From a virus, in IMG/VR virus record IMGVR_UViG_3300030385_002740, positions 1-48,562 of that record: a DNA stretch of 48,562 bases. One strand, written 5' to 3'. The position numbers and the translations under genes are program-made. Below are positions 1 to 48,562 of the stretch, piece after piece. The notes under the pieces were generated by a model. The model was not told where the DNA came from and did not search any database. It worked only from the letters and a program-made list of their open reading frames with translations. The first letter of the stretch is position 1. Each line of letters begins with the position of its first letter.

Positions 1-846
1 TCTTACGGCTCTATCGTGTCGTCAGCCTATGGCTCTAACAATCCTCTTAGCGGAATGCCCGCTTACGTTAGAGTTAATAAAATTAGCTTTGATGAAGGCG
101 CATGGCTTGGAAGCCAGACAAAACCGTATGAGTCTAGTGGGCAGGGGGTTAAGAACCTCCAATTAAAAATCACACCAGAGAGGTTCTTGGGTAATCAGGA
201 GCTTTTGAGTGGCTTGGACAGGCTCAGAGAGGGCGTTGACAGCGGTGCTGACGCATGGTCAGACCTTCGCAGCCAATCATATAGCATGCTTTTGGGCAAA
301 GTAGCGGAAGCCTTTGACATTAAAAAGGAAGACCCCGCCATGCTTGACAGCTATGGCAAGGGCGTAGGAGAACAGCTTCTTTTAGCCCGCAGACTTGTAG
401 AGGCTGGCACAAAGTTTGTCACCGTTCAGTATGGTGGATGGGACATGCATGGTAACATTTCACAGGCTCTCAAAGGCAGAGTTCCACCTATTGACAAAGC
501 TTTATCAGCATTTATCAATGACATATATGCCAAAGGCATGAATAAAGATGTTCTGCTAGTAGTAACTGGAGAGTTTGGCCGCACGTATAAGATAAATGGA
601 AATGGTGGGCGCGACCACTGGCCCAGACTTTCTCCACTCATGTTAGCCGGTGGAGACTTTCCAACCGGTCGATTTATTGGTGAGTCTACCAGTAAGGCAG
701 AAGAACCAAAAACAGACCCAATTAATCCACAAAATGTTACGGCCACCTTGCTTAAACATTTTGGTATAGACCAGCACACACAAAGACTTGATATGTCTGG
801 TCGTCCTAGATATTTTATAGAAACAAATACGGAATCGGTTTTGTAA
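1..846 (+). CDS. DUF1501 family protein, 5' end cut by window edge
   Basis: The reading frame is open from base 1, so the gene begins upstream; the GTG at 16 is only the first start-like codon inside the window. The visible 282 residues match the C-terminal part of DUF1501 proteins (alkaline phosphatase/sulfatase-like fold). Diagnostic stretches are GGWDMHG (about residue 146), VVTGEFGRT (about 187), GRDHWPRLSPLMLAGG, and a final segment of the form PQNVTATLLKHFGID. In bacteria these proteins are usually exported and are abundant in Planctomycetota, Verrucomicrobiota and Bacteroidota; their biochemical role is poorly known. The N-terminus, where a Tat signal often sits, is missing. A DUF1501 gene in a phage is unusual and may be host-derived. 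Family assignment is firm; function is unknown. Confidence 0.85.
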   Translation, partial: SYGSIVSSAYGSNNPLSGMPAYVRVNKISFDEGAWLGSQTKPYESSGQGVKNLQLKITPERFLGNQELLSGLDRLREGVDSGADAWSDLRSQSYSMLLGKVAEAFDIKKEDPAMLDSYGKGVGEQLLLARRLVEAGTKFVTVQYGGWDMHGNISQALKGRVPPIDKALSAFINDIYAKGMNKDVLLVVTGEFGRTYKINGNGGRDHWPRLSPLMLAGGDFPTGRFIGESTSKAEEPKTDPINPQNVTATLLKHFGIDQHTQRLDMSGRPRYFIETNTESVL

Positions 847-910
847 TTCTTTGGAGGGTTCCTTAACAAGGGAGGATTTCTATGGTTGCATACTTTGAAA
901 GGGGTGCAAC

Positions 911-1525
911 ATGCAACGTAGGCAATTCTTATATACCAGTTTGGCCAGTTTTTATGGCCTTAAAGCTTATGGACAAGAGGAATTATCAGAGAGCAGTTGC
1001 TCGTTCAGATGTGGAAATGTAGAACATCTGCAACGAAAAAATGCAAATAAATGGGGCAAAAAACATTTAAAGTATTTCTTTTTAAATAGAGACACAGAAG
1101 AATTGGCCCTGTCAAGCTGGGATTTACAGTTTAAGCTAGCTTTTAAATCTTGGTCTGATATTTGTGGCATGACTTTTAATCAAGTTGATAATATTTTTGA
1201 TTGCGATATTGTTTTTAGCGTTGGAAATAAACCATCAGAAGGCTTTGGTGAACCCGGAGACGTTTTAGCTTGGGCAGAACTACCCAGAAGCAAAAAGTTT
1301 AGTGGGCTTCTCCTGTCAAAATTTGATGTTGCCGAAAAGTGGACACTAAAGAAAGAGGATAACAGTTTTGTTTTGCGGGCTGTGGCTGCTCACGAAATAG
1401 GACACCTTTTAGGTCTAAGACATTCCGCAGACAAATCGGCGTTGATGTATCCTTACTATAATCCCAACACAGTAACGCCACAAAAAGACGATATTTCAAG
1501 AATTAGAAAACTATACGGAAAATAA
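911..1525 (+). CDS. Tat-exported matrixin-like zinc metalloprotease
   Basis: This is a 204-residue protein beginning MQRRQFLYTSLASFYGLKA, which looks like a twin-arginine signal (RRQFL followed by a short hydrophobic stretch). The zinc-binding motif HEIGHLLGLRH is at residues 161-171 (HExxHxxGxxH). A Met-turn, ALMYP, follows at 177-181, as in M10 (matrixin/serralysin) metzincins. There is no haemopexin or RTX region, so it is a minimal catalytic domain. An AAAGGGG Shine-Dalgarno lies just before the ATG. The gene follows the DUF1501 gene by 64 bp. Inferred role: an exported protease acting in the periplasm or envelope during infection, or a virion-associated protease. The Tat route would imply export of a folded protein through the host Tat system. 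Catalytic class is well supported; substrate is unknown. Confidence 0.85.
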   Translation: MQRRQFLYTSLASFYGLKAYGQEELSESSCSFRCGNVEHLQRKNANKWGKKHLKYFFLNRDTEELALSSWDLQFKLAFKSWSDICGMTFNQVDNIFDCDIVFSVGNKPSEGFGEPGDVLAWAELPRSKKFSGLLLSKFDVAEKWTLKKEDNSFVLRAVAAHEIGHLLGLRHSADKSALMYPYYNPNTVTPQKDDISRIRKLYGK

Positions 1526-1527
1526 TA

Positions 1528-1785
1528 ATGCCATCTCCAAGAAAATTTGTGTACGAAGACCCCAAAACTGGTGAGCTTTTTTATTATTCCAGAAAAGGGC
1601 CGTATAAAAAGAATGGAAGACCCCTATTGTTTAAGGGTAAGGGTGACACATTAAATATGTCAGACCATATTTTGAACAGGACTGTTGAATCTTATGCTGA
1701 CAAAAAGGCTGGGTATCCACCCAATTGCAATGAAGGGTACGTGGAAAAAGACGGAAAGTGTGTTCCCATAGAAGACAACGAATAA
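1528..1785 (+). CDS. hypothetical small protein (85 aa)
   Basis: I do not recognise this family. The protein is hydrophilic, with a basic N-terminal half and an acidic tail. It contains two cysteines in a C-terminal segment of the form PNCNEGYVEKDGKCVP, which could form a disulfide or small knot like those in exported proteins. There is no signal peptide or membrane segment. The ATG lies two bases after the stop of the metalloprotease gene, so it is probably translated by coupling with it. A rho-independent terminator follows directly, making this the last gene of the leading transcript. A partner or substrate of the neighbouring protease is possible but is only inferred from position. Confidence 0.6.
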   Translation: MPSPRKFVYEDPKTGELFYYSRKGPYKKNGRPLLFKGKGDTLNMSDHILNRTVESYADKKAGYPPNCNEGYVEKDGKCVPIEDNE

Positions 1786-1806
1786 CAAACAGTTGCGAAA
1801 ATAAAT

Positions 1807-1848
1807 AGGTCGCATAAACTCTCAGGGGGGTTTTTGTGGCCTTTTTTT
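1807..1848 (+). terminator. rho-independent terminator
   Basis: An 8-bp stem, AGGTCGCA (1807-1814) against TGTGGCCT (1835-1842), includes two G-T wobbles. It is followed by a run of seven T (1842-1848). The loop is about 20 nt and contains a G6T5 run. It lies between the orphan at 1528-1785 and the promoter at 1885, separating two transcription units. Confidence 0.7.
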
Positions 1849-1884
1849 ATGTATCAGGTTATCTGGCCCGCTTCATAATTATTG

Positions 1885-1914
1885 TTGACAATAGTAAAGC
1901 CTTGTCGATACAAT
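1885..1914 (+). promoter_or_regulatory. sigma70-type promoter
   Basis: A perfect -35 box TTGACA (1885-1890) is separated by 18 bp from TACAAT (1909-1914), placing the start of transcription near 1921. It lies between a terminator and the glycosyltransferase gene at 1945. The near-consensus sequence suggests recognition by host RNA polymerase, and so expression early in infection. Confidence 0.75.
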
Positions 1915-1944
1915 GTAGTGACCCCACTTAGGAAGGAAGAACAA

Positions 1945-2865
1945 ATGAATTCAAGTGACATGTTAGACTGTAAATTCTGGAGAGACGTGTTTTGTGAAAC
2001 AGAGTTTCGCACAGGTGAAACATTGCCAGAAGGCGGTCTGGTTTATATTAACATTGAACACATAAAAGACTTTTTTGAGAAATGCAAACAAACTGACAGA
2101 AAATATACAGTAGTAAGTGGTTACACCGATTTTGGGCTAGCAAAACAAAAAGAGCATCCTGTTGGCATGGATATGATGAAGTGGATTCCGTTCGTTTCTA
2201 ACGAGATAGAACAAGCAGGATATACGGATTTATTTATTCCGGCTAGGTGCGATAAAGAACAGTGCGATTCTAATGATACTTATTCAGTAAAGTGCTATTC
2301 CTTTACACTTTCAACTTTTAATGAAATTCCTTCTAATATTGAAAAGTGGTATTTAGTAAATCCGATGCTGGAGCATGACAGGGTTGTGGGGATTCCTATG
2401 GGCGTAGGAGAAGGCGACACTGAGCTAATATCACAAGTCAAAAATGAAGAAATCAAAAAAGACAGCCTTCTTTATGTAAATTGGCAAACCTATACAAATG
2501 AAAGAGTTCATCTTAAACGCCATTTTGTAGACTCAAACTTTCCTTGGGCAACCGCACAAGAGCAACCCAGCCTACCCAAAGACGAATACTTAAGAGAGAT
2601 GGCTAGGCACGAATTTGTTCTTTGCCCAGAGGGGAACGGGGTGGACTGTCATCGAATATGGGAGGCTTTATACTTGGGTTGCACCCCAATAGTATTGGAA
2701 AGCAAGACCACCTCTTATTTTGAAGGCTTGCCTGTAATAAGAATAAACTCTCTATATTACATCACAGAAGAAATTCTTATGGAAATTTTGGAAAAGACAA
2801 AAGATATAAATAAAAATTATGAGAAGGCAAGCATTTCTTACTGGGCACAAAGGATTAAGGGCTGA
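1945..2865 (+). CDS. exostosin-like (GT47-like) glycosyltransferase
   Basis: This 306-residue protein starts at the ATG at 1945, 5 bp after AGGAAGGAAG; an upstream TTG in the same frame would lie inside the promoter. The C-terminal region, residues 222-250, has the exostosin-family signature: HEFVLCPEGNGVD, then RIWEALYLGCTPIV, the expected nucleotide-sugar binding loop. An N-terminal segment, SGYTDFG (58-64), is shared with the paralogue at 38567-39379. Members of this superfamily transfer sugars from nucleotide donors, in bacteria usually during surface-polysaccharide synthesis. It is the first gene after a strong promoter and abuts a GT4 enzyme with no gap. Donor and acceptor are unknown. 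The fold is well supported; the precise GT family is less certain. Confidence 0.72.
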   Translation: MNSSDMLDCKFWRDVFCETEFRTGETLPEGGLVYINIEHIKDFFEKCKQTDRKYTVVSGYTDFGLAKQKEHPVGMDMMKWIPFVSNEIEQAGYTDLFIPARCDKEQCDSNDTYSVKCYSFTLSTFNEIPSNIEKWYLVNPMLEHDRVVGIPMGVGEGDTELISQVKNEEIKKDSLLYVNWQTYTNERVHLKRHFVDSNFPWATAQEQPSLPKDEYLREMARHEFVLCPEGNGVDCHRIWEALYLGCTPIVLESKTTSYFEGLPVIRINSLYYITEEILMEILEKTKDINKNYEKASISYWAQRIKG

Positions 2866-3936
2866 ATGGATATAAATATAATAGCACCAATAAACAGCTT
2901 AGGGTATGGTGTAGTAGGGGCTAATGTGACGAAACACCTGTCTAAAATTGCAAATGTTGCCCTGTGGCCCATCGGAAACCCTGAAGCCTCCGTAGAGGAT
3001 ACTGCTGTACTGCGAGAGTGCGTGTCTAAGGCGGGTTTGCCTAACTTCTCTGCTCCATGTGTGAGAATTTGGCATCAGCACGATATGAGCCAATTTGTAG
3101 GAAGGGGGATGAGGGTAGGATTTCCTATTTTTGAGCTTGACCAGTTTACCCCAGTCGAAACACACCATCTTAAAAGCCTAGATAAAATTTTTGTTTGCTC
3201 ATCTTGGGCCAAGAAAATAGTTGTTGACGCTGTAGAAAAGAGTCACCACAGAGTTTCTGTCATACCTTTAGGAGTAGACCGGAATATATTTCCTGAAACA
3301 GATTCAAACCGAACAGAAACCGTTTTTCTAAATGTTGGAAAGTGGGAAATTAGAAAAGGGCATGACGTATTAGTTGAAGCGTTCAATCAAGCCTTTAATG
3401 AAGATGACGATGTAGAACTGTGGATGATGTGCCACAATCCTTTCTATGATGTAGAAGGAAACAGGGAGTGGCAGACCCTATATAAAAACTCTAAGCTGGG
3501 AGATAAGATTAGAATAATTCCCAGACAACAAACACAAAAAGAGGTGTATAATATTATGGCGCAGTCTGACTGCGGTATCTTTCCTAGTCGTGCAGAGGGG
3601 TGGAATTTAGAAGCTCTTGAAATGATGTCATGTGGGAAACAGGTTATTGCCACAAATTATTCCGCCCACACAGAATTTTGTAACGGCTCCAATTCCCTTC
3701 TAGTTGACATCGACTCCACGGAAGATGCGTTTGATGGAAAATGGTTTAAAGGTCAGGGAAAATGGGCGAAGATTGACGATAAGCAAATTTCAGATATATC
3801 AAATCATATGAGAGAGATATATGAGCAAAAAGGGGCGGGAAAAGACCTAATAAATAAAGAGGGGATAAGCACCGCTGAAAAATTTTCTTGGGAAAATACA
3901 GCAAGCGAAATAGTCTCTAGTCTAACTCTCGGATAG
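2866..3936 (+). CDS. GT4-like glycosyltransferase (GT-B fold)
   Basis: This is a 356-residue retaining-type GT-B glycosyltransferase. Residues 158-165, GKWEIRKG, form the usual start of the C-terminal Rossmann domain (the G-x-x-x-x-x-KG loop). AEGWNLEALEMMSCG at 243-257 is the E-x7-E donor-binding motif of GT4. A short glycine-rich N-terminal loop (GYGVVGAN, 13-20) is also present. The ATG directly follows the TGA of the exostosin-like gene, so the two are translationally coupled and probably act on the same glycan. This pair is physically separate from the main glycan block beginning at 28425 and has its own promoter, so it may act at a different time. Family assignment is strong; substrates are unknown. 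Confidence 0.88.
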   Translation: MDINIIAPINSLGYGVVGANVTKHLSKIANVALWPIGNPEASVEDTAVLRECVSKAGLPNFSAPCVRIWHQHDMSQFVGRGMRVGFPIFELDQFTPVETHHLKSLDKIFVCSSWAKKIVVDAVEKSHHRVSVIPLGVDRNIFPETDSNRTETVFLNVGKWEIRKGHDVLVEAFNQAFNEDDDVELWMMCHNPFYDVEGNREWQTLYKNSKLGDKIRIIPRQQTQKEVYNIMAQSDCGIFPSRAEGWNLEALEMMSCGKQVIATNYSAHTEFCNGSNSLLVDIDSTEDAFDGKWFKGQGKWAKIDDKQISDISNHMREIYEQKGAGKDLINKEGISTAEKFSWENTASEIVSSLTLG

Positions 3937-3947
3937 GAGCAAGCCGG

Positions 3948-4340
3948 TTGTCACTAAGATATAAAGTTATAGTTAATTTGGGCATCGTAGCCCACAATCT
4001 AGAAGATGACAACCCCGTCAACTTTAAAATACTAACAGTAGGAAAGGGTGGCGTCCCCAAATTGGTTCTCTATGATGACCAAAAAGTAGAAGATGTCCTA
4101 AGCCGGATTGTTAAGAAATATCTAGAAACCCACCCAGAATGGCCCGAAAAACACTTTTGCTCTGTGGTCAACAGTAAGGGGTCTATCTATTTAAATTATA
4201 TTACCATTATTCCTGATAACATAAAAAATAAATCTGGAAGCTGGGTAACAATGTTTAATGTTCTAGGCAAAGAAGAGCAAATAGACTTTAATTACAGTGA
4301 AATTATAAAACATATCAATTTGGCATTGACTGGAAGATAA
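3948..4340 (+). CDS. hypothetical protein (130 aa, TTG start)
   Basis: I do not recognise this protein. The start is TTG at 3948, supported by TAGGAG at 3934-3939 with 8-bp spacing; no ATG lies near. The predicted order is a short beta strand pair at the N-terminus (YKVIVNLGIVAHN), an acidic loop, then a helix (KVEDVLSRIVKKYLETHP) and more strands. The arrangement loosely recalls a Nudix-like fold, but the GX5EX7REUXEEXGU signature is absent, so no catalytic call is justified. It sits in a run of three orphans between the glycosyltransferase pair and the sigma factor. Confidence 0.65.
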   Translation: MSLRYKVIVNLGIVAHNLEDDNPVNFKILTVGKGGVPKLVLYDDQKVEDVLSRIVKKYLETHPEWPEKHFCSVVNSKGSIYLNYITIIPDNIKNKSGSWVTMFNVLGKEEQIDFNYSEIIKHINLALTGR

Positions 4341-4341
4341 A

Positions 4342-4695
4342 ATGTCAGAAGAAAATCAGAACGCAGAAATAAAAGAAGAGGAAAGAAACTCCTTTATAAA
4401 GTTTTCAGTTGACAATTCAGGAGAAATATACTGCGACTGTGAATTTGATGAAGAGCATTGTAGCATAGATAATTTTGCAGACATGTTTGCTCAAATTTTT
4501 TCCGGCGAACTTGGGAATGGAACATTCTTCTTTTTAACGAATCAACTAATGGAGCAGGACAGGGAAGAAACGGCAGTGGTTCTGGCTGCTCTACTGAAAA
4601 ATAAGCTTGATATAAAGATATATGATAAATCTGCACACGAAGTAGTAGTAAAGCCTACGGATTTAGCAAAAAGAATAAATATGCCTAGAGAGTGA
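4342..4695 (+). CDS. hypothetical acidic protein (117 aa)
   Basis: I do not recognise this family. It is a small acidic cytoplasmic-type protein without signal or membrane segment. The N-terminal 15 residues are mostly Glu, Asn and Lys. A central region contains YCDCEFDEEHC (about 31-41) with three clustered cysteines. The middle part, FADMFAQIFSGELGNGTFFFL, is followed by a helix-rich segment. It starts one base after the preceding gene's stop. The fixed position before the 4720 and sigma genes suggests a conserved early or middle phage operon, but no function can be read from sequence. Confidence 0.65.
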   Translation: MSEENQNAEIKEEERNSFIKFSVDNSGEIYCDCEFDEEHCSIDNFADMFAQIFSGELGNGTFFFLTNQLMEQDREETAVVLAALLKNKLDIKIYDKSAHEVVVKPTDLAKRINMPRE

Positions 4696-4719
4696 CCACG
4701 AATATAAAGGAGTTTTATT

Positions 4720-5394
4720 ATGCCTCCAGAAAAAAGAAAAATAGCGTGGGAAAAATGGGAAGCCAAAGAACCAGAAGCTATTGAAGAAACGTATACAGAA
4801 GAACCTATAGATGAGGCGACAAACGACGCTCTGTCTCAGGCGAGCATTCTTTTTCAGGGGGCTGACCTTGGAATGAATCCATTCAGCATGATTTCAACGC
4901 CAATTGGCTTTTTTCATAGCGAAGACGTTAATCGTCCAGACCAACAATTTGACTGTTGGCTTGGGTATACAAACTTTGAAATTACAAACAGTATCAAATC
5001 GGAAATAGAAAAAGTGGAAGGCATAGAGCTTTTATCCATTCTAAGTCGATACAGATTTTTTGTTGGCACCGGAAAACTATTTACATTTAATGGCTGGGAT
5101 GGCATTAGAATCAAAATTGAAAGCACTTTAACTGGAGTCGCAGAGGAAGAAGATGGTAGAATTTGCGAGGAAACGCACGAAATAATAGAAACAATAAAAA
5201 CGCAAGTTCAACTAGACAAGTATTGGGCCATTTTTGTTTTTCCTAATGGGGAATACGATTATGTTAGCTCTAAAAATATGGACGAAGATTTTATCAAAAA
5301 GCTTTCTGTATTTAAGCTTGCTAGAGATTTTTCGGGAGGGATTATCGTAAGTTCGGAGGAACAAAATGAGCAAAGCAAAGGACAAGGAGTTTGA
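4720..5394 (+). CDS. hypothetical acidic protein (224 aa)
   Basis: I do not recognise this family. The ATG is preceded by AAAGGAG with good spacing. The first 40 residues are very rich in Glu and Lys and probably disordered. A mixed alpha/beta domain from about residue 60 on contains NPFSMISTPIGFFHSED and a segment LLSILSRYRFFVGTGKLF. Its 3' end overlaps the sigma factor gene by 29 bp, so the two are translationally linked. A regulatory partner (co-activator or anti-sigma) would be a natural guess from position, but nothing in the sequence shows it. Confidence 0.65.
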   Translation: MPPEKRKIAWEKWEAKEPEAIEETYTEEPIDEATNDALSQASILFQGADLGMNPFSMISTPIGFFHSEDVNRPDQQFDCWLGYTNFEITNSIKSEIEKVEGIELLSILSRYRFFVGTGKLFTFNGWDGIRIKIESTLTGVAEEEDGRICEETHEIIETIKTQVQLDKYWAIFVFPNGEYDYVSSKNMDEDFIKKLSVFKLARDFSGGIIVSSEEQNEQSKGQGV

Positions 5395-5845
5395 AGAAGC
5401 CCTAAAGGACGAAGACAACATAAAAATAATAAATCACGTTTGCAAGAAATACATAAGTAGAATATCCGCAGAAGACCTGCACAGGTGTAAGCTTGTTGCC
5501 CTGTGGGATGCCCTAAGAAATTTTGACCCGGAGAGAAAAGTAAAATTTACATCCTTTTTGTATAATTGTATCGACTGGGAATGTAAAAGGCAGCTATCCG
5601 AGTACAAAAAAGCTAAAAGAGTCTCTACCAACCTTTCTGTAGACGGAGACTGTGAAGATATAAATATCTGCGAAACGCTGGATTGGATTGACTCACTTCC
5701 AGAAAAGCTGGCTATGGCAATAAAACAGAAGTTTGTGTATGGATATACAGTACAAGAAATTGCTGAAAAAAATAATTATAGCCGGGAAACGGCTAGACAG
5801 TACGTTCAAAAAGGCATAGAGAAACTAAAAAAAAGACACGGTTAA
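5366..5845 (+). CDS. phage sigma-70-family factor
   Basis: This 159-residue protein has the two core sigma domains. Region 2 (about 36-80) includes FDPERKVKFTSFLYNCIDWE, close to the FDPxxGxxFxxYxxxxIRxxI pattern of sigma factors. Region 4 (about 110-157) includes LPEKLAMAIKQKFVYGYTVQ, then EIAEKNNYSRETARQYVQKG, a helix-turn-helix that would contact the -35 box. There is no region 1 or a clear region 3, so it is ECF-sized. An ideal SD, GGAGG, lies just before the ATG within the upstream gene. A phage sigma factor is expected to redirect host RNA polymerase to middle or late phage promoters. The next gene, after an inverted repeat and a -10-like box, is an obvious candidate target. Confidence 0.85.
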   Translation: MSKAKDKEFEEALKDEDNIKIINHVCKKYISRISAEDLHRCKLVALWDALRNFDPERKVKFTSFLYNCIDWECKRQLSEYKKAKRVSTNLSVDGDCEDINICETLDWIDSLPEKLAMAIKQKFVYGYTVQEIAEKNNYSRETARQYVQKGIEKLKKRHG

Positions 5846-5864
5846 TTTAAAAACCGTGTATAAT
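5836..5864 (+). promoter_or_regulatory. inverted repeat abutting a TATAAT box
   Basis: ACACGGTT (5836-5843) and AACCGTGT (5852-5859) form a perfect 8-bp inverted repeat around an 8-nt A/T loop. It overlaps the stop of the sigma gene. The right arm runs into TATAAT (5859-5864). No T-run follows, so it is a poor terminator. It could be a protein-binding site or an mRNA hairpin at the 5' end of the next transcript. No consensus -35 box sits at the proper distance, which would suit a non-host sigma factor. Confidence 0.45.
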
Positions 5865-5937
5865 ATACTAGGAATTGGAATTGATTATAGGAAAAATGGG
5901 ACTATAGCTGGCCATTTATCAATACGAGGTAATAAAA

Positions 5938-6588
5938 ATGGCACTTCCTTATCGAGCAGTTACAAGCGGCAATGAAAAGGTAGACGGTGGAACCATTCTT
6001 CACGGTGGAACTATCTCTTCTTCAAAATGGACTGGCAAAACTCTCAGAGATTTTGCTGAAGATAGTGGTTGGTCTATGGGCTATGGCGCGAAGGTTCTCG
6101 CCATAACTGGCGCTGGTTCGGCAACTGGTGTTCAGACGGCTAAGGGTTCAGGTACGCTGGCATATCAGCCCACTCCCGAAGACCCTCAGTTTTTAATCAG
6201 AGGCTATAGCACTACGATTAACAACATCACAACTTCCATGCTTAGAATTGTTGGTTCTGATACTCAGTGGCGACAGTCTGACAAGAGAGGCCGTCAAAAA
6301 GCGTATGGCTCCAAGACTATCACGGCGCTTACCGATGGTGCTTGGGACGCAACTGGTATTTCTGCACAGAGAAGCAACTGGAACAGTTCCGCTTCTTCCA
6401 GCGTTACCAGCGGCGTTGTGGCCACCCTTAGCGACACCTTTAAGCTCACTACAAACAACGGCAGTAATTCTAGCGACGATGCGATTTGCAATGTTCGCAG
6501 TTCAACTGGTGCTGACCGTGGTGAATTGGTTTACATGTTTGGGGCAAAGCTTCCTAAGCAAGATGACTACAAACAGAAAACGGGCTAA
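5938..6588 (+). CDS. putative virion (structural) protein, 216 aa
   Basis: I recognise no family. The protein is rich in Gly, Ser, Thr and Ala with few long hydrophobic stretches, a composition typical of beta-rich phage structural or decoration proteins. Examples are GGTILHGGTISSSKW and a Ser/Thr/Asn-rich segment around 145-185. Codon choice is less AT-biased than its neighbours, which suggests high expression. It is the only gene between a 92-bp leader and a strong terminator, so it is probably transcribed alone. Those features suit an abundant virion protein expressed late, perhaps under the sigma factor just upstream. The structural role is inference. Confidence 0.6.
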   Translation: MALPYRAVTSGNEKVDGGTILHGGTISSSKWTGKTLRDFAEDSGWSMGYGAKVLAITGAGSATGVQTAKGSGTLAYQPTPEDPQFLIRGYSTTINNITTSMLRIVGSDTQWRQSDKRGRQKAYGSKTITALTDGAWDATGISAQRSNWNSSASSSVTSGVVATLSDTFKLTTNNGSNSSDDAICNVRSSTGADRGELVYMFGAKLPKQDDYKQKTG

Positions 6589-6600
6589 CGCCTTTTATTT

Positions 6601-6640
6601 GGGGGGGTGCGCGGGCGCAAGCCCGCCCCCTCTTTTTTTT
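6601..6640 (+). terminator. strong rho-independent terminator
   Basis: GCGGGC (6611-6616) pairs with GCCCGC (6621-6626) across a GCAA tetraloop (GNRA type). The stem can be extended by G and C runs on both sides (6601-6607 and 6627-6630, with TGC bulged). Eight T follow (6633-6640). It ends the 5938-6588 transcript. Confidence 0.85.
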
Positions 6641-6660
6641 ATAAATATAAATGAGATAAA

Positions 6661-6978
6661 ATGCCTGAGTCTATCCTAGAAGTTCCCGTATTAGCTGCGA
6701 TTGTTGCAATCGTAATAGTGTTGGGAAAAATTATTGAAGTATTAATTGTAAAATCTATGCCTAAAAAATCCGTCTTAACCGACGAAGAAAGGGATTGGAT
6801 GAGAAGCGCACATGAAATACTAGAAAAATGTGATTCAGACGGCACACCATTAGCATATATTCCACGAAGCTGGGCTGAAATACAAAAAGATATGCAGGGT
6901 GTAATGATACAAATAGTTGGCGACCAGAGACGGATAGCAGATATTTTGGAACGAATAGATAAGAAATTAGATAACTAA
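6661..6978 (+). CDS. small membrane-anchored protein (105 aa)
   Basis: Residues 9-30 form one strongly hydrophobic segment (VLAAIVAIVIVLGKIIEVLI). A soluble, helix-rich tail follows, with DEERDWMRSAHEILEK and a C-terminal coiled-coil-like stretch (RRIADILERIDKKLDN). The tail is probably cytoplasmic. The size and one-TM topology fit accessory lysis proteins or the small membrane proteins commonly found beside phage endolysins, but I recognise no specific family. It opens the membrane/peptidase block that runs to 9838. Confidence 0.6.
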   Translation: MPESILEVPVLAAIVAIVIVLGKIIEVLIVKSMPKKSVLTDEERDWMRSAHEILEKCDSDGTPLAYIPRSWAEIQKDMQGVMIQIVGDQRRIADILERIDKKLDN

Positions 6979-7002
6979 ACTGAAGGAATGGGAAGGTTTA
7001 CA

Positions 7003-7938
7003 ATGAAAAATAAGTTTCTGGCAGTAGCCATGCTCTTAGGTCTTTTTATGCAAGTCTCTGTTGCAAAGGCCAACGACCTTTATGAACACCTACAAAAGGT
7101 TTCTGTTACCATCAAAGCTAGCTATAGCGAAGGCTCTGGAGTTCTCATAACCAGAGAAGTAAAAACTGGCCCCAACGCAACTGAGAAAATTAATTTTGTA
7201 TGGACTGCTGGACATGTCATAGATAGCTTGCGCTCTGTTAGGACTGTAATTGTAAACGGTCAGCAAAAAAGAATAGTTGAATTCAAAGATGCTCAAATAG
7301 TAAAAGAACTAACAGAGAATGGTCGCAGGGTTGGCGAATTGAAAATGGACGCCAAAGTAATAAAATACAGCGATGCTGACAATGGAGAAGACTTAGCCTT
7401 GCTGATGGTAAGAAAAAGAAGCTTTATTGACGTAGACACCCAATTCTTCCTAGAAGGCGATAAAATTACTCCAATCGGCACAGAACTGTATCATGTTGGC
7501 TCTCTACTCGGACAGCAGGGGGCTAACTCCATGACTCGCGGAATCATGTCCAAGGTTGGCAGAGTGCTTAATCTTGGCAGCAGCGGGGGTATTGTGTTTG
7601 ACCAAACAACAGTAACAGCATTTCCGGGTTCTAGTGGTGGCGGTGTGTTCTTGTCCGAACGCTCTGGCGACGACACCGGTAAATATGTAGGCATGCTCGT
7701 TAGGGGGGCAGGCGAAGGCTTTAATTTTATTGTGCCTGTAAGAAGGATGCATTCGTGGGCAGAAAAGAATAGCGTTTTATGGGCCTTAGACACGAACGAA
7801 GACGTTCCCAGTTTGAGCGATATAACATCGCTTCCTATTGAAGGAGTAGCAGAGAAGAAAGACGAAAAGGGTGAGGAAAAAAGTGTGGAAGGCGAGATAA
7901 ATGAATTTCCGTTTCTTATTAGAATTAGTCCTAAGTAA
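7003..7938 (+). CDS. Sec-exported trypsin-like serine protease
   Basis: I chose ATG 7003 over the in-frame ATG at 6988. It has GGAAGG six bases upstream, and the protein then begins with a typical Sec signal: MKNK, a hydrophobic core, and a likely cut after AKA (about residue 23). The catalytic triad of the trypsin/HtrA superfamily is visible: H71 in WTAGH, D130 in GEDLALL, S211 in FPGSSGGG. There is no PDZ domain; the C-terminal 45 residues are charged and low-complexity. Inferred location is the periplasm or cell surface. It could process virion or envelope proteins, or act in lysis. It sits in a block with small membrane proteins and an M19 dipeptidase. Catalytic class is firm; substrate is unknown. 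Confidence 0.82.
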   Translation: MKNKFLAVAMLLGLFMQVSVAKANDLYEHLQKVSVTIKASYSEGSGVLITREVKTGPNATEKINFVWTAGHVIDSLRSVRTVIVNGQQKRIVEFKDAQIVKELTENGRRVGELKMDAKVIKYSDADNGEDLALLMVRKRSFIDVDTQFFLEGDKITPIGTELYHVGSLLGQQGANSMTRGIMSKVGRVLNLGSSGGIVFDQTTVTAFPGSSGGGVFLSERSGDDTGKYVGMLVRGAGEGFNFIVPVRRMHSWAEKNSVLWALDTNEDVPSLSDITSLPIEGVAEKKDEKGEEKSVEGEINEFPFLIRISPK

Positions 7939-7960
7939 CACTTTTAGGGGGGGCATTAAA

Positions 7961-8071
7961 ATGTCGAAAATTTTAGATTTACTTAAAAGAAAGCCTTTGT
8001 TGGCTGTCGGTTTAGCAGTTGGTGTATACTTCCTTGGCATCTCTAGAGGATGGTGGGTAGGTATTTTTTAA
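7961..8071 (+). CDS. tiny one-TM membrane protein (36 aa)
   Basis: A short open frame starts at ATG 7961, a few bases after a G-rich Shine-Dalgarno-like run (AGGGGGGG, 7946-7953). It encodes a basic N-terminus (MSKILDLLKRKP), one hydrophobic segment of about 18 residues (LLAVGLAVGVYFLGISR) and the ending GWWVGIF. Positive-inside topology would put the N-terminus in the cytoplasm. It fits the 22-bp gap after the protease gene and stops 14 bp before the next ATG. Small membrane peptides like this are often lysis-related, but no family is recognised. Confidence 0.55.
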   Translation: MSKILDLLKRKPLLAVGLAVGVYFLGISRGWWVGIF

Positions 8072-8085
8072 ATAGGTAATTAAAA

Positions 8086-8349
8086 ATGGCAGAACAGGAA
8101 ACTTGGCATGACAGAGTTGCCAAAATAGAAAAAGAAGAAGAAAAAAAGGCAAGAGCAAAAGAGAAGGAAGACAAGCCTAAAGGCTGGGATAAGAGGAAGG
8201 AAAAGCTCAAAGAAAAGTTTGAGATTTTGCAGAACAAGCCTCGCCCCCTTAAAGAGCTTTTGTTAGCCTTGGCTCACGCCCTAAAGTGGCTGGCGATAGC
8301 ATCAGCCGTAGTTGTAGTCCTGTGGAAATTTATCATCCCCTTGTTTTAA
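8086..8349 (+). CDS. charged helix plus C-terminal TM protein (87 aa)
   Basis: The first 55 residues are almost entirely charged (many Lys and Glu) and predicted to form a long helix or coiled coil. One hydrophobic segment closes the protein (LKWLAIASAVVVVLWKFIIPLF, about 66-87). This tail-anchored layout is the reverse of the 6661 protein. It may act in the envelope with its neighbours; a holin-accessory or spanin-like role is possible, but there is no lipobox and no recognisable family. Confidence 0.6.
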   Translation: MAEQETWHDRVAKIEKEEEKKARAKEKEDKPKGWDKRKEKLKEKFEILQNKPRPLKELLLALAHALKWLAIASAVVVVLWKFIIPLF

Positions 8350-8358
8350 GATAATAAT

Positions 8359-9627
8359 ATGGACTGGCAAAAACTACACGACGAGGCGGTATTGGTTGAC
8401 CTTCATAGTCACCCCTCTCTCAAATCCTCTATGTTTCATAGAAACCTAGACGGGAAGAAAACAAGGCTTCTCTCTAGACTCTTCAAATCCTCTTTTTGGC
8501 CCTTCAGCGAAAGAATCACATTTCCTAAGCTAGAAGAGGGCGGGGTAGATGTTCTTCTCTCTACAGCCTATGTTTTAGAGCAAGGATGGATAGATGATAT
8601 AAAGCTAATTAAATTTTTACTGTGGCTATTCTCAGGTGTCAGAAAAGAGATAGTAGACCCCACATATTTTGATGTTACTAACATGATGCTCGATAATATG
8701 GAAGATGAGGTTGCTTTATATAACGCCGCAATTGACATGGCTAGTTCGGATGACAGGCGTGTAAGAATGGTAAAATCAGTAGAAGAATTGTTGCAGGGGA
8801 TAGCCGCAAATGAAACATGCATTGTTCATTCCATAGAAGGCGCTCACAGTCTCCAAGGAATTGAATCTGGTAAAACCCTTGACGATGAAATAGCGTCTGA
8901 CAGAGAAGCTATCGGAGTAGAGATTCTGAATAATCTAGAACATTTCTACAACAGGGGCGTTGCCTATTTGGGATTGGCCCATTTTTATCCCAATCAATGT
9001 GCTTATCCAGTATTTCCCTATCCAGAATATGGCCTTAAGCACATACCTAAAAATGCTTTAGGGAGATGGGATTCTACACTGGGCTTAACTACAATTGGAG
9101 AAGCTGTAGTAGAAAAGATGTTAGAGCTAGGCATGATTGTTGATGTCACCCACTGTACACCAAGAGCTAGGGCTAGGATTTATGAGATAGCAGAACATCA
9201 CAATAAACACTCCTGCATCATGGCAACACATACCGGGGTATATGAAATAAATAGAGATTTATACAATTTAGAAGATTGGGAAATCAAGTGGATAAGCGAC
9301 AACGGTGGGGTAATTGGCGTCATTTTTATGAATTATTGGCTTTCTCCAATTGACACCAAGCTTGGGCTGAAATATCTCTTGCAAACAATCGAACATGTGA
9401 TTAATATAGGTGGAGAGGATGTGATAGGCATAGGGACAGACTTTGACGGATTTACAGACCCGCCAGATGAAATTGTCGATGCGTCACAGCTTCCCCGTTT
9501 TACAAAGTCCTTGGCTTCTGAATTTAAATCAGTTACAGAAAGAAAGTATTCGGACGCAACCATCAAAAAGATATTGGGTGGAAATGCGATGCGAGTCTTG
9601 ACAGAGGGCTGGGGTAAAAAATCGTAG
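8359..9627 (+). CDS. M19 family (membrane dipeptidase-like) metallopeptidase
   Basis: This 422-residue protein has the amidohydrolase-type TIM barrel motifs of renal/membrane dipeptidases. The likely zinc ligands in order are H16 and H18 (VDLHSHPS), E160 (SIEGAH), H265 (VDVTHC), H291 (MATHTG) and D361 (GIGTDFDGF). The first motif is HxH rather than the HxD of the mammalian enzyme. There is no signal peptide or lipobox, so it is cytoplasmic unless released. M19 enzymes cleave dipeptides, often tolerating a D-residue at the C-terminal side. In a phage this could mean cell-wall peptide turnover, amino-acid scavenging or lysis. Its position before a holin-like gene favours an envelope role, but that is inference. 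Family call is strong. Confidence 0.88.
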   Translation: MDWQKLHDEAVLVDLHSHPSLKSSMFHRNLDGKKTRLLSRLFKSSFWPFSERITFPKLEEGGVDVLLSTAYVLEQGWIDDIKLIKFLLWLFSGVRKEIVDPTYFDVTNMMLDNMEDEVALYNAAIDMASSDDRRVRMVKSVEELLQGIAANETCIVHSIEGAHSLQGIESGKTLDDEIASDREAIGVEILNNLEHFYNRGVAYLGLAHFYPNQCAYPVFPYPEYGLKHIPKNALGRWDSTLGLTTIGEAVVEKMLELGMIVDVTHCTPRARARIYEIAEHHNKHSCIMATHTGVYEINRDLYNLEDWEIKWISDNGGVIGVIFMNYWLSPIDTKLGLKYLLQTIEHVINIGGEDVIGIGTDFDGFTDPPDEIVDASQLPRFTKSLASEFKSVTERKYSDATIKKILGGNAMRVLTEGWGKKS

Positions 9628-9655
9628 TTTTGTTTTTTAACTAAGGAGAAGTACT

Positions 9656-9838
9656 ATGGGCATTAAGCTTAGTGCGCTTGTTAAGTCGCGCAGGTTTTGG
9701 ATTGGCATTGCTGGTGTCGTTATTGTGTGTGCAGACGCACTTTTTGGCGAAGGCACGGTAAATCCAGAGGTGGTAACAAATGTTACTCTTCTCGCCGCCG
9801 CATGGATTGTTGGCGACAGCCTTAGAGTTACTGAATAG
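9656..9838 (+). CDS. putative holin-like small membrane protein (60 aa)
   Basis: Two hydrophobic segments (FWIGIAGVVIVCADALF, 15-31, and VTNVTLLAAAWIVGDSL, 40-56) are joined by a short acidic turn. The N-terminus is basic (KLSALVKSRR). Length and topology match small phage holins and the widespread phage family with a K-SRKFW start and an A-Y/W-I-x-G ending. A clear SD (AAGGAGA) precedes the ATG. It is the last gene of the membrane/peptidase block and is followed by hairpins that probably end transcription. The holin assignment is by topology and context only. Confidence 0.55.
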   Translation: MGIKLSALVKSRRFWIGIAGVVIVCADALFGEGTVNPEVVTNVTLLAAAWIVGDSLRVTE

Positions 9839-9863
9839 TTTAGTACGTTTTAAAAGGATTTTA

Positions 9864-9911
9864 TTCTGCCTATAAGCAGAAAGCCCCTCCCGGCGTTGTA
9901 ACCGGGGGGGG
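9864..9911 (+). terminator. two back-to-back hairpins, probable terminator region
   Basis: The first hairpin is TTCTGC (9864-9869) with GCAGAA (9876-9881), six perfect pairs. The second is a 10-bp G+C stem, CCCCTCCCGG (9884-9893) with CCGG plus a G-run (9902-9911), one T-G wobble and an 8-nt loop. The nearest T-run (9921-9925) is about 9 bp beyond the stem, so it is an imperfect intrinsic terminator. It lies between convergently unneeded units: the holin-like gene upstream and a new promoter downstream. Confidence 0.55.
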
Positions 9912-9959
9912 TCATGGACGTTTTTAATACTAATAATAAAAAATATTTTTAATCTAGGC

Positions 9960-9988
9960 TTGACAAGGCCAAACCTGTGCTTTATAGT
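9960..9988 (+). promoter_or_regulatory. sigma70-type promoter for the replication block
   Basis: TTGACA (9960-9965) and TATAGT (9983-9988) are 17 bp apart, with the expected transcription start near 9995. It lies after the tandem hairpins and just before the dCMP deaminase gene, so it probably drives the nucleotide-metabolism and replication genes. The near-consensus boxes fit host RNA polymerase. Confidence 0.75.
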
Positions 9989-9999
9989 AATGTGAGAAA

Positions 10000-10107
10000 A
10001 TGGGGAAGACGATAAGAAAGAAGAGCAAGCGAGACAAGAAGAAGCTCAAGAAAAAAAACAGAGAACGAAAGCAGCACAAATATGGCGGGCCGTCCTACGT
10101 GGGATGA
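10000..10107 (+). CDS. possible very basic 35-aa peptide
   Basis: An ATG at 10000 opens a 35-codon frame. About half of its residues are Lys or Arg (MGKTIRKKSKRDKKKLKKKN, then RERKQHKYGGPSYVG). It overlaps the dCMP deaminase start by 26 bp in another frame. The Shine-Dalgarno is weak and the predicted transcription start is only about 5 bp upstream, so the mRNA may be nearly leaderless here. It may be a real nucleic-acid-binding micropeptide or a leader that couples translation of the next gene, or a chance frame in A-rich DNA. Confidence 0.35.
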   Translation: MGKTIRKKSKRDKKKLKKKNRERKQHKYGGPSYVG

Positions 10108-10540
10108 TTACTTTATTGGCCTAGCATACCACGCATCTCTTAGAAGCCACGATTCGCAAACTCAAGTGGGATGTGTAATTGTGAGCGACAACAAGACGAT
10201 AGGCATGGGGTATAATGGATTCTGCTCTAACGTAGAAGACGAAAGCCTTCCCACTACTCGCCCCCAAAAATATGCCTATATTGTTCACGCAGAACAAAAC
10301 GCCGTCAGCAATATCATCATTAAGCCTCCCCACTCTAAAATCTACATCACCCACTCTCCTTGCGCTGTCTGTGCAAAATTACTATGGCAAGCTGGAGTCA
10401 GAGAATGGATTCTCCCCAAGGGGGCTTTGGTCAACGGCCACTCTAATGATGACTCTCTTATATTGTCTCATCTTATAGAAAATGGATTAAAAGTAAAATA
10501 TATTGAACCAAACCTGTCTTACCTAACAAAAATCATCTAA
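10082..10540 (+). CDS. dCMP/cytidine deaminase family enzyme
   Basis: This 152-residue protein has the zinc deaminase signature HAE (69-71) and PCAVC (93-97), in which His and two Cys bind zinc and Glu is the proton shuttle. The layout (TWDDYFIGLAYHAS start, TQVGCVIV strand, GYNGF) is that of phage dCMP deaminases, which convert dCMP to dUMP to feed dTTP synthesis. Nucleotide-metabolism neighbours (ribonucleotide reductase, dUTPase) support this. No thymidylate synthase is seen in the window. A specific deoxycytidylate substrate is inferred from family and context. Confidence 0.88.
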   Translation: MAGRPTWDDYFIGLAYHASLRSHDSQTQVGCVIVSDNKTIGMGYNGFCSNVEDESLPTTRPQKYAYIVHAEQNAVSNIIIKPPHSKIYITHSPCAVCAKLLWQAGVREWILPKGALVNGHSNDDSLILSHLIENGLKVKYIEPNLSYLTKII

Positions 10541-10558
10541 GCAGAATTTGCTACAGTG

Positions 10559-10564
10559 TATAAT
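10559..10564 (+). promoter_or_regulatory. possible -10 box upstream of the RNR gene
   Basis: A perfect TATAAT preceded by GTG lies in the 70-bp gap before the ribonucleotide reductase gene. The same GTGTATAAT string occurs at 5857-5865 downstream of the sigma gene. No consensus -35 lies 16-18 bp upstream in either place. It could be an internal promoter, perhaps for the phage sigma factor, or chance in AT-rich DNA. Confidence 0.3.
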
Positions 10565-10610
10565 TTGTTGTTGGGACTAAGAAATTTAGCAATAAGGAAA
10601 AGACGACAAG

Positions 10611-12803
10611 ATGTCTTTAAGAGAACTCCAAGAATATAGCTTTGTTTCTAAATATGCTAGATGGATTCCAGAGAAAAAAAGGAGAGAGACTTGGAGAGAA
10701 TCTGTAGATAGGGTTAAGGGTATGATGCACGAAAAGTATCCCGACCTTAACGGTGATATTTCTTGGGCGTATGACATGATGTATAAAAAAAGGGTCTTGG
10801 GTTCACAGAGGGCGCTTCAGTTTGGCGGGCCTCCTATCTTTAAACATAATGCAAGAATTTATAATTGCATATCTTCCTATTGTGACCGACTCAGATTTTT
10901 CCAAGAGTGCATGTATTTGCTTCTTTGTGGATGTGGAACTGGATTTTCTGTGCAAAAACATCATATTGCAAAACTACCGCCTTTAGTAAAAAACAAGAGG
11001 GGCACAAAGAAATTTACAATACCTGACAGTATAGAGGGGTGGTCAGATTCAGTTGGGGTTTTGATTACAAGTTATTTTGAACAGGATGAGTTGTTTGCAG
11101 AATATGTGGGAAAGAATGTTGTGTTTGATTTTTCTGAGATTAGACCGGCAGGAGCATACCTAAGTTCTAGCTCTGGCAAGGCTCCCGGCCCAGAACCTTT
11201 AAAAAAAGCCCTATCCAATATCAAGAAAATATTAGACAAGTCTCTAAAAAATGCAGAATTTGCTGATAAAAAAACAAGAAGGCTCACCCCCATAGAAGCA
11301 TATGATATTATAATGCATAGTGCGGACGCTGTGATTTCTGGTGGTGTGAGAAGAAGCGCTACGATTTGTCTCTTTAGCCCTAGCGACGAAGAAATGTCCA
11401 CGGCTAAAACAGGAAACTGGTTTCATGAAAACCCACAAAGAGGACGCTCAAACAATTCCGCCCTGTTAGTAAGAGATAAAATAACCGAAAAACAATTTCA
11501 TAAATTAATGCAATCAGTACGCGAGTTTGGGGAGCCGGGGTTTGTCTGGTCAGATTCAACAGAATTAATAGTCAACCCCTGTGTGGAGATTGGAATGTAT
11601 CCGGTTGACGTTGAAACAGGTGAGTCAGGATGGCAAGCCTGTAATCTTAGCACTATCAATTGTGCTAAAGTAAAAACAGAGGAAGATTTCTATGAGTCTT
11701 GTCGCGCTGCTTCAATCATAGGAACCCTTCAGGCTGGCTTTACAGAAATACCATATCTAGGAGAAGTTAGCGAACGAATTTTAAAACGAGAATCTCTCTT
11801 AGGTGTTTCGATGACTGGCATTATGGAGCAACATGAAATATGCTTAGACCCTGAAATACAAAAGAAGGGAGCCAGAGTTGTCAAGCAAACCAACAAAGAC
11901 TTGGCGAAACAGGTCGGAATTAATCAGGCAGCTAGGGCTACTTGTGTCAAGCCTGAAGGAACTTCTAGTTGTGTTCTTGGTACTAGTTCTGGTATTCATC
12001 CTCATCATGCCAAGCGCTATATACGACGTGTACAGGCTAATAAGATGGAGGTCATTTACCAATACTTCCAAAAAATAAACCCAAGAGCCTGCGAGGAATC
12101 TGTTTGGTCTGCTAACGACAGCGATGATGTTATTTCCTTTTGCATAGAAGTGCGGGATGGCTCTAAGCTCAAAAACAAAACTGGAGCAATAAGCTTATTA
12201 AAACATGTAAAAAGCACACAGCAAAACTGGGTAATGATAGGAAAAACAGATTCTCTATGTACTAAGCCTTGGCTAAATCACAATGTTTCAAATACAATTA
12301 ATGTGAAGCCAGAAGAATGGGAACAAGTAGAGCGCTTTATATACAAGAATAGGAAATATTTCTGTGGAATCTCCCTGTTGCCTGTTAGTGGAGACAAAGA
12401 TTATCCACAGGCTCCATTTACCACAATACACCTTCCCAGCGAAATGGTGTCTCATTATGGAGATGGCGCAATGTTTGCCAGTGGGCTAATAGAAATAGCA
12501 CTTGATTTATGGGAAGATAACTTGTGGGCGGCTTGCGATGCCTTAATGGGCAGGGGCAAGACAGCTAAGGGCGCAGCAAAGAAGAACTGGATTGCAAAAT
12601 GCAAAAGGTTTGCTGGAAGATATTTAGATGGCAATATAAAAAAGCTAACGTATTGCATGAAAGATGTATACAACTGGAAAGAATGGGTAGACTTAAAGAG
12701 GTTATATAGACCTGTAGACTACACCAAAGTTATTGAAGAAGAAGACAACGTAAAACCGGAACAAGAAATCAGTTGTGCGGGAGGAACCTGTGACATTATA
12801 TAG
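10611..12803 (+). CDS. nrdJ: adenosylcobalamin-dependent ribonucleoside-triphosphate reductase (class II)
   Basis: This 730-residue monomeric-type class II reductase reduces ribonucleoside triphosphates to deoxy forms for phage DNA synthesis, using coenzyme B12 to make the thiyl radical. Visible motifs are NPCVEI (322-327, the radical Cys with its Asn and Glu partners), QACNLSTINC (342-351, a redox Cys and active-site loop), NCISSYC (85-91), SGGVRRSA (243-250), KPEGTSS and the C-terminal pair CAGGTC near the end, which would shuttle electrons. There is no separate small subunit or activase, as expected for class II. The enzyme would need B12 from the host. The order dCMP deaminase, RNR, dUTPase makes a dNTP-supply operon. 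Class assignment is strong. Confidence 0.93.
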   Translation: MSLRELQEYSFVSKYARWIPEKKRRETWRESVDRVKGMMHEKYPDLNGDISWAYDMMYKKRVLGSQRALQFGGPPIFKHNARIYNCISSYCDRLRFFQECMYLLLCGCGTGFSVQKHHIAKLPPLVKNKRGTKKFTIPDSIEGWSDSVGVLITSYFEQDELFAEYVGKNVVFDFSEIRPAGAYLSSSSGKAPGPEPLKKALSNIKKILDKSLKNAEFADKKTRRLTPIEAYDIIMHSADAVISGGVRRSATICLFSPSDEEMSTAKTGNWFHENPQRGRSNNSALLVRDKITEKQFHKLMQSVREFGEPGFVWSDSTELIVNPCVEIGMYPVDVETGESGWQACNLSTINCAKVKTEEDFYESCRAASIIGTLQAGFTEIPYLGEVSERILKRESLLGVSMTGIMEQHEICLDPEIQKKGARVVKQTNKDLAKQVGINQAARATCVKPEGTSSCVLGTSSGIHPHHAKRYIRRVQANKMEVIYQYFQKINPRACEESVWSANDSDDVISFCIEVRDGSKLKNKTGAISLLKHVKSTQQNWVMIGKTDSLCTKPWLNHNVSNTINVKPEEWEQVERFIYKNRKYFCGISLLPVSGDKDYPQAPFTTIHLPSEMVSHYGDGAMFASGLIEIALDLWEDNLWAACDALMGRGKTAKGAAKKNWIAKCKRFAGRYLDGNIKKLTYCMKDVYNWKEWVDLKRLYRPVDYTKVIEEEDNVKPEQEISCAGGTCDII

Positions 12804-12812
12804 GAAAATTCA

Positions 12813-13301
12813 ATGATGAACTATCTAAAATTCAATGTAAAAAGATTAACAGAAACCGCCCAGCTACCAACCCAAGCAAACAAGTCGGATGCAGGCTGGG
12901 ACTTGTATGCCGATGAAAGCATGGAAATTTGGCCGGGAAATACTGTTTTAATTAGCACAGGCATTTCGCTGGAAATACCAGATGGGTATGTTGGGCTAAT
13001 CTGGGACAGGTCTTCCGTTGGGGTCAAGGGCATTCATAGGCACGCAGGGGTAATAGACTCTGGGTACAGGGGAGAAGTAAAGGTTTGCTTACATAATTCC
13101 AATTACTCACATTTAGGCCGCCATTTGGCTAGACATATGAATGACTCAACAAAAGAGAATATGGGCACGTTGTTGATTTCTAAAGGAGACAGAATTGCAC
13201 AAATATTATTTCAAGAAGTCCCTGTGTTTCAGTTAGAAGAAATAGAAGCACTAGGCTCAACACAAAGAGGCTCCGGGGGCTTCGGTTCATCAGGCAAATA
13301 A
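12813..13301 (+). CDS. dut: dUTPase
   Basis: This is a trimeric-type dUTP pyrophosphatase (dUTP to dUMP + PPi), which keeps uracil out of phage DNA and supplies dUMP. All five motifs are present: SDAGWDLYA (about 25-33), DRSSVGV (about 69-75), GVIDSGYRGEV (about 82-92), GDRIAQIL (about 128-135) and the P-loop-like GSTQRGSGGFGSSGK at the C-terminus. An insertion of about 25 residues (HLGRHLARHMNDSTKENMG) lies between motifs 3 and 4. Two ATG codons (12813, 12816) are possible starts. It follows the RNR gene by 9 bp. Confidence 0.93.
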   Translation: MMNYLKFNVKRLTETAQLPTQANKSDAGWDLYADESMEIWPGNTVLISTGISLEIPDGYVGLIWDRSSVGVKGIHRHAGVIDSGYRGEVKVCLHNSNYSHLGRHLARHMNDSTKENMGTLLISKGDRIAQILFQEVPVFQLEEIEALGSTQRGSGGFGSSGK

Positions 13302-13304
13302 CAT

Positions 13305-13967
13305 ATGAGAAAAAAAAGAAATTATAAAACTAACTATAAAAAGAAGAAATTAAAACCTAAAACAAAAAATCAGGCCGAATATATTAGGTCTATAGCAGAG
13401 TGCGACGTAACAATATGCACCGGCCCAGCAGGTTCTGGAAAAACCTCTGTGTCAGTGGGCATGGCTTGCGAATATTTAGTTAGCAATAAAGTAGAAAAAA
13501 TAATCATAACCAGACCAGTAGTTGAAACTAGCACCAGAGGGCTAGGTTTTTTACCGGGAACATTTTCTGAAAAAATGCACCCCTACCTAGTTCCGATTTT
13601 GGACGAAATGAAACTGTATATGAGTCTTGCAGACATTTCCAAATACAGAAATTCTGGCGAAATAGAGATTTGCCCTCTAGAATACATGAGAGGAAGAAAT
13701 TTTCATAATTGTTTTATGATGCTCGATGAGTCCCAGAATATCACGCATGAACAATTAAAAATGTTTTTAACTAGAATTGGTCAAAATTCTAAAGCGGTCG
13801 TCAATGGCGACACAAAACAAAGCGACCTACCAAAAAATCTTCGTGGGGCGCTAAGAGATTGCGCTAACAAACTAGAAGGTTTGGAAGGGGTGGGCGTTAT
13901 TGCTTTGGACGAAACAGATATCGTTAGAAGCAATATAATATCCAAGATATTAGACAGGCTAAATTAA
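13305..13967 (+). CDS. phoH: PhoH-like ATPase
   Basis: This 220-residue PhoH-family protein carries Walker A GPAGSGKT (40-47), a Walker B-type MMLDES (138-143), and the family segments TRPVVE and NGDTKQSDLP. The N-terminal 20 residues are very basic (RKKRNYKTNYKKKK), perhaps for RNA binding. PhoH is common in phages, including cyanophages and other marine phages. It is thought to act as an RNA-associated ATPase/helicase, but its phage function is not settled. It sits directly after dUTPase and just before the FmdB-type zinc ribbon gene. Confidence 0.92.
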   Translation: MRKKRNYKTNYKKKKLKPKTKNQAEYIRSIAECDVTICTGPAGSGKTSVSVGMACEYLVSNKVEKIIITRPVVETSTRGLGFLPGTFSEKMHPYLVPILDEMKLYMSLADISKYRNSGEIEICPLEYMRGRNFHNCFMMLDESQNITHEQLKMFLTRIGQNSKAVVNGDTKQSDLPKNLRGALRDCANKLEGLEGVGVIALDETDIVRSNIISKILDRLN

Positions 13968-13969
13968 AA

Positions 13970-14320
13970 ATGCCCATATATGAATACAAGTGTAAAAAAT
14001 GTGACCATGAATTTGAAACAAAGCAGAACCGCAATGACGGCCCGAAAAAAAAATGCCCCTCCTGTGGAAAATTTCAGCTTTACAAAGTCATTTCTGAGCC
14101 TATAATAATAGTTAAGGGTGGTGCGTCCACGCTTGGTCAGATTTCAGAGCGCAACTCCAAAAAACTAGGAAAAACCAAGCTTCAAGAGTTACAAGCGGAG
14201 CAATCAAAAAATAAGCCAGAAGAGCCGTGGTATGCAGAAGACGCTCCTGCCACCCGCAAAGAAATAAAGAAGATGACCAAAAAGCAGAAGGCCAACTATA
14301 TCTTAAAAGGCAAGAAGTAA
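13970..14320 (+). CDS. FmdB-type zinc ribbon protein
   Basis: The N-terminus MPIYEYKCKKCDHEFE, followed by CPSCGK, is the FmdB/CxxC_CxxC_SSSS zinc ribbon (C8, C11, C29, C32 approximately). The remaining 65 residues are lysine-rich and low in complexity. Such proteins are small, of unclear regulatory or nucleic-acid-binding role. It starts two bases after the PhoH stop, so the two are co-translated. Confidence 0.85.
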   Translation: MPIYEYKCKKCDHEFETKQNRNDGPKKKCPSCGKFQLYKVISEPIIIVKGGASTLGQISERNSKKLGKTKLQELQAEQSKNKPEEPWYAEDAPATRKEIKKMTKKQKANYILKGKK

Positions 14321-14322
14321 AA

Positions 14323-14574
14323 ATGGACGGCTCATGCCCAAGAAACCTATCCCCCCACAAAGCCATTGTTCACGTTCAAATTATTACCTCTGTTCACCCT
14401 CTAATGCGCACAGGTGAGTGTAGCGGCAATGCCATGTCTTTTGAGGAACTCAAGAAGTATGGGGTTTCCCCCAGCACCATACTCTCGGTATCTGGAATGG
14501 ATATGTCAGAATGCATTAAAAAATTAAAGCCCAAGCTTGAGGAAATCAAGGAGATATTTAATGAACAAGAATGA
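14323..14574 (+). CDS. hypothetical protein (83 aa)
   Basis: I do not recognise this protein. ATG 14323 lies two bases after the FmdB stop and is preferred to an upstream in-frame start that would overlap that gene by almost 100 bp. The visible parts are a short strand (IVHVQIITSVHP), a Met/Ser/Gly-rich middle and a C-terminal helix (CIKKLKPKLEEIKEIF). It is probably cytoplasmic. It ends within the next gene's first codons, consistent with a tight operon. Confidence 0.6.
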   Translation: MDGSCPRNLSPHKAIVHVQIITSVHPLMRTGECSGNAMSFEELKKYGVSPSTILSVSGMDMSECIKKLKPKLEEIKEIFNEQE

Positions 14575-14884
14575 GCCAATAGATTTTGAATCATTAAAGC
14601 CACCCACACCAACCACGACTTATTATAATAAGACAGGGGCAGAGTCTTCGTGGGACGAAAGGTCTCTGGCTAAAAAAATAGAGCATGATAGTGGAAAAAC
14701 GGTTTATCTAATATCGCAATACAGAGGTCTTCTGTTTGACCCTTGGGGGCCATATCCGAATAAGGCTAGCAGTTCCACACTAAAGAAAACTTCTCAAGAG
14801 GCTTTTCGTCTGTATCTCAGATATTTAAAAACAAGAGACAGGGCATCTTTAATTTTAGCAGAAAGGAACCATAGCAATGGCTAA
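14561..14884 (+). CDS. hypothetical protein (107 aa)
   Basis: I do not recognise this family. ATG 14561 is chosen because AAGGAGA lies just before it; the longer frame from 14537 has no such site. The protein has a Pro/Thr-rich stretch near residue 14 (KPPTPTTTYYNKTGAESSW), then a strand-turn region GKTVYLISQYRGLLFDPWGP and a final basic helix. It overlaps the genes on both sides by 8-14 bp. A role in replication or recombination is suggested only by position. Confidence 0.6.
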   Translation: MNKNEPIDFESLKPPTPTTTYYNKTGAESSWDERSLAKKIEHDSGKTVYLISQYRGLLFDPWGPYPNKASSSTLKKTSQEAFRLYLRYLKTRDRASLILAERNHSNG

Positions 14885-15182
14885 AGATAGAAAATCTGCC
14901 ACACTCAGTAAGGCCGATAAATTTTATATAGACAATAATAGCGAGCTTAGTTTATCAGAACTGTCAAACGATATTGGCAAGACCCAAAAATTAATCAAGG
15001 AACATCTGACTACAACCCAAGCTGATTCTGGGCGAACGGTTGATAGCTTGTTAGGTAAGGGGGCAAGTGGGGCCGTTGTGATGACAGAAGCCGCCTCTAG
15101 CTTGGCCGACGCCAAAAGAGACACGTCCACAGAAAAGACACCGACTAGAGTTAGAAAGTTTATCCACAAAATCAAGGAATAA
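14877..15182 (+). CDS. small protein with HTH-like N-terminus (101 aa)
   Basis: The N-terminal half, LSKADKFYIDNNSELSLSEL followed by SNDIGKTQKLIKEHL, reads like a winged or tri-helical DNA-binding unit (helix, turn, recognition helix). The C-terminal half is polar, with Ala/Ser/Thr-rich and basic stretches (TPTRVRKFIHKIKE). It may be a small phage transcriptional regulator or DNA-binding accessory. The HTH is a pattern reading, not a family match. The start overlaps the end of the previous gene by 8 bp. Confidence 0.6.
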   Translation: MAKDRKSATLSKADKFYIDNNSELSLSELSNDIGKTQKLIKEHLTTTQADSGRTVDSLLGKGASGAVVMTEAASSLADAKRDTSTEKTPTRVRKFIHKIKE

Positions 15183-15184
15183 AA

Positions 15185-15712
15185 ATGGCCCATGTTTGCA
15201 CGGGGTGGGATGAGTATTTATCTAGCTATTCTATAGACAACACCATTTGGTTTGTAAAACTATCTAATGGTGAGACGGTTTACCAAGACGACGGAAGACC
15301 AGACGTAGAACCAAATAGCGCTTGGCTAAGACTAAAAGAATACTGTGCAGAAAAAAACCTGCGTATAGAAGAAATGTATTTGCAGTTTCGCTCTCACGTT
15401 GAACCTATAGGGAAGGGGCATGACGGATATTATTTTTGTAAAGGCGCTTCTGGCTTTCTATTCTCAGAAGAAACCCTACACTCATTTGTTGTAGGAACTT
15501 TATCTGGAGACACGCTGTCAATAAGACACTATAAAACACCAGAGCTAACAGTTTTGCAGACGGACACCAGAACCAAGCTTGGCAACGAAGAATGTTTGAT
15601 AGAAAAACCAATTGTTCAAGGGGGGGCAGTAACTTGCCGCTTAGCAACGCCATATAAAATTGCGGCATTAAACTGGTTAGCTGATGACAAAGAACAGGAC
15701 AAACAAGAGTAA
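15185..15712 (+). CDS. hypothetical protein (175 aa)
   Basis: I do not recognise this protein. It begins with a Trp/Tyr-rich segment (GWDEYLSSYSIDNTIWFVKL) followed by NGETVYQDDGRPD, then alternating short strands and loops, suggesting a beta-rich soluble fold. There are several cysteines without a clear motif. The acidic, Lys-rich C-terminus overlaps the next gene by 29 bp. It sits in a run of orphan genes between PhoH/FmdB and the recombinase. Confidence 0.6.
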   Translation: MAHVCTGWDEYLSSYSIDNTIWFVKLSNGETVYQDDGRPDVEPNSAWLRLKEYCAEKNLRIEEMYLQFRSHVEPIGKGHDGYYFCKGASGFLFSEETLHSFVVGTLSGDTLSIRHYKTPELTVLQTDTRTKLGNEECLIEKPIVQGGAVTCRLATPYKIAALNWLADDKEQDKQE

Positions 15713-16112
15713 GTATCAATCTCCATCAACCGGAGAATATTGCACAGCCGCCCAATACATGGCGGAACTAATGTGCTTAAGAATGGCAGAAAATAACAAC
15801 GAGGGTTCTTTAGGTTTCAAGTTTTGGAACAAGGGCAAGTGGAAAAAAACTTACCAGTATCAGGTGACTCTTGCGAATAGGCTTATTAAGGAATTTGACG
15901 AGCAAAGCTTAATACAAGCTCTAAATAGCAAGCAGGGAAAATCTATTTATTCGCTGCGTAACAAAAGATTGGTTAGCTTGGCCTCCAACATTAAAAAGCC
16001 CACCATACCAGATTCCCCGAACCCACTATCAATTTCAGACACGCTGTCTAAACCAAAAAAACCCTTTGGCAAAAAAGGCAAGCTTACAGACCTAAGAAAG
16101 CTAGATGAATAA
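15684..16112 (+). CDS. hypothetical basic protein (142 aa)
   Basis: No family is named with confidence. The protein is basic, with an N-terminal part SPSTGEYCTAAQYMAELMCL that looks like a small helical domain, a middle FKFWNKGKWKKTYQYQVTLA and a Lys/Pro-rich disordered tail (SKPKKPFGKKGK). The combination suggests nucleic-acid binding. It directly precedes, and overlaps by 8 bp, the RecA-like gene, so it could be a recombination accessory factor. Confidence 0.6.
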   Translation: MTKNRTNKSKYQSPSTGEYCTAAQYMAELMCLRMAENNNEGSLGFKFWNKGKWKKTYQYQVTLANRLIKEFDEQSLIQALNSKQGKSIYSLRNKRLVSLASNIKKPTIPDSPNPLSISDTLSKPKKPFGKKGKLTDLRKLDE

Positions 16113-17112
16113 AACAAAAGACCTAACAGAAAAACAAATCATCAAAAAATATGGAGACGTTATACGGTCAGGAGCCGACGTTTTTGATGAAGCCGTAGGA
16201 ATGAAAATAATCCCGGTTAGCCCTGCCATTGATTTGGCTTTAGGCGGGGGCATAAGAGAAGGTAGCTGGGTTATTTTTACCGGCTCTCCCAAAACCGGAA
16301 AAACTTCTACTGCGCTCCAGTTTGCCGCCACATGCCAGACTAAAGAATACGGAAGCCGACCCATTATCTACCTTAATTCAGAAGGCAGACTGGGTGCTTT
16401 AAATTTGGGCGGCATTCGTGGACTTGACCCCAGCAAGATAACAGTAGTAGAATCTAAAGATGAGCCACTGAGCGCAGAACAATATCTTTCTATTGCTGAA
16501 ACATACATCAAGGATAAGCCTGAGTGCGTTTTAATTATAGACTCAGTATCTTCTTTGATACCAGAAAGAGAATTACTGGATGACGTAAACGGACAATTTC
16601 GTGCTGGCTTGCCAAAAATACTTGGAAACTTCACGAAGAGATTAAGCAATATTGTTCCGAGACAAAAAGCCATTGTAATAATGATTACACATTTTATTGC
16701 AAACACAACAGGCTATGGCAAAAGTAAGGTGTCTGATAGTGGGAATAAAATCCGATATCAAGTTGACACCCATATGGAAATAAAGTCCCTTAAGCCTTGG
16801 GAGGTTGGGGGCGAACAAATCGGCCAGATGATTACGTGGAAAGTTTTGTGTTCCGCTGCTGGCGGCTTTCCCGGCAGCGAAGCTGAAAGCTGGCTTAGAT
16901 ATGGAACAGGAATAGATAGAGTACAGGAGTTGCTATACAAAGGTCTAGAGTTTGGCTTAATAAATAGAAGTGGTGCATGGTATAATTTTGAAACAGAAGA
17001 ACTGGGAGACAAGGAACTTAAATTTCAGGGCCAAGAAAAGCTATATAACTTCTTGCAAGAAAATGGCGACGTGTGTTCGGCCTTGGAATCAAAGATAAAG
17101 GAAGTAATTTGA
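16105..17112 (+). CDS. RecA/UvsX-like recombinase
   Basis: This 335-residue RecA-superfamily ATPase would form filaments on ssDNA and drive strand exchange for recombination-dependent replication and repair. Walker A is GSPKTGKT (60-67). The Walker B region is VLIIDSVSSL (about 142-151). The MITHF stretch (about 193-197) corresponds to the region before loop L2. It lacks the long N-terminal oligomerisation region seen in some UvsX, and is similar in length to bacterial RecA (about 350). The next genes are a Vsr-like nuclease and a possible UvsY-like mediator, which fits a T4-type recombination module. Confidence 0.85.
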   Translation: MNKTKDLTEKQIIKKYGDVIRSGADVFDEAVGMKIIPVSPAIDLALGGGIREGSWVIFTGSPKTGKTSTALQFAATCQTKEYGSRPIIYLNSEGRLGALNLGGIRGLDPSKITVVESKDEPLSAEQYLSIAETYIKDKPECVLIIDSVSSLIPERELLDDVNGQFRAGLPKILGNFTKRLSNIVPRQKAIVIMITHFIANTTGYGKSKVSDSGNKIRYQVDTHMEIKSLKPWEVGGEQIGQMITWKVLCSAAGGFPGSEAESWLRYGTGIDRVQELLYKGLEFGLINRSGAWYNFETEELGDKELKFQGQEKLYNFLQENGDVCSALESKIKEVI

Positions 17113-17522
17113 AGGCCATAGGTTTTGATGGCAAAGAGAGGGTGTGGAATCTTTCAAAATATGTACCAAAAAATAGGTCTCACTCCAACCTTCACGGTAC
17201 AGTTCGCAAACTACTAAAACAGCTATTTCCAAAATACAAAATACTAGAAGAAATTTCTTTGCCGGGAAGCTTTACCCCAACAAGAAAATCAACGCTCTAT
17301 GCAGACTTCTTTATCCCCGGTGCCAACCTAATAGTAGAGGCTCATGGCAAACAGCACTATGAGTTTATTGCCTTTTATCACAAAAGAAAAGAGAGGTTCT
17401 ACAAGTCAAAAGCTAGGGATAAGGATAAAATTGAGTGGTGCCACATAAACGGCTTAGACATAGCAGTACTTAAATACTCTGAAACAGAAGATGACTGGAA
17501 AAGAATCATACTCGATATCTGA
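17109..17522 (+). CDS. Vsr-like PD-(D/E)XK-fold endonuclease
   Basis: TTG 17109 is chosen as the start because AAAGGAAG ends four bases upstream and the codon overlaps the recombinase stop; an in-frame GTG at 17073 would lengthen it by 12 residues. The 137-residue protein has the strand and active-site pattern of very-short-patch-repair-type nucleases: YADFFIPGANLIVEAHGKQH around 64-84 (D66, E78, H84) and RDKDKIEW around 103-110. EDxHD homing endonucleases share this fold. It may be a resident DNA-repair or recombination nuclease, or a free-standing homing enzyme beside recA. Fold is likely; role is open. Confidence 0.65.
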   Translation: MKAIGFDGKERVWNLSKYVPKNRSHSNLHGTVRKLLKQLFPKYKILEEISLPGSFTPTRKSTLYADFFIPGANLIVEAHGKQHYEFIAFYHKRKERFYKSKARDKDKIEWCHINGLDIAVLKYSETEDDWKRIILDI

Positions 17523-17973
17523 ACTCCAAGACTTTGTGGAGTCGCTTGAAAAATACTCAAATGACCACGGAGTCTTTACGTCTAAAATTAATTATGAGGT
17601 TGAGGGCATAATTAACTTGACGGAAAAAGAAATGAAGGAACTTACAGTGGAAGAATGTTACGAAAAATCGTACAGCCTTAGCGGATATTGTAATTATGTG
17701 CAATCAATAACGAATAGACACACGTCCATTTTAGGGTGGTGCAGTGATTCTCTAAATAAGATTGTTACAAAAGAGGCAGAGCAATTTAGTAAGTATATGA
17801 AATGGGAACAAAAGTGTCATGCGGTTGTTCAGAATAATGACTTTGCACAAAAAATATGGGACGCCAAGGTTTACGCTCAAGGACAGGTAACTTGGCTAAC
17901 AGATAAAACTAGGGACATGAGAAGAATGGCAGAAACTCTACTGAATTATGCTAAAAGGAAAACTTATTCATGA
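17491..17973 (+). CDS. possible UvsY-like recombination mediator (160 aa)
   Basis: This is an all-helical, charged protein with a C-terminal helix pair, KVYAQGQVTWLTDKTRDMRR followed by MAETLLNYAKRK. That resembles phage UvsY-type proteins in overall pattern, length (T4 UvsY has 137 residues) and position close behind a RecA/UvsX-like gene. UvsY loads the recombinase onto SSB-coated ssDNA. Sequence identity is not recognisable by eye, so the call rests on context and helical layout. It overlaps the nuclease gene by 32 bp. Confidence 0.4.
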   Translation: MTGKESYSISELQDFVESLEKYSNDHGVFTSKINYEVEGIINLTEKEMKELTVEECYEKSYSLSGYCNYVQSITNRHTSILGWCSDSLNKIVTKEAEQFSKYMKWEQKCHAVVQNNDFAQKIWDAKVYAQGQVTWLTDKTRDMRRMAETLLNYAKRKTYS

Positions 17974-18386
17974 GTATTAAAGATACGGCCAAGGCTCTTC
18001 TTAAAAAGGGGGTCGCGGCAGGGGATGAAGAATTAATTAATATGGCGAACGAGCTTCTAGAGTCTCTTAATCCTCCAGAGCCAAAGAATAAACCAAGTCT
18101 TGATGAAGATTACATTGCCCCATCCAAGAATGAGAATGCTCAACCCGATAGTCAGGGGAGAAGAGCAAAAACAGAATCAATAGACACAAAGAAAAGAGAA
18201 AATGAATTCGTAGACGATGGAATGGAACACAAAAATGAAATAACTCCAGACTATGTACCATCTCCCAGAGCAAGAAAATCTTTTAAAAAAGTAAAGATGA
18301 TTTGTACGAGGTGTGATAAAAGTTTTGACGTACACCCCGTACACAAAAGAGAAAACTATATATGTAACTCTTGCATTAAGAAATAA
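17970..18386 (+). CDS. hypothetical protein with C-terminal zinc ribbon (138 aa)
   Basis: The C-terminus has two CxxC knuckles, ICTRCDKSFDVHPVH and YICNSCIKK (about residues 110-137), forming a zinc ribbon. The N-terminal 30 residues are a helix (KDTAKALLKKGVAAGDEELI). The middle is polar and probably disordered. It overlaps the previous gene by ATGA and is one base from the helicase gene. It could recruit the helicase or primase to DNA, but this is guessed from position. Confidence 0.6.
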   Translation: MSIKDTAKALLKKGVAAGDEELINMANELLESLNPPEPKNKPSLDEDYIAPSKNENAQPDSQGRRAKTESIDTKKRENEFVDDGMEHKNEITPDYVPSPRARKSFKKVKMICTRCDKSFDVHPVHKRENYICNSCIKK

Positions 18387-19853
18387 ATGAAAGCTCTTCA
18401 AAACGTCGCAGCAGAACGAGCAGTTCTCGCCGGATTGTGTCATTACGGCATAAGTGCCGCCGCTGACGTTGAAGGTGTCCTTGAGCCTTCATCGTTTGTG
18501 TCAGAGTCCAACCAAATAGTTTTCAAGTGTGTCTTGGAGGTTTTAAAAAATAGCGACTCAGTAGATATTTCTTCAATCTTATCTGCTGCCTCTAGCTTAA
18601 ATTTTTATGAGATACTTGACACTAAGAAAGAAATCGAATTCTTAAGAGCCTTATTTAACTTCCCTATTAATCTTGAGAATGTCAGACCAAACGCAATAAA
18701 AATCAGAAAGCTTCAGCTTGGACGAGAAATACAGATAACAGCAAAACAAATACACTCAGAAGCTTCTCACATAAGTGGTGAAGAAAGTTTTGATGAAATC
18801 ATTTGCTTGGCAGAGAACCCTGTCTTCAATATATCTTCCATGCTTGGCAGAGGGGAACACGACAGGCCAACAATTTTGGGAGAAGATATAGAAGAATATA
18901 TAAAACATCTCATGGAGTCCCCATGTGAGATGATAGGCTTGAGCAGTGGCTTTTCCAGATATGACGCTGCCATTGGGGGCGGTTTTAGGAGAAAGGCAGT
19001 GGACTTAATAGCAGCTAGACCCAAAGTTGGAAAAAGCGTTTTTGGCGATGTGGTTGCTATGCATATTGCCAATAACTTAGATGCGCCCGTTCTAATGCTA
19101 GATACGGAAATGTCTAAAGAAGACCATCAGAATAGACTGTTGGCCAGCTTGAGTGGTGTGCCAATAAACGATATCGCCACAGGAAAATTCTCTTACGACC
19201 AGTCAAAAATGGAAAAGGTAAATCTGGCCAAAGAGAAACTAAAAGAAGCCCCATACCACTATATTAATATCTCTGGAAAACCGTTTGACCAAACCCTTTC
19301 AATTATCAGGCGGTGGATTTTAAAAGAAATAGGCTACGATGAAAATGGCCGTGTTAATGACTGCATGATAATATATGATTATCTAAAGCTGATGACTTCA
19401 GACCACCTATCAAACAACGTGGCAGAATTCCAAGCCTTGGGCTTTCAGATTACCGCCCTTCACAACTTTTGCGTAGAGTACGACTGCCCCTGTCTTGCCT
19501 TCGTCCAGCTAAACCGGGATGGAATTACAAAAGAATCTACAGATGTGGTTAGTGGCTCTGATAGATTAATTTGGCTATGCACCAGCTTCTCAATTTTTAA
19601 GGAAAAATCCATTGAGGAAAAGGCCGACCACCCAGACGCTGGCAATAGAAAGCTGGTTCCCATAGTAACTCGACATGGGCCGGGAATGGACAATATGAAC
19701 TACATTAATATGTCTATGGAGGGTGAAACAGCCCGCATTAAAGAAGGGTTTACTAGAGACGAACTGTTCAAACAAAGTAGGTCTGACAGAGAAGGCTTTG
19801 AAGTTAAAGACGATGGCCCCATATTACAAGAAGATGGAAAAACAGAAGATTGA
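18387..19853 (+). CDS. DnaB-type replicative helicase
   Basis: This 488-residue hexameric 5'-3' helicase of the RecA/DnaB superfamily unwinds the fork. The N-terminal domain (NVAAERAVLAGL start, about 1-110) is the DnaB primase-interacting domain. The C-terminal ATPase has Walker A ARPKVGKS (210-217), LDTEMSKED (about 238-246), Walker B IIYDYLKLM (about 331-339) and the QLNRDG segment with the sensor region. It is the usual length for DnaB (E. coli 471). It is followed, with a 20-bp overlap, by the primase gene, a typical phage helicase-primase pair. Confidence 0.92.
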   Translation: MKALQNVAAERAVLAGLCHYGISAAADVEGVLEPSSFVSESNQIVFKCVLEVLKNSDSVDISSILSAASSLNFYEILDTKKEIEFLRALFNFPINLENVRPNAIKIRKLQLGREIQITAKQIHSEASHISGEESFDEIICLAENPVFNISSMLGRGEHDRPTILGEDIEEYIKHLMESPCEMIGLSSGFSRYDAAIGGGFRRKAVDLIAARPKVGKSVFGDVVAMHIANNLDAPVLMLDTEMSKEDHQNRLLASLSGVPINDIATGKFSYDQSKMEKVNLAKEKLKEAPYHYINISGKPFDQTLSIIRRWILKEIGYDENGRVNDCMIIYDYLKLMTSDHLSNNVAEFQALGFQITALHNFCVEYDCPCLAFVQLNRDGITKESTDVVSGSDRLIWLCTSFSIFKEKSIEEKADHPDAGNRKLVPIVTRHGPGMDNMNYINMSMEGETARIKEGFTRDELFKQSRSDREGFEVKDDGPILQEDGKTED

Positions 19854-20877
19854 CCTTTTGTGTCAACAGCTTGCCATCAAAGTGGTTGATATACTTGACT
19901 ATTTTGGGGTGGACTATTCTCCAAAAGACAATTACCTACATGGCTGCTGTCCAGTCCACGGTGGAGACAACCCAACCGCATTTACGGTTTATATAGATGG
20001 CGATGATATGATGGGCAATTGGTATTGCTGGACTCATCACTGTGAGCGGGAATGTCAACCAACAATGCTAGGCTTGATTCGCGGCTTATTGGAAAGCAGA
20101 AAAGACGACAAGGTATCCTTTATGGAAGCGGTTAATTTTTCAAAAAGATTCGTAAAAGACTTGGACGAAAATCCAGATGCGCTATCTTCTGAAAAGGCAA
20201 GATTTATAAACTCGGTTCGTGGCTTCAACAAAAAAGCCCCCCAGCCAGTTTTTAATATAGGCAGAGAAGACATAAGGGAAAGGCTTACAATACCAGCGGC
20301 ATACTACATAAAAAGAGGATATAGCCCAGAAACTCTAGATAGATTTGATGTTGGGTTGTGTTCTGACAAAACAAAGGCTATGAATGGAAGAGTGGTGGTT
20401 CCAGTATACGACGACAATTATCAGAAAATGGTTGGCTGTGTTGGAAGAGCTACAACCGAAAACAATAATGCAAAATGGGTTAACAGTAAGGGCTTTCATG
20501 CTGGGCACTATCTATACAACTATTGGTTTGCCCAAGAACATATCCAAAGCACAGGGGTGGCCGTGCTTGTTGAGGGACAGGGGGATGTTTGGCGACTATA
20601 TGAGGCAGGAATTTTGAACTGTGTGGGCCTATTTGGTTGTAGTATAACGGACGCACAGCTAGTAAAATTAGAAAGCTCAGGAGCAATGAGCTTGGTCGTC
20701 TTGATGGACAACGACGAAGCAGGAAAAAAGGCCATAGAACAAATTACAAATAAGTGTGAAAGACTATTCAACATATATTTCCCCGAAATGGAAGAGCATA
20801 ATAAGGATGTGGGAGAAATGAGCGTTGAAGATATTTCCAGAATCATTCAGCCGTTTATAGAAAGAGCAACGCAATGA
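19834..20877 (+). CDS. DnaG-type DNA primase (CHC2 zinc finger + Toprim)
   Basis: ATG 19834 is preferred; an in-frame ATG at 19813 and a longer frame to 19723 would push further into the helicase gene. The N-terminal zinc domain is CPVHGGDNPTAFTVY with WYCWTHHC (C39, H42, C65 and H69 or C70). The Toprim domain has EGQGD (248-252) and DNDEAG (292-297), which bind the catalytic metals. The protein makes RNA primers at the fork. At 347 residues it is shorter than bacterial DnaG (about 580) because it lacks the C-terminal helicase-interaction domain. It follows DnaB and precedes the dNMP kinase by a 4-bp overlap. Confidence 0.9.
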   Translation: MEKQKIDLLCQQLAIKVVDILDYFGVDYSPKDNYLHGCCPVHGGDNPTAFTVYIDGDDMMGNWYCWTHHCERECQPTMLGLIRGLLESRKDDKVSFMEAVNFSKRFVKDLDENPDALSSEKARFINSVRGFNKKAPQPVFNIGREDIRERLTIPAAYYIKRGYSPETLDRFDVGLCSDKTKAMNGRVVVPVYDDNYQKMVGCVGRATTENNNAKWVNSKGFHAGHYLYNYWFAQEHIQSTGVAVLVEGQGDVWRLYEAGILNCVGLFGCSITDAQLVKLESSGAMSLVVLMDNDEAGKKAIEQITNKCERLFNIYFPEMEEHNKDVGEMSVEDISRIIQPFIERATQ

Positions 20878-21617
20878 CACAAAAAATAATAGCATTTTCT
20901 GGAGTAAAGCAAAGTGGCAAAACCACCTGTGTTAATTTTCTACATGGATATCAACTAGTTAGACACGGGGTCATTGACGACTTTGGTATTAGCCCAGAAG
21001 GAGAGCTTTTCGTAGAAGCCACCGAAGGTGACAACAAGGGCGGTGGCATGATTGATGTGTTTAGAACCGACGAAGAGTTTGTGTCCTATGCCACCGCCAA
21101 TATATGGCCCTTCATTAAATGTTACAACTTTGCTGACCCCCTAAAATATATATGCATGAATTTGTTTGGTTTAGGCTGGAACCAATGCTTTGGTTCAGAT
21201 AAGGATAAAAATAGCAAAATAGACTTAAAATGGAAAGACCTGCCCCGCGCGGGGATGAAAAAGGGAAATTTAACTGCTAGAGAATTTATGCAATATTTTG
21301 GGACAAATGTATGTCGTAAGATTAAGCCAGACATTTGGACTCAGGCATGTATTAGTAGAGTGCAGTCAGAGCAGAGCGAACTGTCGGTAATTGGAGATTG
21401 TAGGTTTGAAAACGAAGTAGATGTGATTAAGAAGACTGGAGGCAAAGTGGTTAGATTAACAAGACAAGTTTCCGAAGATAGCCACTCAAGCGAAACAGCC
21501 CTAAACAAAGACAAGTTTAGCTGGGATAATTTTGATTTAATTATTGATAACCAAAACATGTCTGTTGGGGAGACTCATGAATGCCTTTTAGATAATATAC
21601 AGAAATGGGGATGGTAG
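20874..21617 (+). CDS. deoxynucleoside monophosphate kinase
   Basis: This 247-residue P-loop kinase, related to T4 gene 1 dNMP kinase, makes dNDPs for phage DNA synthesis. The P-loop is GVKQSGKT (10-17). Family segments include YNFADPLKYICMNLFGL, FMQYFGTNVCR and GDCRFENEVD (about 178-187). It starts by an ATGA overlap with the primase gene. Which dNMPs it accepts cannot be read from sequence. It might also serve modified bases, but there is no direct sign of base modification enzymes here. Confidence 0.87.
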   Translation: MTQKIIAFSGVKQSGKTTCVNFLHGYQLVRHGVIDDFGISPEGELFVEATEGDNKGGGMIDVFRTDEEFVSYATANIWPFIKCYNFADPLKYICMNLFGLGWNQCFGSDKDKNSKIDLKWKDLPRAGMKKGNLTAREFMQYFGTNVCRKIKPDIWTQACISRVQSEQSELSVIGDCRFENEVDVIKKTGGKVVRLTRQVSEDSHSSETALNKDKFSWDNFDLIIDNQNMSVGETHECLLDNIQKWGW

Positions 21618-21623
21618 CAGTTT

Positions 21624-22634
21624 ATGCTAATAACCTACATAAGAAGCTCATCTTATAACAATTATTCGTTCTGCCAGCAACAATATTACATTAATTATGT
21701 ACTAGGCTATCCGTCTGTGTCGGGCAAGAAAGCCCAGATGGGAACTATAGTACACAAAGTAATGGAGTGTTTAGCTAGGTCAAATCAAACACTTAAACTT
21801 AACAAAAGAATATTTACCGACGACGTTTTGGGAAAAATAAGTGTTGGCAGTAAAAAGTTGCAATCAGATGATTTTGTTAATGAGTTGGTAGATAAAAGCT
21901 TTAATCATTATACTTCTAACTGTAAACATGAGTACAGTAAGAAGGATTATAACGATTGCAACAAATGGACTTGGATGGGTTTAGACTACAATAACGGCCA
22001 ATTTGACCCAAGAAATTTAAACATAATTGCAGCCGAACCTCATTTTGATATAAAAATAGATGAGCCGTGGGCAAAATACAGCTACAGCCTCCCAGATGGC
22101 TCCAAACTGACCGGAACGCTTGCTATCAAGGGGACTATTGACCTTGTGACGGAGCCGTCCAGCGGCGTCCTAGAGGTCATAGATTGGAAAACAGGTCGCC
22201 GCATTGATTGGGCTACGGGAGAAGAAAAAGACTACGATAAACTTCTCAGTGACCCACAGCTTTTGCTGTACAATTATGCAATATCAAAGATGTTTCCAGA
22301 GTATGAACAATCCATAACGTCTATATTTTACATTAAAGACGGCGGGCCTTTTAGTTTATGCTTTGATGAATCTGACCAGAAATCGTTTCTAGAAAAACTT
22401 AGGACTAGATTTTCCCAAGTAAAGAACAACCAAAATCCTAAAATGATTTCCCGCAACCAAAGCAATTGGAAATGCACCAAGCTGTGTGATTATTTTAAGA
22501 ATAACTGGCCCGGAACAGACACCAACATGTGTAAGTATATACATGAAAAGATAGAAGCTGAAGGAATTGACAAAACAACAGAAGATTGTACAAGAGAAGG
22601 CTTTAGTATAGGTTATTATGATGCCCCCGGTTAA
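21624..22634 (+). CDS. Cas4/RecB-type PD-(D/E)XK nuclease with probable Fe-S cluster
   Basis: This 336-residue exonuclease-type protein has the RecB-family active site: H44 (GTIVHKVME), D173 (KGTIDLV), D187 and K189 (EVIDWKTG), and the Q motif DPQLLLYNYA (Q212). One N-terminal cysteine (C17) and three C-terminal ones (C284, C288, C303) match the four-cysteine 4Fe-4S pattern of Cas4 and AddB. No CRISPR or cas genes are near, so it is probably a phage recombination or DNA-processing nuclease paired with the RecA-like protein. Its end overlaps the polymerase start by 17 bp. Confidence 0.82.
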   Translation: MLITYIRSSSYNNYSFCQQQYYINYVLGYPSVSGKKAQMGTIVHKVMECLARSNQTLKLNKRIFTDDVLGKISVGSKKLQSDDFVNELVDKSFNHYTSNCKHEYSKKDYNDCNKWTWMGLDYNNGQFDPRNLNIIAAEPHFDIKIDEPWAKYSYSLPDGSKLTGTLAIKGTIDLVTEPSSGVLEVIDWKTGRRIDWATGEEKDYDKLLSDPQLLLYNYAISKMFPEYEQSITSIFYIKDGGPFSLCFDESDQKSFLEKLRTRFSQVKNNQNPKMISRNQSNWKCTKLCDYFKNNWPGTDTNMCKYIHEKIEAEGIDKTTEDCTREGFSIGYYDAPG

Positions 22635-24534
22635 TTGGACTCCCCTTCATTCACATACGCATTACAGCCTACTTGACGGCCTTAGTCAGCCAAGTCAAGT
22701 GGCGCAAAGATGCCATGAGCTTGGCTATGACTCTTGTGCTATTACCGACCACGGAACTATTTCTGGATGTATTTCTTTTACAAAAGCCATGAAAGAAAAG
22801 AACATTAAGCCCATTCTGGGATGTGAGTTTTATTTAACTCCTGATGTAAGCATTAAAGATAAAGACAATAGAGCCTTAAGCCACTTGGTTGTTTTAGCAA
22901 AAAACAAAGAAGGCTGGAAAAAACTAATTCAGGCCACGTCAAAAAGTAACGACCCAGATAATTTTTACTTTAAACCAAGGCTCGACCTAGACACTCTTAG
23001 TAATTTTTCGGATGGAAGTTTGGTTTCCTTTAGCGGCCATTTGGGTAGCGACTTAGCCAATATCATTTTTTCTGATTGGAAGCAAGGATATAATTCCAAT
23101 AGTTATGAAATGGCTAAAAGCTTTGTCGATGAAAACTGGAAGAAAAAGACCTGTGACCTAGCACGTTTATATCAAGACATATTCGGGAAAGATAATTTCT
23201 TTCTAGAGATACAGCTTATTGACCATGAAAATTCGCCAGCCTCCCGTCTTGTTGGTGAAAAACTAAGAGAAATTGGGAAAGAGCTAAAAATTCCCTGTGT
23301 GGCTACGGCTGACTCCCACTACCCCACAAAAAAGGACGCCCCTGACCAAAGGGTTTTGCTTTGTTCTGCAATGAAAACAACCTACAAGAAAGTCAAAAGA
23401 AAATTAGACGCTGGCGAAGACGTAGGGCTTTCCAGCTTTTTTAAATCCTTTAATTATCACATACCGTCGCCCGAAGAAATGTCTGCCCTACACACAGAAG
23501 AAGAGCTTAAAAATTCCACGCTAATCTCAGATATGTGCGAGGAATATGAAATCTTAGGCGCGCCTATATTGCCTCCTTTTCCTTGCCCAACAAGTCCAGC
23601 CGAACATCTTCGGCAATTGTGCAGGAATGGATGGCGCACAAAATTAATAGAAACAAACAAATTAACGAACAATGCTTTAGAAAACGAATATCTCAATAGG
23701 ATTAAACACGAATTATCTGTCCTGCAAGATGCTGGCCTATCTAGCTATTTTCTTATTGTGTCTGATATTGTAGACTATGTTCGCTTAGAGGGTTGGCTTC
23801 CGGGGCCGGGAAGAGGCTCTGCTGCGGGATGCTTGGTTTCCTACCTAATAGGAATTACTCAAGTTGACCCAATTGAACATGGTCTTCTGTTCCAAAGATT
23901 TTATAATACAGGAAGAAATACAGACGAACATATTTCCCTGCCAGATATTGACATTGATGTTCCAGCAAGCAAAAGAGAGCTAGTTATTGAATACATGAAG
24001 GAAAAATATGGGCACGCCAAGGTTGGCCAAATGTTAACATTTGGTCGCCTGCAAGGAAGAAGCGCACTCAAGGAAGTGCTAAGGGTTCATGACGCATGTT
24101 CTTTTGAAGAAATGAACATGATAACAAAAAGCCTTCCTCACGAACAAGAAATCTCTGACCAGCTACAGGAAATGGACAACCCTTCTGTAATCAAATGGGC
24201 TTTAATTAATCAGCCAGAATCCCTCAAAGATTATTGTCAAATGGACGACGAAGGCAATACTAGCGGCCCTTACTCCAAATATTTTGACCAAGCAATGAGA
24301 ATCGAAGGAACCTACAAGTCTCAGGGAAAGCATGCCGCTGGAGTAGTAATCTCGCCGGAAGAGCTTGGAGAAGTTTGCCCAATGGTCAAAGAAACAAATG
24401 GCAGCAATAAAATTGCCGGTCTGGAAATGTCTGATTTAGAAGCTATGGGTCATGTTAAATTCGATATATTAGGAGTAAACTTACTAGATAAAATTATGGA
24501 TATTCAAATTTCAATAGGGGAAGACAATGAATGA
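22618..24534 (+). CDS. DNA polymerase III alpha (DnaE), N-terminal half: PHP + palm
   Basis: This 638-residue family C polymerase fragment is the first part of a split DnaE. The PHP domain starts at once (H11, H13 in LHSHTHYS; TDHG at 43-46; ADSHY near 231-235), with metal-site residues kept. The palm includes PGPGRGSAAG (395-404), catalytic PDIDID (D443, D445) and VKFDILG with the third Asp, D616. The frame then stops 22 residues later, before the fingers. The rest of the polymerase is encoded at 25942-27495. There is no intein sequence at the end. The two proteins must associate to give a working polymerase. Confidence 0.9.
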   Translation: MMPPVNWTPLHSHTHYSLLDGLSQPSQVAQRCHELGYDSCAITDHGTISGCISFTKAMKEKNIKPILGCEFYLTPDVSIKDKDNRALSHLVVLAKNKEGWKKLIQATSKSNDPDNFYFKPRLDLDTLSNFSDGSLVSFSGHLGSDLANIIFSDWKQGYNSNSYEMAKSFVDENWKKKTCDLARLYQDIFGKDNFFLEIQLIDHENSPASRLVGEKLREIGKELKIPCVATADSHYPTKKDAPDQRVLLCSAMKTTYKKVKRKLDAGEDVGLSSFFKSFNYHIPSPEEMSALHTEEELKNSTLISDMCEEYEILGAPILPPFPCPTSPAEHLRQLCRNGWRTKLIETNKLTNNALENEYLNRIKHELSVLQDAGLSSYFLIVSDIVDYVRLEGWLPGPGRGSAAGCLVSYLIGITQVDPIEHGLLFQRFYNTGRNTDEHISLPDIDIDVPASKRELVIEYMKEKYGHAKVGQMLTFGRLQGRSALKEVLRVHDACSFEEMNMITKSLPHEQEISDQLQEMDNPSVIKWALINQPESLKDYCQMDDEGNTSGPYSKYFDQAMRIEGTYKSQGKHAAGVVISPEELGEVCPMVKETNGSNKIAGLEMSDLEAMGHVKFDILGVNLLDKIMDIQISIGEDNE

Positions 24535-24769
24535 TATAACACACCCTTCAATGCAAGAATACAAGCAGGTTTTGTTTGATGGGTGTTCTATTGACTATAG
24601 GAATAAACTTACTGTTTGCGCAATTAGTGATTATTATCGAGGTAAAGTTAAAAGGCTTGTCTATCAAGTCCATTGTAGTGATTCTAGATTTGGTTTTAGC
24701 CAGTTCTACAGAACTATCAATGAAGCCTTGGAAAAATTCTTTGAAATAAGAGGCAATTTAAAAAGATGA
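24527..24769 (+). CDS. hypothetical protein (80 aa) between dnaE halves
   Basis: I do not recognise this protein. It is a small mixed-charge protein with a strand-rich core (KLTVCAISDYYRGKVKRLVY, QVHCSDSRFGFSQFYRT) and a C-terminal helix (NEALEKFFEIRGNLKR). It overlaps the N-terminal polymerase gene by 8 bp and the next nuclease by ATGA, so it is translated in the same operon. It could bridge the two polymerase parts or be an unrelated insertion. Confidence 0.6.
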   Translation: MNDITHPSMQEYKQVLFDGCSIDYRNKLTVCAISDYYRGKVKRLVYQVHCSDSRFGFSQFYRTINEALEKFFEIRGNLKR

Positions 24770-25251
24770 GTTTTAAGCTTGGCAATAAAGGCGAAAGCTT
24801 TGCTAAAAAACTTTTCAAGAAGTTTGGCGTTGATTGTCAAATCAATGAAGATTATGACAAAAGATACGACTACGACTTGATTTGTAAACATGGAAAGAAA
24901 GATTTTACCTGTGAAGTTAAATATGACTTCATGGCTCATAAAACTGGAAACTTGGCCATTGAAGTTAACAATTGCAGAGCCAACAAGCCTAGCGGCATTA
25001 ATGTAACAAAAGCTGACATATGGGCGCACATAATTCCAGATGATGGCAAAATGACAATGTGGATAGTGCGTGTGTCTGAATTGAAAAAGTTTATCAAGAA
25101 AAATGAACCTCTCAGAAAAGTAACTCAGGCTGGAGATGGCAATGCCGACCTGTTTTTATATAAGGCAGAGGCCATATTAGAACCTCTATTTTTCAGGGTA
25201 GACAATATCCAGAAAAACAAATTTGTAAAGCACCTAAAGAGTATCATTTAG
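24766..25251 (+). CDS. PD-(D/E)XK-type nuclease (phage resolvase/repair-like)
   Basis: This 161-residue protein has a restriction-endonuclease-fold active site: YDYDLICKHGKKDFTCEVKY around 42-63, giving D, then E-x-K (CEVK). HKTGNLAIEVNN follows and INVTKADIWAHI lies around residue 88. This pattern is common in phage nucleases annotated as Holliday-junction resolvase-like or repair enzymes. It is one of three genes inserted between the two halves of the polymerase. If it is or was a mobile nuclease, it may explain the split. Active-site call is moderate; biological role is open. Confidence 0.65.
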   Translation: MSFKLGNKGESFAKKLFKKFGVDCQINEDYDKRYDYDLICKHGKKDFTCEVKYDFMAHKTGNLAIEVNNCRANKPSGINVTKADIWAHIIPDDGKMTMWIVRVSELKKFIKKNEPLRKVTQAGDGNADLFLYKAEAILEPLFFRVDNIQKNKFVKHLKSII

Positions 25252-25259
25252 GAGACATC

Positions 25260-25937
25260 ATGGCTTTAAATATAAGAGATATTGTTGTTTTTGACTTTGA
25301 AACAGGTTCGCGGAACCCGCTAAAGACTCAACCGACACAAATTGCCGCAGTAGTAATACACGGCAAGAGTCTTAAAATTAAAAACAATGGGACTTTCAAT
25401 TCAGAAATAAGACCAATTTTGGATGACGAGGCGGCAGTAAAGCTGGACTTAGACCCCCTTGAAGACGAAGCCCTTGATATTACCAGAAAAACCAGAAAAG
25501 CCCTAGCAAAAGCTCCAACACCCAAGTTTGTTTGGAAGAAGTTTGCTAAGTTTGTTTCGATGCATAACTGGAAGGGTACTTCTTGGTTTAACCCTATTGC
25601 TGCGGGATATAATATAAACAATTTTGATATGCCAATTGTTGAAAGAATGTGTCAAGAATATGGGCCTGTGGAGAAGAAAAGTGGGCGACAAGGTATATTT
25701 CATCCAATATATAAAATTGATTTGATGGACACCGTGTTTATGTGGATGGAAAACAATCCTGACGTTAGGTCTATTAGCATGGACTCAATGCGAGACCTTA
25801 TGAATATTGATAAAACTAATGCTCATGATGCCCTACAAGACTGTTTAGATACAGCACAAATTTTAGTTAAATTTATGAAGTTGCACAGGAGCATATCTCC
25901 TAAAGTGCAGTTTGAGAAAGCTTTTGCTAACGAGTAA
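25260..25937 (+). CDS. DnaQ-like DEDDh 3'-5' exonuclease
   Basis: This 225-residue proofreading-type exonuclease has the DEDDh residues: D12 and E14 in VFDFETG, the aspartate in GYNINNFDMPIVE (about 119-131), and H/D in NAHDALQDCLDTAQIL (about 193-208). It would remove misincorporated nucleotides, as epsilon does for E. coli alpha. It lies between the two halves of the DnaE gene, so the operon encodes N-half, orphan, nuclease, exonuclease and C-half in order. The region after the active site has no obvious clamp-binding motif. Function with this polymerase is inferred from position. Confidence 0.88.
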   Translation: MALNIRDIVVFDFETGSRNPLKTQPTQIAAVVIHGKSLKIKNNGTFNSEIRPILDDEAAVKLDLDPLEDEALDITRKTRKALAKAPTPKFVWKKFAKFVSMHNWKGTSWFNPIAAGYNINNFDMPIVERMCQEYGPVEKKSGRQGIFHPIYKIDLMDTVFMWMENNPDVRSISMDSMRDLMNIDKTNAHDALQDCLDTAQILVKFMKLHRSISPKVQFEKAFANE

Positions 25938-25941
25938 AGAT

Positions 25942-27495
25942 ATGGACTTTGGAAACTACGATTGCGAACAAACTTGGAGCCTAATTTGCGAGGGAAGAAC
26001 CAAGGGGGTTTTTCAGCTAGAAAGCAACTTAGGAAAATCTTGGGCAAAAAGAGTTAAGCCCAGAAATATCGAAGAGCTTGCCGCATTAATTTCAATAATT
26101 AGGCCGGGATGCCTAAAAGCTATCACGAAGGGCAAGTCTATGACTCAGCACTACGTGGATAGAAAAAGTGGTAAGGATGAAATAGTATATCTCCATGAGT
26201 CTCTGGAGCCAATATTAAAAAGCACCCAAGGGGTTTTAATTTACCAAGAACAGTCTATGCAAATAGCTCAGGTTATAGCTGGATTTAATCTTCAAAAAGC
26301 CGATGACCTTCGCAAAGCCATTGGGAAGAAAAAGGCTGGCTTAATGTCAAAAGTAAAAAAGGATTTTTTGGAGGGGGCATCCAGCAAAGGAATTGTTGAT
26401 GACGAAACAGCAGAAGAGATATTTAGCTGGATTGAAAAGTCAAACCGCTACGCATTCAATAAGTCTCATGGGGTAAGCTATGCTATTTGTGCATACTGGT
26501 CTGCTTATTGCAAAACTCACAATCCTATAAATTTTTATTGGAGCTATCTTTATCACGCAGATGGAAAACAAGACCCCCAAACAGAAATAAGAGAATTAAT
26601 TTCTGACGCAAAGATACACGACATAAATGTGTTTCCTCCAACGGTTAAAAATCCCACGACCAAGTTTAGTATTAATGGCAAAAGTATTAACTTTGGCTTG
26701 CAGGATATAAAGTTTATAGGAGGCAGCCAAGTTAAAAAGTTTTTTGCTGCTGCAAAAGAAACAGAAGAGACCCTCGGCAAAAGCGTAGGGGAGCTAGACT
26801 GGCACACCTTTTTGATTAATGTTGTAGATAAAATTGGCATGACTACTTCGTCAGCACTGTTGTCTGTGGGCGCTATGGGTCACACCAGCGTTGCTCGCTC
26901 TAAAATGCTTTATGACCTAGAAACGTGGGATTCTCTTACCACAAAGGAGAAGGACTGGGTTAGGGAAAACTGTTCTTCTTGCACAACCCTAATAGAGTCC
27001 CTGTCACTCCTGTCACCAACCAGAAAGGAGGGTGGCGGAACTTTTACTTCCAAGAGAAAAGAAGCGGTTCTTGATTTATTGTCGTTATTAAAAAACCCCC
27101 CGTATTCTGTTGAAGACGACCCTCAATTTATAGCCAGCAAAGAAGAAGAATATTTGGGCGTGAGCATTACCTATTCTAAGGTTGATTCCTGTGACATTGG
27201 CGCTGCTGATTCTACATGCAAAGAAGTAATGAATGGCAAAAAGGGAAAAATGTCATTGGCGGTGGAAATAAAAAGAGCAACAGAGTGGACTATTAAAAAG
27301 GGAAACTCAAAAGGAAAAAAGATGGCCTTTTTAACCATTGCAGATGGAAGCTGTGAATTAGATAATGTTGTAATATTTCCAGAAGCTTGGGAAGAGTATA
27401 AGAGCCTCATTAGCGAAAAAAACACTTTGTTAATTTTTGGAGAATCGCAAAAAAACAAAGAGGGCTTAATTGTCCAAAAGGCAAAACAAATTTAG
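25942..27495 (+). CDS. DNA polymerase III alpha (DnaE), C-terminal half: fingers, HhH, OB fold
   Basis: ATG 25942 is preferred to the in-frame TTG at 25912. The 517 residues continue where the first half stops: KGVFQLES at 21-28 begins the fingers (bacterial DnaE has GVFQFES here), then ALISIIRPGCL, VLIYQEQSMQIA and YAFNKSHGVSYA. A C-terminal OB-like region follows (MAFLTIADGSCELDNVVIFP). The cyanobacterial DnaE split-intein site lies at the motif corresponding to NKSH, which is unbroken here, so this is a different break. The two halves total 1155 residues, near the 1160 of E. coli DnaE. No beta-clamp gene is seen in the window. Confidence 0.9.
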   Translation: MDFGNYDCEQTWSLICEGRTKGVFQLESNLGKSWAKRVKPRNIEELAALISIIRPGCLKAITKGKSMTQHYVDRKSGKDEIVYLHESLEPILKSTQGVLIYQEQSMQIAQVIAGFNLQKADDLRKAIGKKKAGLMSKVKKDFLEGASSKGIVDDETAEEIFSWIEKSNRYAFNKSHGVSYAICAYWSAYCKTHNPINFYWSYLYHADGKQDPQTEIRELISDAKIHDINVFPPTVKNPTTKFSINGKSINFGLQDIKFIGGSQVKKFFAAAKETEETLGKSVGELDWHTFLINVVDKIGMTTSSALLSVGAMGHTSVARSKMLYDLETWDSLTTKEKDWVRENCSSCTTLIESLSLLSPTRKEGGGTFTSKRKEAVLDLLSLLKNPPYSVEDDPQFIASKEEEYLGVSITYSKVDSCDIGAADSTCKEVMNGKKGKMSLAVEIKRATEWTIKKGNSKGKKMAFLTIADGSCELDNVVIFPEAWEEYKSLISEKNTLLIFGESQKNKEGLIVQKAKQI

Positions 27496-27524
27496 TTGGA
27501 ATTGATAAATCAGGCACATATAAT
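27496..27524 (+). promoter_or_regulatory. possible promoter before the 178-aa gene
   Basis: TTGGAA (27496-27501), 17 bp, then TATAAT (27519-27524) in the 32-bp gap after the polymerase C-half. The predicted start of transcription would lie within the first codons of the next gene (ATG 27528). So either that mRNA is leaderless with a slightly later start codon, or the promoter is not used. TTGGAATTGAT is also found at 5875-5885, upstream of the 5938 gene. Confidence 0.35.
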
Positions 27525-27527
27525 ACA

Positions 27528-28064
27528 ATGAGTGATGTGGTAAAAGAGGCTATAAAATATTGCAGCAGGAGAGATTACTTTGTTAGCGTTCACAAAAATC
27601 CCGAAGCAAACGCCTGTTTAGTGGTATTTCCAAGCCAAACAATATTTCGCAATAAAATTGAAGGATGTTCAATATTTTATGAAATAACAAGTGTTGGCTT
27701 GGAATATGCATGTGTTTCAGATGGCGGACAACAAGAAGCAAGCACGCTAGAATGTCCAGAATATACGAGGCGCATATTGGTATTTCAAGACTTCCTAAAC
27801 AGAACCCTTGCTATGGGCATGTCTGCAAAGCTAATATTATATTATGATGCAGCGGGCGTAGAAATAGACAACGAAGGGTTTGCTTCCTGCCTAAGTGGGC
27901 CTGCCGACGAACACGAAAGAGACCTTGAGGACAACTTTGCTACCATGTTCTATTATTTCTTATCTAACCCAGACAAAGATTACTCCAATATGGCTCAAAA
28001 ATCCGGTGTGGGGGTCGGCTACAATCTTCTTACCCTTCCTTTTTTAAGAAAGGAGTTTGAATAA
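27528..28064 (+). CDS. hypothetical protein (178 aa)
   Basis: I do not recognise this family. It looks like a soluble alpha/beta protein: an N-terminal helix (SDVVKEAIKYCSRRDYFVSV), several strands (LVVFPSQTIF, SIFYEITSVGLEY) and an acidic helix region near the C-terminus. It sits between the polymerase C-half and SSB and overlaps the SSB start by one base (TAATG). A replication accessory role is possible from location only. Confidence 0.6.
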   Translation: MSDVVKEAIKYCSRRDYFVSVHKNPEANACLVVFPSQTIFRNKIEGCSIFYEITSVGLEYACVSDGGQQEASTLECPEYTRRILVFQDFLNRTLAMGMSAKLILYYDAAGVEIDNEGFASCLSGPADEHERDLEDNFATMFYYFLSNPDKDYSNMAQKSGVGVGYNLLTLPFLRKEFE

Positions 28065-28432
28065 TGAATTCTTGCTCTTTTGTTGGCAGATTTGCACAAG
28101 ACCCAGAGCTTTTTACTGTTGATGGAACCCACGTTGTAAAGTTTACGTTGGCCATTAATGAATATAGACGCTCCAAGGATGGCAATAAAACAAAACAGGT
28201 TGATTACCTAGACTTTGAAGCTTGGGATAGTGGAGCAACAACTATCGCTAAGTATTGCAAGCGAGGAGATGAACTAGCAGTATCAGCGTCTGCCCGCCAG
28301 CATAAATGGAGTGACGCAGATGGAAATAGGCACTCACTAATTAAATTTAGAGTGAACAGCTTTAATCTTTTCTCTAACAGGAATAGCTTCAATAGAGAAA
28401 AAGAATTGGCTGAATCAGGAGCAAATGAATAA
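28064..28432 (+). CDS. ssb: single-stranded DNA-binding protein
   Basis: This 122-residue OB-fold SSB begins MNSCSFVGRFAQDPEL and has the usual strands: VVKFTLAINEYRRSKDG, YLDFEAWDSGATTIAKY and KRGDELAVSASARQHKW. It coats ssDNA at the fork and during recombination. The C-terminus (AESGANE) lacks the acidic DDDIPF-type tip that recruits partners in bacterial SSBs, so interactions may be mediated differently. It is the last replication gene; the sugar block starts inside its final codons (8-bp overlap). Confidence 0.9.
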   Translation: MNSCSFVGRFAQDPELFTVDGTHVVKFTLAINEYRRSKDGNKTKQVDYLDFEAWDSGATTIAKYCKRGDELAVSASARQHKWSDADGNRHSLIKFRVNSFNLFSNRNSFNREKELAESGANE

Positions 28433-30086
28433 GAAAAAAATATTATTATGCAATGAGGCATCTTTTCTAAATACCGGATACGCTATCTATGGCAGAGAAG
28501 TCATGGGTAGGCTTTTTGCCACAGGAAAATATGACTTAGCAGAATTATCGGTTTATGGCTCTGAGATTGACCCAAGGAGAAAGCAGATACCTTGGAAATA
28601 TTATCCTAACCACCCCAATCCCAACATCAAGGAAGAGGTTGATGAGTTTAATTCACAGCAAGTTAATGCGTTTGGAAGCTGGAGATTTGAAGATGTATGT
28701 CTAGATTTTCGTCCAGATATAGTTGTAGACATCAGAGATTTCTGGATGATGGAGTTTGTAGAACGCTCTCCATTTAGAAGGATGTTTAATTGGGCCATTA
28801 TGCCCACAGTGGACGCTGCACCACAAAGCGAACAGTGGCTGTGTACATTTTCTAATGCGGATACTGTTTTCAATTATTCAGAATTTGGAGAAAGAGTCCT
28901 AAAAGAACAAAGCGGTGGAGCCATCAATTGTTTGGGCGTTGCGTCACCCTCTGCTGCCGACGTTTTTGTGCCAGTTCCAGACAAAAAGGCACACAAACAA
29001 AGTATGGGTCTAGGCCCAGATTCTTTAATAATCGGTACGGTTATGAGGAATCAAAGAAGAAAGCTTTTTCCAGACCTTTTTTATTCGTTTAGAGAATTCT
29101 TAAATCAAACCCAGTCAGACAACACTTATCTGTATTGCCACACCAGCTATCCTGATATTGGGTGGGATATACCAAGCCTACTAAACGAGCATGGAATTTC
29201 TAGTAAAGTAGTGTTTACTTATTCCTGTGAAAAATGTAAATATGTATATCCAGCTTTCTTTGAGGGCGCTTTAAGCGTTTGCCCCAGATGCAACTTTTTA
29301 GCTTCCAAGCCTTCTAATGTGCATTCAAACATAGACAACAAAGACCTAGCTAGAATATACAATCTTTTTGATTTATATGTTCAGTATTCAAACAGCGAAG
29401 GTTTTGGGATTCCTCAAGTAGAAGCGGCGGCTTGCGGCGTCCCCTTTATGTCTGTTAACTATTCTGCTATGGAAAGCGTTTTGGCCAATCTTGAGGGGGA
29501 GCCAATAAAAGTAAAAGCCCTGTATAAAGAGCTTGAAACTGGATGCATGAGAGCCATACCAGATAATGAGGATTTTATTGAGAAATTAATTAATTTTTCC
29601 AATCTTCCAGAAGCAGTACGATTAAAAAGGGGCTTTCAAACAAGACAACTTTTTGAAAAATATTATACTTGGGACAAAACAGCAAAAAGGTGGGAAGACC
29701 TTTTTGATTCTATGCCAACACAAGACCCGAAAGACACTTGGGATTCACCCCCTAGAATTGTAAACGTGTCCAGCGAAGTTCCGGCCTATCTTCCTAATAG
29801 AGAATACATAGACTGGCTCTTTACAAATGTTCTAGGTGAGCCTGAAAAAATAGGCTCCTATACCTACTCAAGAATGCTTAGAGATTTAGACAACAAAAAC
29901 TTCGTAAGAGGTATGGGTAGCTTTTATTTTAATGAGGACTCTTGGTCTCATACTCGCCCAGAATGGGAAAAATTTGGAAAAGAGGAAGCCTACCACGAAC
30001 TTTCTAGAATAGTTGATACAAAAAACTACTGGGAAAAGGTAAGATGTGGTATTATACAAAAACCAAAGCCAAGTTGGATACAATAA
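28425..30086 (+). CDS. large GT-B glycosyltransferase with inserted zinc ribbon
   Basis: This is a 553-residue GT4-type glycosyltransferase. The N-terminal Rossmann part (KKILLCNEASFLNTGYAIYG) resembles donor/acceptor domains of GT-B enzymes. In the C-terminal domain a zinc ribbon (C268, C271, C286, C289 in CEKCKYVYP and SVCPRCNF) is inserted shortly before the E-x7-E donor loop, EGFGIPQVEAAACG (325-338). About 150 extra residues follow the catalytic domain. The insertion is unusual for this class. It opens the glycan block, so it may act first on the acceptor, perhaps a virion protein. The GT call is firm; substrates are unknown. Confidence 0.82.
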   Translation: MNKKKILLCNEASFLNTGYAIYGREVMGRLFATGKYDLAELSVYGSEIDPRRKQIPWKYYPNHPNPNIKEEVDEFNSQQVNAFGSWRFEDVCLDFRPDIVVDIRDFWMMEFVERSPFRRMFNWAIMPTVDAAPQSEQWLCTFSNADTVFNYSEFGERVLKEQSGGAINCLGVASPSAADVFVPVPDKKAHKQSMGLGPDSLIIGTVMRNQRRKLFPDLFYSFREFLNQTQSDNTYLYCHTSYPDIGWDIPSLLNEHGISSKVVFTYSCEKCKYVYPAFFEGALSVCPRCNFLASKPSNVHSNIDNKDLARIYNLFDLYVQYSNSEGFGIPQVEAAACGVPFMSVNYSAMESVLANLEGEPIKVKALYKELETGCMRAIPDNEDFIEKLINFSNLPEAVRLKRGFQTRQLFEKYYTWDKTAKRWEDLFDSMPTQDPKDTWDSPPRIVNVSSEVPAYLPNREYIDWLFTNVLGEPEKIGSYTYSRMLRDLDNKNFVRGMGSFYFNEDSWSHTRPEWEKFGKEEAYHELSRIVDTKNYWEKVRCGIIQKPKPSWIQ

Positions 30087-30095
30087 GGAAAAAAC

Positions 30096-30791
30096 ATGGA
30101 AGGTTGGAGACATCATCTTTCTAGGCTCACTTATTCAGAACATACAGATGTTTATGAGTTTGGTGTTTATACTGGAAACTCGGTCAATTGGATTAATCAG
30201 TCACTCGCCGCCGCTGGAAAAACGGCTAGAAAAATTTTTGGCTTTGATTCTTTTTGCGGATTACCAAAAGAAGCGGATAAAGAAAAGGAGCTTTCTGATT
30301 CTAGGAAGTTTCAATGGAAACTGAAAGATGAGTTTCAATGGAAGTTTGGGGATTTTAATTCACAAGAACATTTTGGTGTTACAAGTGTGCAAGAGGTAAT
30401 GAACTCTCTTCGTGCTTTTGTTGAACCAACTCTTGAAAACGGTGTTGCTTTAGAATTGATTCCGGGTTATTTTTCTGACTCCTTAACGGATGACATTGTT
30501 GAAAAATACGACATGAGACCCGCTTGTTATGTTGACTTAGACGCAGACCTTTATTCGTCAACTACTCAGGCTCTAGATTTTCTTTTTAGAAACGAATTAA
30601 TACAAAGAAATACAATTTTTGGATACGATGATTGGGGAGGAACTCCGGGGTGGAAGACTATGGAAGATGGAGCCAGCAAAGCCCACGTAGACATAGCCGA
30701 TAAATATAATGTTGATTTTCAATTGATTGCAGTAACTGGGGGTAGCTACCCACACGTTCACACAGTGTTTGAAGTAAGGTCAATTGGATGA
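30096..30791 (+). CDS. class I SAM methyltransferase, TylF/MycF-like
   Basis: The 231-residue protein has EFGVYTGNSVNWI (SAM-binding motif I region, about 21-33), IFGFDSFCGLP (47-57) and PACYVDLDADLYSSTTQAL (about 161-179), the hallmarks of the macrocin-O-methyltransferase (TylF) family. Those enzymes O-methylate sugars; related ones are common in surface-polysaccharide clusters. It is expected to cap or modify a sugar hydroxyl. A good SD (AAGGAAAA) precedes the ATG, and the end overlaps the next GT gene by 4 bp. Confidence 0.8.
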   Translation: MEGWRHHLSRLTYSEHTDVYEFGVYTGNSVNWINQSLAAAGKTARKIFGFDSFCGLPKEADKEKELSDSRKFQWKLKDEFQWKFGDFNSQEHFGVTSVQEVMNSLRAFVEPTLENGVALELIPGYFSDSLTDDIVEKYDMRPACYVDLDADLYSSTTQALDFLFRNELIQRNTIFGYDDWGGTPGWKTMEDGASKAHVDIADKYNVDFQLIAVTGGSYPHVHTVFEVRSIG

Positions 30792-31921
30792 AAGTTTTAT
30801 ACATAGGACACTATAAAGAAGGAACTGGCTGGGGACATGCGGCCATCGACTACATTCTAGCAATGGATGCTGCCGGAATAGACGTTGTTTGCAGGTCAAT
30901 AAATTTCAACGACAAGCCCGCAGAAATTCCCAGACGAATTCAAGAGCTTGAAGAAAAAAGCCTAAAGGGGTGTGATGTGTGCATACAGCACATTTTGCCC
31001 CACTATATGGACTATAATGGAAACTTTAAAAAGAACATTGCCCTCTATGCCACAGAGACAGACTCTTTTGAGAGGACAAATTGGCCAGAGCGCATTAATT
31101 TTATGGATGAGGCTTGGGTCATAAACGAACAAATGGTTGAGGCTTCCAAAAGAAGCGGCGTAAATATTCCCATTAAGGTAGTTCCCCATGCTTGCGATAC
31201 AAGCAAATTCAATAAAACATATAGCAAGTTTGAAATACCCCAATTACAAGACACATTCATATTTTATTTTATTGGGGAGCTTATAAGAAGGAAAAACTTG
31301 GTAGCGCTCATAAAGGCGTTTCATATAGAGTTTGATACGAACGAACCAGTTTCCTTAGTAGTAAAAGCTAACAAGTCGGGAATGGATGAAGACGAGTGTT
31401 TTAATCATATAAAAGAAATATGTATCCAAGTAAAAACCAATCTTAAGTTATATCCCACTCCTGACGATTATAAAAAAGAGGTTATAATTGCTCAGCGCCT
31501 TTCGGAAGAAGATATGTGCAGACTTCATGTCACTGGAGACTGTTTTGTTGCCCCTAGTTTTGGAGAAGCGTGGTGCATACCGGCATTTGACGCTATGGGC
31601 TTTGGAAGCACCCCAATATGTACAGATACGGGCGGCATGAAGGACTTTCTTAAAGAAGGTGGAGGAACATTAGTAAAAGCCTACCCGGAGCCAGCCTTTG
31701 GAATGACAGAAACCTTCCAAGACCTTTATACGGGATATGAAGACTGGCACAATATAGACATAAGAGAATTGCAAAAAGCGATGAGACGCATGTACAACCT
31801 TAGTTTAGAAAACTCCCCAGAATATCTTTCAATAAAAAAGACTGGGTTGGAAAATGTTGATAAATATTCTTATAAAGCAGTAGGCGAAACAATAAAGAAA
31901 GCCCTAGAAGATGCCAATTAG
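30788..31921 (+). CDS. GT4-like glycosyltransferase
   Basis: This is a 377-residue GT-B enzyme. The start MKVLYIGHYKEGTGWGHAAI is typical, with the glycine-rich loop after strand 1. The C-terminal domain starts at FYFIGELIRRKNLVALI (about 157-173). The donor loop is SFGEAWCIPAFDAMGFG, where the second acidic residue of E-x7-E is Asp. It probably adds a sugar from an NDP donor, in line with the flanking sugar-modifying genes. The donor cannot be deduced. Confidence 0.82.
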   Translation: MKVLYIGHYKEGTGWGHAAIDYILAMDAAGIDVVCRSINFNDKPAEIPRRIQELEEKSLKGCDVCIQHILPHYMDYNGNFKKNIALYATETDSFERTNWPERINFMDEAWVINEQMVEASKRSGVNIPIKVVPHACDTSKFNKTYSKFEIPQLQDTFIFYFIGELIRRKNLVALIKAFHIEFDTNEPVSLVVKANKSGMDEDECFNHIKEICIQVKTNLKLYPTPDDYKKEVIIAQRLSEEDMCRLHVTGDCFVAPSFGEAWCIPAFDAMGFGSTPICTDTGGMKDFLKEGGGTLVKAYPEPAFGMTETFQDLYTGYEDWHNIDIRELQKAMRRMYNLSLENSPEYLSIKKTGLENVDKYSYKAVGETIKKALEDAN

Positions 31922-32918
31922 TCCAGTTTCCTATATAACAAGAGCGGCAACACTTAAAGATAATGAGCCTCTCAACATTCTAACCTTCGTAACGCATGAA
32001 AGATATGAGCCAAACCTGTGCAAAACAGGCCATAACTTCTATGCATATACCGGGGAAGGGATTAGGGACTGGAATACTAACTATGCCCCAATACCAGACA
32101 ACTATTGTATTTTAGATAAAGGTCTAGGGGGAAAACAAATCCCGCTACATTTGGATATAGACCTTATAATATCACAAAATATTGTAGCACACTACGATTT
32201 AGCTCAAGGGATATCTCAATATTTAAACATTCCAATCATTAATATTCACCACACACTACCCCCTCCCGCATGGAAAAAAGAAGAGCTACAATCTTTATCT
32301 AGTAAAGTTGGCGTTTTTGATGTCTATATTACAGACCACAATCTTAAGGTTTGGAATATAAATCCAAAAAACTCTAAAGTAATATATCATGGAATTGATT
32401 CTAACTTTTGGAAGCCTGCAAAAAAAACCAAAAGAGGAAGCTACGCCCTGTCCGTAGTAAACGATTGGATAAATAGAGACTGGTGCTGTGGCTATAGCGT
32501 GTGGAAAGAGGCCACGGCAGGCATACCAGTCAAAGCAATTGGCGATACTCCGGGCCTATCTCAGCCAGCAAGCTCGTTGGAAGACTTGAGAGACAATTAT
32601 AATTCTTGCGGCCTGTTTGTTAATACCTCCACATACTCCCCCATCCCAATGTCTCTCCTTGAGGCCATGTCTTGTGGCTGCGCCGTAGTGTCAACCGCCA
32701 CCTGTGCAATACCAGAGATTATTGAAAATGGTGTAAATGGCTTTGCCACCAACGATATTTCAGAAATGAAAGAATATATTTCAGCAATATTAAAAGATGA
32801 AAAACTAAGAGATAGTCTAGGAAAAGAAGCACGAAAAACTATTTTAAATAAATTCTCTATCAAAAGATTTGCTGACGAATGGAATAAAATATTCTATGAG
32901 GTAGCAAACAATGCATGA
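31911..32918 (+). CDS. GT4-like glycosyltransferase
   Basis: This 335-residue GT-B protein overlaps the end of the previous gene by 11 bp. It has a substrate-domain segment INIHHTLPPPAW (111-122), an inter-domain VIYHGIDSNFW (157-167) and the donor loop SPIPMSLLEAMSCG (243-256), where the first Glu of E-x7-E is replaced by Pro-Ile-Pro. The loop is followed by PEIIENGVNG, the common end of GT4 donor sites. It is shorter than most of its class. It probably acts on the same glycan as its neighbours. Confidence 0.8.
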   Translation: MPISPVSYITRAATLKDNEPLNILTFVTHERYEPNLCKTGHNFYAYTGEGIRDWNTNYAPIPDNYCILDKGLGGKQIPLHLDIDLIISQNIVAHYDLAQGISQYLNIPIINIHHTLPPPAWKKEELQSLSSKVGVFDVYITDHNLKVWNINPKNSKVIYHGIDSNFWKPAKKTKRGSYALSVVNDWINRDWCCGYSVWKEATAGIPVKAIGDTPGLSQPASSLEDLRDNYNSCGLFVNTSTYSPIPMSLLEAMSCGCAVVSTATCAIPEIIENGVNGFATNDISEMKEYISAILKDEKLRDSLGKEARKTILNKFSIKRFADEWNKIFYEVANNA

Positions 32919-33687
32919 AAAATTGATACCAAATATAACAAGAAACTTTAAGCGTTTTGGTATTAAGCCACACCAGCTACCAAATGCCATTGGCATGTGG
33001 CCAAATGAACAAGAGTGCCTACTGTGGTGCGCGCTAAGTTCTAATCTAGAAGATAACTGGATGGAAATCGGCTCCTTTTGCGGAGGCTCTGCCGTTCTCC
33101 TTTGTTTAGCCAGAAGACTGACAAACAATAAGCCCAACAGTGTTTATTCTGTTGATTGCGATTTTGATAAATATCAATCCATAGCAGGAACACAGTCCTA
33201 TGTAGGAAATAGTGCTATGGGAATGTTTGATTATAATGTTTATAAAAAGGGTGCTTTCCAAGATTTATGCAGGCAAGTAAATTGTTACAGCGATGACATA
33301 GGGAAGCATTACGGAGAAGGCGACATAAGCTTTCTCTTTATAGACGGCTTCCATTCCTTTGCCCAAGTCGTCAAAGATTTTGAAACGGTAAAGCCATTCT
33401 TTTCAAAGGATGCCATTATAGCTTTTCATGACGTGTCTCCTGATATAAAGAAAACGGTAAAAGAAGACATTGATTTCGAGCCGCTGTTTAAATCCACAAA
33501 GGAAGACTTTTTTCTTGACGAAGCTATAAATTATATCCTAAAAAACAATCCAGATTTTTATCTTCTAGACATTCCGGCAAAAAGAAACGTAAAGCACTTT
33601 AAAGAAACAAGATTAACAAGTTGGGTTAGAGGAACAACCAGCCCATTTAATTCCTTTGCAGCTATTAGGAGGAAACATGAAAATTAA
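32911..33687 (+). CDS. class I SAM methyltransferase (Methyltransf_24-like)
   Basis: This is a 258-residue protein with the motif I region WMEIGSFCGGSAVLLCLA (about 50-67), then SVYSVDCDFD (about 78-87, motif II acid) and ISFLFIDGFHSFAQVVKDF (about 136-154), characteristic of the Methyltransf_24 group frequently found in capsule and O-antigen clusters. It may methylate a sugar or a sugar precursor. The start overlaps the previous stop by 8 bp; the end overlaps the next gene by 11 bp. Confidence 0.77.
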   Translation: MHEKLIPNITRNFKRFGIKPHQLPNAIGMWPNEQECLLWCALSSNLEDNWMEIGSFCGGSAVLLCLARRLTNNKPNSVYSVDCDFDKYQSIAGTQSYVGNSAMGMFDYNVYKKGAFQDLCRQVNCYSDDIGKHYGEGDISFLFIDGFHSFAQVVKDFETVKPFFSKDAIIAFHDVSPDIKKTVKEDIDFEPLFKSTKEDFFLDEAINYILKNNPDFYLLDIPAKRNVKHFKETRLTSWVRGTTSPFNSFAAIRRKHEN

Positions 33688-34135
33688 TTTAATACTAGAT
33701 GGTCACCCCTTGTCTGGCTACAAAAATATTGACCCGCATGGCTATGGGGATGAAACCAAGACTGTAGGAGATTTAGAAAATTTACATGACATAGTAGAGG
33801 ACGCCGAAGCTACAGAAATTTTGGCCCTAGATATTATAGATTTTCTCCCATTAAACTCTGTTGAGCCTGCCATAAGTCACTGGGTTTCTAAGCTTAGACA
33901 TGGGGGCAAAATAGCAATAGGGGGCAAGGACTTATGGCAAATATCAAAAGCTTCATATCAGAAAATTTTAGGTTTAGCCGAGGCCAATGAGGTCATACAT
34001 GGCACACAGGAAAGACCAAGAATAAGCCATCTTACCATAGATACCCTTATAGAGATTTTAGAAAAACAGGGGTTGCAAATTATCAAAAAAAGAGTAAATA
34101 AGTTCGATATGACAGTAGAAGCCCAGAGGCCATAA
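33677..34135 (+). CDS. predicted SAM-dependent methyltransferase-like protein (152 aa)
   Basis: ATG 33677 is chosen over a longer frame because AGGAGG lies just upstream. The protein recalls small methyltransferase-like proteins found in phage and capsule clusters: an acidic strand EILALDIIDFLPLNSVEPAI followed by SHWVSKLRHGGKIAIGGKDL resembles the post-motif II region of class I methyltransferases, where the glycine-rich SAM loop would precede. That N-terminal loop is reduced here (GYKNIDPHGYGDETK), so it may be a degenerate or non-catalytic relative. Confidence in catalytic function is low. Confidence 0.6.
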   Translation: MKINLILDGHPLSGYKNIDPHGYGDETKTVGDLENLHDIVEDAEATEILALDIIDFLPLNSVEPAISHWVSKLRHGGKIAIGGKDLWQISKASYQKILGLAEANEVIHGTQERPRISHLTIDTLIEILEKQGLQIIKKRVNKFDMTVEAQRP

Positions 34136-34138
34136 CAT

Positions 34139-34963
34139 ATGAATCTTCCAAGAATTACTATAGTAATAGCAAACTATAACTACGGGCAGCATGTTGGCGA
34201 TGCCATAGATAGTGCGTTAAACCAAGACTACAAAGGCTTAATTAATATTTGCATTGTAGACGATGGTTCCTCAGACAATTCTTGGGATGTAATAAAATCG
34301 AAGCTAAAAAACCCCAAAGAATTAATATCAACCAGTCCACCAAAAGAGTTCAAAGAGCCGGTACTGACAGATAGAAGAGAAAACCGTGTTATTTTTGCCA
34401 TAAGAACAGATAATAATGGTGCAAGCATCGCTAGAAATATTGCAATAGAATACTGTCTAGAATTTACCGATGCGTATTGCATACTTGATGCGGACGATGA
34501 ATACTACCCACCCAAAGTTTCAAGCCTAGTTCTTAAATGGCTTCATAATCCTAGAGAAATCGGCGTTGTTTATGCAGATTATGACATTATAAACACAAGC
34601 ACCGGGAGGATTTTGCCGGAATTTAAGCAGCCCTACAATAGAGAAATATTATCTCAAGAATGCATAGTGCATAGCAATGCTTTAATTAGCAAAGAAGCCT
34701 TTTTAACAACCAGAGAAGAGAATGGCGAATTTTATGACTCTGCATTACATGGCCCTGCCAGTGGAGATTTTATTGGCTCTTCGGAAGACTATGACTTATG
34801 GATACGAATTTCTGAGAAGTTTTCGATGATACACATTCCTACCTCTTTAGGCATAGCAAAAATCACCGGAAAAAATCAAAGCAGCAAAGTTACGCCTAGC
34901 GTTTTTGGCTCTAACGCTCAGCACATTAAAGAGAAATCTGAAAAAAGGCGCGATGGGAAATAA
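34139..34963 (+). CDS. GT2 glycosyltransferase (GT-A fold)
   Basis: This 274-residue inverting-type GT2 enzyme begins RITIVIANYNYGQHV, with the nucleotide-binding VDDGSSD at 40-46 and the metal-binding DxD, LDADDE, at 116-121. DNNGASIARNIAI at 91-103 is the typical acceptor-side loop. There is no membrane segment, so the product is made in the cytosol. It follows the methyltransferase-like gene by 3 bp and overlaps the nucleotidyltransferase downstream by 11 bp. Confidence 0.87.
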   Translation: MNLPRITIVIANYNYGQHVGDAIDSALNQDYKGLINICIVDDGSSDNSWDVIKSKLKNPKELISTSPPKEFKEPVLTDRRENRVIFAIRTDNNGASIARNIAIEYCLEFTDAYCILDADDEYYPPKVSSLVLKWLHNPREIGVVYADYDIINTSTGRILPEFKQPYNREILSQECIVHSNALISKEAFLTTREENGEFYDSALHGPASGDFIGSSEDYDLWIRISEKFSMIHIPTSLGIAKITGKNQSSKVTPSVFGSNAQHIKEKSEKRRDGK

Positions 34964-35654
34964 TACCAGATTTGTTACATCTATAAAATCCAGAAACGGA
35001 AAAAATACCACAGCCGTCATATTGTCGGCTGGCGTGGGATACAGAATGAAGTCTTATGGCCCGAAGTGCCTACTAAAGACAGATTTGGGAAAAAGCATAT
35101 TAGAACACCAGATTGAAACAGTAGACTTGTGTTTGCCAAAAAGTGACATTATAGTAGTGCTAGGTTTTGAATGTGACAAGGCTATTAAGGTTTTGGACAA
35201 AAGAAGCAGAGTTGTTGAAAACCAGCTTTACGAAGAAACTAATACAGCAGAAAGCTTAAGGCTGGCCCTAAACAATGGAATAAGGGACAGCGTTTTGATA
35301 ATGCACGGAGACCTAAAGTTTAACAAAGAAACGCTTCTTCAATGTGACTTCAGAAAATCCTTTGTTATTGTGGACTCCCAAGAACAGTTTAAGGAAAGTG
35401 AAATAGGGGTTACAATAAACAATAAGCGAGCGGCCAGATTTGGATACGGATTAGACACCAAGTGGGCACAAATTGTGTTCTTGAGAGATAAAGAATTGAG
35501 CTTATTAAAAAGCATTTGTAAAAATAGGGAGAGACAAAGAATGTACACCTTTGAAATACTAAACGAAATATTGGATAATGGCGGCGCTCTAACTACAATA
35601 GAGCCAGAGGGAATGATTATAAAAGACATAGACTCCTCAAGAGATTTGCTATGA
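34953..35654 (+). CDS. sugar-1-phosphate nucleotidyltransferase-like protein
   Basis: ATG 34953 with AAAAGG upstream is preferred to the frame start at 34905. The 233-residue protein has the NTP-transferase N-terminus AVILSAGVGYRMKSYGPKCL (G-x-G-x-R, then PK), which binds the nucleotide. It then shows a HGDLKF acidic strand that would hold the metal. The enzyme would join NTP and a sugar-1-phosphate to make the NDP-sugar used by the adjacent transferases. It is shorter than full pyrophosphorylases (about 290). The nucleotide and sugar cannot be told apart by eye. Confidence 0.72.
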   Translation: MGNNTRFVTSIKSRNGKNTTAVILSAGVGYRMKSYGPKCLLKTDLGKSILEHQIETVDLCLPKSDIIVVLGFECDKAIKVLDKRSRVVENQLYEETNTAESLRLALNNGIRDSVLIMHGDLKFNKETLLQCDFRKSFVIVDSQEQFKESEIGVTINNKRAARFGYGLDTKWAQIVFLRDKELSLLKSICKNRERQRMYTFEILNEILDNGGALTTIEPEGMIIKDIDSSRDLL

Positions 35655-36715
35655 AAATAATGATTTCGAGTGACGGGCCTCATGCTCATTATTACATAAG
35701 AATGGGATGGGCAAGGGTTTTTCAAATGATGGGGCATGAAGCCCATCTTTGGGACATAAACGGAAAGAATCCCTATGATGCGTTTGATGAATTTGAGCCA
35801 GACATATTTATAGGACAAAGCTACAATCTTAACGAGTCCGTATTTAAGTGCATTAAAGAGAGACCCCATTTAAAGGTTGCGTTAAGAGCTTCTGACTGGG
35901 GAGATATACAAAAGGAAATAGACACAGACAACTATAATATTTTAGTTGCAAGCGACAAAGAAATAAGGCTTGTAGAAAAACTGAAAAAAGAAACTGGCCA
36001 ACCAACCTTTGTATACAACCATTATCACGACAACTGGATATCAAAAACCCATAATAATTGGAGTGACTTAGGAATAAATGTGGTTTCCATGCTTAGCGCC
36101 GCCGATGTGTTTGAGTACTTAGGTGGAAAAGAGACTCCAGAATTAAAATGTGACATTGGGTTTGTTGGTGGCTACTGGGAATATAAGGCAAGAAATCTTG
36201 ACCCATATTTGCTTCAACTATGCTACCCACTTGGCGAATACAACATCAAAATCTTTGGCAACCAAGGCTGGCCGGGGCCGAACTACTTGGGCTGGATAAA
36301 TGATAGTCAGGTAAAAAATCTCATAGCATCGTCTACCATCTGCCCCAACATCAGCGAACCCCACTCCCAAGACTTTGGTTATGACATTATTGAAAGACCC
36401 TTCAAGATTCTAGCCGGTGGCGGCTTTTGCATATCAGATTATGTTCAATCAATGGCCGAAGATGTATTTAATGATGACGAACTTCTTTTTGCTAAAAGCC
36501 CTGAAGAATTTAAAGACATGGTTGACCACTATATCAAATATCCAGACGAAAGACGAAAGTATATGGCTAGGGGGCAAGAGTGTGTTTTATCCAAACATAG
36601 CTATTTTCACAGGGTTGCAAAAATGTTGTCTGAATTTGGACTAGATGAAGAATCTACTAAATGCTTTAAAGTTTATGAAAACATTTTGGGGCAAGCGGGG
36701 GTTGGGGTCAAATGA
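35651..36715 (+). CDS. CgeB/Glyco_trans_1_2-like glycosyltransferase
   Basis: This 354-residue GT-B protein starts MKIMISSDGPHAHYYIRMGW. A central segment CDIGFVGGYWEYKARNLDPY (about 168-187) and a late segment DIIERPFKILAGGGFCISDY (about 246-265) with DELLFAKSPEEFKDMVDHYI are typical of the CgeB-type group that lacks the classical E-x7-E. These proteins occur in spore-coat glycosylation and in capsule clusters. It overlaps neighbours by 4 bp on both sides. Confidence 0.75.
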   Translation: MKIMISSDGPHAHYYIRMGWARVFQMMGHEAHLWDINGKNPYDAFDEFEPDIFIGQSYNLNESVFKCIKERPHLKVALRASDWGDIQKEIDTDNYNILVASDKEIRLVEKLKKETGQPTFVYNHYHDNWISKTHNNWSDLGINVVSMLSAADVFEYLGGKETPELKCDIGFVGGYWEYKARNLDPYLLQLCYPLGEYNIKIFGNQGWPGPNYLGWINDSQVKNLIASSTICPNISEPHSQDFGYDIIERPFKILAGGGFCISDYVQSMAEDVFNDDELLFAKSPEEFKDMVDHYIKYPDERRKYMARGQECVLSKHSYFHRVAKMLSEFGLDEESTKCFKVYENILGQAGVGVK

Positions 36716-37644
36716 AAATCTTAGTTACTGGGGTAACAGGTTTCATAGGAAGACATTTGATTCGCAGCTTGGCGGAACTTGGAAATAATGAATTAATTAC
36801 CGTATCCAGAACAGTTCCAAACAATCTTACAGAATCACATCACCATATCACCTGCGATATGGGAGACACAAACTGTGACACGTTTGAAAAAACCTGTGAG
36901 CATTATAAGCCAGAAGTCATATTTCATTTGGCCTCTAATGCAGTTCCCAATCTAGAAAACAAAAACCCCTACTCCATGATTCAGGACAACATAATATCTA
37001 CGCACAAAGTTGTGGAGTCTGCGCCACAGGGTTGTCGTGTAGTATTAATATCTTCTGTTACTGTTTATGGTGACTGGCTCTTTAACAATTACAAAACAAG
37101 AGGTTTAAAATGCAAAGAATCATATTTCACCAAGCCCACATCTGTTTACGGTATGACTAAGAGGGCGTCGGAATCTCTTATTGAAATATATACCGCAATG
37201 GGAAAAATAAATGGGTGTTGTCTTAGGTTGTGCGCGACAATTGGTGGTGGATTGACTCATGGAATCATTAAAGATTTTATCGCCAAGCTTCAATCACCAA
37301 ACCCCAGCCTAGAAGCCTTGGGCAGATGTCCCGGCTCCACCAAGCCGTTTTGTCATGTTGATGATGCCGTAAGCGCTATGATTCTAATGATGAATAATGA
37401 CACTAATTCTAGATTCAATGTGTGTCCAGACGATGAACTTAGCGTGGCTGAAATTGCTGGAATTGTAATGCGCGCTTGTGGCATAATTAAGACGGTAAAA
37501 TGGTTAGGAGATAAAGCCAACTGGAAGGGAGACAATAAGATAATTAGAGTTTACAATCATAAAATTAAACAGATTGGCTGGAAGCCTAAATATCCACGCT
37601 CAGAAGATGCCATTATAGCCGCCGTAAAGGAAAGCCTGTGCTAA
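36712..37644 (+). CDS. NAD(P)-dependent sugar epimerase/dehydratase (extended SDR)
   Basis: This 310-residue extended SDR has the NAD-binding loop GVTGFIG (7-13), the active-site serine strand LISSVTVYG (about 112-120) and the catalytic Y146/K150 in SVYGMTK. It resembles UDP-glucose 4-epimerase or dTDP-sugar reductase-type enzymes, acting on an NDP-sugar. It is the first of two SDRs in tandem (with 37638); a similar pair is found at 45451 and 46374. Exact reaction is unresolved. Confidence 0.85.
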   Translation: MKILVTGVTGFIGRHLIRSLAELGNNELITVSRTVPNNLTESHHHITCDMGDTNCDTFEKTCEHYKPEVIFHLASNAVPNLENKNPYSMIQDNIISTHKVVESAPQGCRVVLISSVTVYGDWLFNNYKTRGLKCKESYFTKPTSVYGMTKRASESLIEIYTAMGKINGCCLRLCATIGGGLTHGIIKDFIAKLQSPNPSLEALGRCPGSTKPFCHVDDAVSAMILMMNNDTNSRFNVCPDDELSVAEIAGIVMRACGIIKTVKWLGDKANWKGDNKIIRVYNHKIKQIGWKPKYPRSEDAIIAAVKESLC

Positions 37645-38576
37645 ACAAAAATGGCAATATAGTTATTACAGGAGGAACTGGCTTTTTGGGTCGGGCTGTC
37701 TGTAAAGAACTGTATGGCAAGAAATATAGAAGCATTATTCCTGTTAATTCTCAGGACTATGATTTACGGCTATGTGAAGAAGTAAAAACACTCTATGTAG
37801 ATACGCAGCCAGATGTGGTCATACATCTAGCGGCTACGGTGGGTGGCATTGGAGCCAACAAGGAAAATCCCGGCAGGTTTATATATGAAAACCTTGTTAT
37901 GGGCACTCACCTGATTGAAGAAGCTAGGATTAATGAAATTGATAAGTTTATTATGGTAGGAACTGTTTGTTCATACCCTAAGTTTACACCTGTTCCATTT
38001 AAAGAAGAAGACCTCTGGAATGGATATCCAGAAGAAACAAATGCTCCGTATGGAATAGCTAAAAAAACCTTAATGCAGATGGTTATATCTTACAAAGAGC
38101 AGTATGGCCTCAATGGTGTAAACTTACTGCCAGTAAATATGTATGGCCCTAATGATAACTTTGACCCCCAAAGTAGCCATGTTATTCCGGCATTAATCCT
38201 TAAATTTCATGAGGCAATGCAAGACTTTCCTCATAAGGATGTAGAGGTTTGGGGTACTGGAAAGGCTAGTCGTGAATTTTTATATGTTAATGATTGCGCC
38301 AAAGCAATTGTAATGGCAATGGAAAAACACAATGACCCACAACCAGTTAACGTGGGAACTAACAGGGAAATTACAATCCATGATTTGGTAAATCTTATAG
38401 CCACTAAAATGGAATATAATGGCAAGATAATTTTCGACCCCTCAAAACCTGACGGCCAACCTCGAAGATGCCTAGATACCACCAAGGCAAAAGAGCTTTT
38501 TGTCTTTGAGGCTGAAACTTCATTCTCAGAGGGGTTGGAAAAAACAATAGAATGGTTTAAGAAACAATGCAGATAA
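37638..38576 (+). CDS. GDP-L-fucose synthase-like SDR (fcl/WcaG family)
   Basis: The GTG start at 37638 has AAAGGA upstream and overlaps the previous stop. The 312-residue protein has GGTGFLG (12-18), the diagnostic AATVGGIGANKENPGRFIYE (65-84), GTVCSYPKFTP (108-118, holding the active-site Cys) and the intact catalytic Y138/K142 in PYGIAKK. The C-terminal part has SREFLYVND. GDP-L-fucose synthase converts GDP-4-keto-6-deoxymannose to GDP-L-fucose. The preceding enzyme, GMD, is not in the window and may come from the host. The family is firm; the exact sugar may differ. Confidence 0.85.
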   Translation: MLNKNGNIVITGGTGFLGRAVCKELYGKKYRSIIPVNSQDYDLRLCEEVKTLYVDTQPDVVIHLAATVGGIGANKENPGRFIYENLVMGTHLIEEARINEIDKFIMVGTVCSYPKFTPVPFKEEDLWNGYPEETNAPYGIAKKTLMQMVISYKEQYGLNGVNLLPVNMYGPNDNFDPQSSHVIPALILKFHEAMQDFPHKDVEVWGTGKASREFLYVNDCAKAIVMAMEKHNDPQPVNVGTNREITIHDLVNLIATKMEYNGKIIFDPSKPDGQPRRCLDTTKAKELFVFEAETSFSEGLEKTIEWFKKQCR

Positions 38577-39379
38577 TAAAAACGGGGGACTGGGATAATA
38601 TATCAATAAAAAAGACAAGCTCTGGCGTTCCAATTATCAATTGCGACATTTGTAAAGCGCTAAAGAATATTGACGATGAAGAGATTGTCTTAATAACTGG
38701 CGATGTGGATTTCGGCATATCAGAATATAACTCCGGACTTGCCATTGACAAGACCGCAAGGCAGGGATTAAAATCCAGCTTAATGATGCGAGAACAATAT
38801 GAAATCTCTACTAGAAATTATATACATGATATATTTCCAGAAATACCCCCAAAAATTAAAATGTGGTATTCAACCCACGCCAATTTAATTCATGACACAA
38901 TATCTTGCTTGCCATTGGGGGTAAATTGTGATATATTAAAATATAAAAAGGGCATCAAGGCACAAAAATATTTATACCTAAATTTTACAGACGAAAATGG
39001 CAGAGACTATGTAATAGATAAATTTGAGGACTACCCGTTTGCCACAATTGTTAAAAATAGAATATCTGCAAACAAATATTTTCAAGAGCTTCAAGAACAT
39101 AAATTTTGCATATGTCCACAGGGGAATGGCGTAGACACCTATAGATTTTGGGAATGTTTATATTTGGGCGTTATACCAATTGTAACAAGATGCCCACTAG
39201 TGGAGCAATTTGAAGACTTGCCCATATTTATAGTAAATTCTTGGAGCGAATTTAGATTTCTTTGCCGTTTGTCAACAGAATTTTTGGACTATAAATACAA
39301 CGAAATAAAACATAAATCTTGTAATACCGAAAAGCTTGACTATAATTATTGGGTTGATAAAATTCTTAATACGGATTAG
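38567..39379 (+). CDS. exostosin-like (GT47-like) glycosyltransferase, paralogue of 1945-2865
   Basis: The 270-residue protein carries the exostosin-family signature HKFCICPQGNGVD, then RFWECLYLGVIPIV (178-206). Residues are shared with the 1945-2865 protein at the same relative place (CPxGNGVDxxRxWExLYLGxxPIV) and in the N-terminal GDVDFG against GYTDFG. It starts ten bases inside the end of the fucose synthase-like gene. The pair of paralogues, one outside the main cluster, suggests two linkages or two acceptors. Donor and acceptor are unknown. Confidence 0.72.
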   Translation: MQIIKTGDWDNISIKKTSSGVPIINCDICKALKNIDDEEIVLITGDVDFGISEYNSGLAIDKTARQGLKSSLMMREQYEISTRNYIHDIFPEIPPKIKMWYSTHANLIHDTISCLPLGVNCDILKYKKGIKAQKYLYLNFTDENGRDYVIDKFEDYPFATIVKNRISANKYFQELQEHKFCICPQGNGVDTYRFWECLYLGVIPIVTRCPLVEQFEDLPIFIVNSWSEFRFLCRLSTEFLDYKYNEIKHKSCNTEKLDYNYWVDKILNTD

Positions 39380-39383
39380 CAAC

Positions 39384-40217
39384 ATGGTTACGTCTATAAT
39401 TTTTAGCAAAAATAGAGCATGCCAACTGGACTTGCTTTTATCCAGTATTGAAAAAAACTTTCAAGACACTGATGAAATATTTGTCATATATAAACACACA
39501 GATGATTTATTTCAAAAAGCATATGATTTGCTTGTAGAGAAATTTAGCAAGAACGAGCAGATTAAATTTGTGCTTGAGTCTGATTTTCAGGAAGACACTG
39601 TAAAGGCTTGCTCAGAAGCTAAGAACAGCTATTTAGCATTTTTTGTAGATGATGATATTGTCTATAGAGATGTTAGCATTAATAAGCTTTTAGATGGTGC
39701 CTTTACAGAGAACATGAGTTGTATATCTTTAAGGCTTGGCGACAACACCGTAGTACAAGATTGCTATACGGGACAACCCTGCATAATACCGGATATCCAC
39801 AATGTAATTGAAAAAGATGGCGGCGTTTTATTTGTTTGGAACTGGATTTCTTTGGGTGGTCGTCATACTAATTTTGGATATCCTTTTTCTGTTGACGGAC
39901 ATGTTTATCCCAAAGAGGACATTATTCCTATCATTCAACAATACGAATATGATACCCCAAATGCATTTGAGGGACGGTTTGATAAAAACTGGCTAAAACC
40001 TGACATGTGCTGTTTGAAAACTAGCTCAGTAGTAAACACCCCCCTGAACCTTGTGGGTTCATCTCAGAACAGGGCTGGAGAACAATTTGGCATATCGCTT
40101 GAAGAACTGAATAATAATTACGTGGAAGGTTTTAGAATATCTTTAGAAGATATGGATTTTTCCAACATTAGAGGGTGCCATCAAGAGCTACCCATAACAT
40201 TTAAACGAGGAGAATAA
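39384..40217 (+). CDS. GT-A glycosyltransferase-like protein (277 aa)
   Basis: ATG 39384 lies four bases after the previous stop; a longer frame from 39336 would overlap that gene without need. The N-terminus MVTSIIFSKNRACQLDLLLS is a GT-A first strand and helix, and FVDDDIVY (87-94) supplies the DxD metal motif. The C-terminal part (about 180-277) has WLKPDMCCLKTSSVVNTPLN and is less familiar. It is likely a GT2-superfamily sugar transferase acting in the same pathway. No membrane anchors are seen. Confidence 0.7.
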   Translation: MVTSIIFSKNRACQLDLLLSSIEKNFQDTDEIFVIYKHTDDLFQKAYDLLVEKFSKNEQIKFVLESDFQEDTVKACSEAKNSYLAFFVDDDIVYRDVSINKLLDGAFTENMSCISLRLGDNTVVQDCYTGQPCIIPDIHNVIEKDGGVLFVWNWISLGGRHTNFGYPFSVDGHVYPKEDIIPIIQQYEYDTPNAFEGRFDKNWLKPDMCCLKTSSVVNTPLNLVGSSQNRAGEQFGISLEELNNNYVEGFRISLEDMDFSNIRGCHQELPITFKRGE

Positions 40218-40218
40218 A

Positions 40219-40425
40219 ATGTCAAGAGAAGTAGAGTCGGAAATTAAGGGCGCGGTTGTATTCCATTTTAATGCTATTGCGGCCAAGGCCAAAGCCAATC
40301 TTAAGAACTACTTTTATAATTCTGTTGGGGTCGGGGAGCATCCTGACGTTGTTGCAGAATGCATAAAGCTGGTTGAAGAAATAGACCACGCCCAAAGTTG
40401 CGCGAACACTTTAAGCGAACTCTAA
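40219..40425 (+). CDS. small helical protein in glycan block (68 aa)
   Basis: No family is recognised. A strong SD (GAGGAGA) lies before the ATG. The protein is mostly helical: SREVESEIKGAVVFHFNAIA, AKAKANLKNYF, then a HPDVVAECIKLVEEIDHAQ helix. It sits between two GT-A genes with gaps of one base, so it is probably translated with them. It might be a small partner subunit of one of the transferases, but nothing in sequence shows this. Confidence 0.6.
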   Translation: MSREVESEIKGAVVFHFNAIAAKAKANLKNYFYNSVGVGEHPDVVAECIKLVEEIDHAQSCANTLSEL

Positions 40426-40426
40426 A

Positions 40427-41077
40427 ATGAATTTTACTTTTGGTATAATTACCGCCGACAACCAAGAAGACAGGGTTAAGGTTGTTATTGATAGCATCCT
40501 GTCTCAGAACATAAAATCACCAGAAATAGTGGTGGTTGGTGGAAAGAGTGTTTATAATATAGATGTTGTTAAGCACGTTGATTTTGATGAGACAATAAAA
40601 TCAGGATGGATAACCAAGAAAAAAAATCTAATAACAGAAAACGCAACCCAAGAACACATTGTCTATCTTCATGATTACGTTAAACTAAACCCAGATTGGT
40701 ACAGTGGGTTTTTAAATTTTGGGCATGACTGGGATATTTGCATGACCAAGCTTCTAAACGAAGATGGGTCTAGATACAGAGACTGGTGTGCTTGGGATGA
40801 CCCAAATCTTTGCTACTTGCCCAACGGAAGACACTGGGCTTGCATAGTTCCTTATGGCTATAGCTTAACAAAACACATGTACATATCAGGGGCGTACTGG
40901 GTTGCAAAAAAGGAAGTTATGGAAAAAGAGCCTCTTAATGAAAATCTTTGTTGGGGTGAGGCTGAAGACGTTGAATGGTCTTTTAGGATAAGAGACAAAT
41001 ACAACTATCAAATGAACATTTGGTCTTCAGTACAGCTTCTGAAGCAAAAAGACTTAATCTTACTGGATAAAACTTAA
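40427..41077 (+). CDS. GT-A (GT2-superfamily) glycosyltransferase-like protein (216 aa)
   Basis: The protein begins with a GT2-like core: FTFGIITADNQEDRVKVVID, LSQNIKSPEIVVVGG, then KKKNLITENATQEHIVYLHD with the acidic HDYVKL site where DxD is expected. A second half has WDICMTKLLNEDGSRYRDW and the acidic motif GEAEDVEWSFRIRD (about 180-193), the ED catalytic base region found in GT2 enzymes. It is compact and soluble. Catalytic role is likely, but the motifs are modified relative to classic GT2, so substrate calls are not possible. Confidence 0.7.
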   Translation: MNFTFGIITADNQEDRVKVVIDSILSQNIKSPEIVVVGGKSVYNIDVVKHVDFDETIKSGWITKKKNLITENATQEHIVYLHDYVKLNPDWYSGFLNFGHDWDICMTKLLNEDGSRYRDWCAWDDPNLCYLPNGRHWACIVPYGYSLTKHMYISGAYWVAKKEVMEKEPLNENLCWGEAEDVEWSFRIRDKYNYQMNIWSSVQLLKQKDLILLDKT

Positions 41078-41922
41078 TGAACACAAAACAACAAGACGAC
41101 GCAATTACTACAGAACAAGAAATCGACGAGGACAAGCTTTGGACATCGTGTAGAGATTGCGTATTTGCGGTTTACGAAAAGAATACACAATGTGGCTGTT
41201 CTACTGGACGCTTAGAAAAATTCAAAGACGTTGGGGCGCATATTGTAGAAGCGCAAGACGGCGAAAAAGAATACATGGTTATAGAGAGATTTTGTAACCA
41301 CTATAGGGAAAAGAATTGGATGACCAATTCCAAACCCATTAGGTCATGGGGAAGAATTAAGAATAAAGAAAAGACAGTAAAAAAAGAAACACAGATTCGG
41401 TGTGGGGTGGTAATTGTGCTTGGCCAACAAGCATCTGTGCAAGACATGGAAAAAACAATCTTGGCTTGCCTAAAACAGAAAGAGGTCAAACCTGACTATA
41501 TTGTGGTAGTAAATAGCTCAGAAAATGCACACACCGAAATCATTTCTAGAATGCACCATACCATAAAAAAGAAGGCTGTATTTTACGCCGTAAGAACTTC
41601 TCACAACAAAGCATCCCTAGAAGAATGCATAGACTTGGCCTTTGTCCAAGCGAAAAACGGCTACTACATTACCTTTGAGGGCGGCTATGAACCTCCACCG
41701 AATTTTTTAGACAAGATTAATTCTCTAATCAATGAAGAACTGCAACCCATATTGTTCCTTAAGCCACAAAATAAAATTGATGGCATGTTTGTTCAAACTA
41801 TGATTCACAAAATGCTTGCAGGGAATATTGGAAAGCCCTTAGCTGACAAAATAGACGACATAACAAAAGAAGAAAAGACAGAACATTTAGTAAGAAAATG
41901 GGAAGATATTCTAGATGATTAA
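41077..41922 (+). CDS. GT2-like protein with cysteine-rich N-terminus (281 aa)
   Basis: Residues 24-40 hold CRDCVFAVYEKNTQCGC, and RFCNHY lies near 78, forming a likely metal-binding (zinc or Fe-S) N-terminal module of about 85 residues. From residue 108 a GT-A-type core can be read: CGVVIVLGQQASVQDMEKTI, KPDYIVVVNSSEN, then VRTSHNKASLEECIDLAFVQ and YITFEGGYEPPPNFLDK. The last has no clear DxD, so transferase activity is uncertain. It starts by a one-base overlap with the preceding gene and ends inside the HAD fusion gene. Confidence 0.6.
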   Translation: MNTKQQDDAITTEQEIDEDKLWTSCRDCVFAVYEKNTQCGCSTGRLEKFKDVGAHIVEAQDGEKEYMVIERFCNHYREKNWMTNSKPIRSWGRIKNKEKTVKKETQIRCGVVIVLGQQASVQDMEKTILACLKQKEVKPDYIVVVNSSENAHTEIISRMHHTIKKKAVFYAVRTSHNKASLEECIDLAFVQAKNGYYITFEGGYEPPPNFLDKINSLINEELQPILFLKPQNKIDGMFVQTMIHKMLAGNIGKPLADKIDDITKEEKTEHLVRKWEDILDD

Positions 41923-43300
41923 GCTAGTTGTTTTTGACCTAGATGGCGTTCTGGTAGAAGCCAGAGATTTTCATTACGAAGCGCTCAACAGGGCGCTGGC
42001 TTCACTTGATGATAAATACGTTATTAGCCGAGAAGAACATCTGTCTACATATGATGGTCTTAACACGTCTAAAAAGCTCTGGAAGCTTTCTCAATCCAAA
42101 GGCTTAAGTATAGATGTTCACAAGGAAATTTGGAAAAAAAAGCAGAAATTTACTCACGATATTATTAAAGAGAAGATTCATCCATATAGTCATGAACGAA
42201 TATATTATATGCTTAGAGAATTAAAACATGAAGGCTATAAAATCTATTGCGCCTCCAACTCCATACGCTCTAGCGTAAAATTAATGTTGCTCAAAGCCGG
42301 ATACATGGAACATATTGATGAATATTTTTCTAACGAAGACGTAAATAGCCCAAAGCCACACTCAGAAATTTATCTAAAATGTATGCTAAAAGCAGGCGTT
42401 AATCCCAAAGAGTGTCTTGTCATAGAAGACTCTCATATTGGTAGAAAAGCTGCTCACGAATCCGGCGCTCACGTTTTAGGCGTTCAGGGGCTGGAAGACG
42501 TTACGTCAGAAAACATCAGTCAAGCAATTCACAAAGCCAATGACACAAACGAAGTTAAGATGTTTAAACCCAAGTGGCAGGGCGGAAACATGAATGTTCT
42601 TGTTCCAATGGCTGGGGCAGGAACTAGATTTGAAAAAGCTGGCTACACTTTCCCCAAACCTCTGATTGAGGTTAACGGAAAGCCAATGATTCAGGCTGTA
42701 GTCGAAAACCTAAACGTGGACGCAAAACACATATTCATTGTTCAAAAATCACATTATGAAGAATACAACCTCAAACACTTACTTAGCTTAATCTCTCCCG
42801 GCTGTGAAATTATACAGGTTGAGGGCGTAACAGAAGGGGCAGCTTGCACTACGCTTCTGGCCAAGAATTTTATTAACAATAGGGAGCCACTTCTTATTGC
42901 TAATTCAGACCAGTTTGTTGAATGGGACAGCAATGAATTTTTATATTCTATGCAGGCAGACAGGGTAGACGCTGGCATACTTACATTTGAATCAGTTCAT
43001 CCTAAATGGAGTTTTGCCAAACTAGACAAAGACGGGTTTGTGAGCGAGGTTGCGGAGAAGAAACCTATTAGTAATAACGCCACGGTTGGAATATACTATT
43101 GGTCAAAGGGTTCAGATTATGTAAAATATGCTGAGCAAATGATTGAAAGAGACAGAAGGGTTAACAATGAATTCTATGTATGCCCAGTTTTTAACGAGGC
43201 CATAGAAGACAACAAAAAGATTAAGATTTTTCCCATAAATAAGATGTGGGGCTTGGGAACACCAGAAGACCTTGAAAGATTTGTCAAGGGGCACAAATAA
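41915..43300 (+). CDS. fusion: HAD hydrolase (beta-PGM-like) + sugar nucleotidyltransferase
   Basis: The 461-residue protein has two catalytic domains. Residues 1-200 are a HAD-superfamily domain: DLDGV (8-12, nucleophile Asp), CASNS (112-116, motif II), SPKPHSEIY (145-153, motif III Lys), VIEDSHIG (169-176, motif IV). It resembles beta-phosphoglucomutases and sugar phosphatases. From M226 a nucleotidyltransferase follows: VPMAGAGTRF (230-239), FPKPLIEVNGKPM (246-258), ANSDQFVEW (331-339). A linked route from sugar phosphate to NDP-sugar is an attractive inference. The codon for M226 (ATG at 42590) has GGGCGGAAA upstream, so a separate shorter product is possible. Confidence 0.85.
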   Translation: MIKLVVFDLDGVLVEARDFHYEALNRALASLDDKYVISREEHLSTYDGLNTSKKLWKLSQSKGLSIDVHKEIWKKKQKFTHDIIKEKIHPYSHERIYYMLRELKHEGYKIYCASNSIRSSVKLMLLKAGYMEHIDEYFSNEDVNSPKPHSEIYLKCMLKAGVNPKECLVIEDSHIGRKAAHESGAHVLGVQGLEDVTSENISQAIHKANDTNEVKMFKPKWQGGNMNVLVPMAGAGTRFEKAGYTFPKPLIEVNGKPMIQAVVENLNVDAKHIFIVQKSHYEEYNLKHLLSLISPGCEIIQVEGVTEGAACTTLLAKNFINNREPLLIANSDQFVEWDSNEFLYSMQADRVDAGILTFESVHPKWSFAKLDKDGFVSEVAEKKPISNNATVGIYYWSKGSDYVKYAEQMIERDRRVNNEFYVCPVFNEAIEDNKKIKIFPINKMWGLGTPEDLERFVKGHK

Positions 43301-44157
43301 TGAGTGATGTTTCTATCATTATACAAGGCCCACTAAATGAAATAAGCCTTAAAAACATACCTGTATACAAAAAATATGGCAAGGTAATAGTAAGTTGCTG
43401 GAATGGATACGATGAAGAGCTTCTGAGGTATATTGATGATGATGTTATTTTTGTTTGTAACGACTTGATGAAAGTAGAGCATTGCAATTTGAAAAATGTT
43501 TATTATCAAGCTTTTACTATGCACGCAGGCTTAGAAATGTCAGAAACAGAGTGTTCTATAAAATTCAGGTCGGACGAAAGCTATTCAAACCTAGACACTT
43601 TTGTCAAAGCCTTAAACGATAACCCCAGTCGCATCATTACAGGAGACTTCCACTTTTGGGACAACTGGGCTGCATTTCATATATCAGACCACGCAATAGG
43701 TGGAAAAACCAAAAACTTGCTGGAGACTTTTGGTGGGGTTAAAACCATCTGCGAAACAACGCCTTCAAACGTGGAGCTTGTAATAGGGCGAAGGACGCTT
43801 GGCTCATCGGTTCTTCAGCCCGCATCGCCTGAATCTTTAATTATGTTGTTTTTTTTGCAACAAATAAATGCTATAAACAATATCTTACTATTCTCTATAG
43901 TGACGGAAGAGATAAAGGGCAAAATTTTTAGAATAATTGTTGATGAGGATATATCACAAAATACCGAAGAGCTTATTAAAAATCACGTAAGGATTGTTCC
44001 TACGGTGTGCATGGGTGATGTGTTTTTAGGCGGCAAAGGGGCAAAGGGAATGCCGTCAGTTTATGGTAGATTAATAAAATCAGGTTCAGAAGAACTACTT
44101 TGTGTGCAGGCATATGGCGAAACATTTGCAGACATAGAAATAGGATGTGAATCATGA
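43300..44157 (+). CDS. WavE-like glycosyltransferase (copy 1)
   Basis: The N-terminus DVSIIIQGPLNEISLKNIPV is the WavE (lipopolysaccharide core synthesis) family start. FRSDESYSNLDTFV (about 89-102) and FHFWDNWAAFHISDHAIGG (about 117-135) follow at the usual places. WavE was identified in Vibrio cholerae LPS core genes and is a putative transferase. The second copy is at 44593-45450, with a GDPD-like gene between them. The start shares one base with the fusion gene stop. Family call is good; the reaction is not established. Confidence 0.75.
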   Translation: MSDVSIIIQGPLNEISLKNIPVYKKYGKVIVSCWNGYDEELLRYIDDDVIFVCNDLMKVEHCNLKNVYYQAFTMHAGLEMSETECSIKFRSDESYSNLDTFVKALNDNPSRIITGDFHFWDNWAAFHISDHAIGGKTKNLLETFGGVKTICETTPSNVELVIGRRTLGSSVLQPASPESLIMLFFLQQINAINNILLFSIVTEEIKGKIFRIIVDEDISQNTEELIKNHVRIVPTVCMGDVFLGGKGAKGMPSVYGRLIKSGSEELLCVQAYGETFADIEIGCES

Positions 44158-44639
44158 TATTAATTTCTCACAGAGGAAATATTAATAGGATTGAGTTCTC
44201 TGAAGAAAACAAGCCTGAATACATTCAAGCCGCCCTTGATGCAGGATATGATGTTGAAATAGACGTTTGGAACCTTGCAGGAAAATGGTTTTTGGGACAT
44301 GACTATCCCACATACCCAATTGATATGGATTTTTTAATCAATGAAAAGCTGCTTTGTCATGCAAAAAATCTGCCAGCTTTGGATTTCATGCTCAAGATAG
44401 ACACGCATTGTTTTTGGCACCAAGAAGACCATTATACGCTTACAAATAAGGGATACATATTAAGCTACCCCGGATACTCAACTCCGGGCTATAATACAAT
44501 TTGTATGAAGTCAGAATATCATTCTTTAAGCAATATTAAGGATTGTTATGCTATATGCTCTGATTATGTAGAATACTATAAAGACAGTAGTAATGATGGG
44601 GGCGAGTCAGTACATGCAGACTTTAACTCCACACGATGA
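44154..44639 (+). CDS. GDPD-like phosphodiesterase superfamily protein (161 aa)
   Basis: The protein begins LISHRGNINRIEFSEENKPE with AALDAGYDVEIDVW, then FLGHDYPTYP and LLCHAKNLPALDFML. HRG, E-N, E-x-D and GHD are the substrate- and metal-binding motifs of the glycerophosphodiester phosphodiesterase superfamily. At 161 residues it is smaller than typical GDPDs (about 250). It could hydrolyse a glycerophosphoryl group attached to a glycan or lipid. It is located between two WavE-like genes, which suggests one linked function. Confidence 0.7.
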   Translation: MILISHRGNINRIEFSEENKPEYIQAALDAGYDVEIDVWNLAGKWFLGHDYPTYPIDMDFLINEKLLCHAKNLPALDFMLKIDTHCFWHQEDHYTLTNKGYILSYPGYSTPGYNTICMKSEYHSLSNIKDCYAICSDYVEYYKDSSNDGGESVHADFNSTR

Positions 44640-45450
44640 CATTACTGTAATTATACAGGGGCCACTAAACGAATCTAGTCTTAGCAACATACCCAATTAT
44701 CAAAAAACAGCAAAAAATATTATTGTTTCAGCTTGGGACATATATGACAACAACACAAAGGAATACTTACCGGACGACCCCAATGTTCTGTTTATAACCT
44801 CCGACTCAAACTGGGTTGAAAATTGGAGGGGGCGCTATTATAATAATTCAAACATAGCCTTTCAGATAATTACCACACTGAATGGGTTGGATAAAGTAAA
44901 AACAAAATATGTAATTAAGGTTAGGTCTGACGAAATATACACAGATATTAGCTATTTTGCAGAAGTGGTAAAAGCAAACGAGGAAAAATTAATCACCAAC
45001 AATGTGCTTTTTCAGTTAGACTCCAAGGTTAAGTTTCACCCCTCCGACCACGTTGTGGGTGGAACTACCAGCAACATGCGGGGAACTTTTGAGAGGCTTG
45101 AAAATTATTGTTCAAGATATGCAGCAAAGGAAAAAGCCCCACTGATTGGCAAAGAATTAGATGTAAATGAACTTGAAGAAATATCCCCGGAAACATTAAT
45201 GTGCATATGTTTTTTACAGCACAAGGGTGTTGATATTAATATTGACGACAGTAAAAAAATAATGCTAGACAATTTTGGCGTGGTGTCAGCTAAACAGATG
45301 GGGCGTTATTTAGTTATGGTGAAAGGAAAACCATATCTAAAATGGCCTGAACAGCATAGCGGTGATGGGTGTCTTCTGGACGGGGTTGGATATGTTGATG
45401 GAATTGAAGAAAACTGGATATTTCCTATAGAAAGTTTAGAGGAACTATAA
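44593..45450 (+). CDS. WavE-like glycosyltransferase (copy 2)
   Basis: The 285-residue protein starts MMGASQYMQTLTPHDDITVI, followed by IQGPLNESSLSNIPNYQ, clearly paralogous to the 43300-44157 protein (IIQGPLNE, SLxNIP, then KVRSDEIYTDISYF against FRSDESYSNLDTF, and HPSDHVVGGTT against HISDHAIGG). The ATG at 44593 overlaps the GDPD-like gene by 47 bp; the ATG at 44614 is an alternative start that removes seven residues and has a G-rich run upstream. The two copies are divergent, so the duplication is old or they were acquired separately. Confidence 0.75.
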   Translation: MMGASQYMQTLTPHDDITVIIQGPLNESSLSNIPNYQKTAKNIIVSAWDIYDNNTKEYLPDDPNVLFITSDSNWVENWRGRYYNNSNIAFQIITTLNGLDKVKTKYVIKVRSDEIYTDISYFAEVVKANEEKLITNNVLFQLDSKVKFHPSDHVVGGTTSNMRGTFERLENYCSRYAAKEKAPLIGKELDVNELEEISPETLMCICFLQHKGVDINIDDSKKIMLDNFGVVSAKQMGRYLVMVKGKPYLKWPEQHSGDGCLLDGVGYVDGIEENWIFPIESLEEL

Positions 45451-46377
45451 ATGAAAAAAATACTAGTTACAGGAGGCGGGGGCTACGTTGGCAATGTTTT
45501 GTGCAGAGACCTTCTGTCTAGAGGGTATAAGGTTAGATGTGTAGACAATTTTCATAAGCAGGGGACAGATTCGCTTTTAGCTTTGATTCCCGATTCGCAT
45601 TTTGAATTCATGCGCGGGGATGTAACAAATGAAGAAAGTGTAAAAGAAATGGTAGACGGTGTAGATGGCATTATCCACCTAGCTGCCATTGTTGGATTTC
45701 CCGACTGTAAAGCCCAGCCAGCATTAGCTAAGGCTGTTAATATTGAGGGAACAGAGAACCTCCTGAAAGTTAGAGACAAGGACAAGCCGTTTGTTTTTGC
45801 TTCTACGGGAAGTATTTATGGACAAGTAACAGGTTTGTGTACCGAAGAATCCCCTTCTAACGCAGTTTCTCTTTATGGCATAACAAAGCGTGTAGCCGAA
45901 GAAATGGTACGAGAACAGCCAAACACGGTTTCATACAGGTTTGCAACTGGATTTGGCGTTAGTCCATCGCTCAGAGTATGCCTTCTTGTTAATGATTTTG
46001 TTTACCAAGCCGTAACACAAAACTGTCTGACTATTTTTCAGGCTGACTTTCGCAGAACCTTCATTCACGTCAAGGATATGTCCAGAGCTTTCATTTTTGG
46101 GGTTGAGAACATTGACAACTTCCAGCACAACGTCTACAATGTTGGAAGCAACTCTCTAAATTGGACAAAGAGAGAATTGGCTGAATATATATCAGAGCAT
46201 ACTGGGTGTATAGTTAGCTACGCAGAAATTGGCGAAGACTTAGACCAGAGAGATTATGAAGTAGATTATTCCAGAATAAATGACGAGGGGTTTGACTGCA
46301 TATACAACATGCAGGACGGTATAATTGAATTAATTAAAGCTATAGCTTTAGTAAAAATAAGGCATCAATACGAATGA
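45451..46377 (+). CDS. NAD(P)-dependent sugar epimerase/dehydratase (extended SDR)
   Basis: This is a 308-residue extended SDR: GGGGYVG (8-14) NAD loop, IIHLAAIVGFPDC (74-86), FASTGSIYG (116-124) and catalytic Y142/K146 in LYGITKR. A RRTFIHVKD stretch (about 206-214) is typical of the sugar-binding C-terminal region. It is the first member of the second SDR pair, followed by the 46374 gene with a 4-bp overlap. Probably it epimerises or dehydrates an NDP-sugar. The exact substrate is not readable. Confidence 0.85.
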   Translation: MKKILVTGGGGYVGNVLCRDLLSRGYKVRCVDNFHKQGTDSLLALIPDSHFEFMRGDVTNEESVKEMVDGVDGIIHLAAIVGFPDCKAQPALAKAVNIEGTENLLKVRDKDKPFVFASTGSIYGQVTGLCTEESPSNAVSLYGITKRVAEEMVREQPNTVSYRFATGFGVSPSLRVCLLVNDFVYQAVTQNCLTIFQADFRRTFIHVKDMSRAFIFGVENIDNFQHNVYNVGSNSLNWTKRELAEYISEHTGCIVSYAEIGEDLDQRDYEVDYSRINDEGFDCIYNMQDGIIELIKAIALVKIRHQYE

Positions 46378-47327
46378 TAGACTTAACAGATAAAAAAGTT
46401 GTGCTTACAGGCGGCGAGGGGTTCTTTGGCTCCTTTATATACAGGACTTTAATGTCTAGAAAAGCAAAGGTCGTGGTTGTGCCACACAGTAAGCTAGACC
46501 TTATGGTTTTGCAGGATGTGATTGACTTTTTTGTAGAAGCAGAGCCAGACTACTGCATCCATTGTGCCGGATATAATGGCGGCATCCAATTTAATATCGC
46601 TAACCCAGCGCACATTCTTTATACCAATACGGTTATGGGGCTAAACATATATGAGGCTTGCAGAGTAGCTGAAGTTAAAAAGCTGATATCTATCATGTCT
46701 TCTTGTGCTTATCCTGACACAGGAATGGAAATCCTCAACGAAAAGGATTTCTGGAATGGGCCACCCAATTCCACCATTAAGAGTCACGGCATAGCCAAAC
46801 GAATTCTTCAAGGCGCTGCGGAAGCTTATAAAAAACAGCACGAACTGAATGCAGTTACCGTTTGCGTAACTAATCTATATGGAGAATTTGATACGTTTAA
46901 CTTGGACAGAACAAAGGTCGTGGGCGCACTAATCAGAAAGGTTGTTGAGTCAAAAATAGAGGATAAGCCCTTTGTTCAGTGCTTGGGAACCGGAAAGCCC
47001 AAGAGAGAGTTTATGTACGTTAGAGATGGTGCTGAAGGCGTTGTTCAGGCATTAGAAAAATACGAAGACAGCTTTGAAACCCTGAACATAGGAACAGGAA
47101 AAGAAATTACCATTAAGGATTTAATTGAAAAAATAGTTGAGTGTGTTGGATACGAGGGGAAAATTTCTTGGGACACCAGTCGTCCAGATGGTCAAATGAA
47201 GAAGCTTTTGGACACAACCAAGATGCAAGATATCCTTGACTTGGATATTACAGAAATAGACGATGGACTAGAGAGAACCATTTCGTGGTATATGAATCAT
47301 AAAGTTATAGCGGACGGAAGAAAATAA
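46374..47327 (+). CDS. GDP-L-fucose synthase-like SDR with catalytic Tyr replaced by His
   Basis: The 317-residue protein is homologous to the 37638 protein and fucose synthases: GGEGFFG (13-19), CAGYNGGIQFNIANPAHILY (64-83), MSSCAYPDTG (108-117, active-site Ser/Cys) and KPKREFMYVRDG near 205. At the YxxxK motif the sequence is SHGIAKR: codon CAC at 46785-46787 encodes His138 where Tyr is expected, with K142 kept. Tyr is the general acid in this family, so activity may be lost or changed. It may be a non-catalytic subunit or act on another substrate. Confidence 0.82.
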   Translation: MIDLTDKKVVLTGGEGFFGSFIYRTLMSRKAKVVVVPHSKLDLMVLQDVIDFFVEAEPDYCIHCAGYNGGIQFNIANPAHILYTNTVMGLNIYEACRVAEVKKLISIMSSCAYPDTGMEILNEKDFWNGPPNSTIKSHGIAKRILQGAAEAYKKQHELNAVTVCVTNLYGEFDTFNLDRTKVVGALIRKVVESKIEDKPFVQCLGTGKPKREFMYVRDGAEGVVQALEKYEDSFETLNIGTGKEITIKDLIEKIVECVGYEGKISWDTSRPDGQMKKLLDTTKMQDILDLDITEIDDGLERTISWYMNHKVIADGRK

Positions 47328-47818
47328 TGAAGATAGGCGTAGTTACTAAAAATCTATCAGCATCTCAGCTATCGTATTTTGTTTTTGAGAATCTTAATAG
47401 GTGCTGCGAGGAAAATTACGAAGACGATTATGTTGTCTTTTCACAAAGCAAGTCAGTAAGAATGAAGCCTAATAACTTTGCTCTTATGGACACTGGGGAA
47501 ATATGGGGGTTTGATGGAACTCTTATATCAACATGCGTATCAACTACTACAGAAGTTATTAATTCTGTTAACCCAGCCAAAAAGTATTTTTATGTGTGGG
47601 ATTTAGAATGGTGTAGAACACACCTAATAGGCATGCAACAAAGAAGAGATTACTTTTCAACAGTTCAAGCATTTATACACCCGTCTATAAATCTTATAGC
47701 CAGAAGCCAGAGCCACGCTTTGGCGATTAAAAACTATTGTAATAGAAATGTGTGTGGAATAGTAGAAGACTTTAATATGGAAGAAATGAAACAGGTGATA
47801 AAAAATGAGATTCGCTGA
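47327..47818 (+). CDS. hypothetical protein at end of glycan block (163 aa)
   Basis: I do not know the function. It begins MKIGVVTKNLSASQLSYFVF and continues with ENLNRCC, EDDYVVFSQ, then IWGFDGTLISTCVSTTTEVI and KKYFYVWDLEWCRTH. This arrangement reminds me of the N-terminal half of a GT-B glycosyltransferase without a donor-binding domain, and similar proteins occur in phage and marine glycan gene clusters. Its start shares one base with the previous stop and its end overlaps the following endonuclease-like gene by 14 bp. Confidence 0.6.
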   Translation: MKIGVVTKNLSASQLSYFVFENLNRCCEENYEDDYVVFSQSKSVRMKPNNFALMDTGEIWGFDGTLISTCVSTTTEVINSVNPAKKYFYVWDLEWCRTHLIGMQQRRDYFSTVQAFIHPSINLIARSQSHALAIKNYCNRNVCGIVEDFNMEEMKQVIKNEIR

Positions 47819-48562
47819 ACAACATAAAGAGGTATTAATCAATGCCTACAAGAAGGAAAATAGAAGCACTTATGATATAGCAGAAGAGCTTAACACCTAC
47901 CCCAATAAAATCTTAAGAGCTTTAAAATATCTTAATGTTAATATTAGAACCAAGTCTTCTGCTCAAGCGAACGCAATAAAGCAGGGGAGACACACCCACC
48001 CCACCAAGGGCAAAAAGAGAACGGAGGAATCCAAGCTAAAGATTAGTGAGGGTATGGCTCTGCACTGGAAGAATATGCCCGAAGAAGAGCGAGAAGAACG
48101 GTCTGAAATGTCTAGGAAGCAGTGGGAGACAATGTCTGAAGAAGACAGAAAAAATCTCCAAAGAAAGGCTATAGAAGCAGTACTTAAAGCCAGTAAAGAA
48201 GGCTCAAAAATTGAAAAATTTATATTTAGTGGCTTGACTAAACTGGGTTACGATGTATTATTTCACAAGAAGGGGTTGATTGACGAGAAATTTGAAATCG
48301 ACCTTTGCGTCCCCGACTTGCGCACCGTCATTGAAATAGACGGCCCCGCCCATTTTTTCCCGATTTGGGGAGAAGAAGCGTTGCAAAAGAATATTCGGTC
48401 GGATGCACAAAAATCTGGCTTGACTTTAAGCTCAGGCTTTGTTATGATAAGAGTGAAAAATACCTCCAAGAGCCTATCTCAAAAATTGCAAAGGGAATGT
48501 CTCGGCAAGATTGTGGAAATCCTACAGTCGATTGAAAAGAAATTTCCAGCGAAACAGGACAG
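47805..48562 (+). CDS. probable free-standing homing endonuclease, 3' end beyond window
   Basis: The frame opens at ATG 47805 and has no stop before the window ends (252 codons). The N-terminal part (about 15-48) is an HTH-like unit (TYDIAEELNTYPNKILRALK). A NUMOD3-like DNA-binding segment follows (TKGKKRTEESKLKISEGMAL, 67-86, and a related Glu-rich repeat). The C-terminal half is a Vsr/EDxHD-type nuclease domain: E137, FEIDLCVPD (D166), VIEIDGPAHFF (E177, D179, H183) and D200 in NIRSDAQK. Such genes insert into phage genomes and spread by cutting. It abuts the glycan block without a gap. The family reading is by motif only. Confidence 0.72.
   Translation, partial: MRFAEQHKEVLINAYKKENRSTYDIAEELNTYPNKILRALKYLNVNIRTKSSAQANAIKQGRHTHPTKGKKRTEESKLKISEGMALHWKNMPEEEREERSEMSRKQWETMSEEDRKNLQRKAIEAVLKASKEGSKIEKFIFSGLTKLGYDVLFHKKGLIDEKFEIDLCVPDLRTVIEIDGPAHFFPIWGEEALQKNIRSDAQKSGLTLSSGFVMIRVKNTSKSLSQKLQRECLGKIVEILQSIEKKFPAKQD

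What the first reader, a model, noticed from the sequence alone, without database searches (positions are those of the whole stretch)
22618..27495. DnaE replicase encoded as two proteins, broken between palm and fingers
The first gene ends 22 residues after the third catalytic Asp (D616). The second begins 20 residues before the GVFQLES fingers motif. The two add up to 1155 residues, close to an intact bacterial DnaE, and nothing seems lost or duplicated. No intein-like sequence is at either end. The break differs from the cyanobacterial DnaE split-intein site, whose NKSH motif is unbroken here. Split polymerase genes with intervening mobile nucleases are known for T4-type family B enzymes (Aeromonas phage gene 43), so gene fission by an invader is a plausible origin.
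Basis: partly seen in the sequence, partly recalled or inferred. Interest (0 to 1): 0.8.

Follow-up and report, generated by a model that had tools for sequence, protein, structure and literature searches.

The report
Phage replicase built from two proteins
A large group of uncultured phages encodes its DNA-copying enzyme (DnaE type) as two separate proteins, always with the gene for its probable proofreading nuclease in between, so an enzyme that is one chain in nearly all bacteria has become an ancient, stable multi-part machine.

Summary
DnaE lies in two complete, complementary genes: 22618-24534 (PHP, palm, thumb; 638 aa) and 25942-27495 (fingers, HhH, OB; 517 aa). The break corresponds to E. 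coli alpha residues 577/586. Nothing is lost or duplicated; I found no intein or intron. It is not a local oddity: in 321 of 321 relatives that hold all three genes (about 200 distinct at 99% identity) the same break is present with a DEDDh exonuclease gene between the halves. They form one clade with 100% support; no unsplit member was found. Catalytic residues of palm and exonuclease are invariant in 133 complete loci. Sixteen contigs of 105-244 kb hold no family A or B polymerase. Best reading: one ancient fission produced an obligate two-chain family C replicase co-expressed with its proofreader. Rossellomorea phage phiT1 is broken at the same joint, probably independently. A different split Pol III (minimal, with a PolB) is published, so this is a new variant of a known kind. 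Physical assembly was not tested.

The parts
22618..24534 (+). DnaE N-terminal half (PHP, palm, thumb), 638 aa; palm Asp D443, D445, D616
   Evidence: PF02811 + PF07733; phrog_405 42-617; AF2 pLDDT 90.2; maps to E. coli alpha 1..577; catalytic Asp invariant in 133/133
24527..24769 (+). 80-aa protein of unknown function in the slot between N half and exonuclease; lineage-specific family
   Evidence: no Pfam or PHROG match; family of 85 of the small ORFs found in this slot, replaced by unrelated small proteins in other subclades
24766..25251 (+). 161-aa protein, probably a PD-(D/E)XK-like nuclease (pattern read by eye), not conserved at this position
   Evidence: weak phrog_13596 / phrog_6927, unknown function; 12 members in 133 complete loci
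25260..25937 (+). DEDDh 3'-5' exonuclease (DnaQ-like; probable proofreader), the constant gene between the halves
   Evidence: PF00929 4.8e-12; phrog_192 DNA polymerase exonuclease subunit 1.3e-21; D12 E14 D123 H189 D194 in 133/133; between the halves in 321/321 loci
25942..27495 (+). DnaE C-terminal half (fingers, HhH, OB), 517 aa from ATG 25942; no tau-binding C-terminal domain
   Evidence: PF17657 + OB; phrog_405 627-1060; AF2 pLDDT 87.0; maps to E. coli alpha 586..1073
21624..22634 (+). PD-(D/E)XK exonuclease upstream (overlaps the N half start); conserved neighbour
   Evidence: PF12705 1.5e-18; upstream of the N half in L001-L015
28064..28432 (+). single-stranded DNA-binding protein, conserved downstream neighbour
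   Evidence: PF00436 3.2e-19; downstream of the C half in L002, L007, L009-L015

Best explanation
The window encodes a family C (DnaE-type) replicase made of two chains. The N chain carries PHP, palm with all three catalytic Asp, and thumb; the C chain carries fingers, HhH and OB parts. The gene of a DEDDh proofreading exonuclease lies between them in one gene cluster. The break arose once, long ago, in the ancestor of this phage clade, at the linker between palm and fingers, and has been kept ever since. Shown: two complementary complete halves, each predicted to fold on its own, invariant active sites, fixed gene order N - exonuclease - C, single clade, and no other polymerase of family A or B in large relatives. 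Inferred: the two chains bind each other through the native palm/fingers interface to form the active site, without splicing; the exonuclease is their proofreader; translation of exonuclease and C chain is coupled (their ends overlap or abut). The cause of the original break is not known.
For: Complementary halves by Pfam, PHROG, PDB sequence and fold mapping. Linker length sum 42 against 42-55 in unsplit enzymes. 321/321 relatives split with the exonuclease between, about 200 distinct at 99%. One clade, 100%. D443, D445, D616 and the five DEDDh residues in 133/133. One palm and one fingers gene per contig in 15 of 16 contigs of 105-244 kb, no PF00136, no PF00476. Exonuclease stop and C start mostly between -25 and +8 bases. 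Distances of N and C halves correlate, r 0.84 over 595 pairs, as expected if they are inherited together. No Rfam intron in the window region or in ten other loci. Precedent: Aeromonas phage 25 gp43A and gp43B co-purify with polymerase activity (PMC2988022).
Against: Binding of the two chains was not tested; only single-chain models could be made. The contigs are fragments or of unknown completeness, and the window itself is only 48.6 kb, so a further polymerase in its genome is not excluded. Large relatives show no beta clamp (PF00712), the C chain has no conserved canonical clamp motif and no tau-binding domain, so how it reaches processivity is unclear. The N/C distance correlation is also expected from linkage alone.
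Confidence: 0.86

Rival explanations
1. The exonuclease is part of the joint: it binds both halves and is needed to assemble them, so the working enzyme is an obligate heterotrimer N - exonuclease - C and the gene order reflects this.
For: Exonuclease gene between the halves in 321/321 loci although other genes there come and go; its active site never decays; exonuclease and C distances correlate 0.82; a conserved short C-terminal tail (KFEKAF-like).
Against: Gene order can be kept for co-expression alone; phiT1 has the same break with no exonuclease between; no complex was modelled.
Confidence: 0.2
2. A mobile nuclease invaded a once intact dnaE gene at this joint, broke it and was later lost or replaced by the exonuclease gene.
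For: Endonuclease VII / HNH-like genes sit between exonuclease and C half in L009, L210 and L261 (the L210 one judged by eye); L266 shows a LAGLIDADG gene inside a second break of the N half; precedent in Aeromonas phage 25 (PMC2988022).
Against: No nuclease is conserved at the break; those present are in few branches and not in the deep ones. PMC2988022 itself notes that an endonuclease may have invaded an already split gene.
Confidence: 0.3
3. The two halves are joined after transcription or translation (trans-splicing intron or split intein), so the mature enzyme is one chain.
For: Split inteins in DnaE exist in cyanobacteria, and intein-like sequences occur in other viral dnaE contigs such as L016 and L359.
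Against: No intein domain in either half, no Rfam intron, linker length is already complete without extra residues, each half has its own start and stop.
Confidence: 0.03
4. Sequencing, assembly or frameshift artefact, or a decaying pseudogene.
For: Metagenome contig, incomplete.
Against: Same arrangement in 321 loci from many assemblies; active sites invariant; three genes lie between the halves in the window.
Confidence: 0.01

Closest known systems
Bacterial DNA polymerase III alpha (DnaE), E. coli and Thermus aquaticus
   Same: All core parts in the same order, three palm Asp, PHP ligands in most members, OB fold; fold Z 39 and 21
   Different: Two chains instead of one; no tau-binding C-terminal domain; about 30% identity; exonuclease gene between the halves
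Split minimal Pol III alpha of group 2.2 jumbo phages (PMC7824862)
   Same: A phage family C polymerase encoded as two proteins thought to reconstitute one enzyme
   Different: That one is a minimal catalytic core, divided between NTP-binding and Mg-binding/template-binding parts, its genes lie far apart, and it accompanies a family B polymerase; here the enzyme is full-length, broken between palm and fingers, genes close together with the exonuclease between, and no family B polymerase was found
Rossellomorea phage phiT1 gp20 / gp18 (PV767480)
   Same: DnaE broken at the same joint: gp20 ends ...KFDLLGLKTLKVIQNSVDQINQGVAV, gp18 starts MFDILDIPLDDAKTYKLLCDGNTSGVFQLES
   Different: A 49-aa gene, not the exonuclease, lies between; its sequence is closer to unsplit enzymes (699 bits) than to this clade (497 bits) and 79 of 80 of its viral neighbours are unsplit, so probably an independent break (AU test p 0.36 does not exclude common origin)
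Aeromonas phage 25 gp43A / gp43B (PMC2988022)
   Same: Phage replicase in two chains that co-purify and polymerise
   Different: Family B polymerase; seg-type homing endonuclease at the break
Cyanobacterial split-intein DnaE
   Same: DnaE encoded by two genes
   Different: Break just before NKSH (own knowledge), inteins rejoin the chains; here NKSH is intact, the break is earlier and no intein is present
PolC
   Same: Family C polymerase with a DnaQ-type exonuclease closely tied to it
   Different: PolC has the exonuclease inside its PHP domain on one chain (PMC3919608); here it is a separate protein encoded between the halves

Membership tests
Family C DNA polymerase, DnaE type | PHP + palm with three catalytic Asp + fingers + HhH + OB in that order | tested here: met
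   Pfam, fold mapping, D443 D445 D616 invariant; HhH only weakly by sequence
Family C DNA polymerase, DnaE type | single polypeptide | tested here: not met
   two ORFs in the window and in 321/321 relatives
Family C DNA polymerase, DnaE1 of E. coli type | C-terminal tau-binding domain | tested here: not met
   C half ends at the position of E. coli residue 1073 of 1160
DnaQ-like DEDDh exonuclease (product of 25260-25937) | D, E, D, H, D active site | tested here: met
   D12 E14 D123 H189 D194 in 133/133; PF00929
DnaQ-like proofreader bound to the polymerase | physical binding to the polymerase | not testable with these tools
   no complex prediction available
Cyanobacterial split-intein DnaE | break directly before the NKSH motif | tested here: not met
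   NKSH intact in the C half; break maps to E. coli 577/586
Cyanobacterial split-intein DnaE | intein halves at the broken ends | tested here: not met
   no Hint/intein match in either half; linker complete without extra residues
Split minimal Pol III of jumbo phages (PMC7824862) | minimal core lacking the other Pol III domains, accompanied by a family B polymerase, genes far apart | tested here: not met
   PHP and OB present; no PF00136 in 16 contigs of 105-244 kb; halves about 1.4 kb apart in the window
Homing-endonuclease-split phage polymerase (Aeromonas phage 25 type) | homing endonuclease gene at the break | tested here: not met
   conserved gene at the break is a DEDDh exonuclease; nucleases only in few branches
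PolC | exonuclease domain inserted in PHP on the same chain | tested here: not met
   PHP continuous 10-199 in the N half, exonuclease is a separate ORF

The most novel reading that the evidence does not exclude
An obligate heterotrimeric family C replicase, N chain - exonuclease - C chain, in which proofreader and polymerase halves must assemble together, so that a polymerase lacking its proofreader cannot form. The fixed position of the exonuclease gene between the halves would be the trace of this.
Probability: 0.15. Interest if true: 0.8.

Novelty: new variant of a known kind. Interest (0 to 1): 0.6.

Why it matters
Replicative polymerases are among the most conserved single-chain enzymes. 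A full-length DnaE that has lived as two chains across a large, diverse phage clade, with an active region divided between them, gives a natural system for asking how a replicase tolerates a cut between palm and fingers, whether assembly is regulated, and how proofreading is tied to it. A second, probably independent break at the same joint in a cultured phage (phiT1) suggests that the palm/fingers linker is a natural break point. It also warns annotators that such halves are one enzyme.

Tried and rejected
Unsplit member of the clade: sought by alignment-driven scans of viral contigs, one genome scan and one DNA pattern for an unbroken palm-fingers linker; all clade members split, unsplit enzymes at about 41% identity or less. 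These scans keep only the best 80 loci each, so weaker relatives were not all seen. Intron: Rfam found none. Intein at the break: none. Apparent close 'phage' records from human faeces (MT837297, MT835501, MT836213) have single-ORF dnaE and look like bacterial chromosome pieces (followed by an ORF that looks like phosphofructokinase, by eye), not unsplit phages. Shared ancestry of the small ORFs between N half and exonuclease: profile comparison found none. phiT1 as a member of the clade: tree puts it outside, AU test undecided. Own sliding clamp: PF00712 absent; PF02916 search uninformative because no control rang. Cultured exonuclease relatives: none in the phage collection at E 1e-5. The literature search covers open-licence papers only; a 2011 survey of viral replicases that I recall was not found there.

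Full report
Check of the observation. The window has a 638-aa ORF at 22618-24534 and a second ORF ending at 27495. The second is listed from TTG 25912, which overlaps the preceding gene; ATG 25942 is the likelier start and gives 517 aa. Pfam finds PHP and the complete DNA_pol3_alpha domain in the first, fingers, OB and a weak HhH in the second, and no intein domain in either. On the full-length phage DnaE profile phrog_405 the two cover 42-617 and 627-1060. Against solved structures they align to E. coli alpha up to residue 563 and from residue 592 by sequence. Each half modelled alone by AlphaFold2 is confident (90.2 and 87.0) and aligns to E. coli alpha 1..577 (Z 39.0, 3.1 A, 568 residues) and 586..1073 (Z 21.3). 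The number of residues between KFDxLG and FQLES is 42 in the window, inside the range of unsplit enzymes, 42-55. So the break is clean and nothing is lost or doubled.

What lies between. Three genes: an 80-aa protein, a 161-aa protein that looks to me like a PD-(D/E)XK nuclease but matches only PHROGs of unknown function, and a 225-aa DEDDh exonuclease (PF00929; phrog_192, DNA polymerase exonuclease subunit).

How general it is. Searches of viral contigs and bacterial genome contigs with single proteins and alignments gave 341 loci of this clade. In all 321 that hold the three genes, DnaE is split and the order is N half - exonuclease - C half on one strand; none is unsplit. By exonuclease sequence these are 200 distinct at 99% and 157 at 95%. 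In contrast, nearly all bacterial DnaE hits in the genome scan whose two halves were both held were unsplit, and so were 79 of 80 viral relatives of phage phiT1, taken as a comparison group.

One origin. In a tree of 74 polymerases, 35 representatives of the split clade form one side of a branch with 100% support and length 0.84. No unsplit enzyme falls inside. The closest unsplit sequences are similarly distant bacterial and phage DnaEs, so the donor cannot be named.

Function is under selection. In 133 complete loci the three palm Asp and the five DEDDh residues are present without exception. The PHP metal ligands are kept in about 127; they are lost in one subclade (L063, L210, L224, L238, L239, L261) whose N half is about 100 residues shorter, which suggests that the separate exonuclease suffices for proofreading there (inference). 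Fifteen of sixteen large contigs (105-244 kb) have exactly one palm and one fingers gene; the sixteenth has two sets. None has a family B or A polymerase. I conclude that the two chains together are the replicase.

How it probably works. Shown: two chains, each able to fold as predicted, active-site palm on one and fingers on the other. Inferred: they associate through the palm/fingers surface that is covalent in ordinary DnaE, as the two chains of the split gp43 of Aeromonas phage 25 do (they co-purify and are active, PMC2988022). The exonuclease stop and the C-half start overlap or abut in most loci (-25 to +8 bases), which suggests translational coupling and balanced amounts. Many members have an extra N-terminal stretch on the C chain with a CGC motif (51 of 133), absent from the unsplit linkers examined; it sits exactly at the break and may help docking or bind metal (inference).

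Was it an invader? The conserved element at the break is a proofreader, not a mobile nuclease. The slot between N half and exonuclease holds small unrelated proteins in different subclades, and now and then other genes: uracil-DNA glycosylase, a glutamate dehydrogenase-like gene, a glycosyltransferase-like gene, the 161-aa protein. Between exonuclease and C half a methyltransferase-like gene or endonuclease VII / HNH-like genes occur in a few branches. So the junction accepts insertions, but no nuclease is old. L266 nevertheless shows the proposed process at another place: its N half is broken again just before PDIDID, with a LAGLIDADG gene in the gap.

Comparison with known systems. It is a DnaE by content but fails the single-chain criterion. 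It is not the cyanobacterial split-intein DnaE (site and inteins differ). A split Pol III has been published in group 2.2 jumbo phages (PMC7824862), but that is a minimal core divided between NTP-binding and Mg-binding parts, with distant genes and a family B polymerase beside it. Rossellomorea phage phiT1 is broken at the same joint as the window; it is closer to unsplit enzymes (699 against 497 bits) and lies outside the clade in the tree, though an AU test does not exclude joining it (p 0.36). I call this a probable second, independent break at the same joint.

Limits. The window is a 48.6-kb fragment. The search tools may leave out records very near the window and keep only the best 80 loci per scan. 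Large relatives show no beta clamp and the C chain has no conserved canonical clamp motif and no tau-binding domain, so processivity is unexplained. The literature library holds open-licence papers only.

Verdict. New variant of a known kind; interest 0.6.

Noticed in passing
L266:1942-4935: A member of the clade with DnaE in three pieces: the N half is broken again before PDIDID by a 283-aa LAGLIDADG gene (3230-4081); the piece after it starts with about 90-100 residues that look like a degraded copy of the preceding palm stretch.
   Followed up: partly
L354:2029-5859 and L402:9827-13319: Other viral DnaEs broken inside the palm before PDIDxD, where the second ORF begins with a degenerate copy of the palm stretch that ends the first; possibly the palm-internal split of PMC7824862.
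   Followed up: partly
L266:2-1945: The upstream PD-(D/E)XK exonuclease gene appears to carry an intein with a LAGLIDADG domain (inserted in VIDWK...TGRRLDW).
   Followed up: partly
L016:3306-9440 (329-kb contig): DnaE spread over three ORFs with Hint / intein-splicing matches, possibly split inteins in phage dnaE.
   Followed up: partly
L359:10211-14139: dnaE interrupted in the fingers region by at least one intein-like sequence.
   Followed up: no
L210, L224, L238, L239, L261, L063 (N halves): One subclade has a shortened PHP domain that lost its metal ligands while the DEDDh exonuclease stays intact.
   Followed up: partly
L011, L014, L138 and others, start of C half: N-terminal extension with a CGC motif (YxFxCGCxF) on the C chain, in 51 of 133 loci, absent from the unsplit linkers examined.
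   Followed up: partly
L005:8652-9863: A full glutamate dehydrogenase-like gene (PF00208/PF02812) sits between the N half and the exonuclease, next to a uracil-DNA glycosylase gene.
   Followed up: no
contig of L135 / L507 (IMGVR_UViG_3300024358_000009): 206-kb contig with two sets of split DnaE (near 53 kb and 199 kb): two copies or a joined assembly.
   Followed up: no
window 2866-3936, 28425-30086, 30788-31921, 31911-32918: At least four glycosyltransferase genes (phrog_2170) on both sides of the replication genes.
   Followed up: no
MT837297, MT835501, MT836213 (phage collection): Records labelled as bacteriophage from faeces look like bacterial chromosome pieces with an ordinary single-ORF dnaE.
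   Followed up: partly
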